Shown piece by piece: positions 1 through 64,000 of a stretch of DNA of 64,000 nucleotides. The notes below the pieces were generated by a model. It searched no databases. It saw nothing but the letters and a program-made list of their open reading frames with translations, and had not been told where the DNA came from. This DNA is from Falsiroseomonas bella (lineage in GTDB: Bacteria > Pseudomonadota > Alphaproteobacteria > Acetobacterales > Acetobacteraceae), in the NCBI RefSeq assembly GCF_003173615.1, contig NZ_QGNA01000001.1, positions 1,178,001 to 1,242,000 of the forward strand. The letters run 5' to 3'. A program made the position numbers and the translations under genes. The first letter of the stretch is position 1; each line of letters begins with the position of its first letter.

Positions 1-1063
1 CCGCTTCCGGCAGCACCTGTTCCAGCGCGCCGTAGATCACCTCCGGCAGCAGGTGCGAGATCATGGTGCGGCCCCAGGTGGAGGCGGGCGGGCGGCTGTT
101 CACCGCCGTGCCCTCCGGCGCCAGGATCGTGATGGCGCGCATGCAGCCATCGTTGTTCGGCACGTCCGGGTCCAGCGCCAGCTTGATGGGATAGGCGCTG
201 TAGCTGCGCGTCATGTTCAGCGTGCAGTTCACCGCCGCGCGCACCTCGCCGGATGTGCCGGCGAAGTCGATCGTCACCTGGTCATCCGCGATCGTCAGCG
301 CCACCTTGATCAGGATCTGCTCGCCGGTGACAGGCAGCGGCGGCAGCAGCGTTTCGCTGCGCCAGGTGCCCTTGGGCAGCTTCGCGATCTTGGCCCGCAG
401 GCTCCGCTCGCTGCGCGCGGTGATCTCCGCGCCGAGCTCGCCCAGGTCCTCGAGCCCCGTTTCCGCCAGCATCGCCGTCAGGCCGCGCGTGCAGACGTTG
501 TTGGCGACGAGCTGCGCGCGCAGGTCGCCCAGCACCTTCTCCGGCACGCGGATATTGGCGCGGATGAAGGCGAAGATCGCCTCGTTGAGCTTGCCCGCCT
601 CGTAGAGCTTCATGATGGGGATCTTCAGCCCCTCCTCGTACATGTCCTTCGATTCAAGCGTGGACATGCGCCCGCCCATGTCGAGGTGATGAACGATGCA
701 GAGGGTGAAGCCGACCAGCTTGTCGCGATGGAAGATCGGCGATGCGACGGAGATGTCGATCAGGTGGCCGCTGGCGGCCCAGGGGTCGTTGGTGATGATC
801 ACGTCGCCCGGCTGCAGCGTCTCCGCCGGGAAGACCTTCAGGAAGTTGCGCATCACCTCCGGCACGATGCCGAGGAAGCCGGCTGTCGTGACCGTCGAAT
901 GCGCCAGCATGTCCGCGCGCGCGTCGAACACGGCGCAGCAGAAATCGTGGTACTCCTTGACCGAGGGCGTGTAGGCGGTGCGGATCAGCCCCTGGGCCGC
1001 CTCATCCACGATGGCGACCAGGCGGTTCCACAGCACCTGCACGGAAACGGCGTCGAGGCGCAT
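1..1063 (-). CDS. hyuB: Hydantoinase B / oxoprolinase family protein, 3' end outside window
   Basis: This is the N-terminal 354 residues of a hydantoinase B-type subunit; the gene runs off the left edge. The family (N-methylhydantoinase B, 5-oxoprolinase C-terminal half, acetophenone carboxylase and caprolactamase subunits) works with a HyuA partner in ATP-dependent opening or carboxylation of cyclic amides and ketones. Visible family features are the N-terminal VLWNRL segment, ITNDPWAASGH and the HHLDMGG segment. Start is the ATG at 1063-1061, three bases after the hyuA stop, with GGGAGGG about ten bases upstream, so the two genes form one operon and presumably one heteromeric enzyme. The substrate cannot be told from sequence. 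Confidence 0.9.
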   Translation of the reverse strand, partial: MRLDAVSVQVLWNRLVAIVDEAAQGLIRTAYTPSVKEYHDFCCAVFDARADMLAHSTVTTAGFLGIVPEVMRNFLKVFPAETLQPGDVIITNDPWAASGHLIDISVASPIFHRDKLVGFTLCIVHHLDMGGRMSTLESKDMYEEGLKIPIMKLYEAGKLNEAIFAFIRANIRVPEKVLGDLRAQLVANNVCTRGLTAMLAETGLEDLGELGAEITARSERSLRAKIAKLPKGTWRSETLLPPLPVTGEQILIKVALTIADDQVTIDFAGTSGEVRAAVNCTLNMTRSYSAYPIKLALDPDVPNNDGCMRAITILAPEGTAVNSRPPASTWGRTMISHLLPEVIYGALEQVLPEA

Positions 1064-1066
1064 CGC

Positions 1067-3142
1067 TCAGCCCTCCCGATCCGGCGTGGCGAGGTCGATG
1101 ATCAGCGCGCCCGAGTCGTGCACGCGCAGGATGTCGCCGGGCCCGATCACGGTGGTGGATTCGCGCTCCTCCACGATGGCGGGGCCGACGATCTCCTGGT
1201 GCAGCGCGAGGGTCTCGCGGCGATACACCGGTGTCTCCTCGAAGCGCGCGGCGTCGTGCTGCCAAGCCGGGCGTGTCGTGACCGGAGCGCCTGGCTTGCC
1301 AGCGCGGGGCGCCGGCAGGGCCGGTGGCGGCTGCGGTTGGCGCGCTTCCACGCGCAGTGCCGCGATCTCGATCGGATTGTCGTCGTCCACCTTGCCGTAG
1401 AGCGCCTCATACGCCGCGACGAAGCCGGCCGCGAGCTGTTCGGGCAGCGTCGCATCCAAGGCACCGCCGATCGGGATCTCCAGCGCGTGGTCCTGGCCGT
1501 GGTAGCGCAGATCGGCACTACGGCGGACCTCCGGCGTGGCATCGGGCGGCAATAGCGCGACAGCCTCCGCGGCCAGCGCCTCGAGCTCCTGCGCGACCGC
1601 GGCGACGTCCAGCCCGGCGAGGCGCCGGTTCACCGGCCGGCTGCGCTCGAAGGCGATGGGCGCGGCGAGCAGGCCGAGGGAGGACATCACGCCGGCCAGC
1701 GGCGGGACCACCACGCGGCGGCAGCCGAGACGGCGCGCGAGGCCGACCGCATGGACCGGTCCCGCGCCGCCCGTCACCACCAGCGCAAGCGCGGCCGGCG
1801 ACTTTCCCTTGTCCGCGACATAGACGCGGCCGGCTGCGGCCATCGTCTCGTTGACGATCGCATGGATGCCAGCCGCCGCGCGTGCCGTGTCGAGCCCTGC
1901 CGGCTCGGCGACACGCGCGGCGATCGCGGCCTCGGCCCGCGCGCGGTCCAGCTTCATGTCGCCGCCGAGGAAGAAATCCGGGTTGAGATAGCCGAGCGCG
2001 AGATCGGCGTCCGTGACCGTCGGCGCCACGCCGCCCAGGCCGTAGCAGGCGGGCGCGGGATCGGAGCCCGCGCTTTCCGGCCCCACGCGAATCAGGCCGA
2101 GATCGTCCACCCGCGCGATGGAGCCGCCGCCGGCGCCGATCTCCAGCAGGTCATAGACCGGCACGGCCACGGGCATGCCGCTCCCGGCCTTGAAGCGGTG
2201 CACGCGGTCCACCTCGAAATGACGCGTGCGCGCGGCGCGCCCTTCCTCCACGAGGCAAAGCTTCGCCGTGGTGCCGCCCATGTCGAAGGCAAGCAGGGAG
2301 GAGAGGCCGAGCCGGCCGCCGAAATAGATGGCGGCCTCCACGCCTGCCGCGGGCCCGCTTTCGACGATCTGCACCGGGAAGCGCTTTGCGATGTCGGCAG
2401 TCGCTGTGCCGCCGTTGGACAGCATCATGAACAGCGGCCGCGCATAGCCGCGCTGCCGCAGGCCGTGCTGCAGCCGGTCCAGATAGGTGGCGGTCAGCCG
2501 CTTCACATAGGCGTCCACCACGGTGGTGGAGCTGCGTTCGTATTCCTTCGGCTCGGGATGCACCTCATGCGACAGCGAGAGTTCCGCGTCGGGCAACTCT
2601 TCGCGCAGGATTTCGGCGATGCGCCGCTCATGCGCCGGATTGGCATAGGCATGCAGCAGGCAGACCGCGACGGCGTCGACATTCGCTTCGCGGAAGCGGC
2701 GCGCCGCCTCGCGCACATCCCCCTCCTGCAACGGTTCCAGCACGCTGCCATCGGCCAGCACGCGCTCCCGCACGCCGAGGCGCAACTCGCGCGGAACCAG
2801 CGGCGCTGGGTAGCGGATGAACATGTCGAACAGGTCGTAGCGCACCTCGCGCCGCATCTCGATCACGTCCCGGAAGCCGGCGGTCGCGATCAGGCCGGTG
2901 CGCGCGCCGCGCCGCGTCAGGATGGCGTTGGTGACGAGGGTGGTCGCATGGATCACGCCCGCGGCCTCGGCCGCGAAGCCCGGGCGCTCTGCCTCCAGCG
3001 CGGCGATGCCGCGGAACACCGCTTCCTCCGGCGCATGCGGCGTGGTCAGGACCTTGGCGGCGAGCACGCTGCCCTCCTCGACCAGCACGAAGTCGGTGAA
3101 GGTGCCGCCGATGTCGATGCCAAGCCGCGGGCCTGCGCTCAT
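1067..3142 (-). CDS. hyuA: Hydantoinase A / oxoprolinase family ATP-dependent subunit
   Basis: A 691-residue protein beginning near the phosphate-binding motif DIGGTFTDFV of the HyuA/acetate-kinase-like fold. DMGGTTAK (near residue 290) and the glycine-rich VTGGAGPVHA (near residue 470) complete the actin-like ATPase core. The length fits the family (about 680-700). It would phosphorylate or activate a cyclic amide or ketone substrate handed to the HyuB partner encoded just downstream. It is transcribed divergently from the epimerase gene, with an 80-base gap. The annotated role (N-methylhydantoinase or an acetophenone-carboxylase-like enzyme) is family-level only. Confidence 0.92.
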   Translation of the reverse strand: MSAGPRLGIDIGGTFTDFVLVEEGSVLAAKVLTTPHAPEEAVFRGIAALEAERPGFAAEAAGVIHATTLVTNAILTRRGARTGLIATAGFRDVIEMRREVRYDLFDMFIRYPAPLVPRELRLGVRERVLADGSVLEPLQEGDVREAARRFREANVDAVAVCLLHAYANPAHERRIAEILREELPDAELSLSHEVHPEPKEYERSSTTVVDAYVKRLTATYLDRLQHGLRQRGYARPLFMMLSNGGTATADIAKRFPVQIVESGPAAGVEAAIYFGGRLGLSSLLAFDMGGTTAKLCLVEEGRAARTRHFEVDRVHRFKAGSGMPVAVPVYDLLEIGAGGGSIARVDDLGLIRVGPESAGSDPAPACYGLGGVAPTVTDADLALGYLNPDFFLGGDMKLDRARAEAAIAARVAEPAGLDTARAAAGIHAIVNETMAAAGRVYVADKGKSPAALALVVTGGAGPVHAVGLARRLGCRRVVVPPLAGVMSSLGLLAAPIAFERSRPVNRRLAGLDVAAVAQELEALAAEAVALLPPDATPEVRRSADLRYHGQDHALEIPIGGALDATLPEQLAAGFVAAYEALYGKVDDDNPIEIAALRVEARQPQPPPALPAPRAGKPGAPVTTRPAWQHDAARFEETPVYRRETLALHQEIVGPAIVEERESTTVIGPGDILRVHDSGALIIDLATPDREG

Positions 3143-3222
3143 GCCGGTGCCGTCTCCGTTGCGGGCTGGACGTGGGCGGAAAGCGGTGCAGGATCGCCGG
3201 GCACCGCGGAAGGGACAGGGTG

Positions 3223-4191
3223 ATGAGCGTGATGATCGTGGGCGCCAGCGGCTTCGTCGGGCTCGCCCTGGCCGAGCATCTGCTGGCGCGCGGGGACGCG
3301 GTGGTCGCCGCCGATATCGAGGCGTTGCCGCCGCGCGCCGCGCGCGACTTCGCCGCGCTGCCTGGCCGGCTGATCGCCGTCGAGCGGCTCGACGCCACGG
3401 ATGGGGAGACCTATGCGGCGCTGGTCGCGCGCCACCGTCCGCGCGCCATCGTGCATCTTGCCGCGCTCACGCCGCTCGGCCGCGTGCCACCGGCGCTGGC
3501 GCGTCGCACGGCGGCGGTGAACGTGCTCGGGCCGCTGAACGCGGTCGCTGCCGCCGCGGCGCTGCCGGGCTGCTTCCTCGTCGTCGCTTCTTCCGGCTCG
3601 GTCTTCGGCGCCGCCGGCTTCGATGCGCCTGTGCTGGACGCCAGCATCCGCCCCGACCCGCAGAGCATCTATGGCGTCGCCAAATTCGCCGGCGAGCGGA
3701 TGAGCCTGCTTGCCGCCGCCGAGGCCGACGTGCCGCTCGCCGTGGCGCGGCTGTCCTCGGTCTTCGGCCGGTGGGAGCGCGCGACGGGCGCGCGCCCGAT
3801 CGCCTCGCCGCTGCTGCGACTCACGCAGCACGCACTGGCCGGTGAGCCGGCCGTGATCGCCGATGCCGGCAAGCGCGACTTCATCTACTCGGCGGATGTC
3901 GCCGCCGGCCTCGCGAGCCTCGTGGACACGGCAAAGCCCGCGCCGAAGCCGCTGCATCTCGCGCCGGGCATCACCTGGTCGCTGGCAGAGTGGTGCGAGG
4001 GGCTGGCGCGGCGCGTCCCCGGCTTCACCTGGACGCTCGACGCCGACGACCTTGCCGCCGAGTCCGCCTCCAACGCGCGCGCGCCGATGGAGACGGAGTC
4101 GCTCGCCGCCCTCACGGGCTTCCGCGCCGCCTATGACATGGAGCACGCGATGGAGGACGATCTCGCCTGGCGGCGCGCAGCGGCCGACTGA
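3223..4191 (+). CDS. NAD(P)-dependent epimerase/dehydratase (extended SDR)
   Basis: A 322-residue extended short-chain dehydrogenase. The Rossmann motif GASGFVG is at residues 7-13, an SSGSVFG serine segment is near residue 125, and the catalytic pair SIYGVAK (Tyr and Lys) is near residue 150. Members act on nucleotide sugars or on hydroxyacids and lactones. Beside hydantoinase and lyase genes this one more likely serves catabolism than sugar-nucleotide synthesis, but this is inference. I chose the ATG at 3223 because it follows a purine-rich AAGGGACAGGG and starts right before the Rossmann strand. The gene ends 20 bases before the convergent lyase gene. Confidence 0.85.
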   Translation: MSVMIVGASGFVGLALAEHLLARGDAVVAADIEALPPRAARDFAALPGRLIAVERLDATDGETYAALVARHRPRAIVHLAALTPLGRVPPALARRTAAVNVLGPLNAVAAAAALPGCFLVVASSGSVFGAAGFDAPVLDASIRPDPQSIYGVAKFAGERMSLLAAAEADVPLAVARLSSVFGRWERATGARPIASPLLRLTQHALAGEPAVIADAGKRDFIYSADVAAGLASLVDTAKPAPKPLHLAPGITWSLAEWCEGLARRVPGFTWTLDADDLAAESASNARAPMETESLAALTGFRAAYDMEHAMEDDLAWRRAAAD

Positions 4192-4211
4192 CCGAAGCGG
4201 CGCCGCGGGCC

Positions 4212-5111
4212 TCACGCGCCGCCCTCCGTCCAGCCTGCCTCGGCCTGCATCAGCGCGGCGGTGCCCACCACGCCGTCGCGCAACGCCGATGGCGCCATGC
4301 GATCCGCGACGCTGCGCCCGTCGCCGTCGCGCAGCACCGCGCGGAAGGCGGCGTCCATGGCCGCGATCGCGGCGCGCTGCGCATCGCCCGGATAGATCAC
4401 GATGGCGAAGCCGAGTTGGGCAAGGCGTTCGGGCGGCAGCGGCAGGCCATGCGCGCTCATGCTGGCATTCAGCAGTTGCGGCACGCCCGGCAGCGCGGCG
4501 CCGGCCGTCTGCATCGCGGCCGCATCCTCCAGCCCTTCGACGAAGGCGATGTCCGCACCCTCGGCGAGATAGGCGCGCATCCGCGCGAACGCCGCATCCA
4601 GTCCCTCGGGCTTCACCGCATCGGTGCGCGCGATGATCAGCGGCCCGCCGCCCCCCATCTGCTCGACCGTGGCGCGCGCGGCGCGGATGCGCGCCAGCAT
4701 CTCCGCCTGCGCCACCACCGCCACGCCCTCGAACAGGCCGCAACGCTTCGGGAAGGGCTGGTCCTCGATGTGGAGCGCCGCGACGCCGAGCCGCGCATAG
4801 CGCCGCACGGCATGGGCCAGGTTCAGCAGGCCGCCATAGCCCGTGTCGGCATCGGCGATCACCGGTGCGCCGCCGGCGCCCTCCACGATCTCGCCGATGC
4901 GCGCTTCCATCTCCGACAGGCCGAGGATGCCGAGGTCGGGCTGCCCGGCGGCGCGGGCAATGGCGCCGCCGCTCGCATGCAGCGCCGCGGCGCCCGCATG
5001 GATGGCGAGCCTGGCCGAGAGCCCGTCCCAGACGCCGGGCGCCAGCACCGGCATCCTGCCGGCGCCTGCCGCCATCAAGGCGCGCAACCTCTCCGCGGCC
5101 GCAAAGCCCAT
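4212..5111 (-). CDS. Isocitrate lyase / PEP mutase superfamily lyase
   Basis: A 299-residue member of the ICL/PEPM superfamily, a cytoplasmic Mg-dependent TIM barrel. The metal and phosphate signature DADTGYGG is at residues 87-94 and EDQ at 116-118. PKRCG (121-125) keeps the Cys typical of true C-C lyases such as 2-methylisocitrate lyase and 2,3-dimethylmalate lyase and absent from PEP mutases, so a lyase is favoured. The start at 5111 removes an unlikely N-terminal extension and leaves a 97-base divergent promoter region toward iclR. With the aconitase-like pair across that promoter it could form a hydratase-lyase route for a branched dicarboxylic or tricarboxylic acid. Substrate unproven. 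Confidence 0.88.
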   Translation of the reverse strand: MGFAAAERLRALMAAGAGRMPVLAPGVWDGLSARLAIHAGAAALHASGGAIARAAGQPDLGILGLSEMEARIGEIVEGAGGAPVIADADTGYGGLLNLAHAVRRYARLGVAALHIEDQPFPKRCGLFEGVAVVAQAEMLARIRAARATVEQMGGGGPLIIARTDAVKPEGLDAAFARMRAYLAEGADIAFVEGLEDAAAMQTAGAALPGVPQLLNASMSAHGLPLPPERLAQLGFAIVIYPGDAQRAAIAAMDAAFRAVLRDGDGRSVADRMAPSALRDGVVGTAALMQAEAGWTEGGA

Positions 5112-5170
5112 TGCCCCGTCCGCTCTCCCTTCCGTCGCTCCGCCCGGACGAGGCTTGATCGCCCGGGCGC

Positions 5171-5188
5171 TGTTCGGTATGGCGAACA
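5171..5188. promoter_or_regulatory. Perfect palindrome, probable IclR operator
   Basis: TGTTCGgtatggCGAACA has perfect 6-base arms around 6 bases. It lies between the divergent lyase gene (start 5111) and the iclR-family gene (likely start 5209). IclR-family regulators commonly bind such short inverted repeats in the promoter next to their own gene. The position fits autoregulation and joint control of both directions. Confidence 0.6.
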
Positions 5189-5208
5189 CTGTCCGGAAAA
5201 CAGACTGC

Positions 5209-6003
5209 ATGGGGAGGCCGAGGCTGGTCAAGTCCGCAACCAGGGCGCTGGACGTGCTGGAGCTGCTGGCCGCGCGGCCCGAGGCGATGTCGCATGGCGA
5301 GATCGCGCGCGCGCTGCGCATCCCGAAGAGCAGCCTGACCGAGCTTCTCGCCACCCTCGAGCAGCGGCACTACGTGGTGCGCGAGGGCAGCGGCACGGCG
5401 GAGCGCATGCGCCTCGGCCCCGCCGTGCTCGGCCTCGCCGGCGTTCTGCTGCGCCGCACCGACGTCACGCGCCTCGCGCAGCCCGTCGTCGCCGCGCTGA
5501 TGACCCGCACCGGCGAATCCGCCGCGCTGGTCGTGCGCGAGGGCGCGGAGGTCGTCGTGGTCTGCAAGGAGAACTGCAACCAGCCGATCCTCTACTCGCT
5601 GCAGCTCGGCGAGCGCGGGCCGGTGAATGCCTCGGCCGGCGGCAAGGCCATCCTTGGCGCGTCCTCCGCCGCCGAGATCGAGGCCTACCTCGCCCTCGGC
5701 GCGCTGCCGCGCCTCACGCCGCGCACCATCACCGAACCCGCCGCCCTGCGGCGCGAATTCGCCACCATCGCGCGCAGCGGCATCGCCTTCAGCCGCGAGG
5801 AGATGATCGAAGGGATCATCGCCATGGGCCACGCCGTGCTGGACGCCACCGGTCAGCCCTGCGCCGGGCTTTCGGTGGGCGTGCCCAAGGTGCGCTTCAC
5901 GAAGGAGAAGGAGCGCCTGCTGGCCGACGCGCTGCGCGCCGCCGCGGCCGAGATCTCCGCCATGCTGGGCTGGCGCGACCAACCGAGGAGGGCAGCCGGA
6001 TGA
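5209..6003 (+). CDS. IclR-family transcriptional regulator
   Basis: A 264-residue regulator. The N-terminal winged helix-turn-helix spans about residues 5-65 (MSHGEIARALRIPKSSL is the recognition region). It is followed by the IclR effector-binding domain with GPVNASAGGKAIL and the ending GLSVGVP. These proteins sense small organic acids or aromatics in the cytoplasm. An in-frame ATG at 5179 lies inside the operator palindrome, so the ATG at 5209 is preferred. The stop overlaps the next gene start (ATGA at 6000-6003), so regulator, aconitase-like subunits and binding protein form one transcription unit that the palindrome probably controls. Confidence 0.9.
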   Translation: MGRPRLVKSATRALDVLELLAARPEAMSHGEIARALRIPKSSLTELLATLEQRHYVVREGSGTAERMRLGPAVLGLAGVLLRRTDVTRLAQPVVAALMTRTGESAALVVREGAEVVVVCKENCNQPILYSLQLGERGPVNASAGGKAILGASSAAEIEAYLALGALPRLTPRTITEPAALRREFATIARSGIAFSREEMIEGIIAMGHAVLDATGQPCAGLSVGVPKVRFTKEKERLLADALRAAAAEISAMLGWRDQPRRAAG

Positions 6004-7286
6004 CCGGCGGACAGACGATCACCCAGAAGATCCTCTCGCGCATCTGCGGCCGCCGCGTCGCGCCAGGCGAGGTGGTGATGCCGCAGGCGGAGCTGATCAC
6101 CGTGCATGACTGGTACACGGTGAACGCCTTCCGCACGCTGGAGGAGTTCGGCGTCACCAAGCTGCACGACGCGTCCCGCGTGCTGCTGGTGACGGATCAC
6201 GAGCCGCTCGCCGTCTCCCCCCAGGCCTTCGCACGGCAGCAGGCGGTGCGCGGCATCGCGAAGCGCTTCGGTGTGACGCACCGCGACTCCGGCCGCGGCG
6301 GCCTCGGCCATGTCTTCCCGGTGGAGGAAGGCTTGGTCACGCCGGGCATGTTCGTCTTCGCCTACGACCCGCATGTGACGAATTTCGGCGCCGTCGGCGC
6401 GCTCGGCATCGCCGTGCTGACCGAGATCCCGGAAGTGCTCGCCTGCGGCTCCGTCTGGCTGGAAGTGCCGGAGACGCTGCGTGTCGAGATCACCGGCAGC
6501 CTGCCCTTCGGCGTCTTCGCGCGCGACGCGGCGCAGAAGCTGATCGGCAGCCACGATGCCGCGCTGTTCGAGGATGCGGTGGTGGAATATGGCGGGCCGG
6601 GGCTTGCCTCGCTCGGCATGGATGCGCGCCACACGCTGTGCAACACGCCGGTCGAGCTCGGCGCCGTCTCCTCCATCGTGGAGCCCGACGCGGTCTGCAT
6701 GGCCTATGCGACGGCGCGCGCGCAGCGGCCGATCCATGCCGCGCTGCCCGATGCGGATGCGAGCTATCGCGCGCGCATCACGCTGGATCTCTCGTCGCTC
6801 GCGCCGCAGGTCGCGCTGCCGCCGACGCCCGACAATGTGGTGGACGTGACGCAGGCCGCCGGCAAGCCGATCGGCCATGCCTTCATCGGCTCCTGCGCGT
6901 CGGGGATGCTGGACGACCTGCGTGTCGCGGCCGCGGTGCTGCGCGGACGGCAGGTGGCCGAGGGCGTGCGCATGATCGTCACGCCGGCGACGCAGCAGGT
7001 GGCGGCGGACGCCGCGGCCGAAGGGTTGATCGAGGTGTTCCTGCGCGCCGGCGCGATGGTGACGGCGCCGGGCTGCGGCGTCTGCGCCGGCGGGCGCATC
7101 GGCGGCGTGACGGCAGGCGAGCATTCCATCGGGACCGGCACGCGCAACGAGCCCGGGCGGCTCGGCGCGCATGAGGCGGTGCTGCACATCGCGGGGCCGG
7201 CGACGGTCGCCGCATCCGCGGTGGTCGGCAGCATCGCCGATCCGCGGCCCTTCCTGCGCGAGGCGGCCTGGGGGATGGCGGCATGA
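6000..7286 (+). CDS. Aconitase/LeuC-like hydro-lyase large subunit
   Basis: A 428-residue aconitase-superfamily large subunit. GSCASG and PGCGVCAGG supply the three cysteines that hold a [4Fe-4S] cluster in LeuC-type enzymes (usual forms GSCTN and PGCxxC). HTLCNTPVELGA matches the LeuC middle region. The usual DSHT segment reads YDPHVTNFGA, so this is neither canonical LeuC nor aconitase. It probably performs a dehydration/rehydration on a hydroxy-dicarboxylate together with the small subunit, whose start overlaps its stop by 4 bases. Dimethylmaleate hydratase (DmdA) and homoaconitase-type enzymes are the known relatives. No leuB or leuA lies nearby, which argues against leucine synthesis. 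Confidence 0.85.
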   Translation: MTGGQTITQKILSRICGRRVAPGEVVMPQAELITVHDWYTVNAFRTLEEFGVTKLHDASRVLLVTDHEPLAVSPQAFARQQAVRGIAKRFGVTHRDSGRGGLGHVFPVEEGLVTPGMFVFAYDPHVTNFGAVGALGIAVLTEIPEVLACGSVWLEVPETLRVEITGSLPFGVFARDAAQKLIGSHDAALFEDAVVEYGGPGLASLGMDARHTLCNTPVELGAVSSIVEPDAVCMAYATARAQRPIHAALPDADASYRARITLDLSSLAPQVALPPTPDNVVDVTQAAGKPIGHAFIGSCASGMLDDLRVAAAVLRGRQVAEGVRMIVTPATQQVAADAAAEGLIEVFLRAGAMVTAPGCGVCAGGRIGGVTAGEHSIGTGTRNEPGRLGAHEAVLHIAGPATVAASAVVGSIADPRPFLREAAWGMAA

Positions 7287-7807
7287 GCGAGCTGACGCTG
7301 CGCGGACGCGCCTGGGTCTATCCCGACAACGTGGCGATCGACGGCGACCTGATGGCGCTGGAATGGGCGCTGAAGCGCGAGACGCGGCCCGAGGTGTTGC
7401 GGGAGCATGTCTTCGCCGGCCTGGATCCCGATTTCCCGAAGCGCGCGCAACCCGGCGACATCGTCGTCGGCGGCAAGCGCTTCGCGCAGGGCAACCCGCA
7501 CATCCAGGGGATGATCGGCCTGCGCGGCTGCGGTGTCGGGCTGATTGCTGAGAGCATCCCGATCGGCTCCTTCCGCAACGCGCTCGCTGCCGGTTTGCCC
7601 GTGCTGCCGCGCTGCCCCGGCGTGCGCGCGATGTTCGCGAACGCCGAGGAGATCGAGGTGGACTTCGCCGCGGCGCGCGTCCGCAACCTGACGCGCGGCA
7701 CCGAGGCGAGCTTCCCGCCGCTCGGCGCACATCTGGTCGAGATGCTGCGCGCCGGCGGCTGGGGCCCGATGTTCCGCCGTCGCCTTGATGCGATGGCGGC
7801 AACCTGA
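7283..7807 (+). CDS. Aconitase/LeuD-like hydro-lyase small subunit
   Basis: A 174-residue swivel-domain subunit of an aconitase-family hydro-lyase, the usual size for LeuD or DmdB. The normal GDxIDTD entry motif appears as YPDNVAIDGDLM, and the substrate-binding loop normally written GxNFGCGSSREHA appears here as GGKRFAQGNPHIQG. The catalytic loop therefore lacks the canonical Ser-Ser-Arg signature and the pair must act on a different acid or differently. AESIPIGSFRNALAAGLPVLP matches the conserved family segment. ATG overlaps the large-subunit stop (ATGA), indicating translational coupling and a 1:1 complex. Confidence 0.85.
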   Translation: MSELTLRGRAWVYPDNVAIDGDLMALEWALKRETRPEVLREHVFAGLDPDFPKRAQPGDIVVGGKRFAQGNPHIQGMIGLRGCGVGLIAESIPIGSFRNALAAGLPVLPRCPGVRAMFANAEEIEVDFAAARVRNLTRGTEASFPPLGAHLVEMLRAGGWGPMFRRRLDAMAAT

Positions 7808-7833
7808 TCCGAACCAAACCGGGAGACGACGAG

Positions 7834-8835
7834 ATGACGACGAACTTCGCTCTTACGCGCCGCCACGCTATGGCCGGCGCCGCGCTTGCGACGCTCGCCG
7901 CGCCGCGCGCGATGGCGCAGGCCTATCCGGCCCGCCCGGTGCGCCTGGTGGTGCCCTTCCCGCCGGGCAACACCTCCGACATCCTCGCGCGGCTCGTCGC
8001 GGAGGAGGTGCAGAAGCGCCGCGGCGTGACGGTGGTGGTGGAGAACCGGCCCGGCGCCTCTGGCGCGCTCGGCGTGCAGGCGGTGACCGGCGCGCGGGCG
8101 GATGGGCTGACGCTTCTGGTCACCACGCAGTCGCCCATCGTGGTGAATCCGCCGCTGATGAAGAACCCGCCCTATGATCCGGTGCGCGAACTCTCGCCCG
8201 TGGCGCTGTTCGCGCGTACCGGCTTCATCCTGATCGCCGCGCCGGACTTCCCGGCGAACAGCATGGCGGAAGCCGCGCGCGTGCTGCGCGCGGGACCTGC
8301 GGGCCGCTTCAGCGCGGCCAATCCCGGCCTCGGCACACTGAGCCACCTGGCGATGGCGCTGATGGCGCTGCAGCTCGGCACGCAGATCGAATCCGTCCCC
8401 TATCGCGGCAGCGCCGCCGCGCTCGTGGACGTGACCGCAGGGCGCGTGCCGCTGATGATCGACGGCTTCAATTCCGCCGTGCCGCAGGTGCGCGGCGGCA
8501 AGGCGAAGGCGCTGGCGGTCGTGGCGCGCCAGCGCTCCGCGCTGGTGCCGGACGTGCCGAGCATGGCCGAGAGCGGCGTGCCGGAACTGGCGGAGCTGGA
8601 GGCGCTGTCCTGGACCGGCCTGTTCGGCCCCGCCGGCACGCCGCCCGAGGTCGCGGCGTGGTGGACCGCCGCGCTGGGCGAGGTGATGCGCGATCCCGCC
8701 ATCGTCGAGAAGCTCGCCCAGACCTTCATCGAGGCCGTGCCTCCCAACTCCGCCGAGGCCTTCGCGCAGGAGATCGCGGCCGATCTGGCGAAGTGGACGC
8801 GCGTGGTGCGCGACGCGCGGATCGAGCAACAGTAA
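7834..8835 (+). CDS. Bug/TctC-family periplasmic binding protein
   Basis: A 333-residue solute-binding protein of the tripartite tricarboxylate (Bug, TctC) family. The first 30 residues are a cleavable signal with an RR pair and AMAQA cleavage region. The mature start YPARPVRLVVPFPPGNTSDILAR, the VENRPGASGALG loop and VPYRGSAAALVD are family hallmarks. Bug proteins bind carboxylates and related acids in the periplasm and often work without adjacent TctA/TctB membrane genes, as here. GGGAGACGACGAG just upstream is the likely ribosome site. As last gene of the iclR operon it probably captures the acid that the hydro-lyase and lyase degrade. Confidence 0.9.
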   Translation: MTTNFALTRRHAMAGAALATLAAPRAMAQAYPARPVRLVVPFPPGNTSDILARLVAEEVQKRRGVTVVVENRPGASGALGVQAVTGARADGLTLLVTTQSPIVVNPPLMKNPPYDPVRELSPVALFARTGFILIAAPDFPANSMAEAARVLRAGPAGRFSAANPGLGTLSHLAMALMALQLGTQIESVPYRGSAAALVDVTAGRVPLMIDGFNSAVPQVRGGKAKALAVVARQRSALVPDVPSMAESGVPELAELEALSWTGLFGPAGTPPEVAAWWTAALGEVMRDPAIVEKLAQTFIEAVPPNSAEAFAQEIAADLAKWTRVVRDARIEQQ

Positions 8836-8844
8836 GCATCGCGG

Positions 8845-8879
8845 CGCCGCGTCAGCCTTTCGGCAAGGCCGACGCGGCG
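8845..8879. terminator. Bidirectional stem-loop terminator
   Basis: A 15-base stem with one A-C mismatch (arms 8845-8859 and 8865-8879, loop TCGGC) lies in the 94-base gap between the convergent binding-protein gene and gyrB. There is no long T tract. Its symmetric position suits termination from both sides. Confidence 0.6.
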
Positions 8880-8929
8880 ACGACGCGGAACAGCAGGTCC
8901 TCGCGCCAGGGTGCCGCGATCAGGCGCGA

Positions 8930-11440
<2,511 letters not shown>

Positions 11441-12616
11441 TCAGGCGGGATTCGGCACGGGGAATTCCGGCATGGGAACGAGGCCGGAGGGGGTGGCGCG
11501 GAACCCTTCCGCGATCCCTTTCAGGGGCGCGAAGATATCGGGCTCGGTGCCTGTCAGGAAGACCTGCGCGGGCAGGTCCGACAGCGCCGCATACAGCGCC
11601 TCCCGCCGCGCCTGGTCGAGATGCGCGGCCACCTCGTCCAGCAGCAGCAGCGGCGCGAAGCCGCGTGCGGCGCCGATCAGCGCGGCATGCGCCAGCACCA
11701 CGGAGACCAGCAGCGCCTTCTGCTCCCCCGTCGAGCAGAGATCGGCCGGCATGTCCTTCGGCAGGTGCACCAAAGCGAGGTCGGCGCGATGCGCGCCCAC
11801 CGCGGCCCCGCCCGCCGCCGCGTCGCGGCCGCGATTGGCGGCCAGGTCCTCCCGCACGCGGTCCTCCACGGCCAGGGCCGGCGCCTGGTCCAGCGCCTGG
11901 GCGATCGGGTCCAGCAGGTCGAGCCGTGCGGCAGGAAATGCGCCGGTCGCCGTGCCGGCCGCGAGCACCGCATTCAGCCGCGTCGCCAGCGCCCGCCGGG
12001 CGGCGGCGGCGGCGACGGCGTGGCGTGCCATGGCATCCTCCAGCGCCGCCAGCCAGCGCGCATCGCGCCTTCCCTCGGCCAGCAGGCGGTTGCGGCCGGA
12101 CATGGCGGTCTCATGCGCCGCGACCTCCCGCGCATGGTGCGGTTCCAGCGCCCAGACCAGGCGGTCGAGGAAGCGGCGGCGGCCGCTCGCACCTTCCTGG
12201 AACAGCCGGTCCATCTGCGGCGTCAGCCAGACCGCGGCGGCGCGATCCGCCAGCTCGGCGCCGGAGCGCAGCGGCTCGTTGTCCAGGCGCCATTTGCGCC
12301 GCGCATCGGCGCCCTCCTCGCCCACCGTGCCGGTGGCGATGTCGCAGGCGCCGAGCGGCCCCTCGAAGCGGCCCCAGGCGGCCCAGGCGCGGCTTTCGCC
12401 GCCCGTGCGCCGGCCGATCTCCGCCGCCCGCGCGCCGCGCAGGCCGCGGCCGGGCCCGAGCAGGCTGATCGCCTCCAGCAGGTTGGTCTTGCCCACGCCG
12501 TTCTCGCCGGCGATCGCCACGATGCGCCCGTCGAAGCGCGCCTCGAAGGCCGGGTAGGAGCGGAAATCGGTGAGCCGCAGGCGCGTGAGCCGCAGCGGCG
12601 GAGGAGGCAGGGTCAG
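11441..12616 (-). CDS. recF: DNA replication and repair protein RecF, start codon uncertain
   Basis: RecF loads RecA at gaps through RecOR. About 391 residues: Walker A GENGVGKTNLLEAISLLGPGRGLR near the N-terminus, signature STGEQKALLVS, and Walker B PLLLLDEVAAHLD. The conserved beginning LRLTRLRLTDFRSY is present, but no ATG or GTG lies in frame before it until the ATG at 12730, deep inside the upstream toxin gene. The best candidate is a CTG at 12616-12614 that overlaps the toxin stop as CTGA. Translation would then be coupled to the toxin gene. A 429-residue product from 12730 is possible but adds a proline/arginine-rich leader unlike RecF. Confidence 0.9.
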   Translation of the reverse strand: MTLPPPPLRLTRLRLTDFRSYPAFEARFDGRIVAIAGENGVGKTNLLEAISLLGPGRGLRGARAAEIGRRTGGESRAWAAWGRFEGPLGACDIATGTVGEEGADARRKWRLDNEPLRSGAELADRAAAVWLTPQMDRLFQEGASGRRRFLDRLVWALEPHHAREVAAHETAMSGRNRLLAEGRRDARWLAALEDAMARHAVAAAAARRALATRLNAVLAAGTATGAFPAARLDLLDPIAQALDQAPALAVEDRVREDLAANRGRDAAAGGAAVGAHRADLALVHLPKDMPADLCSTGEQKALLVSVVLAHAALIGAARGFAPLLLLDEVAAHLDQARREALYAALSDLPAQVFLTGTEPDIFAPLKGIAEGFRATPSGLVPMPEFPVPNPA

Positions 12617-13017
12617 CGGAAGGTTTCCAGAAGGCGTATGTCGCAGCCGGGAATTGCAAGCCGTGCCAGGCGACGATCGGTGGTGACGAGCGGCAGTGCG
12701 GTCCAGATCGCCGCCTCCAGGTAGAGGCAATCGTAGATCGGGTGCCCCAGTTGCAGCGCATGCCGCATGGCGCCGGGCAGCAGCACGGCATCGGGCAGCC
12801 GTTCGATGGCGGCTTCACCGATCACCGCCAGCCGTTCCGCCGCTTCGGCCTGCGACAATTCACCACGCCGCGCCGCCTTCCACAGCACGCTCGCGCATTC
12901 GATGTCGAGCAGGTCGGGCGCCAGCAGGCGGTGACGGCCGAGCGTGAGCGCCGCATCGCTGTCCGCTTCCGCCAGCACCCATTTCACCACGACGCTGGCG
13001 TCGATGACGAAGGCCAC
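12613..13017 (-). CDS. vapC: PIN-domain ribonuclease toxin (VapC/FitB type)
   Basis: A 134-residue PIN-domain protein. The four acidic residues of the metal site are visible: D6 in VIDASVVVKW, E40 in LDIECASVL, D96 in PIYDCLYLE and D114 in TTDRRLA. Known members cut tRNA or rRNA when freed from the antitoxin. The start is GTG at 13017-13015, three bases after the antitoxin stop, the usual toxin-second order. The stop overlaps the probable recF start. It is an insertion relative to the usual alphaproteobacterial dnaN-recF arrangement. Confidence 0.9.
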   Translation of the reverse strand: MAFVIDASVVVKWVLAEADSDAALTLGRHRLLAPDLLDIECASVLWKAARRGELSQAEAAERLAVIGEAAIERLPDAVLLPGAMRHALQLGHPIYDCLYLEAAIWTALPLVTTDRRLARLAIPGCDIRLLETFR

Positions 13018-13020
13018 CGC

Positions 13021-13257
13021 TCAGCGCTCGTCGCGCGCCTCGCGCAACAGAACCTCGGAGGGCGTGATGCGCCGCCCGGCCGTCTCCGCCCGCATCCGCG
13101 CCGCGCGTTCCCAGAAACCGGCCGGCGCGCTGGCCGCGCGGGCGGCCCGCAGCACCTCCCGGTGCTCGGCTTCCACCGAGCGTCCGTGCGCCGCCGCCCG
13201 CGCCTTCAGCCAGGCGACCGTCTCCTCATCCACGTTGCGCACCAGGAGCTGCGGCAT
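13021..13257 (-). CDS. vapB: FitA-like ribbon-helix-helix antitoxin
   Basis: A 78-residue antitoxin. The N-terminal strand MPQLLVRNVDEETVAWLKARAA followed by a GRSVEAEHREVL helix is the FitA/StbC-type ribbon-helix-helix fold that binds DNA as a dimer. The charged C-terminal half (RRITPSEVLLREARDER) would wrap the VapC active site. Gene order antitoxin-toxin with a 3-base gap and a palindrome 16 bases upstream supports an autoregulated toxin-antitoxin operon. Confidence 0.88.
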   Translation of the reverse strand: MPQLLVRNVDEETVAWLKARAAAHGRSVEAEHREVLRAARAASAPAGFWERAARMRAETAGRRITPSEVLLREARDER

Positions 13258-13273
13258 CGGCTCCGTTCCGTCC

Positions 13274-13290
13274 TGCTATCAACGATAGCA
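13274..13290. promoter_or_regulatory. Probable toxin-antitoxin operator
   Basis: TGCTATCaacGATAGCA is a perfect inverted repeat with 7-base arms and a 3-base centre, 16 bases upstream of the antitoxin ATG. It has the size and place expected of a FitA/VapB dimer operator overlapping the promoter. Confidence 0.7.
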
Positions 13291-13314
13291 AGATACGCGA
13301 ACGAAGCCGGAACT

Positions 13315-14055
13315 TCAAGCCAGGGCGGCGGCGGCCCGGGCTTGCGGCGTCGCCGCGATCTCCAGGATCAGCTTCCGCCGTATCGCACTGTGGAAGCCCT
13401 CGAATCCCTCGGTCGGGACCAGGAAGGCACCGGCGCCGCCGATCACCTGGCGTCGGTAGTGCTCTTCCAGCTGCGTTTCGCCGGGCTGGCCGGCGGCGGC
13501 GAGCAGCCCGCGCTCCTGCAGGATGGGCAGGCCATTGATCGTCACGCCCTCCGCCACCGCCAGGTCGCGCTCGGCCTCGGGCGAAGGGCCTTGGTTGTTC
13601 TCGCCGTCGCCGGAGATGTCGATCACGCGGCGCATCGCCGTGAAGGGCGCGGAGCCCAGGTGCCGCCGCGCAACGCCAAGCGCCGCCGAGATCGAGGTCC
13701 AGCCGCCGCCGCGCCGCGGCTCCCCGGCGATCAGGCCGGCCACCGCCTCCGCATCCGCCTCGCCGGCCAGGCGCGTCCAGGGCACCAGCACATGCTGGTC
13801 GTGCATCCCGGACCATTCGAAGTAGAGCAGGCCGATGGCGCCGACGAAGCCGGAGGCGATCGCCGCCTGCACATCCGGGTGGCGCAGCGCGGTGGCATAG
13901 CCTTCGCGCTGCAGGCGCAGTTCGGACGGGCGCATGGATTGCGAGACATCGGCCGCCAGGACCAGCAGCAGGTCCAGTTCCTCGGCGGTGGCGCGCGCCA
14001 CGCGTGGCGCGGCCAGCAGCCCGCCGGCTGCGGTGAGCAGGGTCCTTCGTCGCAT
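13315..14055 (-). CDS. DUF1194 family secreted VWA-like protein
   Basis: A 246-residue exported protein. MRRRTLLTAAGGLLAAPRVARA is a signal peptide with an arginine-rich start. The mature part begins with LLLVLAADVSQSM, a MIDAS-type metal motif of von Willebrand A domains, and SGDGENNQG is conserved in DUF1194. Function is unknown; such proteins are predicted periplasmic adhesion or scaffold domains. It sits between dnaN and the toxin-antitoxin pair on the same strand, a place where replication genes normally stand alone. Confidence 0.85.
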   Translation of the reverse strand: MRRRTLLTAAGGLLAAPRVARATAEELDLLLVLAADVSQSMRPSELRLQREGYATALRHPDVQAAIASGFVGAIGLLYFEWSGMHDQHVLVPWTRLAGEADAEAVAGLIAGEPRRGGGWTSISAALGVARRHLGSAPFTAMRRVIDISGDGENNQGPSPEAERDLAVAEGVTINGLPILQERGLLAAAGQPGETQLEEHYRRQVIGGAGAFLVPTEGFEGFHSAIRRKLILEIAATPQARAAAALA

Positions 14056-14161
14056 CGAACACGATCTCCCAGCGAGTCCGGTCCCTGTCGGGGACCAGAA
14101 CCGCCGGAAGCCGCGCCGGTTCGCTGGGGCGGGCGCTCTTCCGCGTGATCGGGCCGGCGGG

Positions 14162-15289
14162 TCAGACCCGCATCGGCATCAGCACGTATAGCGCCTCGGG
14201 CTTTGCGCTGTCGGTCACGATGGTGGGGGCGGAGCCGTCGGCGAAGCGGAACTCCACCTGCTCGACGATCTGGTCGGTGATGTCGTTCAGGTAGCGCGCC
14301 TGGAAGCCGATCTCGAGCGGGCTCGATTCGTAGCTGACCGTGTCGCCGTCCAGCTCCTCCTGCGCCTGGCCGAGCTCGGGGCTCGCGGCGGACAGGAGCA
14401 GATGGTTGCGGTCCACCGAGAGCTTCACCGGCCGCGACCGCTCGCTGCTGATGCCCGCCACGCGGCCGACAGCTTCGGCAAAATCCTTCTTGGCGACCTT
14501 CAGCACCTTGTCGTTGCCGCGCGGAATCACCCGCTCGTATTCGGGGAAGGTGCCGTCGATCAGCTTGGAGGTGAGCTGCACCGGGCCGAGGGTGAAGCGG
14601 ATCTTGGTGTCCGAAAGCGCGACGGCGATCTCGTCCTGCACTTCCTCGGCCAGCTTGCGCAGCTCGTTCACGGTCTTGCGCGGGATGATCACGCCCGGCA
14701 TGCCGGAGGCACCCTCTGGCAGCGGTTCCTCCACGCGGGCGAGGCGGTGGCCGTCGGTGGCGACCGCGCGCAGCACCTTGGCGCCGCCGGCTTCGGTCGC
14801 GTGCAGGTAGATGCCGTTCAGGTAGTAGCGCGTCTCCTCCGTGCTGATCGCGAAGCGCGTGCGGTCGATCAGCTCGCGGAGCGGCCCGGCGGGCAGGGCG
14901 AATTTGTGCGGCAGCTTGCCTTCGGTCATCGAAGGAAAATCGTCCACCGGCAGCACGGCGAGCTTCGCGTCGAAGCGGCCGGCGCGCAGCGTCAGCTGCG
15001 CATCGCCGCCGGGATGATCGAGCTCCAGCTTCGCCGTCTCCGGCAGCTTGCGCACGATCTCGTACAGCGTCGCGGCGGGCGCGGTGGTGCGGCCCTGGCG
15101 CGTGACGGTGACGCCGGGCACTTCCTCCACCACCGCGATCTCCATGTCGGTCGCGGTCAGCTTGAGGCCGCCCTCGCGCGCCTCGAGCAGGACATTGGCG
15201 AGGATCGGGATGGTGTTCCGCCGCTCCACCACGCTCTGCACATGCGCGAGCGCCTTGAGCAGCACTGCCCTGTCCACCGAGAACTTCAT
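14162..15289 (-). CDS. dnaN: DNA polymerase III sliding clamp (beta subunit)
   Basis: A 375-residue beta clamp, which encircles DNA and tethers polymerase III and repair proteins. It starts MKFSVDRAVLLKALAHVQSVVERRNTIPIL and ends MPMRV, as in DnaN; three clamp domains fill the length. Its minus-strand neighbours downstream are DUF1194, the toxin-antitoxin pair, recF and gyrB. Upstream is an OYE-family gene and not dnaA, so the dnaA-dnaN linkage common in bacteria is absent, as in several alphaproteobacteria. Confidence 0.98.
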   Translation of the reverse strand: MKFSVDRAVLLKALAHVQSVVERRNTIPILANVLLEAREGGLKLTATDMEIAVVEEVPGVTVTRQGRTTAPAATLYEIVRKLPETAKLELDHPGGDAQLTLRAGRFDAKLAVLPVDDFPSMTEGKLPHKFALPAGPLRELIDRTRFAISTEETRYYLNGIYLHATEAGGAKVLRAVATDGHRLARVEEPLPEGASGMPGVIIPRKTVNELRKLAEEVQDEIAVALSDTKIRFTLGPVQLTSKLIDGTFPEYERVIPRGNDKVLKVAKKDFAEAVGRVAGISSERSRPVKLSVDRNHLLLSAASPELGQAQEELDGDTVSYESSPLEIGFQARYLNDITDQIVEQVEFRFADGSAPTIVTDSAKPEALYVLMPMRV

Positions 15290-15321
15290 GGCACCCGACT
15301 TCCCGACGCTTCGTGGTGGCC

Positions 15322-15338
15322 CCGGCGCGACGCGCCGG
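15322..15338 (-). terminator. Short GC hairpin between OYE gene and dnaN
   Basis: CCGGCGCgacGCGCCGG is a perfect 7-base stem 33 bases upstream of the dnaN start and 75 bases past the end of the OYE-family gene. There is no T tract. It could end the upstream transcript or sit in the dnaN leader. Confidence 0.4.
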
Positions 15339-15413
15339 AACCCCCATGGCCTCCGATCCGCCTTGCGGCGGGGTCGGGCACCTTACCAGCCGCGAGTCGC
15401 GAGTTGAAGGCGG

Positions 15414-16538
15414 CTAGAGACCTGGAAGCGGCGGCATCGGCGTGCCCGTCTCCAGCCGCATGCCGAACTTCCCGATCGCGCCCCAGGCCCGGTCGTATTG
15501 CGGCGGGCCCTTCAGCGCATCCACCCGGCCGAGCGCCGCGGCGGCCCGCATCGGCCAGTAGGGGTCGCGCAGCAGCGCGCGGGCCAGCAGCACCATGTCC
15601 GCCTTGCCCTCCGCGATGATGGCCTGGGCCTGCTCGGGCTCCGTGATCATGCCGACCGCCGCCACGGCGACGCCCGCCCCTTCCCGCACGGCGACGGCGC
15701 CGGGCACCTGGTAGCCGGGGCCGACCGCGATCTTCTGGCGCTGCGGGTCGATCCCGCCGGAGGAACAGTCCACCAGGTCCACCCCGGCTGCCTTGGCGCG
15801 CCGGGCCAGCTCCACGCTGTCGGTGGTGGTCCAGCCGCCCTCGATCCAGTCGGTGTGGGAGATGCGCAGCGCCAGCGGCATGTCCTCCGGGATCGCGGCG
15901 CGGACGGCCTTCACCACCTCCAGCGTCAGCCGGGTACGGCCCTCGAAATCGCCGCCCCAGCGGTCGTTGCGCTGGTTCGACAGCGGCGAGAAGAACTGGT
16001 GCAGCAGGTAGCCATGCGCGCCATGGATCTCGATGAGCTTGTAGCCCGCGGCCACGGCGCGGCGCGCGCAGGCGGCGAACAGGCCGGGGATCGCCTCGAC
16101 CTCCTCCGCCGTCATCGCGCGCGGCGTGGCGAAATTCGCGGTCGCCTGGGCGGAGCTGGACAGGATCTCCCAGCCCGGATCGGCCGGCCCGTCGAACCAG
16201 GCCGGCAGGCGCGAGCCCTTTCGCCCGGCATGGCCGATCTGGATGGCCGGCACCGATCCGGCATGCGCGATGGCGGCGGCCAGCCGCGCATGGGCGGGGA
16301 TCTGCCCGTCTTCCCACAGCCCGACATCGCCCGGCGTGATGCGGCCATCCGGCGTGATGCCGGTCGCCTCCACCATCACCATCGCCGCCCCGCCGATCGC
16401 GCGCTGCAGCAGATGCGCCAGGTGCCAGTCGGTCGGCTTCCCGTCGTCGGCGCAACAATACATGCACATCGGCGACACGCCGATGCGGTTGGCGAAGGTG
16501 ACGCCGCGCAGGGTCAGCGGGTCGAACAGGTGGGTCAT
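15414..16538 (-). CDS. NADH:flavin oxidoreductase, Old Yellow Enzyme family (YqjM-like)
   Basis: A 374-residue FMN-dependent ene-reductase. The N-terminus FDPLTLRGVTFANRIGVSPMCMYCCADDG carries the Cys of YqjM-type OYEs. QIGHAGRK, EIHGAHGYLLHQFFSPLSNQRNDRWGG (the His pair that binds the substrate oxygen) and the C-terminal ARALLRDPYWP are classic. It reduces activated C=C bonds of electrophilic aldehydes, ketones or nitro compounds, probably for detoxification. It directly follows the DUF2272 gene on the same strand with no gap and likely shares its transcript. Confidence 0.93.
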   Translation of the reverse strand: MTHLFDPLTLRGVTFANRIGVSPMCMYCCADDGKPTDWHLAHLLQRAIGGAAMVMVEATGITPDGRITPGDVGLWEDGQIPAHARLAAAIAHAGSVPAIQIGHAGRKGSRLPAWFDGPADPGWEILSSSAQATANFATPRAMTAEEVEAIPGLFAACARRAVAAGYKLIEIHGAHGYLLHQFFSPLSNQRNDRWGGDFEGRTRLTLEVVKAVRAAIPEDMPLALRISHTDWIEGGWTTTDSVELARRAKAAGVDLVDCSSGGIDPQRQKIAVGPGYQVPGAVAVREGAGVAVAAVGMITEPEQAQAIIAEGKADMVLLARALLRDPYWPMRAAAALGRVDALKGPPQYDRAWGAIGKFGMRLETGTPMPPLPGL

Positions 16539-17384
16539 TCAGCGTGCTCCGGGCGCCGCCGCGGAGGTCGCGGCGGGCAGTGATCCAGGTGTTGCGGGCG
16601 GCGCCGCGGCTGTCCAGGGCGGCAGGCGGCCGAGCCGGCTTTCCATCACGACGAGGAAGGGCGGCCAGCCCGGCGGCGCGGGCATCACGCGTCCCCAGCT
16701 GTCCGCGGGAAAGCGGGTGAGCATCACCGTGTCGAGCACATTGCCGCCCACCGCCTCGACCACGCCGGGCGCGGTCCGCACCACGATGTCGCAATGCATC
16801 GGCCGCGCGCGCCCGTTGTCCGCCGCCCGATGCGTCCAGTGCAGCAGAGGGCGCGGGCTGCGGTCCGAGCAGAGCAGGTCGCCCGGGCGCGGCGCATACT
16901 CGGTCGGCGCATGCGGCATGAAGGCGGCGGTGTCCGGGTAGCTCCGCGCATCGGCGATCAGCCCGTCCAGGTAGAAGGCATGCGTGGCGCTCGGCGGGAA
17001 TTCCCGCGCATCCACCCCGGCCGAGACGAACACCCAGGAGATGAAGGCCGCGGACCAGGCGAAATCGCCCCAGAGGGGGATGCCTGGCGGAAGCTGGCCC
17101 GTCAGCACCGCCTCGTAGCGGATGCGGTTGTGCAGGATGGCGCCGTGGTCGGTCGGCACCGCCCGCCAATAGGCCAACACGCGCGGGAAGTTCCGCGGGT
17201 CCGATTCGGGGCTGTCCTCCGTCGGCTCGGTGAAGGCGTCGCGCTGGCGCGCGCCCCAGTCCTGCCACTCGGCGAGCGCGATGCGCACCACGCGCTCCGC
17301 GGCGGAGGGCGGGTAGGTCACGGGCGGCTTCGCGGCGCAGGCCGCCACGGCGAGGACCGGCAGCAGCGCTAGACCGTGCTTCAC
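16539..17384 (-). CDS. DUF2272 family lipoprotein
   Basis: A 281-residue predicted lipoprotein. The signal LALLPVLAVAAC has its lipobox cysteine at residue 16 when the GTG start at 17384 is used. That GTG overlaps the stop of the upstream gene (GTGA), which decides the start. The body contains the DUF2272 segments AERVVRIALAEWQDWG, FAWSAAFISWVFVSAGV and PRPGDLLCSDRS, and resembles NlpC/P60-like folds with a Cys and a late HCDIVV His. A peptidoglycan or cell-wall role is plausible but unproven. Confidence 0.8.
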   Translation of the reverse strand: MKHGLALLPVLAVAACAAKPPVTYPPSAAERVVRIALAEWQDWGARQRDAFTEPTEDSPESDPRNFPRVLAYWRAVPTDHGAILHNRIRYEAVLTGQLPPGIPLWGDFAWSAAFISWVFVSAGVDAREFPPSATHAFYLDGLIADARSYPDTAAFMPHAPTEYAPRPGDLLCSDRSPRPLLHWTHRAADNGRARPMHCDIVVRTAPGVVEAVGGNVLDTVMLTRFPADSWGRVMPAPPGWPPFLVVMESRLGRLPPWTAAAPPATPGSLPAATSAAAPGAR

Positions 17385-19204
17385 GCGGTGGCCGCATCCG
17401 TCGGCCGGCACTCCAGCGCCAGCCGGTCCGGCGCCAGCAGTGCCAGCGTGGTCAGCGCCTGCAGGCTGCCCGCCACGCCGTCGCGCCCGACCACCTCGAG
17501 CGTGCCGAGACGCGGTCGCACCAGCGGGCGCAGCAGCGTGACCGCCATGCGGTGGATCTCCCGCGCCCGGGCGATCACGTCGTCGGGCAGTCGCGCGCCC
17601 GCCTCGGCGGCCAGCACGGCGGCGCCGGCGGCGCGCGCCAGCAGCGCCAGGGCCTCCGGCTCCTCGGCCGCATCCGGCGCGGCGCCGGCGAAGCGCAGCC
17701 CGCTGCCCGGCTCGGCCGTGATGGCGCCGAGCAGCGCCGCGAGCGTGCCGAGCGCCGCCCCCCCATCGGGCCAGGCCGCGCCGCGCGCAAAGGCCAGGAT
17801 GGCGAGCGCCTGCGCCGCGAGCGAGGGCGCCTCGCCCGGCGCCCGCACCAGGCCTTCCGCGTCGCTGAGCGATGCGAGCCGGTCGAGCAGCCCGGCCTGC
17901 ATCGCCGCCGCCGCGTGTTCCCCGGCGCGGCGCAGGGTGTCCGCGGCCAGCGCCGTCCAGGCGAGTTCGGTCGCATCCATCGCGGACGCTTCCAGCCGCG
18001 CCGCATGCCGGGCGGCGAAATCGCGCAGTCGCGCGCGACGCTCAGGATCGAGGCCCTCGGCCCAGGCGCCGCCGGCATCGAGCAGCAGCGCGGCCGCCAC
18101 GGCCTGCAGCACGGCGCCGGAGGGCGGCGCGGCATCGAGATCGAGGCCCTTGGCGCCGCGCGCCATGGCCGCGGCCATCATCGCCGGGTCGCCGGGGGCG
18201 AGCAGCCTTTCCTCCTCGACCACCAGGCTCTCGCCGGCGCGCAGCGTCACCGGGCCGTGGCGCAGCAGCAGCCAGCGGAGCGCACCCCCGCGCGCCGCCT
18301 GCGCGGTGACCGACATCACCCGCGCGGGGTCGCGCGGGCGCAGGTGCAGCACCGGCGCGCCCCGCGCCCAGCCGGCGGCGCCGAGCGCAAGATGGGCAAC
18401 CGGCGTCCCCTCCGCCCAGCGCGTCGCGCCGGGCGCCGCGGGGGGCGTCGCCTCGCGCCAGGCCTCGCCTTCCTGAAGCCGGGCCGCGGTGGCGCCGAGC
18501 CCGCCCTCGTCAAGCCCGTCCGCGGCGGTGGAGATGCGCAGCCGCGTCAGGCGCCGCGCCGCGGTGAAGCGCGCCGTGACGCCGAGCACCGGGCTGTCCG
18601 CGCGCAGCACGTAGCGCAGCTCGAGGCTGCCGGCCTCCACGCTCCGCTTCCAGAGCAGCCCGGCGGTGGCGCGGATCGTGCTGACCTGGCGCAGCACGAT
18701 GGCGTCGCCCTCTGGCACGGCCTCGGCGGCGGTGACGTTGTCCTCGACATCCACGCAGAAGCGCCGGTGGCCGAGGCTGAACTCCACCAGGTTGCCGCTG
18801 TGGCGGATCGCCGCCCGGCCGCCGCGCAGCTCCTGCACCAGTTCGCCGCGCATCAGGTTGCCGGACAGGCGGCAGAAGGGCGTCAGCACCGCCACCGCCT
18901 CGGGCGCGTCGCTCTGCAGGAGAAGGCCGCCCGCGACGGCGCGGCGGCTGGGCACCGGCGCATCGGACATCGCCATGACGAAGTCGAGCAGCGCATCGCC
19001 GAGCGGGCCATGCGCCTCCCTGAGGCCGGGCTGCAGCAGCAGCTCCGCCGCCAGCGCCGCCGCCTCGACGGGGTAGAGCCCGCTGCCGAGCGTCTCCGCC
19101 ACGGCCATGTGGCGCCGGCCATCCAGCTCGACCGCGCCGACCAGCGGGCCGGCCAGCGGCGCCACGAGCCTGTCGCGGTCGGAGTCCTGCAGCAGGTTGC
19201 GCAT
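17381..19204 (-). CDS. Unrecognised 607-residue protein
   Basis: I do not recognise this family. The protein is alanine- and leucine-rich, has no signal peptide and no membrane segment, and appears cytoplasmic. Residues 1-250 look beta-rich (LVEFSLGHRRFCVDVEDNVTAAEA, SLELRYVLRADSPVLGVTARF), like a carbohydrate-binding or beta-sandwich module. From about 330 to 590 it is a chain of amphipathic helices resembling alpha/alpha toroids of glycoside hydrolases or lyases. The ATG at 19204 is chosen because upstream codons read through low-complexity sequence. It is divergent from an FAD oxidoreductase 76 bases away and overlaps the DUF2272 gene by 4 bases. Confidence 0.75.
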   Translation of the reverse strand: MRNLLQDSDRDRLVAPLAGPLVGAVELDGRRHMAVAETLGSGLYPVEAAALAAELLLQPGLREAHGPLGDALLDFVMAMSDAPVPSRRAVAGGLLLQSDAPEAVAVLTPFCRLSGNLMRGELVQELRGGRAAIRHSGNLVEFSLGHRRFCVDVEDNVTAAEAVPEGDAIVLRQVSTIRATAGLLWKRSVEAGSLELRYVLRADSPVLGVTARFTAARRLTRLRISTAADGLDEGGLGATAARLQEGEAWREATPPAAPGATRWAEGTPVAHLALGAAGWARGAPVLHLRPRDPARVMSVTAQAARGGALRWLLLRHGPVTLRAGESLVVEEERLLAPGDPAMMAAAMARGAKGLDLDAAPPSGAVLQAVAAALLLDAGGAWAEGLDPERRARLRDFAARHAARLEASAMDATELAWTALAADTLRRAGEHAAAAMQAGLLDRLASLSDAEGLVRAPGEAPSLAAQALAILAFARGAAWPDGGAALGTLAALLGAITAEPGSGLRFAGAAPDAAEEPEALALLARAAGAAVLAAEAGARLPDDVIARAREIHRMAVTLLRPLVRPRLGTLEVVGRDGVAGSLQALTTLALLAPDRLALECRPTDAATA

Positions 19205-19245
19205 GGCCGGACCATAGTTGCCGGGCGCCCCGGCGGGAAGAAGCT

Positions 19246-19261
19246 GGGCTGTCGGCAGCCC
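19246..19261. promoter_or_regulatory. Inverted repeat in divergent promoter region
   Basis: GGGCTGtcggCAGCCC is a perfect 6-base inverted repeat in the 76-base gap between the unrecognised 607-residue gene and the FAD oxidoreductase. It ends 20 bases before the oxidoreductase ATG. It may be an operator or a leader hairpin; no regulator gene is adjacent. Confidence 0.35.
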
Positions 19262-19280
19262 GGCGGGTAGTCTCGCGGCC

Positions 19281-20744
19281 ATGGCAAGCGACCAGGGCGG
19301 CGCCGAGGGCGGCCGGCTGTTCTTCCGCTCGGAGGTGTTTTCGGGCCGCGATCCGTCGCGCCGGCGCAAGCCGACGGGCCTGACGGTGGTGGAGCCGGCG
19401 CGGGACGTGCCGGTGCATGCCGTGGTGGACGTGCTGGTGGTGGGCGGCGGCCCGGCGGGCTGGGCCGCGGCGGTGGCCGCCGCGCGGCGCGGCGCCCGCA
19501 CCCTGCTGCTGGAGCGGCACAACCACCTGGGCGGGCTTTCGACGGGCGGGCTCGTGGTCTGGATCGACCGCATGACCGGCTGGGACGGCAGCCTGCTGAT
19601 CCGCGGCCTGGCGGAAGAGCTGCTCGACCGCCTGCCGAAGGAGGCCGTGGCCGGCCCGCCGCGCGACGCCTGGGGCAGCCGCGAGGCCGCCACCGCCGCC
19701 TGGTGGGCGCTGCGCACCGCCGCCTTCCATGGCATCGTCACCCATTCGCCCACCGTGGGGCCCGAGGAGCTGAAGGCCGCAAGCCTGGAGATGGCGCTGG
19801 ATGCCGGCGTGGACCTGGTGTTCCACGCCTGGGGCGCCGCGCCGATCCTGCGCGACGGCCGGATCGAGGGCGCGATCTTCGAGAGCAAGCAGGGCCGCCG
19901 CGCCGTGCTGGCCAAGGTGACGGTGGACGCCACCGGCGACGGCGACCTCTACGCCGCCGCCGGCGCCGCCTTCGCGGACGACGTGGACGAGCGCGACATC
20001 CACCACTGCATGAACACCTCCTGGGTGTTCGGCGCCGTGGACATGCCGCGCTACCTGGCCTGGCGCGCGGAGAAGCCGGAGGAGTTCTCGGAGTTCATGC
20101 GCCGCGGGAAGGAGGCGGTCGGCTTCTTCGACAAGGCCTTCGCCAGCTGGCGCGACGACGTGGCGCTGTTCATGGGCCCGCGGCTCGCCGGCTATTCCGC
20201 GGTGATGGTGGACGATTTGAGCGAGGTGGAGGTGACCAGCCACCGCCTGATGATGCGCCACCTGGAGCGCTACCGCGCCGAATGCCCCGGCTTCGAGCGG
20301 GCCTTCCCGATGCTCTCGGCGCCGCAGCTCGGCGTGCGGCATGCGCGTCGGCTGGGCGGCGTGGCGCCCGTGACGCGCGACTGGTGGGACGGGCGGGTGG
20401 CGCCGGACGAGATCGGCGTCTCGCCGAGCCTCGCGCCGAAATTCGCGCCGGTGAGCGTGCCCTATGGCGCGATCGTGCCGGCGGCGCTGGACGGGCTGCT
20501 GGCGCCGGGGCGGCACCTCGCCTGCGACGCCACCAGCCACTCCTTCCTGCGCGAGATCCCGCAGTGCTGGCTGACCGGCCATGCCGCTGGCGTGGCGGCG
20601 GCGATCGCGGCGGATCGCGGCGTGGCGCCGCGTGCCGTGCCGGTGCCGGAGCTCCAGGCCGGCCTGCGTGCCCAGGGCGCGCTGCTCCGGGATGCCTGCG
20701 CAGGCGTTGCGCAACCGCCCGCCGAGGCCGTGTCCGCCGGGTGA
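19281..20744 (+). CDS. FAD-dependent oxidoreductase (FAD_oxidored family)
   Basis: A 487-residue flavoprotein. The dinucleotide fold VDVLVVGGGPAGWAAAVAAARRGARTLLLE begins near residue 50, followed by GGLSTGGLVVWIDRM, the pattern of the FAD_oxidored family that includes thiazole-synthase-like and hydrogenase-associated oxidoreductases. VDATGDGDLYAAAGA near residue 215 is the second FAD-contacting motif. There is no signal peptide, so it is cytoplasmic. The first 45 residues are charged and probably flexible. Substrate unknown. The divergent 607-residue gene may be functionally linked. Confidence 0.85.
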   Translation: MASDQGGAEGGRLFFRSEVFSGRDPSRRRKPTGLTVVEPARDVPVHAVVDVLVVGGGPAGWAAAVAAARRGARTLLLERHNHLGGLSTGGLVVWIDRMTGWDGSLLIRGLAEELLDRLPKEAVAGPPRDAWGSREAATAAWWALRTAAFHGIVTHSPTVGPEELKAASLEMALDAGVDLVFHAWGAAPILRDGRIEGAIFESKQGRRAVLAKVTVDATGDGDLYAAAGAAFADDVDERDIHHCMNTSWVFGAVDMPRYLAWRAEKPEEFSEFMRRGKEAVGFFDKAFASWRDDVALFMGPRLAGYSAVMVDDLSEVEVTSHRLMMRHLERYRAECPGFERAFPMLSAPQLGVRHARRLGGVAPVTRDWWDGRVAPDEIGVSPSLAPKFAPVSVPYGAIVPAALDGLLAPGRHLACDATSHSFLREIPQCWLTGHAAGVAAAIAADRGVAPRAVPVPELQAGLRAQGALLRDACAGVAQPPAEAVSAG

Positions 20745-20828
20745 CACCTGCCCAGGCGGGCGGCAGCTTGCATCGGATTCATGCGGGCTTCACGGCGCTG
20801 TGAGCAGCCCTCCCTTAGATTGTATTCC

Positions 20829-20922
20829 GTCAAGGCGATGCCTCGACGTTTTCTCCCGGCGGTTCCGCACGGTTGTGCGGACCTCACTTCGCCCCGGCCC
20901 GCAAGGTGCCGGGGCTTTTTTT
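20829..20922 (+). ncRNA. Candidate small RNA with three hairpins and Rho-independent terminator
   Basis: In the 256-base gap after the FAD oxidoreductase, three stem-loops follow each other: 20829-20847 (8-base arms, one mismatch), 20861-20883 (TCCGCAC/GTGCGGA with GGTT loop) and 20891-20915 (GCCCCGGC/GCCGGGGC) followed by seven T. A linker with TTTTCTCCC between hairpins 1 and 2 could pair with ribosome-binding sites. A TTAGATTGTATT stretch at 20815-20826 could hold a -10 element. The terminator is certain by shape. Calling it a separate RNA and not a 3' UTR is inference. Confidence 0.45.
20891..20922 (+). terminator. Strong Rho-independent terminator
   Basis: Perfect 8-base GC stem (20891-20898 with 20908-20915), 9-base loop, then seven T residues at 20916-20922. 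It lies about 147 bases after the FAD oxidoreductase stop, on the same strand. Confidence 0.9.
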
Positions 20923-21000
20923 CGTCTGGTCTCGATGCTCGCCACGCGCGGGATTGCGGTGGATCAAGGAAGCGGCATTCCCAGATCCGAATATGTGATC

Positions 21001-22269
21001 ATGACAATGTTCAGGCCGCGGAGCCTGCCCGGCCGGCTCGCCTTCGCCCTCCTCGCGCTGCTCGCGGGCTGTTCCACGGCGCAGCAGCCCCCTGTGATAT
21101 CAAGCTGGGACAGCGCCGCGCTGGGCGGTTCGGTGATGTTGCTGCGCATCCTGCCAGCGGAGGGCGGGCCGGCGGCCTGGGCCCAGGCTTGGCGCTTCGA
21201 CGGCCCGACTGCGCCGGACGAGTTCCCGCTGCTGGCGGACGGCGGCGGGTGGCGCAGCGCTGCCAGCGTGCCGGGACGCCGCTTCCTGCGCCTTCGGGCC
21301 TCGCCGGATGCCACGCCGCAGGACTTCACCTTCACCGTCCCGGATGGCCAGGCCACGCTCGATCTCGGCACCTTCCGGCAGGTGTGCAACAGCACCGCGG
21401 AGTGTCGGCTGGTGCGGGAGGCAAGGCCGGCATCGGACGCCGAAGCCGCACTGCCACCGCAGCATCGCGAGCGGCTGCCGGTCGTCGTGACGCCGATGCA
21501 GTCCTACCCGCCGCGCCTGGCCGACAGCGGGCTCGCGCTGCCCACCGCACCGGCCATCAGGGTCGATTCCCGCAGCTGGGTTGCCGCCGTGGACTGGACG
21601 GCAATCGTGACTGACCTGGAGGCCATGCCGTCGCCGCCGGCGGGCCCGTTCACCTCTGCGGGCGACGATGTCCTGCTCGCGATCATGCTGCTGCCGATCA
21701 TCGTGCCTCTGCTGGTGATCGTCGCGATCGCCAAGTCCGAGAGCGAGCGTCGCGCCGGTGTCGAGGCCGCGGAAGCCCGCAGCCGCGACCTGGCGCTGCA
21801 AGCCCGCGTCGAGGCGGCGCGCGCCGCATGGTCGCCGTGCGAGGCGACCATTGCCGCCGCGCTCGCCCCGGACAGCGTGGCGCAGCACCTCCAATCCGCC
21901 TTCGCGCGCCCCCGCGCCGGTCGGCAGGCGGCGGCCAGCCCCTGGGACGCGACCGTCAGCCGCGTCGTCCTGCGCCATTGCGGCGAGGGCCCGGGCAGCT
22001 TCGGCGTGGAGGTCGCGACCGACTGGACCGGCCGCGCGCCGGGGTCGGACTCGCCCGCCTACCGCGCCAGCTTCGTCCGCCCGGTGGAAGGCGCGACGCC
22101 GGACAGGCGCCTGCGCTGGTCCACGCCCGCCCCGTGGGAGATGCAGGTCGCACCCTCGGGCGCCTGCCGGCCGCTCGCCGAATGGTGCGCCGCCGGCGGC
22201 CGCGCGCTGCTCGACGAGGTGGCGGCGGCCGTCACCGGCGCGCGCGACGCGATCGCCGCGACGCGCTGA
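21001..22269 (+). CDS. Hypothetical lipoprotein with one internal membrane segment
   Basis: A 422-residue protein I do not recognise. The start MTMFRPRSLPGRLAFALLALLAGC carries a lipobox with Cys at residue 24. The N-terminal 200 residues look like a periplasmic beta domain (VMLLRILPAEGGPAAWAQAWRF). One strong hydrophobic stretch (DDVLLAIMLLPIIVPLLVIVAIA) lies near residues 221-243, followed by a charged helix and a C-terminal domain with four cysteines. A lipid-anchored N-terminus plus an internal membrane helix is an unusual topology. No clear ribosome site precedes 21001, so 21007 is an alternative start. It is convergent with the cytochrome gene. Confidence 0.75.
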   Translation: MTMFRPRSLPGRLAFALLALLAGCSTAQQPPVISSWDSAALGGSVMLLRILPAEGGPAAWAQAWRFDGPTAPDEFPLLADGGGWRSAASVPGRRFLRLRASPDATPQDFTFTVPDGQATLDLGTFRQVCNSTAECRLVREARPASDAEAALPPQHRERLPVVVTPMQSYPPRLADSGLALPTAPAIRVDSRSWVAAVDWTAIVTDLEAMPSPPAGPFTSAGDDVLLAIMLLPIIVPLLVIVAIAKSESERRAGVEAAEARSRDLALQARVEAARAAWSPCEATIAAALAPDSVAQHLQSAFARPRAGRQAAASPWDATVSRVVLRHCGEGPGSFGVEVATDWTGRAPGSDSPAYRASFVRPVEGATPDRRLRWSTPAPWEMQVAPSGACRPLAEWCAAGGRALLDEVAAAVTGARDAIAATR

Positions 22270-22275
22270 CCAGCC

Positions 22276-22297
22276 GCGGCGGCGTCACAGCCGCCGC
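22276..22297. terminator. GC hairpin between convergent genes
   Basis: GCGGCGGCgtcacaGCCGCCGC is a perfect 8-base stem located between the lipoprotein stop (22269) and the cytochrome stop (22285), reaching into the end of the latter. Its symmetry would suit both directions. Confidence 0.5.
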
Positions 22298-24033
22298 AGG
22301 TATTCGAGCAGCGCCCGCTTCTCCGCCGCCGACAGGCCGGTGCCGTATTCATGCCCGCAGCGGCTGTTGCCGGAGTTCCGGTCGCTGCAATCGGTCGTCA
22401 CGATTTGCCCGCGCGAGCGCGGCTGCTCCCGCGCCAGGCCGACCAGCACCGGGTCGTATTCCGTGCCCACCTCGAACGCCGCCGGCCGGTTTGCCGCCGG
22501 CTCCAGCAGGTCGGCCAGCGTCGGCACCGAGCCGTTGTGCAGATAGGGCGCGGCCGCCCAGATCCCCTGCAGCACGCGTGATTCGTACGGCGCGCCGGTG
22601 GGCATCTCGGTGCGGATCGCCTGGCGCAGCCGGCGCGTGGTGACCACCGCCGCCGCCGCCCCGGCCTCGCCGGGCAGGGAGATCAGGCGGTCCGGGCTCA
22701 TCTGTTCGAGCCTGCCGGTGAAGGGATACTGCACGATGGCGCCGATCACCGTCAGCGCCAGCACGGAGACGGCCTTGTCCGTCGTGCCGAGCGTGCCGAA
22801 GCCCGGGATGCCCTTGCCGGCCAGCACGCCGGTCTGCACCTGCCGCCCCAGCAGGCCGATCTCGCGGCTGTCCGTGCCGACGTCGCGGATCGTCGTCAGC
22901 CAGCTTTCGCGGGCGAGCGAGCGGAAGGCGCCGGGCTGCGGGTCGTGGCACACGGCGCAGCCGCCCTGGTCCGGATCGCGGGCGAAGATCGCGCGGCCCT
23001 GCGCGGCCAGGGCATCCGTCTCCGCCGTGCGGCGGATGAAGGGCGCGCGCGGCGGGCCGATGCGCTGGATCAGCTCCTCGAGCCGCCCGAGGCCCGCGAA
23101 ATTCGCAGAGTTCTGCGCGACGTAGTTCACGCGGAAGATCGGCACGCGCCGGTCGGGCACCGGATGGAAGCTGGCGAAGACGCCATAGACCTGGCCGAGG
23201 TTGCGGATCAGCGCCAGCACGTCGTTGCCGTTCTCCGCGAAGCCCGGCCATTGCGTCTGGTCCTGCCGCGAGGCGTTCCACAGGAAGGGGTAGCGCGTCG
23301 GCGCATCCGCCGGCGCCATGTTGGCTTCGATGATCCGGTCCGGCCCGGTGCCGATATCCAGCCCGGCGACGCGGTTGAAGATCATGGAGATCGCGTCGAG
23401 CCTGCCCGGCCCCCACATGCGCTCATTCGGCAGGGAGCGGTCGATGATCGTGGCGTAGCGCCGCCACCAGACATCCAGCTCCCGCCGCAGCGCGTCCTTG
23501 CCGCGGAGGTCGGCGCCCTGGCCGAGCACCTCGGTCGCGAAGGACTCGAAGGCGAGGTGATCGTCCTGCACCCGCGCCACGGCGGTGCGGAGGTCCAGCA
23601 GGAAGCGCTCGAAATCAGCGAGCGCCGGGCCGCCGTCGATGCGGTAGGGGCGGCCCTGGATCTCGATCTCGCGGGTGTGGCAGGCGGCGCAGGTCATGCC
23701 GACGACCTGCCGCCCCGGCGGGCCGGCCAGGGTGAAGCCGACCGGCAGGCTGGCGGTCGGGTTGGTGTCGTTGACCAGGTAGCCGTAGCGGGTGAGGCGG
23801 TCGGCCAGGAAGGGCTGGCCGTCCGGCTGGCGCAGCGCCGCCATCCAGGCGGCCGGCATGATCTCGGAGCCCTGGTCCTGGGTGTAGAAAGCGGCGCGGT
23901 CCTCGATCCGCCAGTCAGGACCCTGGTCCACGCTCTGCCAGCCGGCGGGGGGCGGCGGGCCGGGCTCGGGCGCCAGGCCGGCGCAGCCAGCCAGCATGAG
24001 CGCGCCGGCGACGCCCGTCACGATGGCCCGCAT
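22285..24033 (-). CDS. Two-heme cytochrome c peroxidase-like lipoprotein (RoxA/MauG-related)
   Basis: A 582-residue exported cytochrome. Lipobox LMLAGC places the lipidated Cys at residue 17. Heme-binding CAACH is at 115-119 and CAVCH at 359-363, the two-heme layout of bacterial cytochrome c peroxidases, MauG and rubber oxygenase RoxA. MWGPGRLDAISMIFNR and the C-terminal AAPYLHNGSVPTLADLLEP are shared by the longer RoxA-like group, whose length (about 550-650) this matches better than the 350-residue CcpA group. It would act in the periplasm on peroxide or an organic substrate. The electron donor is not visible here. Confidence 0.87.
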   Translation of the reverse strand: MRAIVTGVAGALMLAGCAGLAPEPGPPPPAGWQSVDQGPDWRIEDRAAFYTQDQGSEIMPAAWMAALRQPDGQPFLADRLTRYGYLVNDTNPTASLPVGFTLAGPPGRQVVGMTCAACHTREIEIQGRPYRIDGGPALADFERFLLDLRTAVARVQDDHLAFESFATEVLGQGADLRGKDALRRELDVWWRRYATIIDRSLPNERMWGPGRLDAISMIFNRVAGLDIGTGPDRIIEANMAPADAPTRYPFLWNASRQDQTQWPGFAENGNDVLALIRNLGQVYGVFASFHPVPDRRVPIFRVNYVAQNSANFAGLGRLEELIQRIGPPRAPFIRRTAETDALAAQGRAIFARDPDQGGCAVCHDPQPGAFRSLARESWLTTIRDVGTDSREIGLLGRQVQTGVLAGKGIPGFGTLGTTDKAVSVLALTVIGAIVQYPFTGRLEQMSPDRLISLPGEAGAAAAVVTTRRLRQAIRTEMPTGAPYESRVLQGIWAAAPYLHNGSVPTLADLLEPAANRPAAFEVGTEYDPVLVGLAREQPRSRGQIVTTDCSDRNSGNSRCGHEYGTGLSAAEKRALLEYLRRL

Positions 24034-24120
24034 GGCCTGCGCCCTCCGCTTCCCGTGCGGGAAGGTTAGGGTGCAGGCTCTACCGGCGCGGGTGACAATT
24101 CCGCCATGTTCGCGGGATGT

Positions 24121-24140
24121 CCCCCGCCGTGCGGCAGGGG
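24121..24140 (-). terminator. Stem-loop after the RraA-family gene
   Basis: CCCCCGCC and GGCAGGGG pair over 8 bases with one mismatch around a GTGC loop, 8 bases beyond the RraA-family stop. No T tract is present, so this is a moderate candidate. Confidence 0.4.
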
Positions 24141-24147
24141 CACGCCG

Positions 24148-24855
24148 TCAGGCGCGCCCAGCCGCCTTATCGGCCTCGTAGCGGGCCTTGTGCTCGGCAT
24201 TGGCGGGATAGAGGCCGGGCAGGGCGAGGCCCTTGTTGACCTCCTTCATGATCCAGCCTTCCAGCCGCTCCTGCTCCACCGCGGCCTCGGTGACGGCTTC
24301 CAGCATCGCCTGCGGGATCACCACCGCGCCGTCGCCGTCGGCCACCACGATGTCGCCCGGCACGACCGTCACGCCGCCGCAGCCGATCGTCTCCTGCCAG
24401 CCGACGAAGTTCAGCGCGGCGACGGAGGCCGGCGCCACATAGCCCTGGCAGAACACCGGCAGGCCGGTGCCGATCACGCCCTGGCCGTCACGCACCATGC
24501 CGTCGGTGACGAGGCCCGCGACGCCCTTCACTCGCATGCGCGCGCAGAGGATGTCGCCGAAGATGCCGGCGGTGGTGAGCCCCATCGCATCGGCGATGGC
24601 GACGCAGCCTTCCGGCATGTCCTCGATCGCGGCGCGGGTCGAGCGCGGGGAGGACCAGCTGTCCACCGTCGCCAGGTCTTCCCGCGTGGGCGTGAAGCGC
24701 AGCGTGAAGGCAGGGCCGACGATGCGGGTGAAGTTGCCGGGCACGATCGGCCGCGCGCCGTTCACGTAGCAGAAGCGCACGCCCTTCTTCAGCAGCACCG
24801 TCGTCAGCGTGGCGGTGGTCACGCCCATCAGGGCGGACTTGATCTCGGGCTTCAT
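24148..24855 (-). CDS. RraA-family protein (HMG/CHA aldolase-like)
   Basis: A 235-residue RraA-fold protein. The family signature GIFGDILCARMRVKGVAGLVTDGMVRD and PGDIVVADGDGAVVIP are present. Relatives are 4-hydroxy-4-methyl-2-oxoglutarate aldolases, oxaloacetate decarboxylases, and the RNase E inhibitor RraA. The Gly-Asp plus downstream Asp pattern fits a metal-dependent aldolase/decarboxylase better than the short RNase E regulator (about 160 residues). It is downstream of the glucosidase on the same strand with a 57-base gap. No protocatechuate pathway gene is near, so the substrate stays open. Confidence 0.85.
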   Translation of the reverse strand: MKPEIKSALMGVTTATLTTVLLKKGVRFCYVNGARPIVPGNFTRIVGPAFTLRFTPTREDLATVDSWSSPRSTRAAIEDMPEGCVAIADAMGLTTAGIFGDILCARMRVKGVAGLVTDGMVRDGQGVIGTGLPVFCQGYVAPASVAALNFVGWQETIGCGGVTVVPGDIVVADGDGAVVIPQAMLEAVTEAAVEQERLEGWIMKEVNKGLALPGLYPANAEHKARYEADKAAGRA

Positions 24856-24912
24856 GCGCGGGGCTCCGTGGCGCGGGTGAGGGGGCGCTTGAAACGCCCC
24901 CTCCCCGGCGCG

Positions 24913-26499
24913 TCAACCCGCCCGCAGCGCCAGCCCGACGCCCCAGGGGCCGAGCACCTCCGGCAGGCCGGCCGGTGCGCCGGCGAGCGGGACGGTGTTG
25001 GCCCAGGCGACGCCCGGCACCGCGGCGGCCTCGGCCGAGAGGTTGAACAGGCAGCGCACCCGCGTGCCGTCCGCCGCGATCCGGTCATGCCCGACCAGCG
25101 GCCCGGGCAGGTCGAGCGGCACGAGGTCGCCCGTGACCAGCGCCGGCGTCGCGCGGCGCAGGGCCAGCAGCGCGCGGGTGAAGCGCAGCGTGCTGTCCGG
25201 GTCGGCTTCCTGCCGCTCCACGGCGAGGGCCCGATGCGTCTCCGGCACCGGCAGCCAGGGCGTGCCGGTGGTGAAGCCGGCCGCGGCGCCCTCGGCGGTC
25301 CAGGGCATCGGCGTGCGCGCGCCGTCGCGGCCGCGGAATTCCGGCCAGAAGCTGCGGCCGAAGGGATCGCGCAGCGCCTCGAAGGGAAGCTCGGCCTCCG
25401 GCAGGCCGAGCTCCTCGCCCTGGTAGAGCGCGACGCTGCCGCGCAGCGTCAGCAGCAGCGCAAGCAGCAGCCGCGTCATGCGCGGATCGGGGATGCCGCC
25501 AGGCGCCCAGCGCGTGGCGACGCGCACCACGTCGTGGTTGCTGAAGGACCAGCAGGGCCAGCCATGCGGATGCGCGGCCGCTGCGATCAACGCGCGCGCC
25601 TCCTCCACGCCGAAGCCGGCGCGCAACGGCGCCAGCGTATAGGCCATGTGCAGCCGCCCCGGCCCCGTCGCGCGCGCGATGCGGGCGAAGGCGCCGGGCT
25701 GGGAAGAGAACTCGCCGAGCAGCGCGCGGTCCTCGAAGGCGTCCGTCTCGGCGCGCAGCCGGCGCAGCACGGCGTCGCTGCCCTCGCCCATCATGTCGTG
25801 CAGATGCTGCTGCATGCCGAACAGCTTCGCCGGGATTTCCGGCTTCGGTGGCGCGGCGGGGTTCGATCGCAGCAGCGCGTCATGCGCGACGAAGTCCAGC
25901 GCATCCACCCGGAAGCCGTCGGCGCCGCGCCGCAGCCAGAAGCGCATCACCTCCGCCATCGCGTCCATCGTCGCCGGGTCGCCCAGGTTCAGCGCGGGCT
26001 GTTCCGGCAGGAAGTGATGCAGCGCGTATTGGCGCCGCCGCGGCTCCCACCGCCAGGCCGGGCCGCCGAAGACGCTGAGCCAGTTGTTCGGCGGCGTGCC
26101 GTCCGGCTGCGGATCGGCCCAGACATAGCGATCCGCGAGCGGACCCCGGCGCGAGGCGCGAGATTCCAGGAACCAGGGATGCGCCTCGCTGGTGTGGCCG
26201 ATGATGAAATCCAGCATCACGCGCAGCCCGCGCGCATGCGCCGCCTCGATCACCGCCTCGAGGTCGGCGACGCTGCCGAATTCCGGCGCGATGGCGGTGT
26301 GGTCACTGACGTCATAGCCGAAATCCGCGCCCGGCGAGGCATAGACCGGGCAGATCCAGAGCGCGTCCACGCCGAGCGCCGCGATGTGGTCCATCCGTTG
26401 CAGCAGGCCCCGCAGGTCGCCGATGCCGTCGCCGTTCGAATCCCGGAAGGAGCGCGGATACACCTGGTAGATCACCGCGCCGCGCCACCACTCCTGCAT
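24913..26499 (-). CDS. Alpha-glucosidase, GH13 family
   Basis: A 528-residue alpha-amylase-superfamily enzyme of the oligo-1,6-glucosidase/alpha-glucosidase group. WWRGAVIYQVYPRSFRDSNGDGIGDL opens the barrel. The catalytic nucleophile is D199 in GFRVDALDF, the acid/base E263 in LLGEFSSQ and the transition-state Asp D323 in FSNHDVV. There is no signal peptide, so it hydrolyses imported oligosaccharides, or trehalose or sucrose-type glucosides, in the cytoplasm. The ATG at 26499 gives the canonical start. It is divergent from a small disordered protein gene. Confidence 0.93.
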   Translation of the reverse strand: MQEWWRGAVIYQVYPRSFRDSNGDGIGDLRGLLQRMDHIAALGVDALWICPVYASPGADFGYDVSDHTAIAPEFGSVADLEAVIEAAHARGLRVMLDFIIGHTSEAHPWFLESRASRRGPLADRYVWADPQPDGTPPNNWLSVFGGPAWRWEPRRRQYALHHFLPEQPALNLGDPATMDAMAEVMRFWLRRGADGFRVDALDFVAHDALLRSNPAAPPKPEIPAKLFGMQQHLHDMMGEGSDAVLRRLRAETDAFEDRALLGEFSSQPGAFARIARATGPGRLHMAYTLAPLRAGFGVEEARALIAAAAHPHGWPCWSFSNHDVVRVATRWAPGGIPDPRMTRLLLALLLTLRGSVALYQGEELGLPEAELPFEALRDPFGRSFWPEFRGRDGARTPMPWTAEGAAAGFTTGTPWLPVPETHRALAVERQEADPDSTLRFTRALLALRRATPALVTGDLVPLDLPGPLVGHDRIAADGTRVRCLFNLSAEAAAVPGVAWANTVPLAGAPAGLPEVLGPWGVGLALRAG

Positions 26500-26578
26500 G
26501 CCAGAAATCCCGTGCTGTCCCGTGCTTTCCCAAACCGCCCGGTTCGCGGGGCGTTCCCCTCGCGGGAGGTATGCCACC

Positions 26579-26908
26579 ATGGACGACAAGGACAGGACCG
26601 ACGAGCCGCGCGGCAGCGTGGACGCGCTGCGGCCGGAACGGCCCGGCGGCGAGCGGAAGGAGCCGGGAGAGACCGATCAGCGGCCGGATCCGGCGAATGC
26701 AATCCCGCTCGAGACCAATCCGGGCGGGGTGCAGGGCACGGAGGGCTCGCGCGGACGTGACGAGCGCGCCGCCGGCACGATCGACGATCCAATCAGCGCC
26801 GGCGACGGGCCGGGCAGCAACGACTTCCAGACAGGGGATCGGATTGAGCTCGCCACGCAGCGCGGCGGCCCGGTGGACATCTCGCGCGACCGGCCGAAGC
26901 GGCGGTAG
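26579..26908 (+). CDS. Small hydrophilic, probably disordered protein
   Basis: A 109-residue protein without recognisable domain. It is made of Asp, Glu, Arg, Gly and Pro with almost no hydrophobic cluster, so it should be intrinsically disordered. GGGAGG at 26564-26569 sits 9 bases before the ATG and makes translation credible. Gly and charge content resemble hydrophilins and other desiccation or osmotic stress proteins, but nothing in the sequence proves this. It is divergent from the alpha-glucosidase. A second protein of the same character lies at 57337. Confidence 0.65.
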   Translation: MDDKDRTDEPRGSVDALRPERPGGERKEPGETDQRPDPANAIPLETNPGGVQGTEGSRGRDERAAGTIDDPISAGDGPGSNDFQTGDRIELATQRGGPVDISRDRPKRR

Positions 26909-26931
26909 CGCGGATCGCCACACCGTAGACG

Positions 26932-26950
26932 CGCCCGCCGAAGGCGGGCG
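26932..26950 (+). terminator. GC hairpin after the small disordered protein gene
   Basis: CGCCCGCCgaaGGCGGGCG is a perfect 8-base stem with a GAA loop, 24 bases after the stop. The next perfect hairpin GCGTTGCttcGCAACGC follows at 26973-26989. Confidence 0.55.
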
Positions 26951-27002
26951 AGGCCCCGACGGGTTCCCGCCAGCGTTGCTTCGCAACGCGCGCGGGGTCC
27001 CG

Positions 27003-27063
27003 GAATGCGGCCCGCGCCTCGTGGCGCGAAGCCGAGCCGCGGAGCGGCGCCGGCGTTTGAGGG
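27003..27063 (-). repeat. Dispersed intergenic repeat, copy A
   Basis: On the minus strand this 61-base stretch begins CCCTCAAACGCCGGCGCCG and ends CGCGGGCCGCATTC. It matches 58459-58522 on the plus strand over its whole length, with a 3-base length difference and about eight substitutions. Both copies are intergenic and rich in short hairpins. It is a REP-like family with two copies in this window. Confidence 0.75.
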
Positions 27064-27086
27064 CCTTTCCGTGCCAGCGGAAAGGC
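27063..27086 (-). terminator. Hairpin just beyond copZ
   Basis: GCCTTTCCG and CGGAAAGGC form a perfect 9-base stem around TGCCAG, 8 bases after the copZ stop, in the right place to end the copper operon transcript. No T tract follows. Confidence 0.5.
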
Positions 27087-27094
27087 TCGCGGCC

Positions 27095-27292
27095 TCAGGC
27101 AGCGACCTTGTAGCCTTCCTCCTCGACCGCGGCGGCGACCGCGGCGCGGGGCAGTGCGGTCTCGGCGCGCACCAGGCCCTCGGCCAGCACCACCTCGACC
27201 TTCGCCGCGGGATCCTTCGCGCGGATCGCCTCGGTCACCGCCTTCACGCAATGGCCGCAGGTCATGCCCGCGACCTTCAGCTCAACCGTCAT
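27095..27292 (-). CDS. copZ: Copper chaperone, heavy-metal-associated domain
   Basis: A 65-residue HMA-domain protein. MTVELKVAGMTCGHCVKAVTEAI carries the Cu(I)-binding MTCxxC motif at residues 10-15. As a cytoplasmic chaperone it would carry Cu(I) to the ATPase CopA and to the regulator. Its ATG overlaps the cueR stop (27289-27292), so the order is copA-cueR-copZ in one operon. Confidence 0.93.
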   Translation of the reverse strand: MTVELKVAGMTCGHCVKAVTEAIRAKDPAAKVEVVLAEGLVRAETALPRAAVAAAVEEEGYKVAA

Positions 27293-27681
27293 GCGGTCTT
27301 CCCTTCCAGCTCCTCGATGATCGGGCAGTCCGGCCGGTCATCGCCGCTGCAATGCTGCGCGAGGTGCCGCAGGCTCTGCGCCACGGCGTTGAGCGCGGCG
27401 GCCTTCTCCTCCAGCGCCTCGACATGCGCCAGCGCCAAGCGCTTCACCTCCCCGCTCGCGCGCGAGCGGTCGCGCCACAGCGCGAGCAGCTTGCGGATGT
27501 CCTCGAGCGGGAAGGCCAGGTCGCGCGCATGGCGGATGAAGCGCAGCACGGCGACGTCCTGCGGTCCATAGCTGCGATAGCCGTTGGCGCGCCGTTCCGA
27601 CTCGATCAGCCCGATGGCCTCGTAGTGGCGAATCATCTTGGCGGAGACGCCGGAGCGTGCGGCCGCATGGCCGATCGTCAT
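27289..27681 (-). CDS. cueR: MerR-family copper-responsive regulator
   Basis: A 130-residue MerR-type activator. MTIGHAAARSGVSAKMIRHYEAIGLI is the winged helix of CueR and HmrR proteins. A long dimerisation helix follows, and the metal loop CSGDDRPDCPII provides the two cysteines that bind Cu(I) in CueR. It untwists promoters with 19-20 base spacers, and such a promoter lies ahead of copA. Two starts are possible: 27681 (canonical) and 27699, six residues longer. It follows copA on the same strand, so it is part of its own regulon. Confidence 0.93.
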   Translation of the reverse strand: MTIGHAAARSGVSAKMIRHYEAIGLIESERRANGYRSYGPQDVAVLRFIRHARDLAFPLEDIRKLLALWRDRSRASGEVKRLALAHVEALEEKAAALNAVAQSLRHLAQHCSGDDRPDCPIIEELEGKTA

Positions 27682-27704
27682 GCCCCGGCCGCCGCGCATC
27701 CGGG

Positions 27705-30143
<2,439 letters not shown>

Positions 30144-30148
30144 GCGCC

Positions 30149-30180
30149 GTAGATCGGGTCTCCCATTATGGGAGGGTCAA
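30149..30180 (-). promoter_or_regulatory. CueR-type promoter of copA
   Basis: Reading the minus strand, TTGACC (30180-30175) is a consensus -35, followed by the perfect palindrome CTCCCATaATGGGAG (30174-30160) and a weak -10 near 30155-30149 after a 19-20 base spacer. An overlong spacer with a dyad inside it is the hallmark of MerR-family promoters. It points at copA, whose operon encodes the CueR homologue. Confidence 0.8.
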
Positions 30181-30304
30181 GGGCCGATCCCGGCGTCTTG
30201 CGCAAGCGTGCATGTTTTCCATGCGGGCGACCTTGATCTGGCGCAGGTTCCGGACGCGCCGGGGCCCGTTGACGGTTCCGCGAGGCGCGGCGACATGGCC
30301 GCCC

Positions 30305-31312
30305 ATGCGCGCCTCGATCCTTCTTCTGGCCCTGCTGGTGGCCCTGCCCCTGCCCTTGGCCCTTCCCGCCGCCGCCCAGGCGCCCGGCCCCGATCCGGTG
30401 CGCATCGTCAACCGCACCGGGGTGGAGGCGACGGCCCTGCATGCGGTGCGCAGCGGCCGGCCGGACTGGGGATCCAACCTGCTGAACCGCGGCCCCCTGC
30501 CCGATGGGTTCGGCTTCAACCTGCGCGTGAACCCGGATGCCGGCTGCCGCTTCGATGTGCGGCTGGTGCTCTCCGACGGTCGGGAGAGCGTGGCGCGGGA
30601 CCAGGACATCTGCGCCACGCCGCGCGTGGAGCTGACCGCCGCGGCCGCGCCGGCGCCGGCGGTGGCGCAGGCGCGGCCCAACCCGAACGCGCGCAATGTC
30701 TCCTCCGGCACCGGCTTCGTCGTCGGGGCGGATCTGGTGATGACCAACCAGCATGTGGTGGATGGCTGCGACCGGATCCTGGCGCGCACCCCCGATGGCC
30801 GCTGGCTGGCCGCGGTGCCGCCGGCGCGGGTGGATGCGGCGCTCGACCTCGCGACGCTGCGCATCCCGGGCAATCCGGGACCGGCGCTGTCCTTCCGCAC
30901 GGCGCCGGCCGTGCGCCGCGGCGAAAGCGTCGTGGCCTATGGCTTTCCGCTTGCCGGGCTGCTCTCGGCCGATCCGAAGCTGACGCGGGGCGAGATCAAC
31001 GCGCTGGCGGGCATCCGCAACGACCAGAACAACTTCCAGATCAGCGCGGAGGTGCAGCCCGGCAATTCCGGCGGGCCGCTGCTGGACATGCAGGGGAACG
31101 TGGTCGGCGTGGTGGTGGCGAAGCTCGACAGCCGGCGGGTGCAGAACGTGGACAACGTGAACTTCGCGGTGAAGGGCGAAACGGCGCAGGCCTTCCTGCG
31201 CCGCGCCGGGGTGACCTTCCGCACCGCCGAAAGCCGCGGCACGGACCGCAGCGCCGCCGATGTGGGCGACATCGCGCATCGCAGCACCGTGCTGCTGCGC
31301 TGCGAGCGTTAG
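30305..31312 (+). CDS. Secreted S1C trypsin-like serine protease
   Basis: A 335-residue exported protease. MRASILLLALLVALPLPLALPAAAQA is the signal peptide. An N-terminal beta domain (about 30-110, two cysteines, VRIVNRTGVEATALHAVRSG) precedes the chymotrypsin-fold domain, with catalytic H150 in TNQHVVDGC, D181 in DAALDLATL and S255 in PGNSGGPLL. No PDZ domain follows, unlike HtrA/DegP. The domain pattern suggests a periplasmic protease for surface or damaged proteins. It is divergent from copA across about 160 bases. Confidence 0.88.
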   Translation: MRASILLLALLVALPLPLALPAAAQAPGPDPVRIVNRTGVEATALHAVRSGRPDWGSNLLNRGPLPDGFGFNLRVNPDAGCRFDVRLVLSDGRESVARDQDICATPRVELTAAAAPAPAVAQARPNPNARNVSSGTGFVVGADLVMTNQHVVDGCDRILARTPDGRWLAAVPPARVDAALDLATLRIPGNPGPALSFRTAPAVRRGESVVAYGFPLAGLLSADPKLTRGEINALAGIRNDQNNFQISAEVQPGNSGGPLLDMQGNVVGVVVAKLDSRRVQNVDNVNFAVKGETAQAFLRRAGVTFRTAESRGTDRSAADVGDIAHRSTVLLRCER

Positions 31313-31362
31313 CCGGCGCCGCCGCTCATCCTTCGTCAATCGCCTGCGCCTAGGCTGCGCGC

Positions 31363-32757
31363 ATGGCGAGGATGGTCTCTGCGCCCGCGCTCGGGGCGGC
31401 GCGCGCCCTGTTCCTGCTGGATGTCGCGCTCGTTGCCCTGGCCTGGCCGGCGGCGGTCGCGCTGCTGCCCGATCCGCCCGCGCTCAGCGACTGGCCGGGC
31501 GCGCTGGCGCTGCTGCTGCATCCGCTGGCCTATCTGCTCGGCCTCTACAGCCTCGGCCTCTATCGCCGCGACGCGCTGAACGAACCGCGGCGAGCGCTGG
31601 GGCGCGTGCCGGTCGCCGCGGTGCTGGCCGCGCTCGGCAGTGCCGCGGTGCTGGCGCTGCTGGCGCCGAAGGCCGGCGGGATCGGGCTGTTCTCGGCCGC
31701 GACCATCGGCCTCGGGCTGGCGGGCTGCCTGGCGCGGCTGGCCCTGGCAGCGCTGCGGCGGCTCGGCCTGTTCCGCCGGCGGCTGCTGATTGTCGGCGCC
31801 GGGCAGCGCGCCTTCGACCTGGTCTGGCTGCTGCGGCGGGAGGCGCGGACCCTCGCCTTCGACATCGCGCTGGTGCATGCGCCCGAGATGGGCACCTTCG
31901 ATCCGCGCCTTGCCGAGGATCCCGCGCTGCGCATCTTCCCGGCCGGCACCGCCTTCCTCGATGCCGCGCGCGCCTTCGGCGCCGACCAGATCGTCGTCGC
32001 CTCCGACGAGCGGCGCGGCCTGCCGATGGAGGCGCTGCTGGCCTGCCGCACGGCGGGCTTCCCGGTCAGCGAGTATCTCCGCTCGCTGGAGCGCGAGATC
32101 GGGCGCATCGACATCAAGCGGCTGGAGCTCGGCTTCCTGGTCTATGCCGAGGGTTTCGGCGCCAGCCTGCTGGACCATGCGCTGAAGCGCGCGCTGGACG
32201 TCGCGACAAGCCTGCTGCTGCTCGCGTTGTCCTCGCCCTTCCTGCTTGCGGCCGCTTTGGCCGTGAAGCTGCAGGATGGCGGGCCGGTGCTGTATCGCCA
32301 GGCGCGCGTCACGCGCGACGGCAGGATCTTCCGCATCATGAAGCTGCGCACCATGCGCGTGGATGCGGAGCGCTTCGGCGCCACCTGGGCCGCCGAGCGC
32401 GACCCGCGCATCACGCGCGTCGGCAATTTCCTGCGTCGCACGCGGCTGGATGAGCTGCCGCAGCTGTTCAACGTGCTGCGCGGCGACATGTCCATCGTCG
32501 GCCCGCGGCCGGAGCGCCCGGAATTCACCGAGGAGCTGGCGGCGAAGCTGCCGCTCTATCACGAGCGCCACCGGATGCGGGCGGGGCTCACCGGCTGGGC
32601 GCAGGTGAATTATCCCTACGGCGCGTCGCTGGACGATGCGCGCTCCAAGCTCAGCTACGACCTTTACTACGTCAAGAATTTCGGCGTGCTGTTCGACCTG
32701 CTGATCCTGATGCAGACGCTGCGCGTGGTGCTGTTCCCGGGGAATGCCGTGCGTTAG
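31363..32757 (+). CDS. Exopolysaccharide sugar-1-phosphate transferase (TIGR03013-like)
   Basis: A 464-residue polyprenyl-phosphate hexose-1-phosphate transferase that would start lipid-linked polysaccharide synthesis at the inner membrane. Four N-terminal membrane segments lead to a Rossmann-like middle (LLIVGAGQRAFDLVWLL). One more helix leads to the catalytic bacterial sugar transferase domain with KLRTM, RVGNFLRRTRLDELPQLFNVL, IVGPRPERPEF and AGLTGWAQVNYPYG. It resembles the EpsB/WcaJ type. No polysaccharide cluster is adjacent; the ArnT-like gene nearby is the only other envelope sugar gene here. Its stop overlaps the convergent rsmB stop by 4 bases. Confidence 0.9.
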   Translation: MARMVSAPALGAARALFLLDVALVALAWPAAVALLPDPPALSDWPGALALLLHPLAYLLGLYSLGLYRRDALNEPRRALGRVPVAAVLAALGSAAVLALLAPKAGGIGLFSAATIGLGLAGCLARLALAALRRLGLFRRRLLIVGAGQRAFDLVWLLRREARTLAFDIALVHAPEMGTFDPRLAEDPALRIFPAGTAFLDAARAFGADQIVVASDERRGLPMEALLACRTAGFPVSEYLRSLEREIGRIDIKRLELGFLVYAEGFGASLLDHALKRALDVATSLLLLALSSPFLLAAALAVKLQDGGPVLYRQARVTRDGRIFRIMKLRTMRVDAERFGATWAAERDPRITRVGNFLRRTRLDELPQLFNVLRGDMSIVGPRPERPEFTEELAAKLPLYHERHRMRAGLTGWAQVNYPYGASLDDARSKLSYDLYYVKNFGVLFDLLILMQTLRVVLFPGNAVR

Positions 32758-34067
32758 CCGCGCAAGAATCGCGCCGCGAAGAACCCGTCGATCCCGCCGC
32801 GCTCCGCCCACATGTCGGGCCGCGTGCGCAGCGTGCCCTGCGGCGTGATCGCCTCCGGCAGGCCCGGCACCTCCTCCGCGCGGATCGGGTCGAGGCGCAG
32901 GCCGAGCGCCGCCGCGCGGGCGAGATGCGCCTCGCCCTCCTCCGGCTGCAGCGAGCAGGTGGCGTAGACGAGGCGCCCGCCGGGCCGCAGCAGCGCCGCG
33001 GCATGCGCCAGCAGCCGTGCCTGCGTATCCGCCATCGTCGCCACATCGGCGGCGCGCTTCAGATGCGGGATGTCGGGATGGCGGCGGATGATGCCGGTCG
33101 CCGTGCAGGGCGCATCCAGCAGCACCGCGTCGAATTGTTCGTTCGCCGGCGGGGACCAGCTTCCTGCGTCGGCCTCCACCAGCGTCGCGCTCAGCTTCAG
33201 GCGGGCAAGGTTCTCGCCGAGCCGGGCGAGCCGGCGCGGATCGCGTTCCACCGCCACCACCGTGGCGCCGGCCGCGGCAAGCTGCGCCGTCTTGCCGCCC
33301 GGCGCGGCGCACAGGTCGGCGACGCGCTCGCCCGGCCGCGCGCCGAGCAGCCTTGCCGGCAACGCGGCGGCGGCGTCCTGCGCCCAGAATTGCCCTTCCG
33401 CGAAACCGGGCAGATCGGTGATGCGCGTGCCGGCCGGCAGCCGCGCGGTGCCGGTGGGCAGCATCTCCGCCCCCTCGGGTGCCGCCGCGCCGGGGGCAAG
33501 CGTCAGGTCCAGCGGGGCGGGCAGCCGGTGCGCGCGCGCGATCGCCCGCACGGCAGCCCCATAGGCGGCGTGCCAGGCGCTCCAGAGCCAGGGCGGCGTG
33601 TCCAGCCGTTCCGCGTCCAGGCCCTCCAGCGCCGCCGGGCCCTCCGCCGCCACCTTGCGCAGCACGGCATTGACCAGCCCGGCGAAGGGCCGCGGCACGA
33701 CGCCGACCGTCGCCGCGACGGCCGCATGGGCCGGCGTGCCGAGCAGCAGCAGTTCCGCCGCGCCGGCCCGCAGCGCTGCGCGGACCGGCGGCGGCGGCTC
33801 GCGCCGCAGGAAGGGCTCGAGCACGGCATCCAGGCTGCCGGCGCGGCGCAGCACGGCGGCGGCGATGCGGTGTGCGGCGGCGCGGTCGCGGGGCGCGAGG
33901 CCGCCGGGCAGCGCGTCCAGCGCCTCCTCCAGCGGGCGGCGGCGTTCCAGCACGGCGGCGAGCAGCGCCAGCGCCGCCTGGCGGGCGGGGGCGCCGGCCG
34001 CGCTGGCGGGGGCTGGACGTCGCGGCGGCGCCGGCGGCCGACGGCCGCCCGATGGCATCGAACTCAT
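32754..34067 (-). CDS. rsmB: 16S rRNA m5C967 methyltransferase
   Basis: A 437-residue RsmB/Sun protein. The N-terminal NusB-like RNA-binding domain (about 28-160, RQAALALLAAVLERRRPLEEAL) is followed by the SAM methyltransferase with CAAPGGKTAQL (SAM site), DAPCTATG (catalytic Cys) and CSLQPEEGE (second Cys). It methylates cytosine in the small-subunit rRNA. It starts 46 bases from the divergent ArnT-like gene. The first 25 residues are a Pro/Arg/Ala-rich tail. Confidence 0.94.
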   Translation of the reverse strand: MSSMPSGGRRPPAPPRRPAPASAAGAPARQAALALLAAVLERRRPLEEALDALPGGLAPRDRAAAHRIAAAVLRRAGSLDAVLEPFLRREPPPPVRAALRAGAAELLLLGTPAHAAVAATVGVVPRPFAGLVNAVLRKVAAEGPAALEGLDAERLDTPPWLWSAWHAAYGAAVRAIARAHRLPAPLDLTLAPGAAAPEGAEMLPTGTARLPAGTRITDLPGFAEGQFWAQDAAAALPARLLGARPGERVADLCAAPGGKTAQLAAAGATVVAVERDPRRLARLGENLARLKLSATLVEADAGSWSPPANEQFDAVLLDAPCTATGIIRRHPDIPHLKRAADVATMADTQARLLAHAAALLRPGGRLVYATCSLQPEEGEAHLARAAALGLRLDPIRAEEVPGLPEAITPQGTLRTRPDMWAERGGIDGFFAARFLRG

Positions 34068-34113
34068 TCCCCGGTTTATGGCCGCCTGCCGGGGGGCGTG
34101 CTAGGGCGCCGCG

Positions 34114-35796
34114 ATGCAGCGCGTGGAGCAATTCCTGGACCGGCTGCCGGAGACGCGGTGGCCGCGGCTCTGGCTCGTCCTGCTGTGCCTGGCGCTCTGG
34201 CTCCCCGGCTTCTTCACCATTCCCCCGGGCGACCGCGACGAAAGCCGCTTCGCCCAGGCGACGCGGCAGATGGTGCAGACCGGCGACTATGTCCGCATCC
34301 GGCTGGGCGAGGTGGAGCGCAACAAGAAGCCCGCCGGCATCCACTGGGCGCAGGCCGCCGCCGTGAATGCGCTGGAGACGCTGGGCGTCGAGGATGCGCG
34401 CGACCGCATCTGGGCCTATCGCCTGCCCTCCCTGCTCGGCGCGCTGATCGCGGTGCTCGCCACCTGGCATTTCGGCCGCGCGCTGGTGGGCCGTCGCGCC
34501 GGTTTCCTGGGTGCCGCGCTGCTGGCCGGCTGCCTGGTGCTGGTGATGGAGACGCACATCGCCAAGACCGATGCGGCGCTGCTCGGCACCGTCGCGGTCG
34601 CCATGGGGCTGATGGGCCGCGCCTATCTGAACCCGTCCGCCTTCACGGCGGGGCAGGCGGCGGGGTTCTGGCTGGTGCTCGGCGCCTCGGTGCTGCTGAA
34701 GGGGCCAATCGGGCCGGCGGTGCCGCTGCTTGCCGGCGTCACCCTGGCGGCGGCGGACCGGGCCTGGCGCAACCGCGCCCCCTGGCTGCGGGCGCTGCGC
34801 CCGGCCTGGGGCGTGCCGCTGATGCTGCTGGCCGCGCTGCCCTGGTTCGTCGCGGTGACCATCGCGACGGATGGCCGCTTCCTGTCGGACGCCATAGGCG
34901 GCGACATGCTGAGCAAGGTGGGCGGCGCGGACGAGAACCATTGGGGTCCGCCGGGCTACTACGCCCTGATCTTCGGCGTCGCCGCTTTCCCCGCCGCCTT
35001 CCTGGTGCTGCGGGCGCTGCGCGGCGCCTGGGCCGACCGGCTGCAGCCCGCCACGCGCTTCCTGCTGGCCTGGGCCGTGCCGGTCTGGCTGCTGTTCGAG
35101 GCCGTCACCACCAAGCTGCCGCACTACACGCTGCCCGCCTTCCCGGCGCTGATGCTGCTGGCGGCTTCCTGGGCGCTGGACCCGCTGCGCCGGGCGCCGC
35201 CGCGCTGGCTGCACTGGCTTTCCATGGCGGCGCTGGTCGGGGCGCCCATCGGGCTGGCGCTCGCCGCCGCGATCCTGCCGGTGCTGGCGGATGGCGGGGT
35301 TTCCCCCGTCGCGCTGCTCGGCCTGCCGGTGGCGGCTCTCTTTATCCTGGGAACCCTGCGGGCGCTGCGCGCCGGCAATCCGGCGCGCTCCGGGCTGCTG
35401 GCCGTGCTGCTCGCCGTGCCGCTGAACTGGGTGGTGCTGGAAGGCGTTTTGCCGCGCCTGACCGCGCCCTGGATCTCCCCCCGCCTCGCCGCGCTGGTCG
35501 AGGCGACGCGACCCGGCCTGGCGGACACGCAATTCGGCGTGGTGGGCTATCACGAGCCCTCGCTGCAATTCGCGATGGGCGGCGGCATCGGGCTGCTGCG
35601 CGACGGGCCGGAGGCGGCGCGCTTCCTCGCCGCCGCGCCGGGCCGTCTCGTCGCGGTCGCGGACCGGCAGGATGCCGCCTTCCGCGAGGAAGCGGCGCGG
35701 CTCGGCCTGTCGCCACGCGAACACGGCGTGGTGTCCGGCTTCAACTACTCGCGCGGACGACGCGTCGCGCTGACCCTCTACGGAGTGGACGGATGA
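34114..35796 (+). CDS. ArnT/PMT-family glycosyltransferase
   Basis: A 560-residue integral membrane glycosyltransferase of the ArnT-like GT83/PMT_2 group. GDRDESRFAQATRQM near residue 45 holds the catalytic Asp-Glu of the first periplasmic loop, and KKPAGIHWAQ is conserved in the same loop. About twelve membrane helices follow, with TTKLPHYTLPAFPALMLL in the second half. Such enzymes move an undecaprenyl-linked sugar (aminoarabinose or another) to lipid A or other envelope acceptors. No arnA-C genes are here, so the sugar is unknown. Its stop overlaps the dedA start (ATGA). Confidence 0.88.
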   Translation: MQRVEQFLDRLPETRWPRLWLVLLCLALWLPGFFTIPPGDRDESRFAQATRQMVQTGDYVRIRLGEVERNKKPAGIHWAQAAAVNALETLGVEDARDRIWAYRLPSLLGALIAVLATWHFGRALVGRRAGFLGAALLAGCLVLVMETHIAKTDAALLGTVAVAMGLMGRAYLNPSAFTAGQAAGFWLVLGASVLLKGPIGPAVPLLAGVTLAAADRAWRNRAPWLRALRPAWGVPLMLLAALPWFVAVTIATDGRFLSDAIGGDMLSKVGGADENHWGPPGYYALIFGVAAFPAAFLVLRALRGAWADRLQPATRFLLAWAVPVWLLFEAVTTKLPHYTLPAFPALMLLAASWALDPLRRAPPRWLHWLSMAALVGAPIGLALAAAILPVLADGGVSPVALLGLPVAALFILGTLRALRAGNPARSGLLAVLLAVPLNWVVLEGVLPRLTAPWISPRLAALVEATRPGLADTQFGVVGYHEPSLQFAMGGGIGLLRDGPEAARFLAAAPGRLVAVADRQDAAFREEAARLGLSPREHGVVSGFNYSRGRRVALTLYGVDG

Positions 35797-36398
35797 TCGA
35801 GTGGGTGACGAACATCGTCGCGGCCGGCGGCTGGCCGGGCGTTTTCCTGCTGATGTTCCTGGAGAACCTGTTCCCGCCGATCCCGTCGGAGGTGATCATG
35901 CCGCTGGCCGGCTTCGCCGCGGCGCGCGGGCAGATGTCCTTCGTGCTGGCGGTGATCGCGGGCATCGGCGGCACGCTGCTCGGCAACGCTTTCTGGTACG
36001 AGCTGGCGCGCGCCATCGGCTCCGCGCGCATCCGTCCTCTGTTCGCGCGCTACGGCCGCTGGTTCGCGGTGGACGACCGGGATTTCGACCGCGCCGAGGC
36101 GACGCTGCGCAAATATGGCCCGGTGGCGCTGTTCTTCGGCCGGCTGCTGCCGGCGATCCGCACGCTGATCTCGGTGCCTGCGGGCCTCGCGCATATCCCG
36201 CGCCACGTCTTCTACGTATGGACAGCGGCCGGCAGCGCGATCTGGATCCTGTTCCTGACGAGCGCCGGCTACCTGATGGAAGACCACTACGATCGCGTCG
36301 AGGGCTGGCTTGAGCCGCTCTCCTACGTCGTCGTCGGCGGCATCGTGGGCGCCTATCTCTGGCACATCTGGTCCACGCGGGTGCGCAAGCCGCGCTGA
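35793..36398 (+). CDS. DedA family membrane protein
   Basis: A 201-residue DedA protein, the family now seen as lipid-carrier (undecaprenyl phosphate and similar) flippases needed for envelope stability. The motif FLENLFPPIPSEVIMPLAGF lies in the first re-entrant helix and GRLLPAIRTLISVPAGLAH is the F/YxRxxPxxR signature with its essential arginines. ATG overlaps the stop of the ArnT-like gene, suggesting a joint role in recycling or using the undecaprenyl carrier. Confidence 0.92.
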   Translation: MIEWVTNIVAAGGWPGVFLLMFLENLFPPIPSEVIMPLAGFAAARGQMSFVLAVIAGIGGTLLGNAFWYELARAIGSARIRPLFARYGRWFAVDDRDFDRAEATLRKYGPVALFFGRLLPAIRTLISVPAGLAHIPRHVFYVWTAAGSAIWILFLTSAGYLMEDHYDRVEGWLEPLSYVVVGGIVGAYLWHIWSTRVRKPR

Positions 36399-36407
36399 GC
36401 TCAACGC

Positions 36408-36743
36408 TCAACGCCGCCGGGCGCGCACCGGGATCGGCACCGGCACCAGGTCGGTCACGCCGGTGCCGCCGCCGCGTGGCGGCCGGTCCGGGCGCTCGCC
36501 GAGCAGCATCGTCGCCGCGCCGATCTGCACGCTGCCGAAGGTGAGGCCGACGAAGAACCACAGCACCAGCGCGGGCCACCAGTGGCCGGCCGCGCCGAGC
36601 AGCACGCTGCCCGCGCCATGCGGGTCGGCGAGCAGGAAGCCGCCGACGAAGACCGCGGCCAGGCCGAAGCCGACCGCGGCGTGACAGAGGAAGAAGCGCA
36701 CCAGCTTCGGCGTGTCCCGCCAGGCGCGTGCGAGGCTGCGCAT
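36408..36743 (-). CDS. Small two-helix membrane protein, unknown
   Basis: A 111-residue protein with two predicted membrane helices (LVRFFLCHAAVGFGLAAVFVGGFLL and HWWPALVLWFFVGLTFGSVQIGAA) and a basic, proline-rich C-terminus. It is common in this bacterial group as an uncharacterised gene. AAGGAG at 36751-36756, 7 bases before the ATG at 36743, decides that start over a TTG at 36794 that overlaps the htpX stop. It is probably cotranscribed with htpX. Confidence 0.75.
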   Translation of the reverse strand: MRSLARAWRDTPKLVRFFLCHAAVGFGLAAVFVGGFLLADPHGAGSVLLGAAGHWWPALVLWFFVGLTFGSVQIGAATMLLGERPDRPPRGGGTGVTDLVPVPIPVRARRR

Positions 36744-36790
36744 CGGCTGCTCCTTTCGGCCGGGCGCCGTGTCGTCGCGGTCGCGCCGGC

Positions 36791-37747
36791 TCAACCCCAG
36801 GGGTTCCTGCGGCCGCCCCCGCTCCAGGGGCCCGGCTGCCGGGATGCAACGCGCGGCGGGGCGGGCGGGATGCGCGGAGCGCCTGGCGGCGGACCCATGC
36901 GGCCCGCCAGCTCCTCGAGCGCGGCGACGCGGTTCGCCGTGGCGGGATGGGTGGAGAACAGCCCGTCCATCCGCATGCCTGACAGCGGATTGATGATGAA
37001 CACATGTGCGCTGGCTGGATTGGCCTCCGCCGCCTCGTTCACCCGGCCCTGCTTGTAGTCCTCGAGGCGCATCAGCGCGGCGGCGAGGCCGCGGGGGTCG
37101 CCGGTGATCTCGGCGCCGATCCGGTCGGCCTCGTATTCGCGGGACCGGCTGACCGCCATCTGCACGATCATCGCCGCGATCGGCGCCAGCACGATCAGCA
37201 GGATCGTGCCGATCGGGCCGAAGGGGTTCGAGCGGCCGTCGGAGCTGCGCCCGCCGAACAGGAAGCCGAACTGCGCCAGCATGCCAATCGCGCCCGCGAG
37301 CGTCGCGGTGATGGTCATGATCAGCGTGTCGCGGTTCTTGATGTGCGCCAGCTCGTGCGCGATCACGCCCGCAACCTCGCGCTCGCTCATCATGTCGAGC
37401 AGGCCGGTGTTGACCGCGACGGCGCCCTTCTCCGGGCTGCGGCCCGTGGCGAAGGCGTTGGGCTGGTCCTCGTGGATCACATACAGCGCGGGCATCGGCA
37501 GCCCGGCGCGCTGCGCGAGCTCGGCCGTCATCTGATACAGGCGCGGCGCGTCATGCGGGCCGATCGGCTGGGCGTTGTGCATGCCCAGCACCACGCGGTC
37601 GCTGTTCCACCAGGCGAACAGGTTCATGCCGCAGGCCATGACGAAGGCGATGACCATGCCCTGCTCGCCGCCGATCGCGGCGCCGACGCCCACGAAGAGC
37701 GCGGTCATCGCCGCGAGCAGCAGCGCGGTGCGGAAATAGCCGGCCAT
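36791..37747 (-). CDS. htpX: Membrane zinc metalloprotease HtpX
   Basis: A 318-residue M48 protease of the inner membrane, degrading misfolded membrane proteins with FtsH. Two N-terminal helices ([19 protein letters not shown] and [17 protein letters not shown]) precede the zinc motif [10 protein letters not shown] and the third ligand in [28 protein letters not shown] is conserved near the C-terminus. About 35 proline-rich residues extend the tail. It lies beside the DUF1674 gene as in many alphaproteobacteria. Confidence 0.95.
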
Positions 37748-37812
37748 GAGGCGACGCTCCCGAATGCCAGCGATGCGCGTTGGTCTCGCGACACCGCGCA
37801 GGGAGGTCCTAG

Positions 37813-38115
37813 ATGTGGGGCATGAGCAACGCAAGCAACGGGGGCGGTGACGCCCCGGCGCCCAAGGTGGCGCAGATCCCGATCCCCCCCGGCGACCCGA
37901 CGGGGCCGCAGCCCGGCCGGCCGGTGCCGGAGCCCAATCCCGGCCCGCCGCCCGCGCCCGACATGGACCCGCCCCTGCCCGGCGAGAAGCGCCCGCCCGC
38001 CGGCGACCCGCCGAAGGAGGAGCCGATCCGGCTGAAGGAAGTGGGCGGCCCCAGCGGGCCGGAACCCACCCGCTACGGCGACTGGGAGCGGAAGGGGCGG
38101 GTCAGCGATTTCTGA
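37813..38115 (+). CDS. DUF1674 protein, SDHAF4-like assembly factor
   Basis: A 100-residue protein. Residues 1-75 are proline-rich and probably disordered. The C-terminal [20 protein letters not shown] with final SDF is the DUF1674 signature shared with the mitochondrial succinate dehydrogenase assembly factor SDHAF4, which protects flavinylated SdhA before complex assembly. GGGAGG at 37801-37806, 6 bases before the ATG, supports the start at 37813. The neighbour htpX is divergent. Confidence 0.88.
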
Positions 38116-38340
38116 CCGATTCGCCCGGGCCGCGACTCGGCGCGACTCGGCGGAACGGCCTTGTGGGTGAAAAAGCGAATCGCCCCAAGGTCTTGTGGCA
38201 GTGGAACGCTTGTCCGGGGGTCAGCGATTCGTTCGCGCGACTCGGACCAAGGGACTGAAATTACAAAGTTTCCCTCGGCCGATTCGGCGCATGATTCACG
38301 CCCCGTTCCGTTTGCGGGGCGAATCGCGAACCGGTGCGAT
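38116..38340. other. CGANTCG/GANTC site array between convergent genes, candidate replication origin
   Basis: This 225-base gap between the ends of two convergent genes holds nine GANTC sites (starting 38118, 38134, 38144, 38177, 38226, 38239, 38281, 38293, 38321). All but 38293 sit in the palindrome CGANTCG. CGCGACTCGG occurs three times (38131 and 38141 in tandem, and 38236), and GGGTCAGCGATT twice (38099 and 38218). An AT-rich stretch spans 38254-38271 (14 of 18 A/T). One 7/9 DnaA-box match (TGTGGGTGA) is at 38162-38170. GANTC is the CcrM methylation target in alphaproteobacteria. Origin function is inference; the array itself is plain. Confidence 0.5.
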
Positions 38341-39522
38341 CTAGGAACGAGTGCCGGCCGGCCGCTTCGCCCCCCCCGCGCCGCCCAGCCAGAAGCCAAG
38401 CAGCAGCATCCCCGCCGCCACCGCGAGCAGGGCGGCAACAGGCCCCAGCGTCGCCCGCCCCGCGCCCATCAGAACGGGGCCCAGCGACTGGCCGAGGAAG
38501 AAGCTGCAGGCATGCAGCGCCACGGCGCTGCCTCGGGCCTGGGGTGCGACCTCGGTCACCCGCGTCTGGATGGAGGAATGGATCATGTAGAAGCCGGTGC
38601 CGAGCACGAGGCAGGCTCCGACCCCGATCCAGGCCGAGGGCGCCAACGCCAGCCCCGCCAAGCCGGTGGCGCAGACCACGCCACCCAGCCGGATCGTCCC
38701 CGACTGCCCCACGCGTCGCAGCAGCGCCGGTGCCATGGCGGCGAAGACGAAGCCGCCGAAGGCATAGGCGGCGATGGCGAGGCCCGCCTCCCGCGTGCCG
38801 CCCTGCCCGCGCTCGGCGAAGAGCGGCGCGAGGAAGGGGAACACGCCGAGCAGCATCGCGCCTTCCAGGAACACCGCCAGATACAGACGCCGCGCGGCCT
38901 TGAGGCCGAGGATGCCGCGATAGCGGGTGAGCGCCTCCACGATGTCGAAGCGCTTCGCCGGGGGCGGCGCGGCCTCGCGCAGCACCAGGAAGCCCGACAG
39001 GCTCGCCGCCGCACAGAGCAGGATCACGCCGCGCCAGCCGATGAAGGGCTCGAGCAGCGCGGCCAGGGCGCCGCCGGCGATGGACCCGGTCAGCCCCGCG
39101 ACGAGCAGGCGCGACAGCGCGACCTGCCGCCGCTCCAGCGGGACGTTGTCGCCGATGCTGGCGATGGCGAGCGGAAACACCCCGCCCGCGGCCATGCCGG
39201 CGACCACGCGCAGCGCGCCGAGCGTCGCAAGATCGGGTGCGAAGGCGGAGGCGGCGAGCGCCAGCGTCAGCACCGCGAGGCAGGCGCGCATGACGCGGCG
39301 CTTGCCGAGCGCATCGCCGACCGGCCCCAGGATCGGCTGGACCAGCGCATAGGGCAGGGCGAAGGCGGTGGAGAGCAGGGCGACGGTCGCCACCGCCGCG
39401 CCGAACTCGCCGGACAGCACCGCGACGAGCGGATCGAGCGCGCGCCCCGCAAGCGATGAGGCGCCCGCGCCGAGGCCGAGGACGAAGATCAGCCGCGTGG
39501 TGGGGTCGGAGAGGAGCGGCAT
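38341..39522 (-). CDS. MFS transporter, drug/arabinose efflux type
   Basis: A 393-residue major facilitator with twelve hydrophobic segments. The loop 2-3 signature appears as GPVGDALGKRRVM, and the first half has ALRVVAGMAAGGVFPLAIASIGDN, typical of DHA1-type efflux permeases. It exports small molecules using the proton gradient; the substrate is unknown. I placed the start at 39522 (MPLLSDPTTR) because the 18 residues upstream are basic and non-conserved in look. It is downstream of acs on the same strand but separated by a strong hairpin. Confidence 0.85.
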   Translation of the reverse strand: MPLLSDPTTRLIFVLGLGAGASSLAGRALDPLVAVLSGEFGAAVATVALLSTAFALPYALVQPILGPVGDALGKRRVMRACLAVLTLALAASAFAPDLATLGALRVVAGMAAGGVFPLAIASIGDNVPLERRQVALSRLLVAGLTGSIAGGALAALLEPFIGWRGVILLCAAASLSGFLVLREAAPPPAKRFDIVEALTRYRGILGLKAARRLYLAVFLEGAMLLGVFPFLAPLFAERGQGGTREAGLAIAAYAFGGFVFAAMAPALLRRVGQSGTIRLGGVVCATGLAGLALAPSAWIGVGACLVLGTGFYMIHSSIQTRVTEVAPQARGSAVALHACSFFLGQSLGPVLMGAGRATLGPVAALLAVAAGMLLLGFWLGGAGGAKRPAGTRS

Positions 39523-39576
39523 GCCCGCCGAGGTCTGCGCCGGACCGCCGCGCCGCGCAATCCGGCGCGGCATCAA

Positions 39577-39601
39577 CCCTCCCCCGCATCGCGGGGGAGG
39601 G
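39577..39601 (-). terminator. Perfect 11-base hairpin after acs
   Basis: CCCTCCCCCGC and GCGGGGGAGGG pair perfectly around ATC, 10 bases beyond the acs stop. It should end the acs transcript and insulate the MFS gene, although only a short TT follows on the minus strand. Confidence 0.65.
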
Positions 39602-39610
39602 CTCGTCGGG

Positions 39611-41542
<1,932 letters not shown>

Positions 41543-41618
41543 GCGTTCTTCCCCAAGCTGGGCCGGCTGCCCGTCATGCGGGCCGGCGTCTCTATCCCGG
41601 TCTATGGGGCACAGGGCC

Positions 41619-41632
41619 TTGATATGCGTCAA
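41619..41632. promoter_or_regulatory. FNR/CRP-family-like binding site upstream of acs
   Basis: TTGATatgcGTCAA matches the FNR/FixK consensus TTGAT-N4-ATCAA at nine of ten positions. It is 77 bases upstream of the acs start. On the minus strand its first half, TTGACG, could also act as a -35 element. Confidence 0.45.
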
Positions 41633-41870
41633 CCGGCCCGAACCATGTGCCTGCGGGCTAGTGGCTTGCGGCGCAATAATCCGCTGCGGAGGCCTGCATT
41701 ACGGCAATTTCAGCCCGGCACCATCACCGCGAGAGAAGCGCTGTCCCATCCTCATCGTCATGCGGTCCACGGGCGCCTGGCGCACGCGGTCCCATGCCAT
41801 CGGTGTCGGCCATTTCCCGGCAGGCCGCCGCCGACGAGGCCGGAGCTCCGCGAGGGGCGATCGGCCCTTC

Positions 41871-41906
41871 GGGCCGGCTGCAGCAATGCGGCCGGCCCTT
41901 TCTTTT
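41871..41906 (+). terminator. Rho-independent terminator with no annotated upstream gene
   Basis: GGGCCGGC (41871-41878) and GCCGGCCC (41891-41898) form a perfect 8-base stem, 12-base loop, followed by TTTCTTTT (41899-41906) on the plus strand. The genes on both sides are on the minus strand. It may end an unannotated RNA. Confidence 0.7.
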
Positions 41907-41931
41907 GCCTGCCGCGCCACGCCGACGCGGT

Positions 41932-42327
41932 TCAGCCCTTCGGCATCTCGGCGAAGGTCAGTTCCACGGTGATGCCGGTCGGGTCCTGCAGGAAGATCTG
42001 GTGCAGCGGGAAGCCGGGCACCGGCGCCTCCCGGAAGGCCACGCCGAGCGCCGCGAGCCGCGCGCGCGTCTCCTCCAGCCCCTCGGCGCGGAAGGCGACA
42101 TGGCCGAAGGCGCCGTGATCGGCGGGCGGCCAGGGGTCGCTGTCCTTCGCGCGCGCGGCGATGTGCACCACCGGCCGCGCCCCGGACCAGAACCAGATGC
42201 CCGGAAAGTCGAAATCCGGGCGGGCGCCTTCGAACAGGCCCACCACCTCGCCCCAGAAGCGGCGCAGCGCCGGCAGGTCGGCCGGCCGGCAGCGGATGTT
42301 GACGTGGTCGAGCCCGGTGACGGCCAT
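41932..42327 (-). CDS. VOC family (glyoxalase-like) protein
   Basis: A 131-residue vicinal-oxygen-chelate protein with paired beta-alpha-beta-beta-beta modules. GLDHVNIRCRPADLPALRRFWGEVVGL opens module 1 with the usual metal His; HVAFRAEGLEETRARL opens module 2; DPTGITVELTF ends with the metal Glu. This composition suits glyoxalase, fosfomycin-thiol transferase or dioxygenase-like enzymes, and the substrate cannot be told. It stands downstream of the solute-binding protein gene on the same strand (62-base gap). Confidence 0.87.
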   Translation of the reverse strand: MAVTGLDHVNIRCRPADLPALRRFWGEVVGLFEGARPDFDFPGIWFWSGARPVVHIAARAKDSDPWPPADHGAFGHVAFRAEGLEETRARLAALGVAFREAPVPGFPLHQIFLQDPTGITVELTFAEMPKG

Positions 42328-42389
42328 GGCGCGGTTCCTCCCGCCCGGCAGAGTGCGCCGGGCGGGAGAGCGACGTCCAGGATCCCGCT

Positions 42390-43982
42390 TCAGGTCCGGC
42401 GCACGTTCCAGGGATAGGGCGAGGAGCCCGGCAGGATCCCCGTGATGTCACGCCGGAAGGCCGTGCGGATGACGAACTGGCCGAGCGGCACGAAGGCCGC
42501 CTCGTCCAGCGCCAGCCTGCCGAGCTCGGAGGCGAGGGCGCGCTGCCGCGCCGGGTCGGGGGCGAAGAGCCACGCCTCTGCCAGCTCCTCCGCCTTGTCG
42601 CTCTTCCACCAGCCGAACCAGCCGCGCTCGCCCTGGCCGCGCACCAGGAAGGACGTGGCGGGGTTGGCCCAGGCCGAGGCGCCGCCGGTGGTGTGCAGCA
42701 TGGACCAGCCGCCGCGCTCCACGGGCTCGCGGCTGCCGCGGCGCTGCACCACCGTGCCCCAGTCGGTCTCCGCCAGCTCGACATTCATGCCGATCCGCTT
42801 CAGCCGGTCGGCCGAGACCTGGCCGAGCGGGCCGATGTCGGGGAAGTCGGTCGGGTTGATGATCACCACCTTCTGCCCGGCATAGCCGGCCTCGCGCAGC
42901 GCGGCGCGCGCCTTGTCGAGGTCGCCCGGCATCACCGCCTCGCCGAGGTCCTCGAAATAGGGCGTGTGCCGCGGCCAGAGGCTGCGCCCGACCTCCCAAT
43001 CGGTGCGATCGTCGCCGCGCGAGGCGCGCATATATTCGTCCTGCGCGACGGAAAGCCGCACGGCGCGGCGGATGCGCACGTCGTCGAAGGGCGGATGGAG
43101 GTTGTTCATCCGCATCACCGCCATGCGGCCCGAGGGATCCGTCGCCTCGCGCCTGATGTCGCGCGAGCGTGCGAGGAGCTGCTGCAGGTCGGGATGCGGG
43201 CGTTCCCACCAATCCACCTCGCCGGCCTGCAGCGCGGCGGCGGCGGTCGCGGCATCGGGCAGGATGTGCCACTCGATGCGGCGGAAATGCGCGACCTTGG
43301 CGCCCATGGTCCAGGTCGGCGCTTCCTGCCGCGGCACATAGCCGTCGAACTTCTCGTAGACGACCTTGCTGCCCGAGTTGAACTCGGACGCGATGAAGCG
43401 ATAGGGGCCGGAGCCGATCATCTCCGTGACGCCGCGATTGGGATCGGTCTTCGCCAGGCGTTCCGGCATGATGAAGGGAACCGAGGAATCCGGCTTGGCC
43501 AGCGCATCCAGCAGCAGCGGGAAGGGGCGCTTCAGCCGGATCACCATGGTGCGGTCGTCCGGCGTGCTCCATTCCTCGACCTGGCGGGCCAGCAGCTGGC
43601 CGAAGGGCTCGCGCGCGCACCAGCGCTGGATCGAGGCGACGCAATCCACCGCGCGCACCGGCTCGCCATCATGGAATCGCAGCCCCTCGCGCAGGCGGAT
43701 GCGCCAGGTGAGCCCGTCGGAGGAGACCTCGTGCCCCTCCGCCATCTGCGGCTTCGGGCTCAGCGCGGCGTCCACGCCGTAGAGCGTGTCGAAGACGTAG
43801 AAGCCGTGATTGCCGGTGACGGTCGCGGTGGTGAAGATCGGGTCGAGCACGCTGAGATTGGCCTGCGGCACCAGGCGCAGCGTGGCGGCGCGGGTGTTCT
43901 GCGCCACGGCGGGCGCGGCGGGCAGCATGCCCGCGGCCATCGCGGCGGCGCCGCCGGCGAGCAATCCACGTCGTTTCATCAT
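42390..43982 (-). CDS. ABC transporter substrate-binding protein, peptide/opine type (SBP family 5)
   Basis: A 530-residue periplasmic binding protein of the DppA/OppA family. MMKRRGLLAGGAAAMAAGMLPAAPAVA is a signal peptide with a basic start. PQMAEGHEVSSDGLTWRIRLREGLRFHDGEPVRAVD is the family signature, and GSGPYRF and AINR-like NNLHPPFDDVRIRRAV segments follow. No permease or ATPase genes adjoin, so it is an orphan partner. AAGGA just upstream suits either of the two consecutive ATG codons. Confidence 0.92.
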   Translation of the reverse strand: MMKRRGLLAGGAAAMAAGMLPAAPAVAQNTRAATLRLVPQANLSVLDPIFTTATVTGNHGFYVFDTLYGVDAALSPKPQMAEGHEVSSDGLTWRIRLREGLRFHDGEPVRAVDCVASIQRWCAREPFGQLLARQVEEWSTPDDRTMVIRLKRPFPLLLDALAKPDSSVPFIMPERLAKTDPNRGVTEMIGSGPYRFIASEFNSGSKVVYEKFDGYVPRQEAPTWTMGAKVAHFRRIEWHILPDAATAAAALQAGEVDWWERPHPDLQQLLARSRDIRREATDPSGRMAVMRMNNLHPPFDDVRIRRAVRLSVAQDEYMRASRGDDRTDWEVGRSLWPRHTPYFEDLGEAVMPGDLDKARAALREAGYAGQKVVIINPTDFPDIGPLGQVSADRLKRIGMNVELAETDWGTVVQRRGSREPVERGGWSMLHTTGGASAWANPATSFLVRGQGERGWFGWWKSDKAEELAEAWLFAPDPARQRALASELGRLALDEAAFVPLGQFVIRTAFRRDITGILPGSSPYPWNVRRT

Positions 43983-44016
43983 GCTTCCTTGTCCTTCCTC
44001 TACCCGGTCGGGAGCC

Positions 44017-44050
44017 TAGAGCCGTTTCCACGCCGCCGGAAACGGTTCTA
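44017..44050. repeat. Long palindrome between divergent genes (REP-like)
   Basis: TAGAGCCGTTTCC and GGAAACGGTTCTA form a 13-base inverted repeat with one G-T wobble around an 8-base centre. It lies between the solute-binding protein gene and mutS, ending just before the mutS ribosome site AGGAAGG. Similar AGAGCCGTTTCC palindromes recur in alphaproteobacterial intergenic DNA, as far as I recall, so a REP-type element is likelier than a specific operator. Confidence 0.6.
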
Positions 44051-44062
44051 AGGAAGGCCCCG

Positions 44063-46795
44063 ATGGATCGGCCTTCCCCATCCCCGCCGGCCGCAGGCGA
44101 CCGCATCCCGCGCGCCGAGGGTGCCACTCCTGCCATGGCGCAGTGGTTCGCCGCCAAGGCGGCGCATCCCGACGCCCTGGTCTTCTTCCGCATGGGCGAT
44201 TTTTTCGAGCTTTTCTTCTGCGATGCGGAGGATGCCGCGCCGGTGCTCGATATCGCCGTCAGCCATCGCGGCGAGCATCGCGGCCAGCCCGTGCCGATGG
44301 CCGGCGTGCCTGCGCATGCGCTGGATGCCTATCTCGCCCGGCTGATCCGCGCCGGCTGGCGCGTGGCGATCTGCGACCAGATGGAGACGCCGGAGGAGGC
44401 GAAGCGCCGCAAGGCAGCGACCATCCGGCGCGAGGTGGTGCGCGTCGTCACGCCGGCGACGGTGACCGAGGACGGGCTGCTCGACGCATCCCGCCCCGCC
44501 TGGCTTCTGGCGGTGGCGCCGGGCGAGGACGGGTTCGGCGCGGCCTGGCTCGACATCTCCACGGGCGGCTTCTGCACCGCGACGCTGCCGCGCGCCGAAC
44601 TCGGCGCGTTGCTCGCCCGGCTGGAACCGGCGGAGGCCGTCACCGCGCCGGAACTATCGGAAGACACCGAGCTTGCGCAGCGCCTGCCGGGCCGCATCGC
44701 CCCGCGCCTGGTGCCGCGCGACGCCGCGCGCCTCGTCCGGGAGGCCTATGGCGTCGCGACGCTGGACGGCTTCGGCCGCTTCGCGCCGGCCGAGCTCGAC
44801 GCCGCCGCGCTCGCCATCGGCTATGTCCGTGAGACGCAGGCCGGGCTGCTGCCGCGCCTCGATCCGCCGCGGCCGCAGACCGACGCCGCCGGCGTGCTGG
44901 CGCTGGACGCCGCCACGCGGCGCAGCCTGGAGATCCTGCGCGACCAGCGCGGCGGGACGGAGGCGACGCTGCTCGCCGCCGTGGACCGCACCCTCACCGC
45001 CGCCGGCGCACGCGAGCTGGCTGCGCGGCTGGCCGCGCCGCTGGCCGAGGCCGCGCCGATCGCCGCGCGGCACGACGCGGTCGCCTTCCTGCTGGGCGAC
45101 GCGGCACTGCGGGGCGCCATCCGCGCGGCGCTGAAGGGCGCGCCCGACATGGCCCGCGCCCTGGCGCGGCTCGCGCTTGACCGCTTCGCGCCGCGCGACC
45201 TCGGCGCCCTGCGGGCGGGGCTCGATCTCGCCGCGCATCTCGTCGCGACCCTCGCCGCGCCCGCGCTGCCCGTGCCGAAGCTGGTGGCCGAGGCCGCCGC
45301 CGCGTTGCGCCTGGATCCCTCGCTGTCTGCCGAACTCGGCCGCGCATTGTCGGAAAAGCTGCCGGCGCGATTGGAGGATGGCGGGATCATCGCCGCTGGC
45401 TACGACGGCGAGCTCGATGCGCTGCGCCGGCTGCGCGATGGCGGGCGGGAGGCGATCGCGGCGCTGCAGCTCGACCTCGCCCAGGCCTGGGGCGTGGCGA
45501 GCCTCAAGATCCGCCACCACCAGCAATTCGGCTTCCTGGCCGAGCTCCCCGCCGCCCCGGCGGAAAAGCTGCTGCGCGACCCTCCGAAGGGGCTGAGCCC
45601 CGAGCACGCCCCGATCCATCGCCAGACCATGGCGAACGCCGTGCGCTTCACCTGCACCGCGCTGGCCGAGCTGGACCGCAAGGTGGCCGAGGCCGGCACC
45701 CGTGCCGCCGAGCGCGAGCGCGCATGCGTCAAGCATCTGCGTCGGCTTCTGCTGGACGCTGGCGGCCCGATCGCCGAAGCCGCCCGCGCCATCGCCGAGC
45801 TGGACCTGCACGCCGCCGCCGCCGCACTGGCGGAGGAGGGCGGCTGGTGCCGGCCGGAGATCACCGACCGGCCCGACTTCGCCATCGCCGGCGGCCGCCA
45901 CCCGGTGGTGGAGGCGGCGCTGCGCAAAGCCCGCGGGCCGGCCTTCGTCCCCAACGACTGCGATCTCTCGCCCGGGCGGCGGCTGTGCCTGCTCACCGGG
46001 CCGAACATGGCGGGAAAATCAACCTGGCTGCGGCAGAACGCGCTGATCGTGGTGCTCGCCCAGGCCGGCCTCTTCGTCCCCGCCACCTCCGCCCGGCTCG
46101 GCCTGGTGGACCGGCTGTTCTCGCGCGTGGGCGGGGGAGACGACATCGCCGGCGGGCGTTCCACCTTCATGGTGGAGATGGCCGAGACCGCCGCCATCCT
46201 GAACGGCGCCACGCCCCGCTCCCTGGTGGTGCTGGACGAGGTGGGGCGCGGCACCGCCACCTGGGACGGGCTGGCCATCGCCTGGTCGGTGCTGGAGGCG
46301 CTGCACGATCGCATCCGCTGCCGTGCCATCTTCGCCACGCATTTCCACGAACTGACCGCGCTCGCCGGGCGCCTGCCGGAGCTGCGCCTGGGGCAGATGC
46401 AGGTGGCGGAGTGGCGCGGCGAGGTGGTGTTCCGCCACCAGGTCGGCGATGGCGCGGCGCAGAAATCCTGGGGGGTGCATGTCGCCCGCCTCGCCGGGGT
46501 GCCGCGCGCCGTGCTCGCCCGCGCCAACCAGGTGCTGAACGCGCTGGAGGCGCGCGCCAGGGCCGGCGGGCCGGATGCGCTGGCCGAGGAACTGCCCCTG
46601 TTCGCCCGGCCGGCCGCCGCCGCCCCGGCCCCGCCCCCCAGCCCGCTGCACGCGGCGCTTGCAGGGCTGGACCCAGATGCCCTTTCCCCGCGCGAGGCGC
46701 AGGAGGCGCTCTACCGACTCAAGGCACTTGTTGCTGAGGATGCCGCAACGCAACACGACGACACTGTTGCAGGCGGCCGCGAGTCGGTATCGTGA
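44063..46795 (+). CDS. mutS: DNA mismatch repair protein MutS
   Basis: A 910-residue MutS. The mismatch-reading domain has FFRMGDFFELF with the Phe-x-Glu wedge, and the ATPase domain has GPNMAGKSTWLRQNA (Walker A), the DDIAGGRSTFMVEM signature and DEVGRGTATWDG (Walker B). It recognises mismatches and recruits MutL. AGGAAGG at 44051-44057 sets the ATG at 44063. The C-terminal linker (FARPAAAAPAPPPSP) is longer and proline-rich. glnD follows after 13 bases, a pairing common near alphaproteobacterial origins. Confidence 0.98.
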   Translation: MDRPSPSPPAAGDRIPRAEGATPAMAQWFAAKAAHPDALVFFRMGDFFELFFCDAEDAAPVLDIAVSHRGEHRGQPVPMAGVPAHALDAYLARLIRAGWRVAICDQMETPEEAKRRKAATIRREVVRVVTPATVTEDGLLDASRPAWLLAVAPGEDGFGAAWLDISTGGFCTATLPRAELGALLARLEPAEAVTAPELSEDTELAQRLPGRIAPRLVPRDAARLVREAYGVATLDGFGRFAPAELDAAALAIGYVRETQAGLLPRLDPPRPQTDAAGVLALDAATRRSLEILRDQRGGTEATLLAAVDRTLTAAGARELAARLAAPLAEAAPIAARHDAVAFLLGDAALRGAIRAALKGAPDMARALARLALDRFAPRDLGALRAGLDLAAHLVATLAAPALPVPKLVAEAAAALRLDPSLSAELGRALSEKLPARLEDGGIIAAGYDGELDALRRLRDGGREAIAALQLDLAQAWGVASLKIRHHQQFGFLAELPAAPAEKLLRDPPKGLSPEHAPIHRQTMANAVRFTCTALAELDRKVAEAGTRAAERERACVKHLRRLLLDAGGPIAEAARAIAELDLHAAAAALAEEGGWCRPEITDRPDFAIAGGRHPVVEAALRKARGPAFVPNDCDLSPGRRLCLLTGPNMAGKSTWLRQNALIVVLAQAGLFVPATSARLGLVDRLFSRVGGGDDIAGGRSTFMVEMAETAAILNGATPRSLVVLDEVGRGTATWDGLAIAWSVLEALHDRIRCRAIFATHFHELTALAGRLPELRLGQMQVAEWRGEVVFRHQVGDGAAQKSWGVHVARLAGVPRAVLARANQVLNALEARARAGGPDALAEELPLFARPAAAAPAPPPSPLHAALAGLDPDALSPREAQEALYRLKALVAEDAATQHDDTVAGGRESVS

Positions 46796-46808
46796 AACCG
46801 TGATCCGC

Positions 46809-49595
46809 ATGAGCCTTGCGCACGCGCCCGACGCGGCCGGTTCGCCCGCCGCCGAGGCGCCCGAGGTGCTGCCCGACCTGGTCGCCGCGCTGCTGCCCGG
46901 CGGGCGGCCGATCCCGCGCGACGAGGCGCTGGGCCAGCTGCGCCGTCAGCTCGGCCGCATCCAGGGCAAGGTACAGCGCGCCTTCGAGGCGCATGAGCTC
47001 TCCGGTCTCGCCGCCGCGCGCTGGCTGGCGGCGCTGACCGACGGCCTGGTCGGCGCGATCCACGCCTACACCATCGCCATGGTGCCCTCCGGCCCCGAGG
47101 GCGGGACCCAGGCCGAGCCAAGCGTCGCGCTGATCGCCACCGGCGGCTATGGCCGCGGGGTGCTCGCGCCCTATTCGGACATCGACCTGCTGTTCCTCTC
47201 GGACCAGCCGGTCGGGCCGCAGGGACGGCGGGCGGTGGAGTTCATGCTCTACCTGCTCTGGGATCTCGGGCTGAAGGTGGGGCACGCCACGCGCACGGTG
47301 GCCGAGTGCATCGAGGATGCGCGCGGCGACGCCACCATCCAGACCGCGCTGATCGATGCGCGCTACCTGGCCGGCGATGCGACGGTGCATGCCCGCTTCG
47401 ACGCCGCCTTCGCGGCCTTCCGCAAGCAGTCGGGGCTCGCCGCCTTCCTCGCCGCCAAGCGCGCCGAGCGCAGCGCGCGGCATGCGCGCTACGGCGACAG
47501 CCCCTTCCTGGTGGAGCCGCATGTGAAGGAGGGGCGCGGCGGGCTGCGCGACCTGCAGACGCTCTATTGGCTGGCGCGCCACGCCTTCGGCGTGCAGCGC
47601 ATGCCCGAGCTGGTCGGCAAGGACAGCCCTGGCGGTGGCCTGCTGACGCCGCAGGAGGCGCGCGCCATCCGCCGCGCCTGGAATTTCCTCTGGACCGTGC
47701 GCTTCCACCTTCATTACGTGACGGGACGCGCGGAGGAACGGCTCACCTTCGACCTGCAGCCGGTGGTCGGCGCCCGCATGGGCTACACGCGCCACGGCGT
47801 GCAGGACGGCGTCGAGCGCTTCATGAAGCACCTGTTCCTGACGGCGCGCGACGTGGTGCGGCTGACCCGCCTGCTGGAGCCGGCGATCGAGCGCGCCGCG
47901 CTCGGCGTGCCGGCGGTGCTGCCGGCGGGCGACGCGGGGCTGGCCCAGGCCGGCATCGCGCTGGCCGACGGCAAGGCGCTGTTCTCGCCCGACCGCGATG
48001 TCGCCGCCGATCCCGCCATCATGCTGCGCCTGGTGCGCGCCGCCCGCGACCGCGGGCTGGAGCTGCATCCGCTGGCGCATCGCGCGCTGGTGCGCAATGC
48101 GCGCTACGCCGTGCGCCTGCGTGACGACGCGGATGCGAATGCGCTGTTTCTCGACATCCTGTCGGGCCGCGACGCGGCGCGCTGGATGCGCACGCTGAAC
48201 GAGGTGGGGTTCCTCTCCCGCTTCATCCCGGACTGGGCGCGGATCGTCGGGCTGATGCAGTTCGACACCTACCACGTGTTCACCGTGGAGGAGCACACGA
48301 TCGAGGCGATCGGCGTGCTGGGCGCGCTGGAACGCGGCGACCTGGCGGAGATCGCGCCCGTCGCCTCCGAGCTGATCGGGCAGGTGCAATCCCGCCGCGC
48401 GCTCTATGTCGCGGTGCTGCTGCACGACATCGCCAAGGGCCGCGGCGGCGACCACAGCGAACTCGGCGCGGAGATCGCGCTCGATCTCTGCCCGCGCCTC
48501 GGCCTGACGCCGGAGGAGACGGAGACCGTCTCCTGGCTCGTGCTGAACCACCTGCTGGTCAGCCAGACCGCCTTCAAGCGCGACATCGACGACCCCAAGA
48601 CCATTCTGGACATCGCCGAGACGGTGCAGTCGCCCGAACGCCTGCGCCTGCTGCTGGTGCTGACCGTCGCCGACATGCGCGCGGTGGGGCCGAAGGTGTG
48701 GAACGGCTGGAAGGCGACGCTGCTGCGCGAGCTCTACTGGCGCGTCGCGGAAGTGCTGGCGGGCGGGCTTTCCGTGCCGGAGCGCGACACGCGCGTCGCG
48801 CGGGCGCGCGCCGCCGCCGCGGCGCTGCTGGACGACCTGACGGAAGCGGAGCGCGAGCATTTCCTCTCGCTCGGCTATCCCGGCTACTGGCTCTCCTTCG
48901 ACCCCGAGACGCATGCGCGCCACGCGCACATGATCCGCGAGGCCGAGCGCGACGCGGCGCCGCTGACGGTGCGGTCCCGCGTGATCGAGGCGCGTGCGGT
49001 GACGGAGGTGACGGTCTACTGCACCGACCATCCTGGCCTGTTCAGCCGCATCGCCGGCGCGCTGGCGGTGGCGGGTGCGAGCATCGTGGATGCGCGCATC
49101 CACACCATGACGAACGGCATGGCGCTCGACACCTTCTGGGTGCAGGACGCGGCCGGCGGCGCCTTCGACGCGCCGCATCGCCTGGCGCGCCTGGCGGTGC
49201 TGATCGAGCAGTCGCTGTCCGGGCGCCTGCGGCTGGAGGCCGAGATCGGCAAGCTGCGGAGAGAACCGGCGCGGCTGCGTGCCGTGCAGATCCCACCGCG
49301 CGTGGTGATCGACAACCACGCCTCGAACTCGCACACGGTGATCGAGGTGAACGGGCGTGACCGGCCGGGCCTGCTGCACGACGTGACGGCGGCGATCAGC
49401 GAGCAGGGCCTGCAGATCGGCAGCGCGCACATCACCACCTACGGCGTGCGCGCGGTGGACGTGTTCTACGTGAAGGACGTGTTCGGCCTGAAGGTGGAGA
49501 ACGAGCGCAAGCTGAAGGCTCTGCGCGACGCGCTGGTGGGCGCGCTCGGCGGCCCGGAGGCCGCTACGGCGGAGGCCGAGGTCCGCGCGGTCTGA
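46809..49595 (+). CDS. glnD: PII uridylyltransferase / uridylyl-removing enzyme
   Basis: A 928-residue nitrogen-status sensor. The nucleotidyltransferase motif GGYGRGVLAPYSDIDLLFL is near residue 110. The HD domain (LLHDIAKGRGGDHSELG, near 540) removes UMP. Two C-terminal ACT domains (CTDHPGLFSRIAGALA, GRDRPGLLHDVTAAIS) sense glutamine. It modifies PII proteins GlnB/GlnK and thereby glutamine synthetase and NtrB. An in-frame GTG at 46800 is an alternative start; no clear ribosome site is seen, so coupling to mutS is possible. Confidence 0.97.
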   Translation: MSLAHAPDAAGSPAAEAPEVLPDLVAALLPGGRPIPRDEALGQLRRQLGRIQGKVQRAFEAHELSGLAAARWLAALTDGLVGAIHAYTIAMVPSGPEGGTQAEPSVALIATGGYGRGVLAPYSDIDLLFLSDQPVGPQGRRAVEFMLYLLWDLGLKVGHATRTVAECIEDARGDATIQTALIDARYLAGDATVHARFDAAFAAFRKQSGLAAFLAAKRAERSARHARYGDSPFLVEPHVKEGRGGLRDLQTLYWLARHAFGVQRMPELVGKDSPGGGLLTPQEARAIRRAWNFLWTVRFHLHYVTGRAEERLTFDLQPVVGARMGYTRHGVQDGVERFMKHLFLTARDVVRLTRLLEPAIERAALGVPAVLPAGDAGLAQAGIALADGKALFSPDRDVAADPAIMLRLVRAARDRGLELHPLAHRALVRNARYAVRLRDDADANALFLDILSGRDAARWMRTLNEVGFLSRFIPDWARIVGLMQFDTYHVFTVEEHTIEAIGVLGALERGDLAEIAPVASELIGQVQSRRALYVAVLLHDIAKGRGGDHSELGAEIALDLCPRLGLTPEETETVSWLVLNHLLVSQTAFKRDIDDPKTILDIAETVQSPERLRLLLVLTVADMRAVGPKVWNGWKATLLRELYWRVAEVLAGGLSVPERDTRVARARAAAAALLDDLTEAEREHFLSLGYPGYWLSFDPETHARHAHMIREAERDAAPLTVRSRVIEARAVTEVTVYCTDHPGLFSRIAGALAVAGASIVDARIHTMTNGMALDTFWVQDAAGGAFDAPHRLARLAVLIEQSLSGRLRLEAEIGKLRREPARLRAVQIPPRVVIDNHASNSHTVIEVNGRDRPGLLHDVTAAISEQGLQIGSAHITTYGVRAVDVFYVKDVFGLKVENERKLKALRDALVGALGGPEAATAEAEVRAV

Positions 49596-49694
49596 CGGGC
49601 GCGGGCGCGGGCGCAACGCTTCCTGACAATTTCGAACGGCGATGCGCAGCGGAGTCCGTTGCGCGGCCGGCGCGGCCTGCCCCAGGCTGCCGCG

Positions 49695-50396
49695 ATGCGG
49701 CTCGCTGTCCTGATCGACGCGGAGAATGCGCAGGCACGGCTTGTGGCAAGCGTGCTGCAGGCCGTGGACAGGCATGGCAGGGCGACGCTGCGGCGCGCCT
49801 ATGGCGACTGGTCCGCACCGGCGCTTTCCGGCTGGCGCGACGCCGTGGACACCCACGCCATCGAGCCGATCCAGCAGTTCCGCAGCCGTTCGGGCAAGAA
49901 TTCCAGCGACTGCGCCATGATCGTGGACGCGATGGACCTCCTGCACGGCGGACGCTTCGACGGCTTCTGCCTGATGTCCAACGACAACGACTTCGCCAGC
50001 CTGGCGCGTCGGATTCGCCGCGAGGGTCGCCACGTCTTCGGCTTCGGCACCCGAGGCGCGGGCGAGCAACTGCAGCAGGCCTGCGATCGCTACCTGATGG
50101 TCGACGACGCACCGCGTCGCATCGCCGCCGCCGACGACGACGCGGCAATGTGCAGGGCCGAGCAGGTCGCGGTGCTGGCCGCCGCTGTGGAGGGCTGCCG
50201 CGAGGCGTCCGGCTGGTCGCCCCTGACGGCCGTCGGGCAACGCGCGAAGCAGGAGGGTGTCACGCCGGCGGAGCTGGGCTTCTCCTCGCTCCGGAAACTC
50301 CTCGAGGCCTTCGCCTTCTTCGAGATCTCGTCGGCCGAATCAGGCGCAGGCACGAGGCCCAACGAGTTCGTGCGGCGGATCCCCGCCTCGCGATGA
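49695..50396 (+). CDS. NYN-domain (LabA/PIN-like) protein with LOTUS/OST-HTH tail, copy 1
   Basis: A 233-residue protein. Residues 1-145 form an NYN/LabA-like PIN nuclease domain with the acidic residues D8 (VLIDAENA), DCAMIVDAMDLL and SNDNDFASL. The C-terminal 60 residues (GWSPLTAVGQRAKQEGVTPAELGFSSLRKLLEAF) look like an OST-HTH/LOTUS RNA-binding domain. It should be a metal-dependent ribonuclease or RNA-silencing factor. It is strongly similar to the gene at 51167. Only a glycine-zipper lipoprotein gene separates the pair. The ATG at 49695 starts right at the first strand. Confidence 0.87.
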   Translation: MRLAVLIDAENAQARLVASVLQAVDRHGRATLRRAYGDWSAPALSGWRDAVDTHAIEPIQQFRSRSGKNSSDCAMIVDAMDLLHGGRFDGFCLMSNDNDFASLARRIRREGRHVFGFGTRGAGEQLQQACDRYLMVDDAPRRIAAADDDAAMCRAEQVAVLAAAVEGCREASGWSPLTAVGQRAKQEGVTPAELGFSSLRKLLEAFAFFEISSAESGAGTRPNEFVRRIPASR

Positions 50397-50400
50397 AGCG

Positions 50401-51006
50401 CTACCACCGCCACCCATAGGGCCGGCGGTAATAGGGATAGCCGTAGCCGCGATAGTAGCCCAACGAGATGCTCGGCCCCCAGTAGTACGGATAGGCGTAG
50501 GGGTACGCATACGGATAGGCGTATGGATACGGGTAGGCCGGCGCCGCATAGGGCATCACGGCCACCCGCGGCGGCGCCTGCAGCTGGTTTCCGGCGCTCG
50601 CCATGCATTGCGCATAGGCCGCATCGTAGCGGGCCTGCAGCCCCGCGGTGGACGCCGCGGCATTGCCCGCGCCGACCGCCGATCCCGCCACGAGGCCGGT
50701 GCCCGCGCCGACAGCCGCGCCCGCGCCGGCCTGTCCGGTGGCCGAGCCGACCAGCGCGCCGGCCGCCGCGCCGAGCGCGGTGCCGACCGCCGCGCTGCCC
50801 ACCGCCGCGTTGGCCGCGGCCTGCGCCGGCACGTAGCCGATCTGGCCGAAGGCGTAGTTGCGGCACTGCGCGTCCTCCGCCTGGAAGCGCTGCAGGTCCT
50901 TCCCCTCCGGCGGCAGGGCGAAGACTGTCGGCCCGGCCGGCGGCACGACCGCGCAGGCACCGAGCGCGAGCAGGGGGAGAAGCAGGACAGGGCGGGGCAT
51001 GCGCAT
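50401..51006 (-). CDS. Glycine-zipper lipoprotein with Tyr-Pro-rich tail
   Basis: A 201-residue predicted outer-membrane lipoprotein. Lipobox LLALGAC places Cys at residue 18. A glycine-zipper region (AVGSAAVGTALGAAAGALVGSATGQ and following, about 75-135) would insert in or pack against membrane. The last 50 residues are a low-complexity tail of repeated YPYA units followed by YYWG and YGYPYYRRPYG. The tail is encoded by near-repeats of a 12-base unit (50500-50545). Function unknown. It lies between the two NYN genes on the opposite strand; ends 50396 and 50401 are 4 bases apart. Confidence 0.82.
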   Translation of the reverse strand: MRMPRPVLLLPLLALGACAVVPPAGPTVFALPPEGKDLQRFQAEDAQCRNYAFGQIGYVPAQAAANAAVGSAAVGTALGAAAGALVGSATGQAGAGAAVGAGTGLVAGSAVGAGNAAASTAGLQARYDAAYAQCMASAGNQLQAPPRVAVMPYAAPAYPYPYAYPYAYPYAYPYYWGPSISLGYYRGYGYPYYRRPYGWRW

Positions 51007-51166
51007 GGCAGGCGGCCTTCCGAAGGTGCGAGAGCCGATCAGCTTTCGGATATATAGTGTCTTGCAGGTTTCTGCGGCATCGCCGTGGCAATCCTGCCCC
51101 GCCTCGCGCTCTATACGCCTGCGCACGGGCTGCCCTCCGCCGCGCGCACCGACAGGAGATGCCGCC

Positions 51167-51931
51167 GTGACGAACGAACCGCCCGCCTCGGCAAAGCTTG
51201 CGGTGCTGATCGACGCAGACAACGCCCAGCCCGCCGTGATCGAGGACCTGCTGGGCGAGGTCGCGCGTTATGGAATTGCCTTCATTCGCCGCGCCTATGG
51301 CGATTGGACCACGCCGAACCTTGGTGGCTGGAAGTCGGCCCTGCTCGACCATTCCATCCAGCCGATGCAGCAGTTCCGCTACACGGTCGGGAAGAACGCG
51401 ACCGACAGCGCCATGATCATCGACGCCATGGACCTGCTGCATTCGAAGCGTCTCGACGGGTTCTGCCTTGTCTCGAGCGACAGCGACTTCACAGGATTGG
51501 CCCGGCGCATCCGCGAGGAAGGGCTTCTGGTGGTGGGCTTCGGCGAGAGGAAGACGCCGCGTCCCTTCGTCGCCGCCTGCGACCGCTTCGTCTTCACCGA
51601 GATCCTGTCCCGCAAGTCGCCGCAGGCAGCGGCGCCGAGCGAGAGCGCCAAGCGGCCCGCGGACGACAAGCGGCTGATCGAATTGCTCACCGAAGCTCTG
51701 GACGCGGCCTCGGACGAGGCGGGCTGGGCACATCTCGGTGCCGTCGGCAGCAAGGTGGCACAGCAGGCGCCGGAATTCGATTCGCGCTCCTGGGGCTTCG
51801 CCAAGCTCAGCGGCCTCGTGGCGGCGATCCCGATCTTCGAACTGGAGGAACGCCGCGGGCCGGACGGCACTTCCCGCGCGCTGTTCATGCGCCGGCGGCC
51901 CTCGCCGCCCGCGGCACGTGCCAGGCGATAG
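51167..51931 (+). CDS. NYN-domain (LabA/PIN-like) protein with LOTUS/OST-HTH tail, copy 2
   Basis: A 254-residue paralogue of the 49695 gene. The NYN domain shows LAVLIDADNAQ (D16), DSAMIIDAMDLL, SSDSDFTGLARRIRE, and RRAYGDW identical to copy 1. The C-terminus (RLIELLTEALDAASDEAGWAHLGAVGSKV to AAIPIFELEERRG) is a LOTUS/OST-HTH-type domain. The start is GTG at 51167 with AGGAG at 51154-51158, 8 bases upstream; no ATG fits. Probable RNA processing or degradation enzyme. The conserved acidic residues argue that both copies are active. Confidence 0.87.
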   Translation: MTNEPPASAKLAVLIDADNAQPAVIEDLLGEVARYGIAFIRRAYGDWTTPNLGGWKSALLDHSIQPMQQFRYTVGKNATDSAMIIDAMDLLHSKRLDGFCLVSSDSDFTGLARRIREEGLLVVGFGERKTPRPFVAACDRFVFTEILSRKSPQAAAPSESAKRPADDKRLIELLTEALDAASDEAGWAHLGAVGSKVAQQAPEFDSRSWGFAKLSGLVAAIPIFELEERRGPDGTSRALFMRRRPSPPAARARR

Positions 51932-52083
51932 CGCGCCTGAGCCGCCGCCACTTCGCTGCGTTGCTCCGCACATGCGCAGGTCGAGAGGACAAAAAGGGCA
52001 CTGCGGGGCGGTGCACCCTGCCTCGGCGGGCGCGTCACGAGCGCCAGGATGGTGCGCCCCGGCATCCGTCGCCGCCCGACCGC

Positions 52084-53148
52084 CTACCCCAGCAGCCGCC
52101 CGATGACCCGCGCCGTGTAGTCCACCACCGGCACGATCCGCCCGTAGTTGATCCGCGTCGGCCCCACCACGCCGATCGCGCCGACGATCCGCTGGTCCTG
52201 AGCGTTGCGGAACGGCGCGACGACCATCGAGAGGCCGGCGCTGTCGAACAGCCCGCTCTCGGCGCCGATGAAGATCTGCACGCCCTCGCCCCGCTGCGCG
52301 AGATCGAGCAGGCGCAGCATCGTCTCCTGCGTCTCCAGCCGGTCGAACAGGGCCTGGATCTCCTGTACGCGCGCCACCTGGTCCAGGTTCTGCAGCAGCT
52401 TCGCCTGGCCGCGCAGGATCAGCGTGCCGCCGACGCCGCCCGACCAGGTGGCCAGCCCCGCCGCGATCACCTGCTGCGTCAGCTCATCCAGCGCGGTGCG
52501 GTGTGCGGCGATCTCGGCCTGCACGGCGCTGCGCGCCTCGTCCAGCGTGCGGCCGGAGAGGCGGGCATTGAGGTAGTTGCTGGCCTGCACCAGAGCGGAG
52601 GGCGGCAGGCCGGGCGGGACCTCGATGACGCGGTTCTCCACCTGGCCGTCCGCCGTCACCAGCACCACCAGCGCGCGGCCGGGACCGAGGGCGACGAACT
52701 CGATATGGCGCAGCGGCGCCTCGCTCTTCGGCGCCACGACGAGGCCCGCCGCGCCGGCGAGGCCCGACAGCATCTGCCCCGCCTCGGCCAGCGTGTCCTG
52801 CAGGCTGCGCCCGCCGCCGGCGCAGCGCGCGGCGATGGCGTCACGCTCCTCCTCCGCCAGCGCGCCGAACTGCAGCAGCCCGTCGACGAAGAGGCGAAGG
52901 CCGCGCTCCGTCGGCAGCCGCCCGGCGGAGGTGTGGGGGGCGTAGAGCAGACCGGCATCCTCGAGATCCGCCATCACGTTCCGGATGGTGGCGGGCGAGA
53001 GCGCCTGCGGCAGCCGGCGAGATAGGGTGCGGCTGCCCACCGGCTCGCCGGTGGCGACATAGAGCTCCACCAGCTCGCGCAGGATCGCGGCGCCGCGATC
53101 GTCCAGGCCAGCCGGCAAGGGCGGCGTGACCGCGGCGGAGAGACTCAT
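52084..53148 (-). CDS. hrcA: Heat-inducible transcription repressor HrcA
   Basis: A 354-residue repressor of groESL-type operons that binds CIRCE elements. The winged helix LDDRGAAILRELVELYVATGEPVGSRTLSRRL and SPATIRNVMADLEDAGLL is at the N-terminus; the GAF-like domain fills the rest, ending in GAIGVVGPTRINYGRIVPVVDYTA, the family tail. No grpE follows: downstream lies the convergent NYN gene. No CIRCE sequence was seen in the window. Start ATG at 53148; a longer form from an upstream ATG near 53196 is possible. Confidence 0.96.
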   Translation of the reverse strand: MSLSAAVTPPLPAGLDDRGAAILRELVELYVATGEPVGSRTLSRRLPQALSPATIRNVMADLEDAGLLYAPHTSAGRLPTERGLRLFVDGLLQFGALAEEERDAIAARCAGGGRSLQDTLAEAGQMLSGLAGAAGLVVAPKSEAPLRHIEFVALGPGRALVVLVTADGQVENRVIEVPPGLPPSALVQASNYLNARLSGRTLDEARSAVQAEIAAHRTALDELTQQVIAAGLATWSGGVGGTLILRGQAKLLQNLDQVARVQEIQALFDRLETQETMLRLLDLAQRGEGVQIFIGAESGLFDSAGLSMVVAPFRNAQDQRIVGAIGVVGPTRINYGRIVPVVDYTARVIGRLLG

Positions 53149-53308
53149 GGCCGGCGCCCCGCTGGGGCGCGGTGGCCGGTGCATCGGACCCATGGTGGTG
53201 CGCGTCCCGGACCGTCTTGCTTCGGGGAACAGTATGGAAACGCCGTGGCCCGGGTCAACCACGCCCGGCGCTGGACCGCGGCCGGCTGGCATCGCAGGCT
53301 GCGCCGCC

Positions 53309-53938
53309 ATGCGCCGCCCGATGCTCCTTGCGCTGCTCGCCGCCCTGCTGGCGACGCCCGCGCGGGCCGATCCCTGGACCGCCTGCGGCCGCGCCATCGC
53401 GGAGGCCGAGCGCGGCGCCGGCATCCCGGCCGGGCTGCTGCTGGCCATCGCGCGGGTGGAGAGCGGGCGGGCCGCGCCGGGCGGCGGCATCGCGCCCTGG
53501 CCCTTCGCGATCAATGCCGACGGCGCCGGCCGCTACCCCGAGAGCAAGGCCGCCGCCATCACGGAGGTGGAGGCGTTGCGGGCGCGCGGCATCGCCTCGG
53601 TGGATGTCGGCTGCATGCAGGTGAACCTGTTCCACCACCCGCAGGCCTTCCCCGACCTCGACGCCGCCTTCGACCCGCCGCGCAACGTTGCCTATGCGGT
53701 GCGCTTCCTGCGCGACCTGCATCGGCGCACCGGCAACTGGTCCGACGCGATCGTGCAGTATCACTCGGGCGAGCCGGGGCGGGGCCTCGCGTATCATTCG
53801 CGGGTGCGGGTGGCGCGCGTCGCGGGCGGGACACTGCTCTCCTCGCCGGCGGCGCTGCGCGGCCTCTGCGCGCCGGGGCGGCGTGCGGCGGTGCTGGTCG
53901 GGCGGAACGGGCGGCCGCGGATCGTCTGCCGGGCGTGA
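53309..53938 (+). CDS. Lytic transglycosylase (SLT family 1)
   Basis: A 209-residue exported muramidase-like enzyme. MRRPMLLALLAALLATPARA is the signal peptide. E51 in LLAIARVESGR is the catalytic Glu of lytic transglycosylases; the segments SVDVGCMQVNLFHHP and AVRFLRDLHRRTGNWSDAIVQYHSGEP are typical of the shorter family members. It cleaves peptidoglycan between MurNAc and GlcNAc in the periplasm. It is divergent from hrcA across 160 bases and leads into rph after 38 bases. Confidence 0.9.
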   Translation: MRRPMLLALLAALLATPARADPWTACGRAIAEAERGAGIPAGLLLAIARVESGRAAPGGGIAPWPFAINADGAGRYPESKAAAITEVEALRARGIASVDVGCMQVNLFHHPQAFPDLDAAFDPPRNVAYAVRFLRDLHRRTGNWSDAIVQYHSGEPGRGLAYHSRVRVARVAGGTLLSSPAALRGLCAPGRRAAVLVGRNGRPRIVCRA

Positions 53939-53976
53939 CCCTGGACGCGCCGCCGCTCTGGGATTAGCTGCCGGCC

Positions 53977-54729
53977 ATGATCGACTTCCCCGCCGGCTTC
54001 AAAGCCCCCTTCTTCCGCCCCTCCAGCCGCAAGGCCGACGAGCTGCGCCAGGTGACGCTCACCCCCGGCGCCTCCCGCCATGCGGAGGGCTCCTGCCTGG
54101 TGCGCTTCGGCGTGACGGAGGTGCTCTGCACTGCCAGCATCGAGGGCAAGGTGCCGCCCTTCCTGCGCAATTCCGGTCAGGGCTGGGTCACCGCCGAATA
54201 CGGCATGCTGCCGCGCGCGACGCACACCCGCAGCGACCGGGAAGCCGCGCGCGGCAAGCAGTCCGGCCGCACGCAGGAGATCCAGCGCCTGATCGGCCGT
54301 TCGCTCCGCGCCGTGACGGATCTGAAGGCGATGGGCGAGATGACCGTCACGCTGGATTGCGACGTGCTGACCGCTGATGGCGGCACGCGCACAGCCTCCA
54401 TCACCGGCGCCTGGGTCGCGCTGCACCTGGCCTTCGAGCATGCGATCGGTAAGAACATCCTGAAGAAGAACCCGCTGCGCGACCAGGTCGCCGCGATCTC
54501 CTGCGGGATCTGGCAGGGCACGCCGGTGCTCGACCTCGACTATGACGAGGACAGCAAGGCGGAGACGGACGGCAACTTCGTCATGACCGGCGCGGGCGGC
54601 GTGGTGGAGGTGCAGGCCACCGCCGAGGGCGCGCCCTTCAGCGAGGAAGAACTGACCGCGCTGCTTGGGCTGGCGCGCAAGGGCACCGCCGAGCTTTTTG
54701 CGAAGCAGAAGGACGCCATCCGCAAGTGA
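53977..54729 (+). CDS. rph: Ribonuclease PH
   Basis: A 250-residue phosphorolytic 3'-5' exoribonuclease that trims tRNA precursors. Family segments: [51 protein letters not shown] (phosphate and RNA contact), [40 protein letters not shown] and [20 protein letters not shown]. The length is normal (238-258). The stop overlaps the rdgB start (GTGA), an arrangement conserved in alphaproteobacteria. Confidence 0.98.
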
Positions 54730-55340
54730 GCCATCGGCTGCTGACCGGGCCGAAGCTGGTGCTGGCCACGCACAACGCCGGCAAGGTGCGGGAAGTCGCG
54801 GAGCTTCTGGCGCCCTGGGGCTTCGCGGTCGTCAGCGCCGGCGCGCTCGGCCTGCCTGAGCCGGCGGAGACCGAAAGCAGCTTCCTCGGCAATGCGCGGA
54901 TCAAGGCGCTGGCGGCGGCCACCGCCTCGGGCCTGCCGGCGCTGGCCGACGATTCGGGCTTCTCCGTCGCCGCGCTGGATGGCGCGCCGGGCGTGCATAC
55001 CGCCGACTGGGCGCAGACGCCCGATGGGCGCGACTACGCCATGGCCATGGCCAAGGTGGAAAGGCTGGCCCGGCACGCGAAGGATCGGCGCGCCTGGTTC
55101 TCCTGTGCGCTGGTGCTCGCCTGGCCCGATGGCCACACCGAGGGCTTCCTGGGCGAGGCGCATGGGCAATGGGTCTGGCCGCCGCGCGGGACCAACGGCT
55201 TCGGCTACGACCCGATGTTCGTCCCCGATGGCGGCGCGCAAACCTTCGGCGAGATGGCGCCGGCGGCGAAGCACGCCATCAGCCACCGCGCCGCAGCCTT
55301 CGCGCAGCTTTCGGCCGCCTGCCTGCCGCCGCGACCCTGA
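54726..55340 (+). CDS. rdgB: XTP/dITP pyrophosphatase (RdgB/HAM1)
   Basis: A 204-residue house-cleaning pyrophosphatase that removes dITP and XTP from the nucleotide pool. [18 protein letters not shown] binds the triphosphate, [24 protein letters not shown] has the catalytic Asp, and [15 protein letters not shown] and SHRAAAF are conserved. Start is GTG at 54726, overlapping the rph stop. The hydrolase gene follows after one base. Confidence 0.97.
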
Positions 55341-55341
55341 G

Positions 55342-56076
55342 ATGCGCACCGCCCGCCTCGTCCTGCTGCTGCTGGCCCTGACGCTGGGCGGCGCGCGGGC
55401 CGAGGAGGCGGGTGCGCTCCGCAGCGATCCGTCGCTGCCTCTGCGCGGCGGCGCCGCCGCGGCCGGCGCGCTGGTCTGGATCCATCCCTTCACCCGCGAC
55501 CCGCAGCCCCCCGCGGCGCCCGGATGGAGCCACCGGCTCACTGAGGCCGGCTGGGATCTCTGGCGGTTCGACCGGGTCGGCGGCCCGGACCCGCTGGCGG
55601 CGGGAGCGGAACGCCTAGCCGCCGGCACCGCGGCGCTGCGCGCGCGCGGCTACCGGCGGATCGTGCTGCTCGGCGAGAGCCGCGGCGCCTTCATCGCCCT
55701 GGTCGCGCTGCGGTATCCGGGGCTTGCGGATGGCGTGGTGCTCGCCGCGCCCGCCGCGCATGGCCGCAGCGTGGAGCGGCGGCCGCAGGCGCTGGCGGAT
55801 TTCGCCGCCGCGCTCGACGCCGCCTCGCCGGATGCGCCGGCGCGGCTGGCGCTGTTCCTCTTCGCCGACGATCCCTGGGACCCCGACCCCGCCCGCCGCG
55901 CCGCGCTGTTCCGCGCCGCCGCGGAACGCCTGGGCCGCCCGGCACTGGTGGTCGAGCACCCGCCGGCCCCGATCGGCCATGGCGGCGTGCAGGACCCGGA
56001 GTTCGACGCGATCTTCGGCGCCTGCCTGGTCGCCTTCCTGGATCTTGACCGCGCCTCGCCCGCCGCCTGCCCTTGA
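55342..56076 (+). CDS. Secreted alpha/beta hydrolase-like protein
   Basis: A 244-residue exported protein. MRTARLVLLLLALTLGGARA is the signal peptide. The nucleophile elbow is GESRG in IVLLGESRGAFIALVALRYPG, and a late His in PIGHGG may complete a Ser-His-Asp triad. The fold is that of small esterases or dienelactone-hydrolase-like proteins. The substrate is unknown. It starts one base after rdgB and is probably cotranscribed, although its role seems unrelated. Confidence 0.8.
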   Translation: MRTARLVLLLLALTLGGARAEEAGALRSDPSLPLRGGAAAAGALVWIHPFTRDPQPPAAPGWSHRLTEAGWDLWRFDRVGGPDPLAAGAERLAAGTAALRARGYRRIVLLGESRGAFIALVALRYPGLADGVVLAAPAAHGRSVERRPQALADFAAALDAASPDAPARLALFLFADDPWDPDPARRAALFRAAAERLGRPALVVEHPPAPIGHGGVQDPEFDAIFGACLVAFLDLDRASPAACP

Positions 56077-56127
56077 AGCCCGCGCGGCCTGCCCAACCTC
56101 CCGCCGCAATAAGCCGGGAGAATGAGG

Positions 56128-57282
56128 ATGCGTGTGTTGCGCGGTGCGCTGCTGGCCTGCCTTCTGGCGGGCGCGGCCCATGCCCAGCCTGTCCTGAGCG
56201 AGTCACGGCCGCCGGAGGTGGCCGGCGTCCGGCTCGTCACCGTGGCCGAGGGGCTGGAACGGCCCTGGGGCATGGCCTTCCTGCCGGATGGCGCGATCCT
56301 GGTCACCGAGCGGCCCGGGCGGCTGCGCATCGTCCGCGATGGGGTGCTCGATCCCACGCCGATCGCCGGCGTGCCGGCGGTGCATGCGCAGGGGCAGGGC
56401 GGGCTGCTCGATGTCGCGCTGCATCCCGATTTCGCGCGCAACCGCACGATCTTCCTCAGCTACGCGCATGGCTCGGCGCAGGCGAACCGCACGCGCCTGG
56501 CCAGTGCCGTGCTGGACGGCACCGCGCTGCGCGACCTGCGCGTGCTGTTCGAGGTGAACCGCGAGAAGCCGGCCAACGCCCATTTCGGCAGCCGCATCCT
56601 GTTCCTGCCGGACGGCAGCCTGCTGCTGACCATCGGCGATGGCGGCAACCCGCCCAATTCACTGGATGGCCGCCTGATCCGGGAGAATGCGCAGGACCTG
56701 TCGAACCATCTCGGCAAGATCCTGCGGCTGAATGCCGATGGCAGCGCGCCGGCCGACAACCCGTACGCCGGCCGCGCCGATGCGCGCGCCGAGATCTGGA
56801 CCGTCGGCAACCGCAACAGCCAGGGCATCGCCTGGGACCCGATCCGCAACGCGGTCTGGGCGAACGAGCATGGCAGCTCGGGCGGCGACGAGCTGAACCG
56901 CATCGAGCGCGGCCGGAACTATGGCTGGCCGGTCGCCTCCCACAGCGTGGAGTATCGCGGCGGCGCGCAGATCGGCGTCGGCCGCAGCGCGCCGGGCACC
57001 ACGGACCCGGTGCTGGTCTGGATGACGACGACGGCGCCATCCGGCCTTGCGGTCTACACGGGCGACCGCTTCCCCGCCTGGCGCGGCGACCTCTTCTCCG
57101 GCGGGCTGCGCGGGCAGGATGTGCGCCGCATCCGGCTCGATCCGGCCGGCCGCGTGCTGGGAGAGGAGACGATCCCCGTCGGGCGGCGCGTGCGCGACGT
57201 GCGGCAGGGGCCGGACGGCCTGCTCTACCTGCTGACCGACGAGCCCTCCGGCGCGCGCATCATCCGGGTGGAGCCGGGCTGA
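56128..57282 (+). CDS. PQQ-dependent soluble aldose sugar dehydrogenase-like protein
   Basis: A 384-residue periplasmic six-bladed beta-propeller. The signal is MRVLRGALLACLLAGAAHA. The blades show WGMAFLPDGAILVTERPGRLRIV, GGLLDVALHPDFARNRTIFLSY, LTIGDGGN, and VGNRNSQGIAWDP with ANEHGSSGGDELNRI, which match Asd/YliI-type glucose-sorbosone dehydrogenases that use PQQ and Ca2+. It oxidises aldoses, passing electrons to the respiratory chain. GGGAG at 56116-56120 favours the second ATG (56128) over 56122. Confidence 0.9.
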   Translation: MRVLRGALLACLLAGAAHAQPVLSESRPPEVAGVRLVTVAEGLERPWGMAFLPDGAILVTERPGRLRIVRDGVLDPTPIAGVPAVHAQGQGGLLDVALHPDFARNRTIFLSYAHGSAQANRTRLASAVLDGTALRDLRVLFEVNREKPANAHFGSRILFLPDGSLLLTIGDGGNPPNSLDGRLIRENAQDLSNHLGKILRLNADGSAPADNPYAGRADARAEIWTVGNRNSQGIAWDPIRNAVWANEHGSSGGDELNRIERGRNYGWPVASHSVEYRGGAQIGVGRSAPGTTDPVLVWMTTTAPSGLAVYTGDRFPAWRGDLFSGGLRGQDVRRIRLDPAGRVLGEETIPVGRRVRDVRQGPDGLLYLLTDEPSGARIIRVEPG

Positions 57283-57336
57283 CGAACGGCCGGCGGCCCC
57301 GGGCGTTGCGGTTTCTCGACACAGGGGAGAGCCGCC

Positions 57337-57555
57337 ATGAGCCGCAAGCCGCAGCCGCATCGTGACCAGGGCAAGCCGGGCCTCGACACCACCGGCACCG
57401 CGACGGGCGGAAAGGGCCAGCCGCCCGGCGGGGAGAAGGATGCGCGCGGCCTGACCCGCGACGGCACCGGCTTCGGCGAGGAGCCGGAAGGCGGTAAGCC
57501 GACGGATGCGCGCAGCGGCCCCTGGGCCGTGCACCCCGAGCCCAAGGGCGACTGA
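57337..57555 (+). CDS. Small Gly-rich hydrophilic, probably disordered protein
   Basis: A 72-residue protein of Gly (16 of 72), Pro, Lys, Asp and Glu with no hydrophobic core. GGGGAG about 10 bases upstream of ATG supports translation. Its composition fits hydrophilins, which rise under osmotic stress, but no domain is visible. It is convergent with the MAPEG gene (4-base gap). The 109-residue protein at 26579 has a similar character. Confidence 0.65.
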   Translation: MSRKPQPHRDQGKPGLDTTGTATGGKGQPPGGEKDARGLTRDGTGFGEEPEGGKPTDARSGPWAVHPEPKGD

Positions 57556-57558
57556 TCG

Positions 57559-57948
57559 CTACAGCGTCGCCGCCGCCAGTCCCAGCAGCGCGGCGGCGGC
57601 GACGCCCATCATGGTGAAGGTCAGGCTGGTGCCCAGCACGCGCCACTTGAAGTCCTCGGGCTCCTTCGCGATGCCCTGGGCGTGCAGCACGCGGCCCGCG
57701 ACCAGCACCACGCCCAGCACATGCAGCGCCCAGTCGGGCAGGCCGTTGATCTCGCAGAGCGCGAGCAGCAGCAACGCGAAGGGGACGTATTCGGCGAAGT
57801 TGCCATGCGCCCGCGCGGGCCGCTCCACCAGCCGGTGCGACGTGCCGAGCCCGACGCGATGGATGCGCCGCGCCTTGATCACGCGCGTGGCCAGCCAAAT
57901 GAAATAGAGGCCGAGCAGCCCCGCATAGAGCGCCGTGACGGGCAGCAT
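57559..57948 (-). CDS. MAPEG family membrane protein
   Basis: A 129-residue integral membrane protein with four helices. ARRIHRVGLGTSHRLVERPARAHGNFAEYVPFALLLLALCE carries the MAPEG signature (RAHxNFxEYxP). Eukaryotic relatives are glutathione transferases and leukotriene synthases; bacterial ones (YecN-like) are less known, probably detoxification. Its ATG overlaps the ybaK stop by one base. Confidence 0.9.
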   Translation of the reverse strand: MLPVTALYAGLLGLYFIWLATRVIKARRIHRVGLGTSHRLVERPARAHGNFAEYVPFALLLLALCEINGLPDWALHVLGVVLVAGRVLHAQGIAKEPEDFKWRVLGTSLTFTMMGVAAAALLGLAAATL

Positions 57949-58427
57949 CAGGCAGCCTCCTTTACATCGGCCCTTGTGCCGCCGGACAGCGCCAGCAAGG
58001 CTTCGGGCGTGGTGGCGAAGACATGCATTGGCGAGCCCGCCGCGGCCCAGACCTGCTCGAAGGCAAAAAGATCCTCGTCCACCAGCACCACCGGCGGCGT
58101 CAGGTGGCCGAGCGGCGCGACGCCGCCGATGGCGAAGCCGCTCCGGTCCCGCACCCAATTGCCGTCGGCCCGCTTCACCGGCAGGCCGGTCGCCGCGGCG
58201 ACCTTGGCCATGTCCACCCGGTTGGCGCCCGAGGCGATCACCAGGACGACGCGCTCGCCGCCGCGGAAGACGATGGATTTGGCGATCTGCGCCACCTGGC
58301 AGCCGACGGCCGCTGCGGCATCGGCGGCGCTGCGCGTGCCTTCGGGGAAGGCCTGCACGGAATCCGCATGTCCGGCCGCCAGCAGCGCCGCCCGCACCCG
58401 TTCGACAGACCCGCCGGACATCGCCAT
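57948..58427 (-). CDS. YbaK/EbsC-type aminoacyl-tRNA deacylase
   Basis: A 159-residue YbaK-fold protein. TRSAADAAAAVGCQVAQIAKSIVF contains the conserved KSIVF Lys, and DRSGFAIGGVAPLGH is the GxxxG-PLGH-like segment of the YbaK/ProX editing family. It clears mischarged tRNA (Cys-tRNA-Pro or Ala-tRNA-Pro type) in the cytoplasm. AGGAAAGGA precedes the ATG at 58427; an ATG at 58421 gives a two-residue shorter form. It runs straight into MAPEG. Confidence 0.88.
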   Translation of the reverse strand: MAMSGGSVERVRAALLAAGHADSVQAFPEGTRSAADAAAAVGCQVAQIAKSIVFRGGERVVLVIASGANRVDMAKVAAATGLPVKRADGNWVRDRSGFAIGGVAPLGHLTPPVVLVDEDLFAFEQVWAAAGSPMHVFATTPEALLALSGGTRADVKEAA

Positions 58428-58458
58428 ATCCTTTCCTCTTGCACGCGCTCCGCGTGTG

Positions 58459-58522
58459 CCCTCAAACGCCGGTGCCGGCATCCGCCGGCTTGGCTTCGCG
58501 GCACCTGCCGCGGGCCGCATTC
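58459..58522 (+). repeat. Dispersed intergenic repeat, copy B
   Basis: This 64-base plus-strand copy starts CCCTCAAACGCCGGTGCCG and ends CGCGGGCCGCATTC. It aligns over its full length with the minus-strand stretch at 27003-27063. It lies between ybaK and hemW. A perfect hairpin GGCCGGCtttGCCGGCC follows at 58531-58547. Confidence 0.75.
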
Positions 58523-58575
58523 GCGGCCTCGGCCGGCTTTGCCGGCCGCCTTACCGGACCCATCTGCGGAAAGCG

Positions 58576-59727
58576 ATGCGCGAGCCCCTCGCCCTCTACA
58601 TCCACTGGCCCTTCTGCGCCGCCAAGTGCCCGTATTGCGACTTCAACAGCCATGTGCGGGAGCGGGTGGACCACGCCGCCTTCGCCGCCGCGCTGCGCGC
58701 CGAGCTGGCGCGGGAAGCCGCGCGCACCGGGCGCCGGCCGCTGGCCTCGATCTTCTTCGGCGGCGGCACGCCGAGCCTGATGCGGCCCGAGACCGTCGCG
58801 GCGCTGATTGCGGACGCCACCGCGCTGTTCGATCCGCTGCCCGATCTCGAGATCACGCTGGAGGCCAACCCGACCAGCGTCGAGCGCGACAAGCTGCGGG
58901 GCTTCCGCGAGGCCGGCGTGAACCGCGTTTCCCTCGGCGTGCAGGCGCTGGAGCCGGAATCCCTTGCCTTCCTCGGCCGCCGCCACGATGCGGGCGAGGC
59001 CATCGCCGCGCTGGAGACAGCTCGGGCGATCTTCTCGCGCGTGTCCTTCGACCTGATCTATGCCCGCCCCGGCCAGGCGGAAGCCGACTGGCGCGCGGAG
59101 CTGCGCCGCGCGCTTGCGCTGGCGGCCGATCACCTCTCGCTCTACCAGCTCACCATCGAGCCCGGCACGCAATTCGCCACCCTGCACGGCCGTGGCGACT
59201 TTCGGCTGCCGGAAGGCGAGGACGCCGCGCGGCTCTACACCGCGACCGCCGAGGAAGCCGCCGCCTTCGGCCTGCTCAGCTATGAAATCTCCAACTACGC
59301 GAAGCCGGGCGCGGAGAGCCGGCACAACCTCGCCTATTGGCGCTATGGCGACTACATCGGCATCGGCGCCGGCGCGCATCAGCGGCTGACGCTGGATGGC
59401 GAGATCATCGCCGCACGCCGCCACCGCGCCCCTGAGGAATGGCTTCTGCGCGTGCAGCGGGACGGCCACGCGGTCGTCGACGAACAAGAACTCTCGGCGC
59501 GCGACCGGGCGCGGGAGGCGCTGCTGATGGGGCTGCGCCTTACCGAGGGCGTGGACCCGGCGCGCATCGAAGCGCGCAGCACCATGCCCTTCGCCGAGGC
59601 GGTGGATCTGCGCATGCTGGACTCGCTCGCCGGGGAAGGGCTGCTGGCCTGGCGCGACGGCCGGCTGGTCGCGACAACGGACGGGCTGCTGCGGCTGGAC
59701 GCGATCCTGCCGCTGCTGGTCAACTGA
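58576..59727 (+). CDS. hemW: Heme chaperone HemW (radical SAM)
   Basis: A 383-residue radical-SAM protein with CAAKCPYC (Cys 14/18/21), which carries the [4Fe-4S] cluster. GGGTPSLM follows. RHNLAYWRYGDYIGIGAGAH is the HNxxYW motif typical of HemW, which binds heme and delivers it to enzymes; the motif and the gene order separate it from HemN. The gene sits in the rph-rdgB-hemW-rsmI order conserved in alphaproteobacteria. The hairpin and repeat upstream may form its leader. It precedes the pyruvyltransferase-like gene by 4 bases. Confidence 0.95.
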   Translation: MREPLALYIHWPFCAAKCPYCDFNSHVRERVDHAAFAAALRAELAREAARTGRRPLASIFFGGGTPSLMRPETVAALIADATALFDPLPDLEITLEANPTSVERDKLRGFREAGVNRVSLGVQALEPESLAFLGRRHDAGEAIAALETARAIFSRVSFDLIYARPGQAEADWRAELRRALALAADHLSLYQLTIEPGTQFATLHGRGDFRLPEGEDAARLYTATAEEAAAFGLLSYEISNYAKPGAESRHNLAYWRYGDYIGIGAGAHQRLTLDGEIIAARRHRAPEEWLLRVQRDGHAVVDEQELSARDRAREALLMGLRLTEGVDPARIEARSTMPFAEAVDLRMLDSLAGEGLLAWRDGRLVATTDGLLRLDAILPLLVN

Positions 59728-59731
59728 GCGG

Positions 59732-60709
59732 ATGCGCACCGCCTTCCTCGGCGCCTATGGCTACGGCAATCTCGGCGACGAGCTCTGCCTGATGGAGGCG
59801 ATGCGCGCCTTCCCGTCGACCGATGCGCATGCCTTCAGCGTCGCGCCGGAGTGGACGATGCGCTGCGCGCCGGGACTCTCCGGCTGCTTCCGCGACGGCG
59901 GGGAGATGCTGGCGTTGCGGCCCGCGCGCGTCGTGTTCGGCGGCGGCATGTTCGGCACACCGGACGCCTTCCGCGCCTGGCTGCCGCATCTCGCAACGGC
60001 CGAGGCCGCCGGGGCGGAGATCAACTTTCACAATCTCGGCGTCTCCTGGCTGGCGAAGGACCTGCGCTGGCTGGACGAGACGGCGCGCGGCGTCTTCCTC
60101 CGCGCCGCCTCCTTCACGGTGCGCGACGTGCTCTCGGTGGAGTATGCGGCTATGGCCGGGATCGGCCGGCTGCCGCGCATTACCGGCTTTCCGGAAGCCG
60201 ACATCCCCGCCGATCCCGCGCTGGCCGATGCGCTGCTGCCGCGCGGGCGCAAGCTGCTCGGCGTCTCCATCATCCCGATGCCGCTGATGCGCGCGGCGCT
60301 CGACCACGAGGCTGCGCGGGTGCGCGGGCTGTTGGCGGAATTCGCGGACCATGCCGTGCTGCCCGTGGTCAGCACCGTGCATCTCGACACGCCGGAGGAG
60401 GACGACGTCGCCGGCTGCCGGGCGTTCCTCCAAAAATTCCTGCCGAAGGCGCAGGTGGTCGCGCCGATCCTGCTCGACCGCGATTTCTGGCGGGCGGAGA
60501 TGACGCCCGCGCGGCTGAAGGGCCTGATCGCGCGCTGCGACACGCTGCTGACGCACCGCAAGCACAACGCCATCCACGGCATCGGCGCCGGCGTGCGGGT
60601 GATCGGGCTGCATCCGCTGATCGACAACAGCCTGCGCCGCACCTTCGTCACCCTCGCCCATCGCCTTGCGCCCGGCTCGCGTTGCGTCGGGCTGGAGACG
60701 CCGGCGTGA
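59732..60709 (+). CDS. Polysaccharide pyruvyltransferase-like protein, intact copy
   Basis: A 325-residue protein of the polysaccharide pyruvyl transferase family (CsaB/WcaK-like, GT-B fold). GAYGYGNLGDE at the N-terminus and VVFGGGMFG near residue 70 are the expected motifs, and LTHRKHNAIHGIGAGVRVIGL near 275 has the conserved Arg-Lys-His. Such enzymes add pyruvate ketals to glycans. It has no signal peptide. It follows hemW by 4 bases and overlaps the next gene by 4 bases (GTGA). Confidence 0.85.
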   Translation: MRTAFLGAYGYGNLGDELCLMEAMRAFPSTDAHAFSVAPEWTMRCAPGLSGCFRDGGEMLALRPARVVFGGGMFGTPDAFRAWLPHLATAEAAGAEINFHNLGVSWLAKDLRWLDETARGVFLRAASFTVRDVLSVEYAAMAGIGRLPRITGFPEADIPADPALADALLPRGRKLLGVSIIPMPLMRAALDHEAARVRGLLAEFADHAVLPVVSTVHLDTPEEDDVAGCRAFLQKFLPKAQVVAPILLDRDFWRAEMTPARLKGLIARCDTLLTHRKHNAIHGIGAGVRVIGLHPLIDNSLRRTFVTLAHRLAPGSRCVGLETPA

Positions 60710-61689
60710 CGCGCATCCTGGTCCTGGCCGAGCGACCGTTCCGCGGCCTGCGCTCCCGCGCGATCATGGCGGAGGTCGCGGCGGCGCTGCGGGCCGAACC
60801 GCCGCCCTTCCTCGCGATGCATGTCGCGGCCGAGGTGCCCGGCTTCGCGACGGCGGAGAACGAGCCCGATCCGGCCGCGCTCGGCATCGGGCGCGTGGTC
60901 CTCGCCGGTGTCTTCACGCGCCGCGCTGAGCTCGAGCGCGCGCTGCGCGTCGCCGCGCGGGCGCGGGCGCAGGCGCGCGGCGCGACGGTGGAGACGCTGT
61001 GCTTCTCCGTCGAGCGCGAGGCGGCGCGCACCGATGCGCCGGAGGGCGTCGGCGTGCTCGACAGCGCGACGCCGCTCGACCTGCGCGAGCATGTGACGGC
61101 GAATGCGCTGCTGGTCTGGCGCGTCGCCGCGGCGCAGCGCATCCGCCCCTTTCCCGAGCGTGCCGTCGCGCCCGATCCTGCCCTGGCGGGCGCGCTGCCG
61201 GACGGCAAGCTGCTCGGCCTCGCCATCCTCGGCGGCGAGGAGACGGCGCGCGCCATCGCCGAGCGCGGGGCGGCGATGGCGGCGCTGCTTGCGCCCTTCC
61301 GGGGCTGGCCGGTCCTGCCGCTGCCGGTGGAACAGCCCGAAGGCCCGGCCGACGACCTGCCCGCGACGCTCGACCTCGCCGCGCGCTTCCTGCCGGGTTC
61401 GCCCGTTCTGCTGCCCGAGCTGGGCGAGACGCGCTGGCGCCGGCGCCACCTGACGCCGGCGCGGCTCAAGGCGCTGGTGGCGCGCTGCGCTTCCGTGGTG
61501 GCCACGCAGGACCTGCCGCTTGCCTACGCCGTCGCGTCCGGCGTGCCCGCGATCGGCATCGCGCTCGGGCAGGACCGTCGGGCCGCCTCCTGCCTGTCCT
61601 CCCTGGCGAATGAGCTGCCGGCGGGGTCGGACCTGGTCTTCCCGCAGCGCGATCAGCTCTCCCGCGAAAGCTCCAGCGCCCGCGCATAG
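60706..61689 (+). CDS. Degenerate pyruvyltransferase-like paralogue
   Basis: A 327-residue protein encoded directly behind the intact pyruvyltransferase-like gene, starting at GTG 60706. The C-terminus (LTPARLKALVARCASVVATQDLPLAYAVASGVPAIGI) aligns with its neighbour's MTPARLKGLIARCDTLLTHRKHNAIHGIGAGV, showing common origin. The GYGNxGDE and GGG motifs are absent and the Arg-Lys-His segment reads TQDLPLAY. It may be a non-catalytic partner of the first copy. The last 37 bases overlap the convergent rsmI. Confidence 0.7.
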   Translation: MTRILVLAERPFRGLRSRAIMAEVAAALRAEPPPFLAMHVAAEVPGFATAENEPDPAALGIGRVVLAGVFTRRAELERALRVAARARAQARGATVETLCFSVEREAARTDAPEGVGVLDSATPLDLREHVTANALLVWRVAAAQRIRPFPERAVAPDPALAGALPDGKLLGLAILGGEETARAIAERGAAMAALLAPFRGWPVLPLPVEQPEGPADDLPATLDLAARFLPGSPVLLPELGETRWRRRHLTPARLKALVARCASVVATQDLPLAYAVASGVPAIGIALGQDRRAASCLSSLANELPAGSDLVFPQRDQLSRESSSARA

Positions 61690-62549
61690 ACCTGCTTGCG
61701 CGGCAGGCCGGTAGCGGTGGCGACCATGGCCGCGGCGTCGCGCAGGCTCGCGCCCTGCAGCGCCGCGCGGAGCTGCGAATCGAGGTCGGCTTCCGCCGTC
61801 GTCTCCTCCGGCGCCGGGCCGACCACGATGCAGATCTCGCCGCGGGCCTCGGCCGTGGCGTAGTGGGCGGCGAGGGCGGCGAGGCTGCCGCGCCGCACCT
61901 CCTCGAAGCGTTTGGTCAGTTCGCGGGCGACGGCGGCCGGGCGGTCGGGGCCGAGGCCCTCGGCCAGGGCGGCCAGCGTCTCGGCCAGGCGGTGCGGCGC
62001 CTCGAAGAACACGATGGTCGCGGACAGCCCGGCCCGCTCCGCCGCGCGGAGCCGCCCGATGGCGGCCGCCCGCGGCCCGGCCTTCGGCGGCAGGAAACCC
62101 TGGAACAGGAAGGGGTTGGGCGGCAGGCCCGACAGCGTCAGCGCCATCACGGCCGCGTTGGGACCGGGGATCGCGGTGATCGGCAGCCCCGCCTCGATCG
62201 CCGCTCGGACCAGCCGGTAGCCGGGGTCGGAGACGAGCGGCGTGCCGGCATCCGAGACCAGCGCCAGGCGTTCCCCGGCGCGGAGACGGTCCAGCAGTCG
62301 CGGGACCATCTCTGCTTCGTTATGGTCGTGCAGTGGCAGGAGCGGCACGGACATGCCATGACGGGCCAGCAACTGGCCGGTCACCCGCGTATCCTCGCAC
62401 AGCACGGCGTCCACCCCGCCGAGCACCGCGAGCGCCCGCGGCGACAGGTCGCCGAGATTGCCGATCGGCGTCGCCACCAGCGACAGCCCCGCCGGGGCCT
62501 CGTTTGGATGCGCCGCCGACCGTTGAGGAGGATCGCCGCTTGCCATCAT
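61653..62549 (-). CDS. rsmI: 16S rRNA 2'-O-ribose C1402 methyltransferase
   Basis: A 298-residue SAM-dependent methyltransferase (tetrapyrrole methylase fold) that modifies the decoding site of 16S rRNA. LSLVATPIGNLGDLSPRAL, VLCEDTRVTGQLL, SDAGTPLVSDPGYRLV and EAPHRLAETL are diagnostic. Two consecutive ATG codons start it at 62549. Its 5' end overlaps the divergent LpoA-like gene by 10 bases. Confidence 0.96.
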   Translation of the reverse strand: MMASGDPPQRSAAHPNEAPAGLSLVATPIGNLGDLSPRALAVLGGVDAVLCEDTRVTGQLLARHGMSVPLLPLHDHNEAEMVPRLLDRLRAGERLALVSDAGTPLVSDPGYRLVRAAIEAGLPITAIPGPNAAVMALTLSGLPPNPFLFQGFLPPKAGPRAAAIGRLRAAERAGLSATIVFFEAPHRLAETLAALAEGLGPDRPAAVARELTKRFEEVRRGSLAALAAHYATAEARGEICIVVGPAPEETTAEADLDSQLRAALQGASLRDAAAMVATATGLPRKQVYARALELSRES

Positions 62550-63742
62550 CCGCTACGCCGCCTCCCCGCCCGGCGCTGTCCTGGTCCCGCCGCAGCCTGG
62601 GCGAGATTGCCGTCGCCGCCCTTCTCGGCCTGGCGGCCTGTGCTCCGCAAGCCTCCGTCCCGGTCGCGGTGCCGGCCGCGCCGCCGATCGGCGGTGCCGC
62701 GGTCACGGCCCAGGCGACCGCGCGCGCCGCGCTGCTGCTGCCGCTGACCGGCCCGCAGGCGCCGCTCGGCCAGGCGCTGCTGCAGGCCGGCACCATGGCG
62801 CTGTTCGACGAGACGACGAGCGGGGTGGAGTTCCTGCCGCGCGACACCGGCGGCACGCCCTCCGGCGCCGCCGCCGCGGCCCGCGCCGCGCTGGCCGAGG
62901 GCGCGCGCGCCCTGGTCGGGCCGCTGACCAGCGGCGAGACGGCCGCGGTCGCCCCGGTCGCGCGGGCGGCCGGGGTGCCGCTGCTCGCCTTCACCAATGA
63001 CAGCCAGCGTGCGGGCGAGGGCGTCTGGGTGCTGGGGATGACGCCGGAGCAGCAGGTGCGCCGCGTGGCCTCCGCCGCGGCGCGGGAGGGCGCCCAGCGC
63101 TTCGTGCTGGCGGCGCCGGCCAACGAGTTCGGCCGCGCCCTGGCCGCGGCGCTGCAGGGCGCGATGCGCGACCTGCGCCTGCCGCCGCCGGCGATCGCGC
63201 TGCATCCGGCGAATGTGGACCTGGCGATGGCCGCCAGCGCCGCGCGCATGGCCGCGCCGCAGGCCGATGCGCTGCTGCTGGGCGAGACCGGCGAGCGGGC
63301 GCGCCGCTTCGTTGCCGCCTATGTGGCCGAGGCCTCCGCCGCTCAGCCGGGCGGGCAGGCGCCGCGGCTGCTCGGCACGGCGCTGTGGCTGAACAACCCG
63401 GCGCTTGCCGGCGAGCCCGCGCTTGGCGGCGCCTGGTTCCCGGGGCCGGACGCCTCGTATCGAACGCGCTTCGAGGAGCGCTACCGCGCGGCCTTCGGCG
63501 AGACGCCGCCGCGCATCGCCGCCTCCGCCTACGACGCGGCGGCCCTGGCGGCGCGCGCGCTGCGCTCCACCAGCCCGGTGGCGACCGTCACGGCGCAGCA
63601 GAGCTTCCCCGGCGCCGATGGCCCGGTGCGGCTGCTCTCGGACGGACAGACGCTGCGCGGTCTCGCGATCTATGCCCTTTCGCCGGAGGGCGAGGCGGTG
63701 CTGGTGGAACCGGCGCCCGAGCCGGCCGGCGCCGGCTTCTAG
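62540..63742 (+). CDS. Penicillin-binding protein activator (LpoA-like lipoprotein)
   Basis: A 400-residue lipoprotein. The start is TTG at 62540, chosen because GAGGAGG (62525-62531) lies 8 bases upstream and no ATG or GTG suits. LLGLAAC sets the lipidated Cys at 34. The body is a periplasmic-binding-protein type I fold (AALLLPLTGPQAPLGQALLQAGTMALFDE, RALVGPLTSGETAAVAPVARAAGVPLLAFTND) like the C-terminal part of LpoA, which activates PBP1A. The rsmI-lpoA neighbourhood is widely conserved. It overlaps the rsmI 5' end by 10 bases. Confidence 0.85.
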   Translation: MPSSATPPPRPALSWSRRSLGEIAVAALLGLAACAPQASVPVAVPAAPPIGGAAVTAQATARAALLLPLTGPQAPLGQALLQAGTMALFDETTSGVEFLPRDTGGTPSGAAAAARAALAEGARALVGPLTSGETAAVAPVARAAGVPLLAFTNDSQRAGEGVWVLGMTPEQQVRRVASAAAREGAQRFVLAAPANEFGRALAAALQGAMRDLRLPPPAIALHPANVDLAMAASAARMAAPQADALLLGETGERARRFVAAYVAEASAAQPGGQAPRLLGTALWLNNPALAGEPALGGAWFPGPDASYRTRFEERYRAAFGETPPRIAASAYDAAALAARALRSTSPVATVTAQQSFPGADGPVRLLSDGQTLRGLAIYALSPEGEAVLVEPAPEPAGAGF

Positions 63743-63749
63743 CCGGCCG

Positions 63750-64000
63750 ATGCCCCTGCCGGTCACGCCGGCCGGCCGTACCGCCGCCGCCGCGGCGCTG
63801 ATCGGCGGCGTGCCGGCGGCGTTGCTGCTGCTGCTGTTGCTGGCCGGCTGGTTGGAGCCTGCGGCCGGGCTGCTCGCCCTGGCCGCGACCATTGGCGCGG
63901 CGGTGCTGCTGGCGCGGCTCTGGCTCGGCAATCTGTGGCGCCTGCGCGAGGCGCTCCGCCGGGCCGAGGCGGGCGAGGCGATGCTGGAGCCAGAGCCCGG
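63750..64000 (+). CDS. Membrane protein, N-terminal part (3' end outside window)
   Basis: The first 83 codons of a gene starting 7 bases after the LpoA-like stop. Two hydrophobic segments (ALIGGVPAALLLLLLLAGWL and GLLALAATIGAAVLLARLWL) are followed by a charged helix (WRLREALRRAEAGEAMLEPE). This layout, two membrane helices then a coiled helix, suits a sensor histidine kinase such as PhoR, but no kinase motif is visible before the window ends. Family not identified. Confidence 0.6.
   Translation, partial: MPLPVTPAGRTAAAAALIGGVPAALLLLLLLAGWLEPAAGLLALAATIGAAVLLARLWLGNLWRLREALRRAEAGEAMLEPEP

Follow-up and report, generated by a model that had tools for sequence, protein, structure and literature searches.

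Escherichia coli carries chromosomal sites that regulate DnaA, namely datA, DARS1 and DARS2, and to our knowledge it is mainly from this species that control sites outside the origin are known. GcrA and LexA normally act at promoters. The GcrA promoter motif of Caulobacter is YGAKTCK, an extended-motif preference that the same study did not find in Brevundimonas (PMC7987155), and the alphaproteobacterial LexA box is described as GTTC-N7-GTTC (PMC3091678). In Caulobacter the proven origin is the region separating hemE from a DUF299 gene (PMC1914354); GANTC sites are also reported in this origin, hemi-methylation after replication is reported as shown for Caulobacter, and an intergenic GANTC excess of more than 1.5-fold is given as general in alphaproteobacteria (PMC3973325). 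Here we describe a conserved intergenic element rich in GANTC, of which no description was found in the open-access literature; it is more probably a new chromosome control site than the replication origin.

The window, meaning the whole 64-kb stretch of DNA analysed, corresponds to C1:1178001-1242000 of a 5.94-Mb source assembly in 14 contigs (genome code G000). Going by the names of its relatives, this genome probably falls within the Roseomonas/Falsiroseomonas group of Acetobacteraceae. Nine GANTC start within 38118-38321, eight of them as CGANTCG (starting at 38117, 38133, 38143, 38176, 38225, 38238, 38280 and 38320), and no other 210-base stretch of the window, which contains 64 GANTC altogether, holds more than two. 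The original prediction had named these nine sites and eight heptamers from the sequence, and window-wide motif counts bear it out; its expectation of about 0.6 GANTC and well under one CGANTCG agrees with base composition, which gives ~0.5-0.7 and 0.07 per 208 bases, respectively. CGANTCG is rarer in the window overall than expected from dinucleotide shuffling (18 observed, 41 expected) and is clustered in 38117-38326. In the 464 kb searched of the 5.94-Mb genome the array was the densest GANTC cluster, the runner-up stretch containing 4 GANTC and 2 CGANTCG, and its density is far above the intergenic excess general in alphaproteobacteria. The gap lies between convergent gene ends, as had been predicted, with a DUF1674 gene and a major facilitator superfamily (MFS) transporter gene flanking the array. 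The features referred to below are as follows (positions in the window):

37813-38115, + strand: left neighbour, gene for a DUF1674 protein of 100 aa, 3' end towards the element (PF07896, E=8.1e-15)
38117-38326, no strand: array of nine GANTC, eight as CGANTCG (motif counts)
38153-38166, no strand: GAAC followed by the half-site CTTGTGG, box 1 (alignment on box 1)
38183-38198, no strand: imperfect dyad CCCCAAGGTCTTGTGG, consensus CCACAAGNNCTTGTGG, comprising box 2 and box 3 (alignment A1)
38220-38245, no strand: GTCAG and core CGATTCGTTCNNGCGACTCGG, with two GANTC 13 bp apart (core scan, column frequencies, profile model R1)
38247-38262, no strand: position of an IHF-like site, consensus CCANNNNNTTGATTC, diverged here to CTGAAATT (A1 consensus)
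38294-38308, no strand: LexA-box-like direct repeat, here ATTC-N7-GTTC, one base off strict (repeat counts)
38341-39576, - strand: right neighbour, MFS transporter gene, 3' end towards the element (PF07690, E=6.4e-45)

Other details of the prediction held in part. Single CGANTCG are indeed scattered elsewhere in the window, but the list given was short of those at 17202, 27598 and 29076, and the AT-rich block at 38254-38271 is present, but extends over merely ~18 bp. Two repeats had also been named and both were found, GGGTCAGCGATT twice (38099 and 38218) and CGCGACTCGG three times (38131, 38141 and 38236), but the first GGGTCAGCGATT copy belongs to the coding end of the DUF1674 gene. This pair, at 38099-38110 and, preceding the core, at 38218-38229, differs at both positions in several Elioraea loci and is either a coincidence or an old duplication.

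A search around the DUF1674 gene revealed arrays of like kind 3' of this gene in many of 30 relatives' loci. Scanning 84,980 species for the core CGATTCGTTCNNGCGACTCGG returned 75 genome stretches with one match each, 71 of them in one clade whose members bear the names of genera that we take to belong to the Acetobacteraceae, or are named "Acetobacteraceae" or "Rhodospirillales bacterium"; four remain (L062, L069, L075 and L078) under names of other phyla, and these were taken as chance matches and excluded from the counts, leaving 71 loci. With up to two mismatches the core was found in 128 of 397 family genomes, part of these by chance. A sequence-only profile also matched 128 of the 397 at E<=0.01; the weakest 24 (E 2e-4 to 0.01) may be chance and were put aside, and exactly one match at E<1e-5 per genome was found in 104 of the 397, belonging to 23 genera. 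The profile model R1 places the element of the window at C1:1216157-1216309 of G000 (E=6.8e-20). The array is not absent from close relatives, part of the outcome named beforehand as telling against its interpretation, since by the same profile 12 of 13 genomes of the window's genus, the window's own included, carry the element. Two alignments were made, A1 from 62 of the 71 loci plus the window (63 sequences) and A2 from 49 of the 71. Since the loci were chosen by the exact core, its invariance in them is by construction, while the flanking boxes are free of that bias. Elements average 4.96 GANTC per 220 bp (range 2-11 per element) against 0.22 in control windows; two of the 4.96 define the search and the extra 2.96 are independent of it. 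The element of one relative (G045; C1:2014019, L224) has no dense cluster, only the core GANTC pair and one more at +109, suggesting that the number of GANTC is flexible and that the core is kept. A plasmid-borne element was rejected, as no match was found in the plasmid collection.

The genes beside the element vary. Of the 71 loci, 44 have a DUF1674 gene within 1.1 kb of the element's left side and 34 an MFS gene within 400 bp of its right side, so that 21 loci have both, 23 the left neighbour only, 13 the right only and 14 neither, these last two groups including three loci (L058, L083 and L102) in which the left sequence is too short to judge. In six Roseomonas loci (L045, L071, L077, L085, L098 and L104) the element is upstream of a purH-like gene, and HemW-, NhaA-, solute-binding-protein-, GH15-, SDR-, TadA- and CinA-like genes were recognized as other neighbours from reading the translations at 17 loci, the last four kinds replacing MFS on the right side in some. 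With both neighbours and orientation varying and no terminator found, we reject the reading that the element serves a given neighbour as its promoter, 3' UTR or terminator. The variability on both sides indicates that the element is stand-alone, not the UTR, terminator or promoter of one gene.

Alignment A1 and position counts give a fixed order of parts from left to right: a GAAC-N7-GAAC-like repeat, CTTGTGG, the dyad CCACAAGNNCTTGTGG, GTCAG with the core, CCANNNNNTTGATTC, and TTC-N7-GTTC. Among 61 loci aligned on box 1, GAAC stands four bases ahead of TTGTG with 85-97% conservation per base. In the 2.914 Mb searched the dyad had three matches with up to one mismatch, all at the element, and nine with two mismatches, four of them at the element. 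The IHF-like position has strongly conserved columns (A 0.96 at +24; T 0.99 and G 0.96 at +31/+32) and a conserved TTGATTC block, with a complete IHF motif at +23 in 14 of the 71 loci and anywhere in the region in 17. On the right, TTC-N7-GTTC was found in 46 of the 71 loci and the strict GTTC-N7-GTTC in 28, compared with four relaxed and no strict repeats in 2450 control windows; only seven is favoured as the gap, each other length from 3 to 13 occurring in at most 7 of the 71. The left GAAC-N7-GAAC-like repeat is present in 31 of 69 loci in relaxed and 7 of 69 in strict form, and strict repeats on both sides, in inverted orientation, in 5 of 69; when gap lengths were compared on this side, seven gave 29 of 69 and any other length from 3 to 13 at most 7. 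Conservation in A1 ends ~110 bp after the core. A partial second copy of the left half occurs within ~300 bp upstream of the element in four genomes (G015, G106, G204 and G238), and CTTGTG is found near -192 in L049, L087 and L100.

The spacing of these parts is quantized. Relative to the core, TTGTG of box 1 starts at -75 to -73 or -65 to -62 (found in 41 of 71 loci), that of box 3 at -42/-41 or -32/-31 with two exceptions (n=32), the right repeat at +59 or +69 to +71 (n=46), and the left repeat at -94 to -92 or -83 to -81 (n=31). Each of the four has two registers 10-11 bp apart, one helical turn, as would be imposed by several proteins assembling into one complex on a single face of the DNA.

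Candidate readers of these motifs are encoded in the clade. GcrA (PF07750) was found in all 13 genomes tested, including that of the window, as was a RAMA domain of CcrM type (PF18755), the CcrM assignment being by the RAMA domain alone; among the controls, the GcrA search also matched one archaeal control and the RAMA search only Caulobacter. A weak second match to the GcrA family occurs in the window's genome (C1:37810-38127, E=3e-5). All eight CGANTCG fit the YGAKTCK motif, as given in PMC7987155, on one strand. The element thus has in common with GcrA/CcrM-controlled promoters both the motif and the presence of the two protein families, but in the window it lies between gene ends, has no promoter consensus and is tied to no target gene. 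Similarly, its direct repeat, strict in part of the loci and one base off in the window, has the gap of exactly seven of the alphaproteobacterial LexA operators described in PMC3091678, but its repeats are within a larger array, sometimes on both sides and inverted, and in the window no SOS gene follows them. In the searched DNA, 28 strict GTTC/GAAC-N7 sites are located outside predicted genes; of eight for which adjoining genes were checked, one is at an SOS locus. This site, a GAAC-N7-GAAC in the relative G088, adjoins ssb and uvrA, which are divergent and typical of the SOS response, and it fits use of the GTTC-N7 LexA box in the clade; the genes beside the other seven are not evidently SOS genes. 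The suggestion in the original prediction that the array might be a methylation-state-dependent binding region finds support at the sequence level, in that the element is conserved, genes of CcrM and GcrA type are present and the eight heptamers fit YGAKTCK.

The element as observed, conserved, single-copy, independent of its neighbours, ordered, helically spaced and accompanied by CcrM- and GcrA-type genes, is best explained, tentatively and as a real possibility, as a cis-acting element of ~170-200 bp of which the array is the visible part, forming a methylation-clocked nucleoprotein control site outside the origin that would resemble datA and DARS in logic. One copy in about a hundred genomes while the neighbours change argues for a chromosome-level job. 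From the motifs we infer which proteins might bind, that the sites would be methylated, and the function. Several proteins would assemble on one helix face: the CTTGTGG/CCACAAG sites would take a putative factor, an IHF-like protein would bend the DNA, and GTTC-N7-GTTC at one or both ends would be read by a further factor, probably LexA. CcrM would methylate the GANTC cluster; once a fork has passed, the cluster would stay hemi-methylated until the late-cycle synthesis of CcrM, a state that may alter the binding of GcrA or of the putative CTTGTGG factor. The complex could then, like datA or DARS, adjust replication or the cell cycle, clocked by methylation. A checkpoint site, at which fork passage (through hemi-methylation), DNA damage (through the paired LexA-type sites) and the putative CTTGTGG-binding protein would be integrated on one phased complex controlling re-initiation or division, seems to us rather unlikely, if conceivable. 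With datA and DARS the element shares its single-copy, non-coding and intergenic nature, and probably a place outside the origin; like them it may have a site for IHF and an ordered array of several proteins. It differs in having no consensus DnaA boxes and in the addition of the GANTC/CcrM cluster and the GTTC-N7-GTTC repeats. As DnaA boxes are lacking, the likeness is architectural only and we do not file the element as a member of that group. Other points against the control-site reading are the IHF motif, incomplete in most loci and diverged in the window, the scarcity of strict left repeats and of SOS loci among the checked sites, the variable number of GANTC, the polarity fit in G121 and the loose distance to parS.

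Because GcrA and LexA are transcription factors, a serious rival is that the element is a compact promoter, or divergent pair of promoters, of a short unannotated transcript, at which GcrA and sigma70 would act on methylated YGAKTC, LexA would repress at the GTTC repeats and IHF would bend the DNA. The motif matches are those of the Caulobacter GcrA promoters (YGAKTCK, as reported in PMC7987155) and of the alphaproteobacterial LexA box (GTTC-N7-GTTC, as reported in PMC3091678). Both regulators would here be at their normal kind of site, but the gap in the window shows neither a promoter nor a terminator consensus, with no sigma70-like match found in 37900-38500, there is no conserved -10-like block in A1, the end of conservation ~110 bp past the core leaves no conserved product, and the 11-bp steps in spacing oppose a conserved reading frame across the element. 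Nor do the variable neighbours, or the RNA searches, favour a short transcript. The sole Rfam match, to a miRNA model, scored 22.8 bits where the cut-off is 69, and RNAalifold on the 63 sequences returned seven pairs, all inside the core and none outside, a weak result that says little because the core was fixed by the search and is hence invariant. A structured RNA is likewise without support, there being no Rfam match near its cut-off and no pairs outside the core. We consider the promoter possible, though on the unlikely side.

More doubtful is a role in chromosome segregation, anchoring or folding, in which the methylation-clocked control site proposed above would be replaced by a centromere-like site or organiser read by the putative CTTGTGG-binding protein. 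The single copy, independence of neighbours and a dyad that with up to one mismatch is found nowhere else in 2.9 Mb would suit such a site, as would its location less than 0.8 Mb from parS in six of eight usable genomes with long or few contigs. However, a normal ParB-type parS motif was present in all 36 genomes searched and no par-like gene was seen among the nearest neighbours examined. The array-parS distances, taken from long contigs or few-contig genomes, were 58 (G121), 139 (G292), 209 (G088), 393 (G045), 681 (G372), 789 (G365, across contig ends) and 1635 kb (G311, along the contig), with G321 giving no value; in draft genomes a shared contig itself biases this distance to short values. 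The distance is loose, spanning 58-789 kb plus one of 1.6 Mb.

The original prediction had put forward the chromosome origin as one possible identity of the array, and this is not supported on balance: we consider it improbable, the array being probably not the chromosome origin. Its resemblance to the Caulobacter crescentus origin, located between hemE and DUF299 as reported in PMC1914354, is in the GANTC sites, the IHF-like site, the intergenic location and the single copy, and the cluster recalls the GANTC reported in that origin (PMC3973325); the element is also found where synteny breaks. Unlike that origin, it is not at hemE-DUF299 in the window or at the loci with identified neighbours, its window neighbours being DUF1674 and MFS rather than hemE and a DUF299/COG1806 gene, and it has no CtrA sites, DnaA boxes or strongly AT-rich region. 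TCCACA/TGTGGA occurs within 110 bp in merely 4 of the 71 elements, while TTGTG, half of a DnaA box, is upstream of the core in 51 of the 71; the CtrA site TTAA-N7-TTAA is absent from all 71. An AT-rich unwinding region was not found, A+T in 20-bp bins being 0.32-0.45 with a peak of 0.445 at +20 against ~0.27 in the flanks, a mild rise. No cluster of the consensus TKATCCACA was seen at parS or the array in the DNA scanned (for G365, among the matches listed).

Two relatives have a separate hemE-ppsR locus, and these intergenic regions are probably their chromosome origins. In G121, where the locus was identified by Pfam, 312 bp (C1:1664072-1664383; L158:14072-14383) contain 10 GANTC and 3 TCCACA-type boxes at a distance of 75 kb from the array. 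The homologous region of G088 (~C1:566.7-567.0 kb; L185:16697-16995) has 3 GANTC and 2 TCCACA-type boxes and is separated from the array by 222 kb. The G121 region also contains GTCAGCGAGTCGCCGACTC, which is similar to the array core. In the examined stretches of G000 and G045 hemE was not found, being expected just beside parS.

Replication polarity, proposed with the original prediction as a check and run in four relatives, divided: it speaks against the array in G088 and G045, for the array over hemE in G121, and is undecided in G365. Polarity was taken from a change-point fit on counts of the KOPS-like GGGNAGGG, with values in log units below the best point, a measure that is coarse and inconsistent. 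In G121 the best point (1720 kb) is 19 kb away from the array, which fits better (-4.8) than parS (-7.5) or hemE (-10.8), and in G365 the array is itself at the optimum (0; parS -1.0). In G088, by contrast, the best point is at 560-620 kb, with parS and hemE at the optimum (both 0) and the array at -10.0, and in G045 it is at 1400-1540 kb, with the array at -6.7 and parS at -1.9. The sampled C1 profile of the window's own, fragmented genome is flat. GC skew alone prefers the array to parS in three of the four (G121, G088 and G365, not G045), by a margin of 0.5-1.6 log units; at the 70-73% GC of these genomes it is too weak to place an origin. A strand classifier based on octamers gave noise when it was trained in one genome and applied to a second, and a 16S search, which matched 1 of 12 genomes, was left unused.

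A chance pile-up or local degenerate repeat without function, to which some GANTC being short repeats (CGCGACTCGG three times) and the varying number of GANTC between genomes might point, is refuted by the conservation of the element, with strong profile matches, one per genome, in 104 genomes from 23 genera and phased motifs, and we give it next to no credence.

If the methylation-clocked reading of the element is true, it would make feedback of CcrM timing on the chromosome cycle outside the origin directly testable, and would point to a putative further DNA-binding protein.
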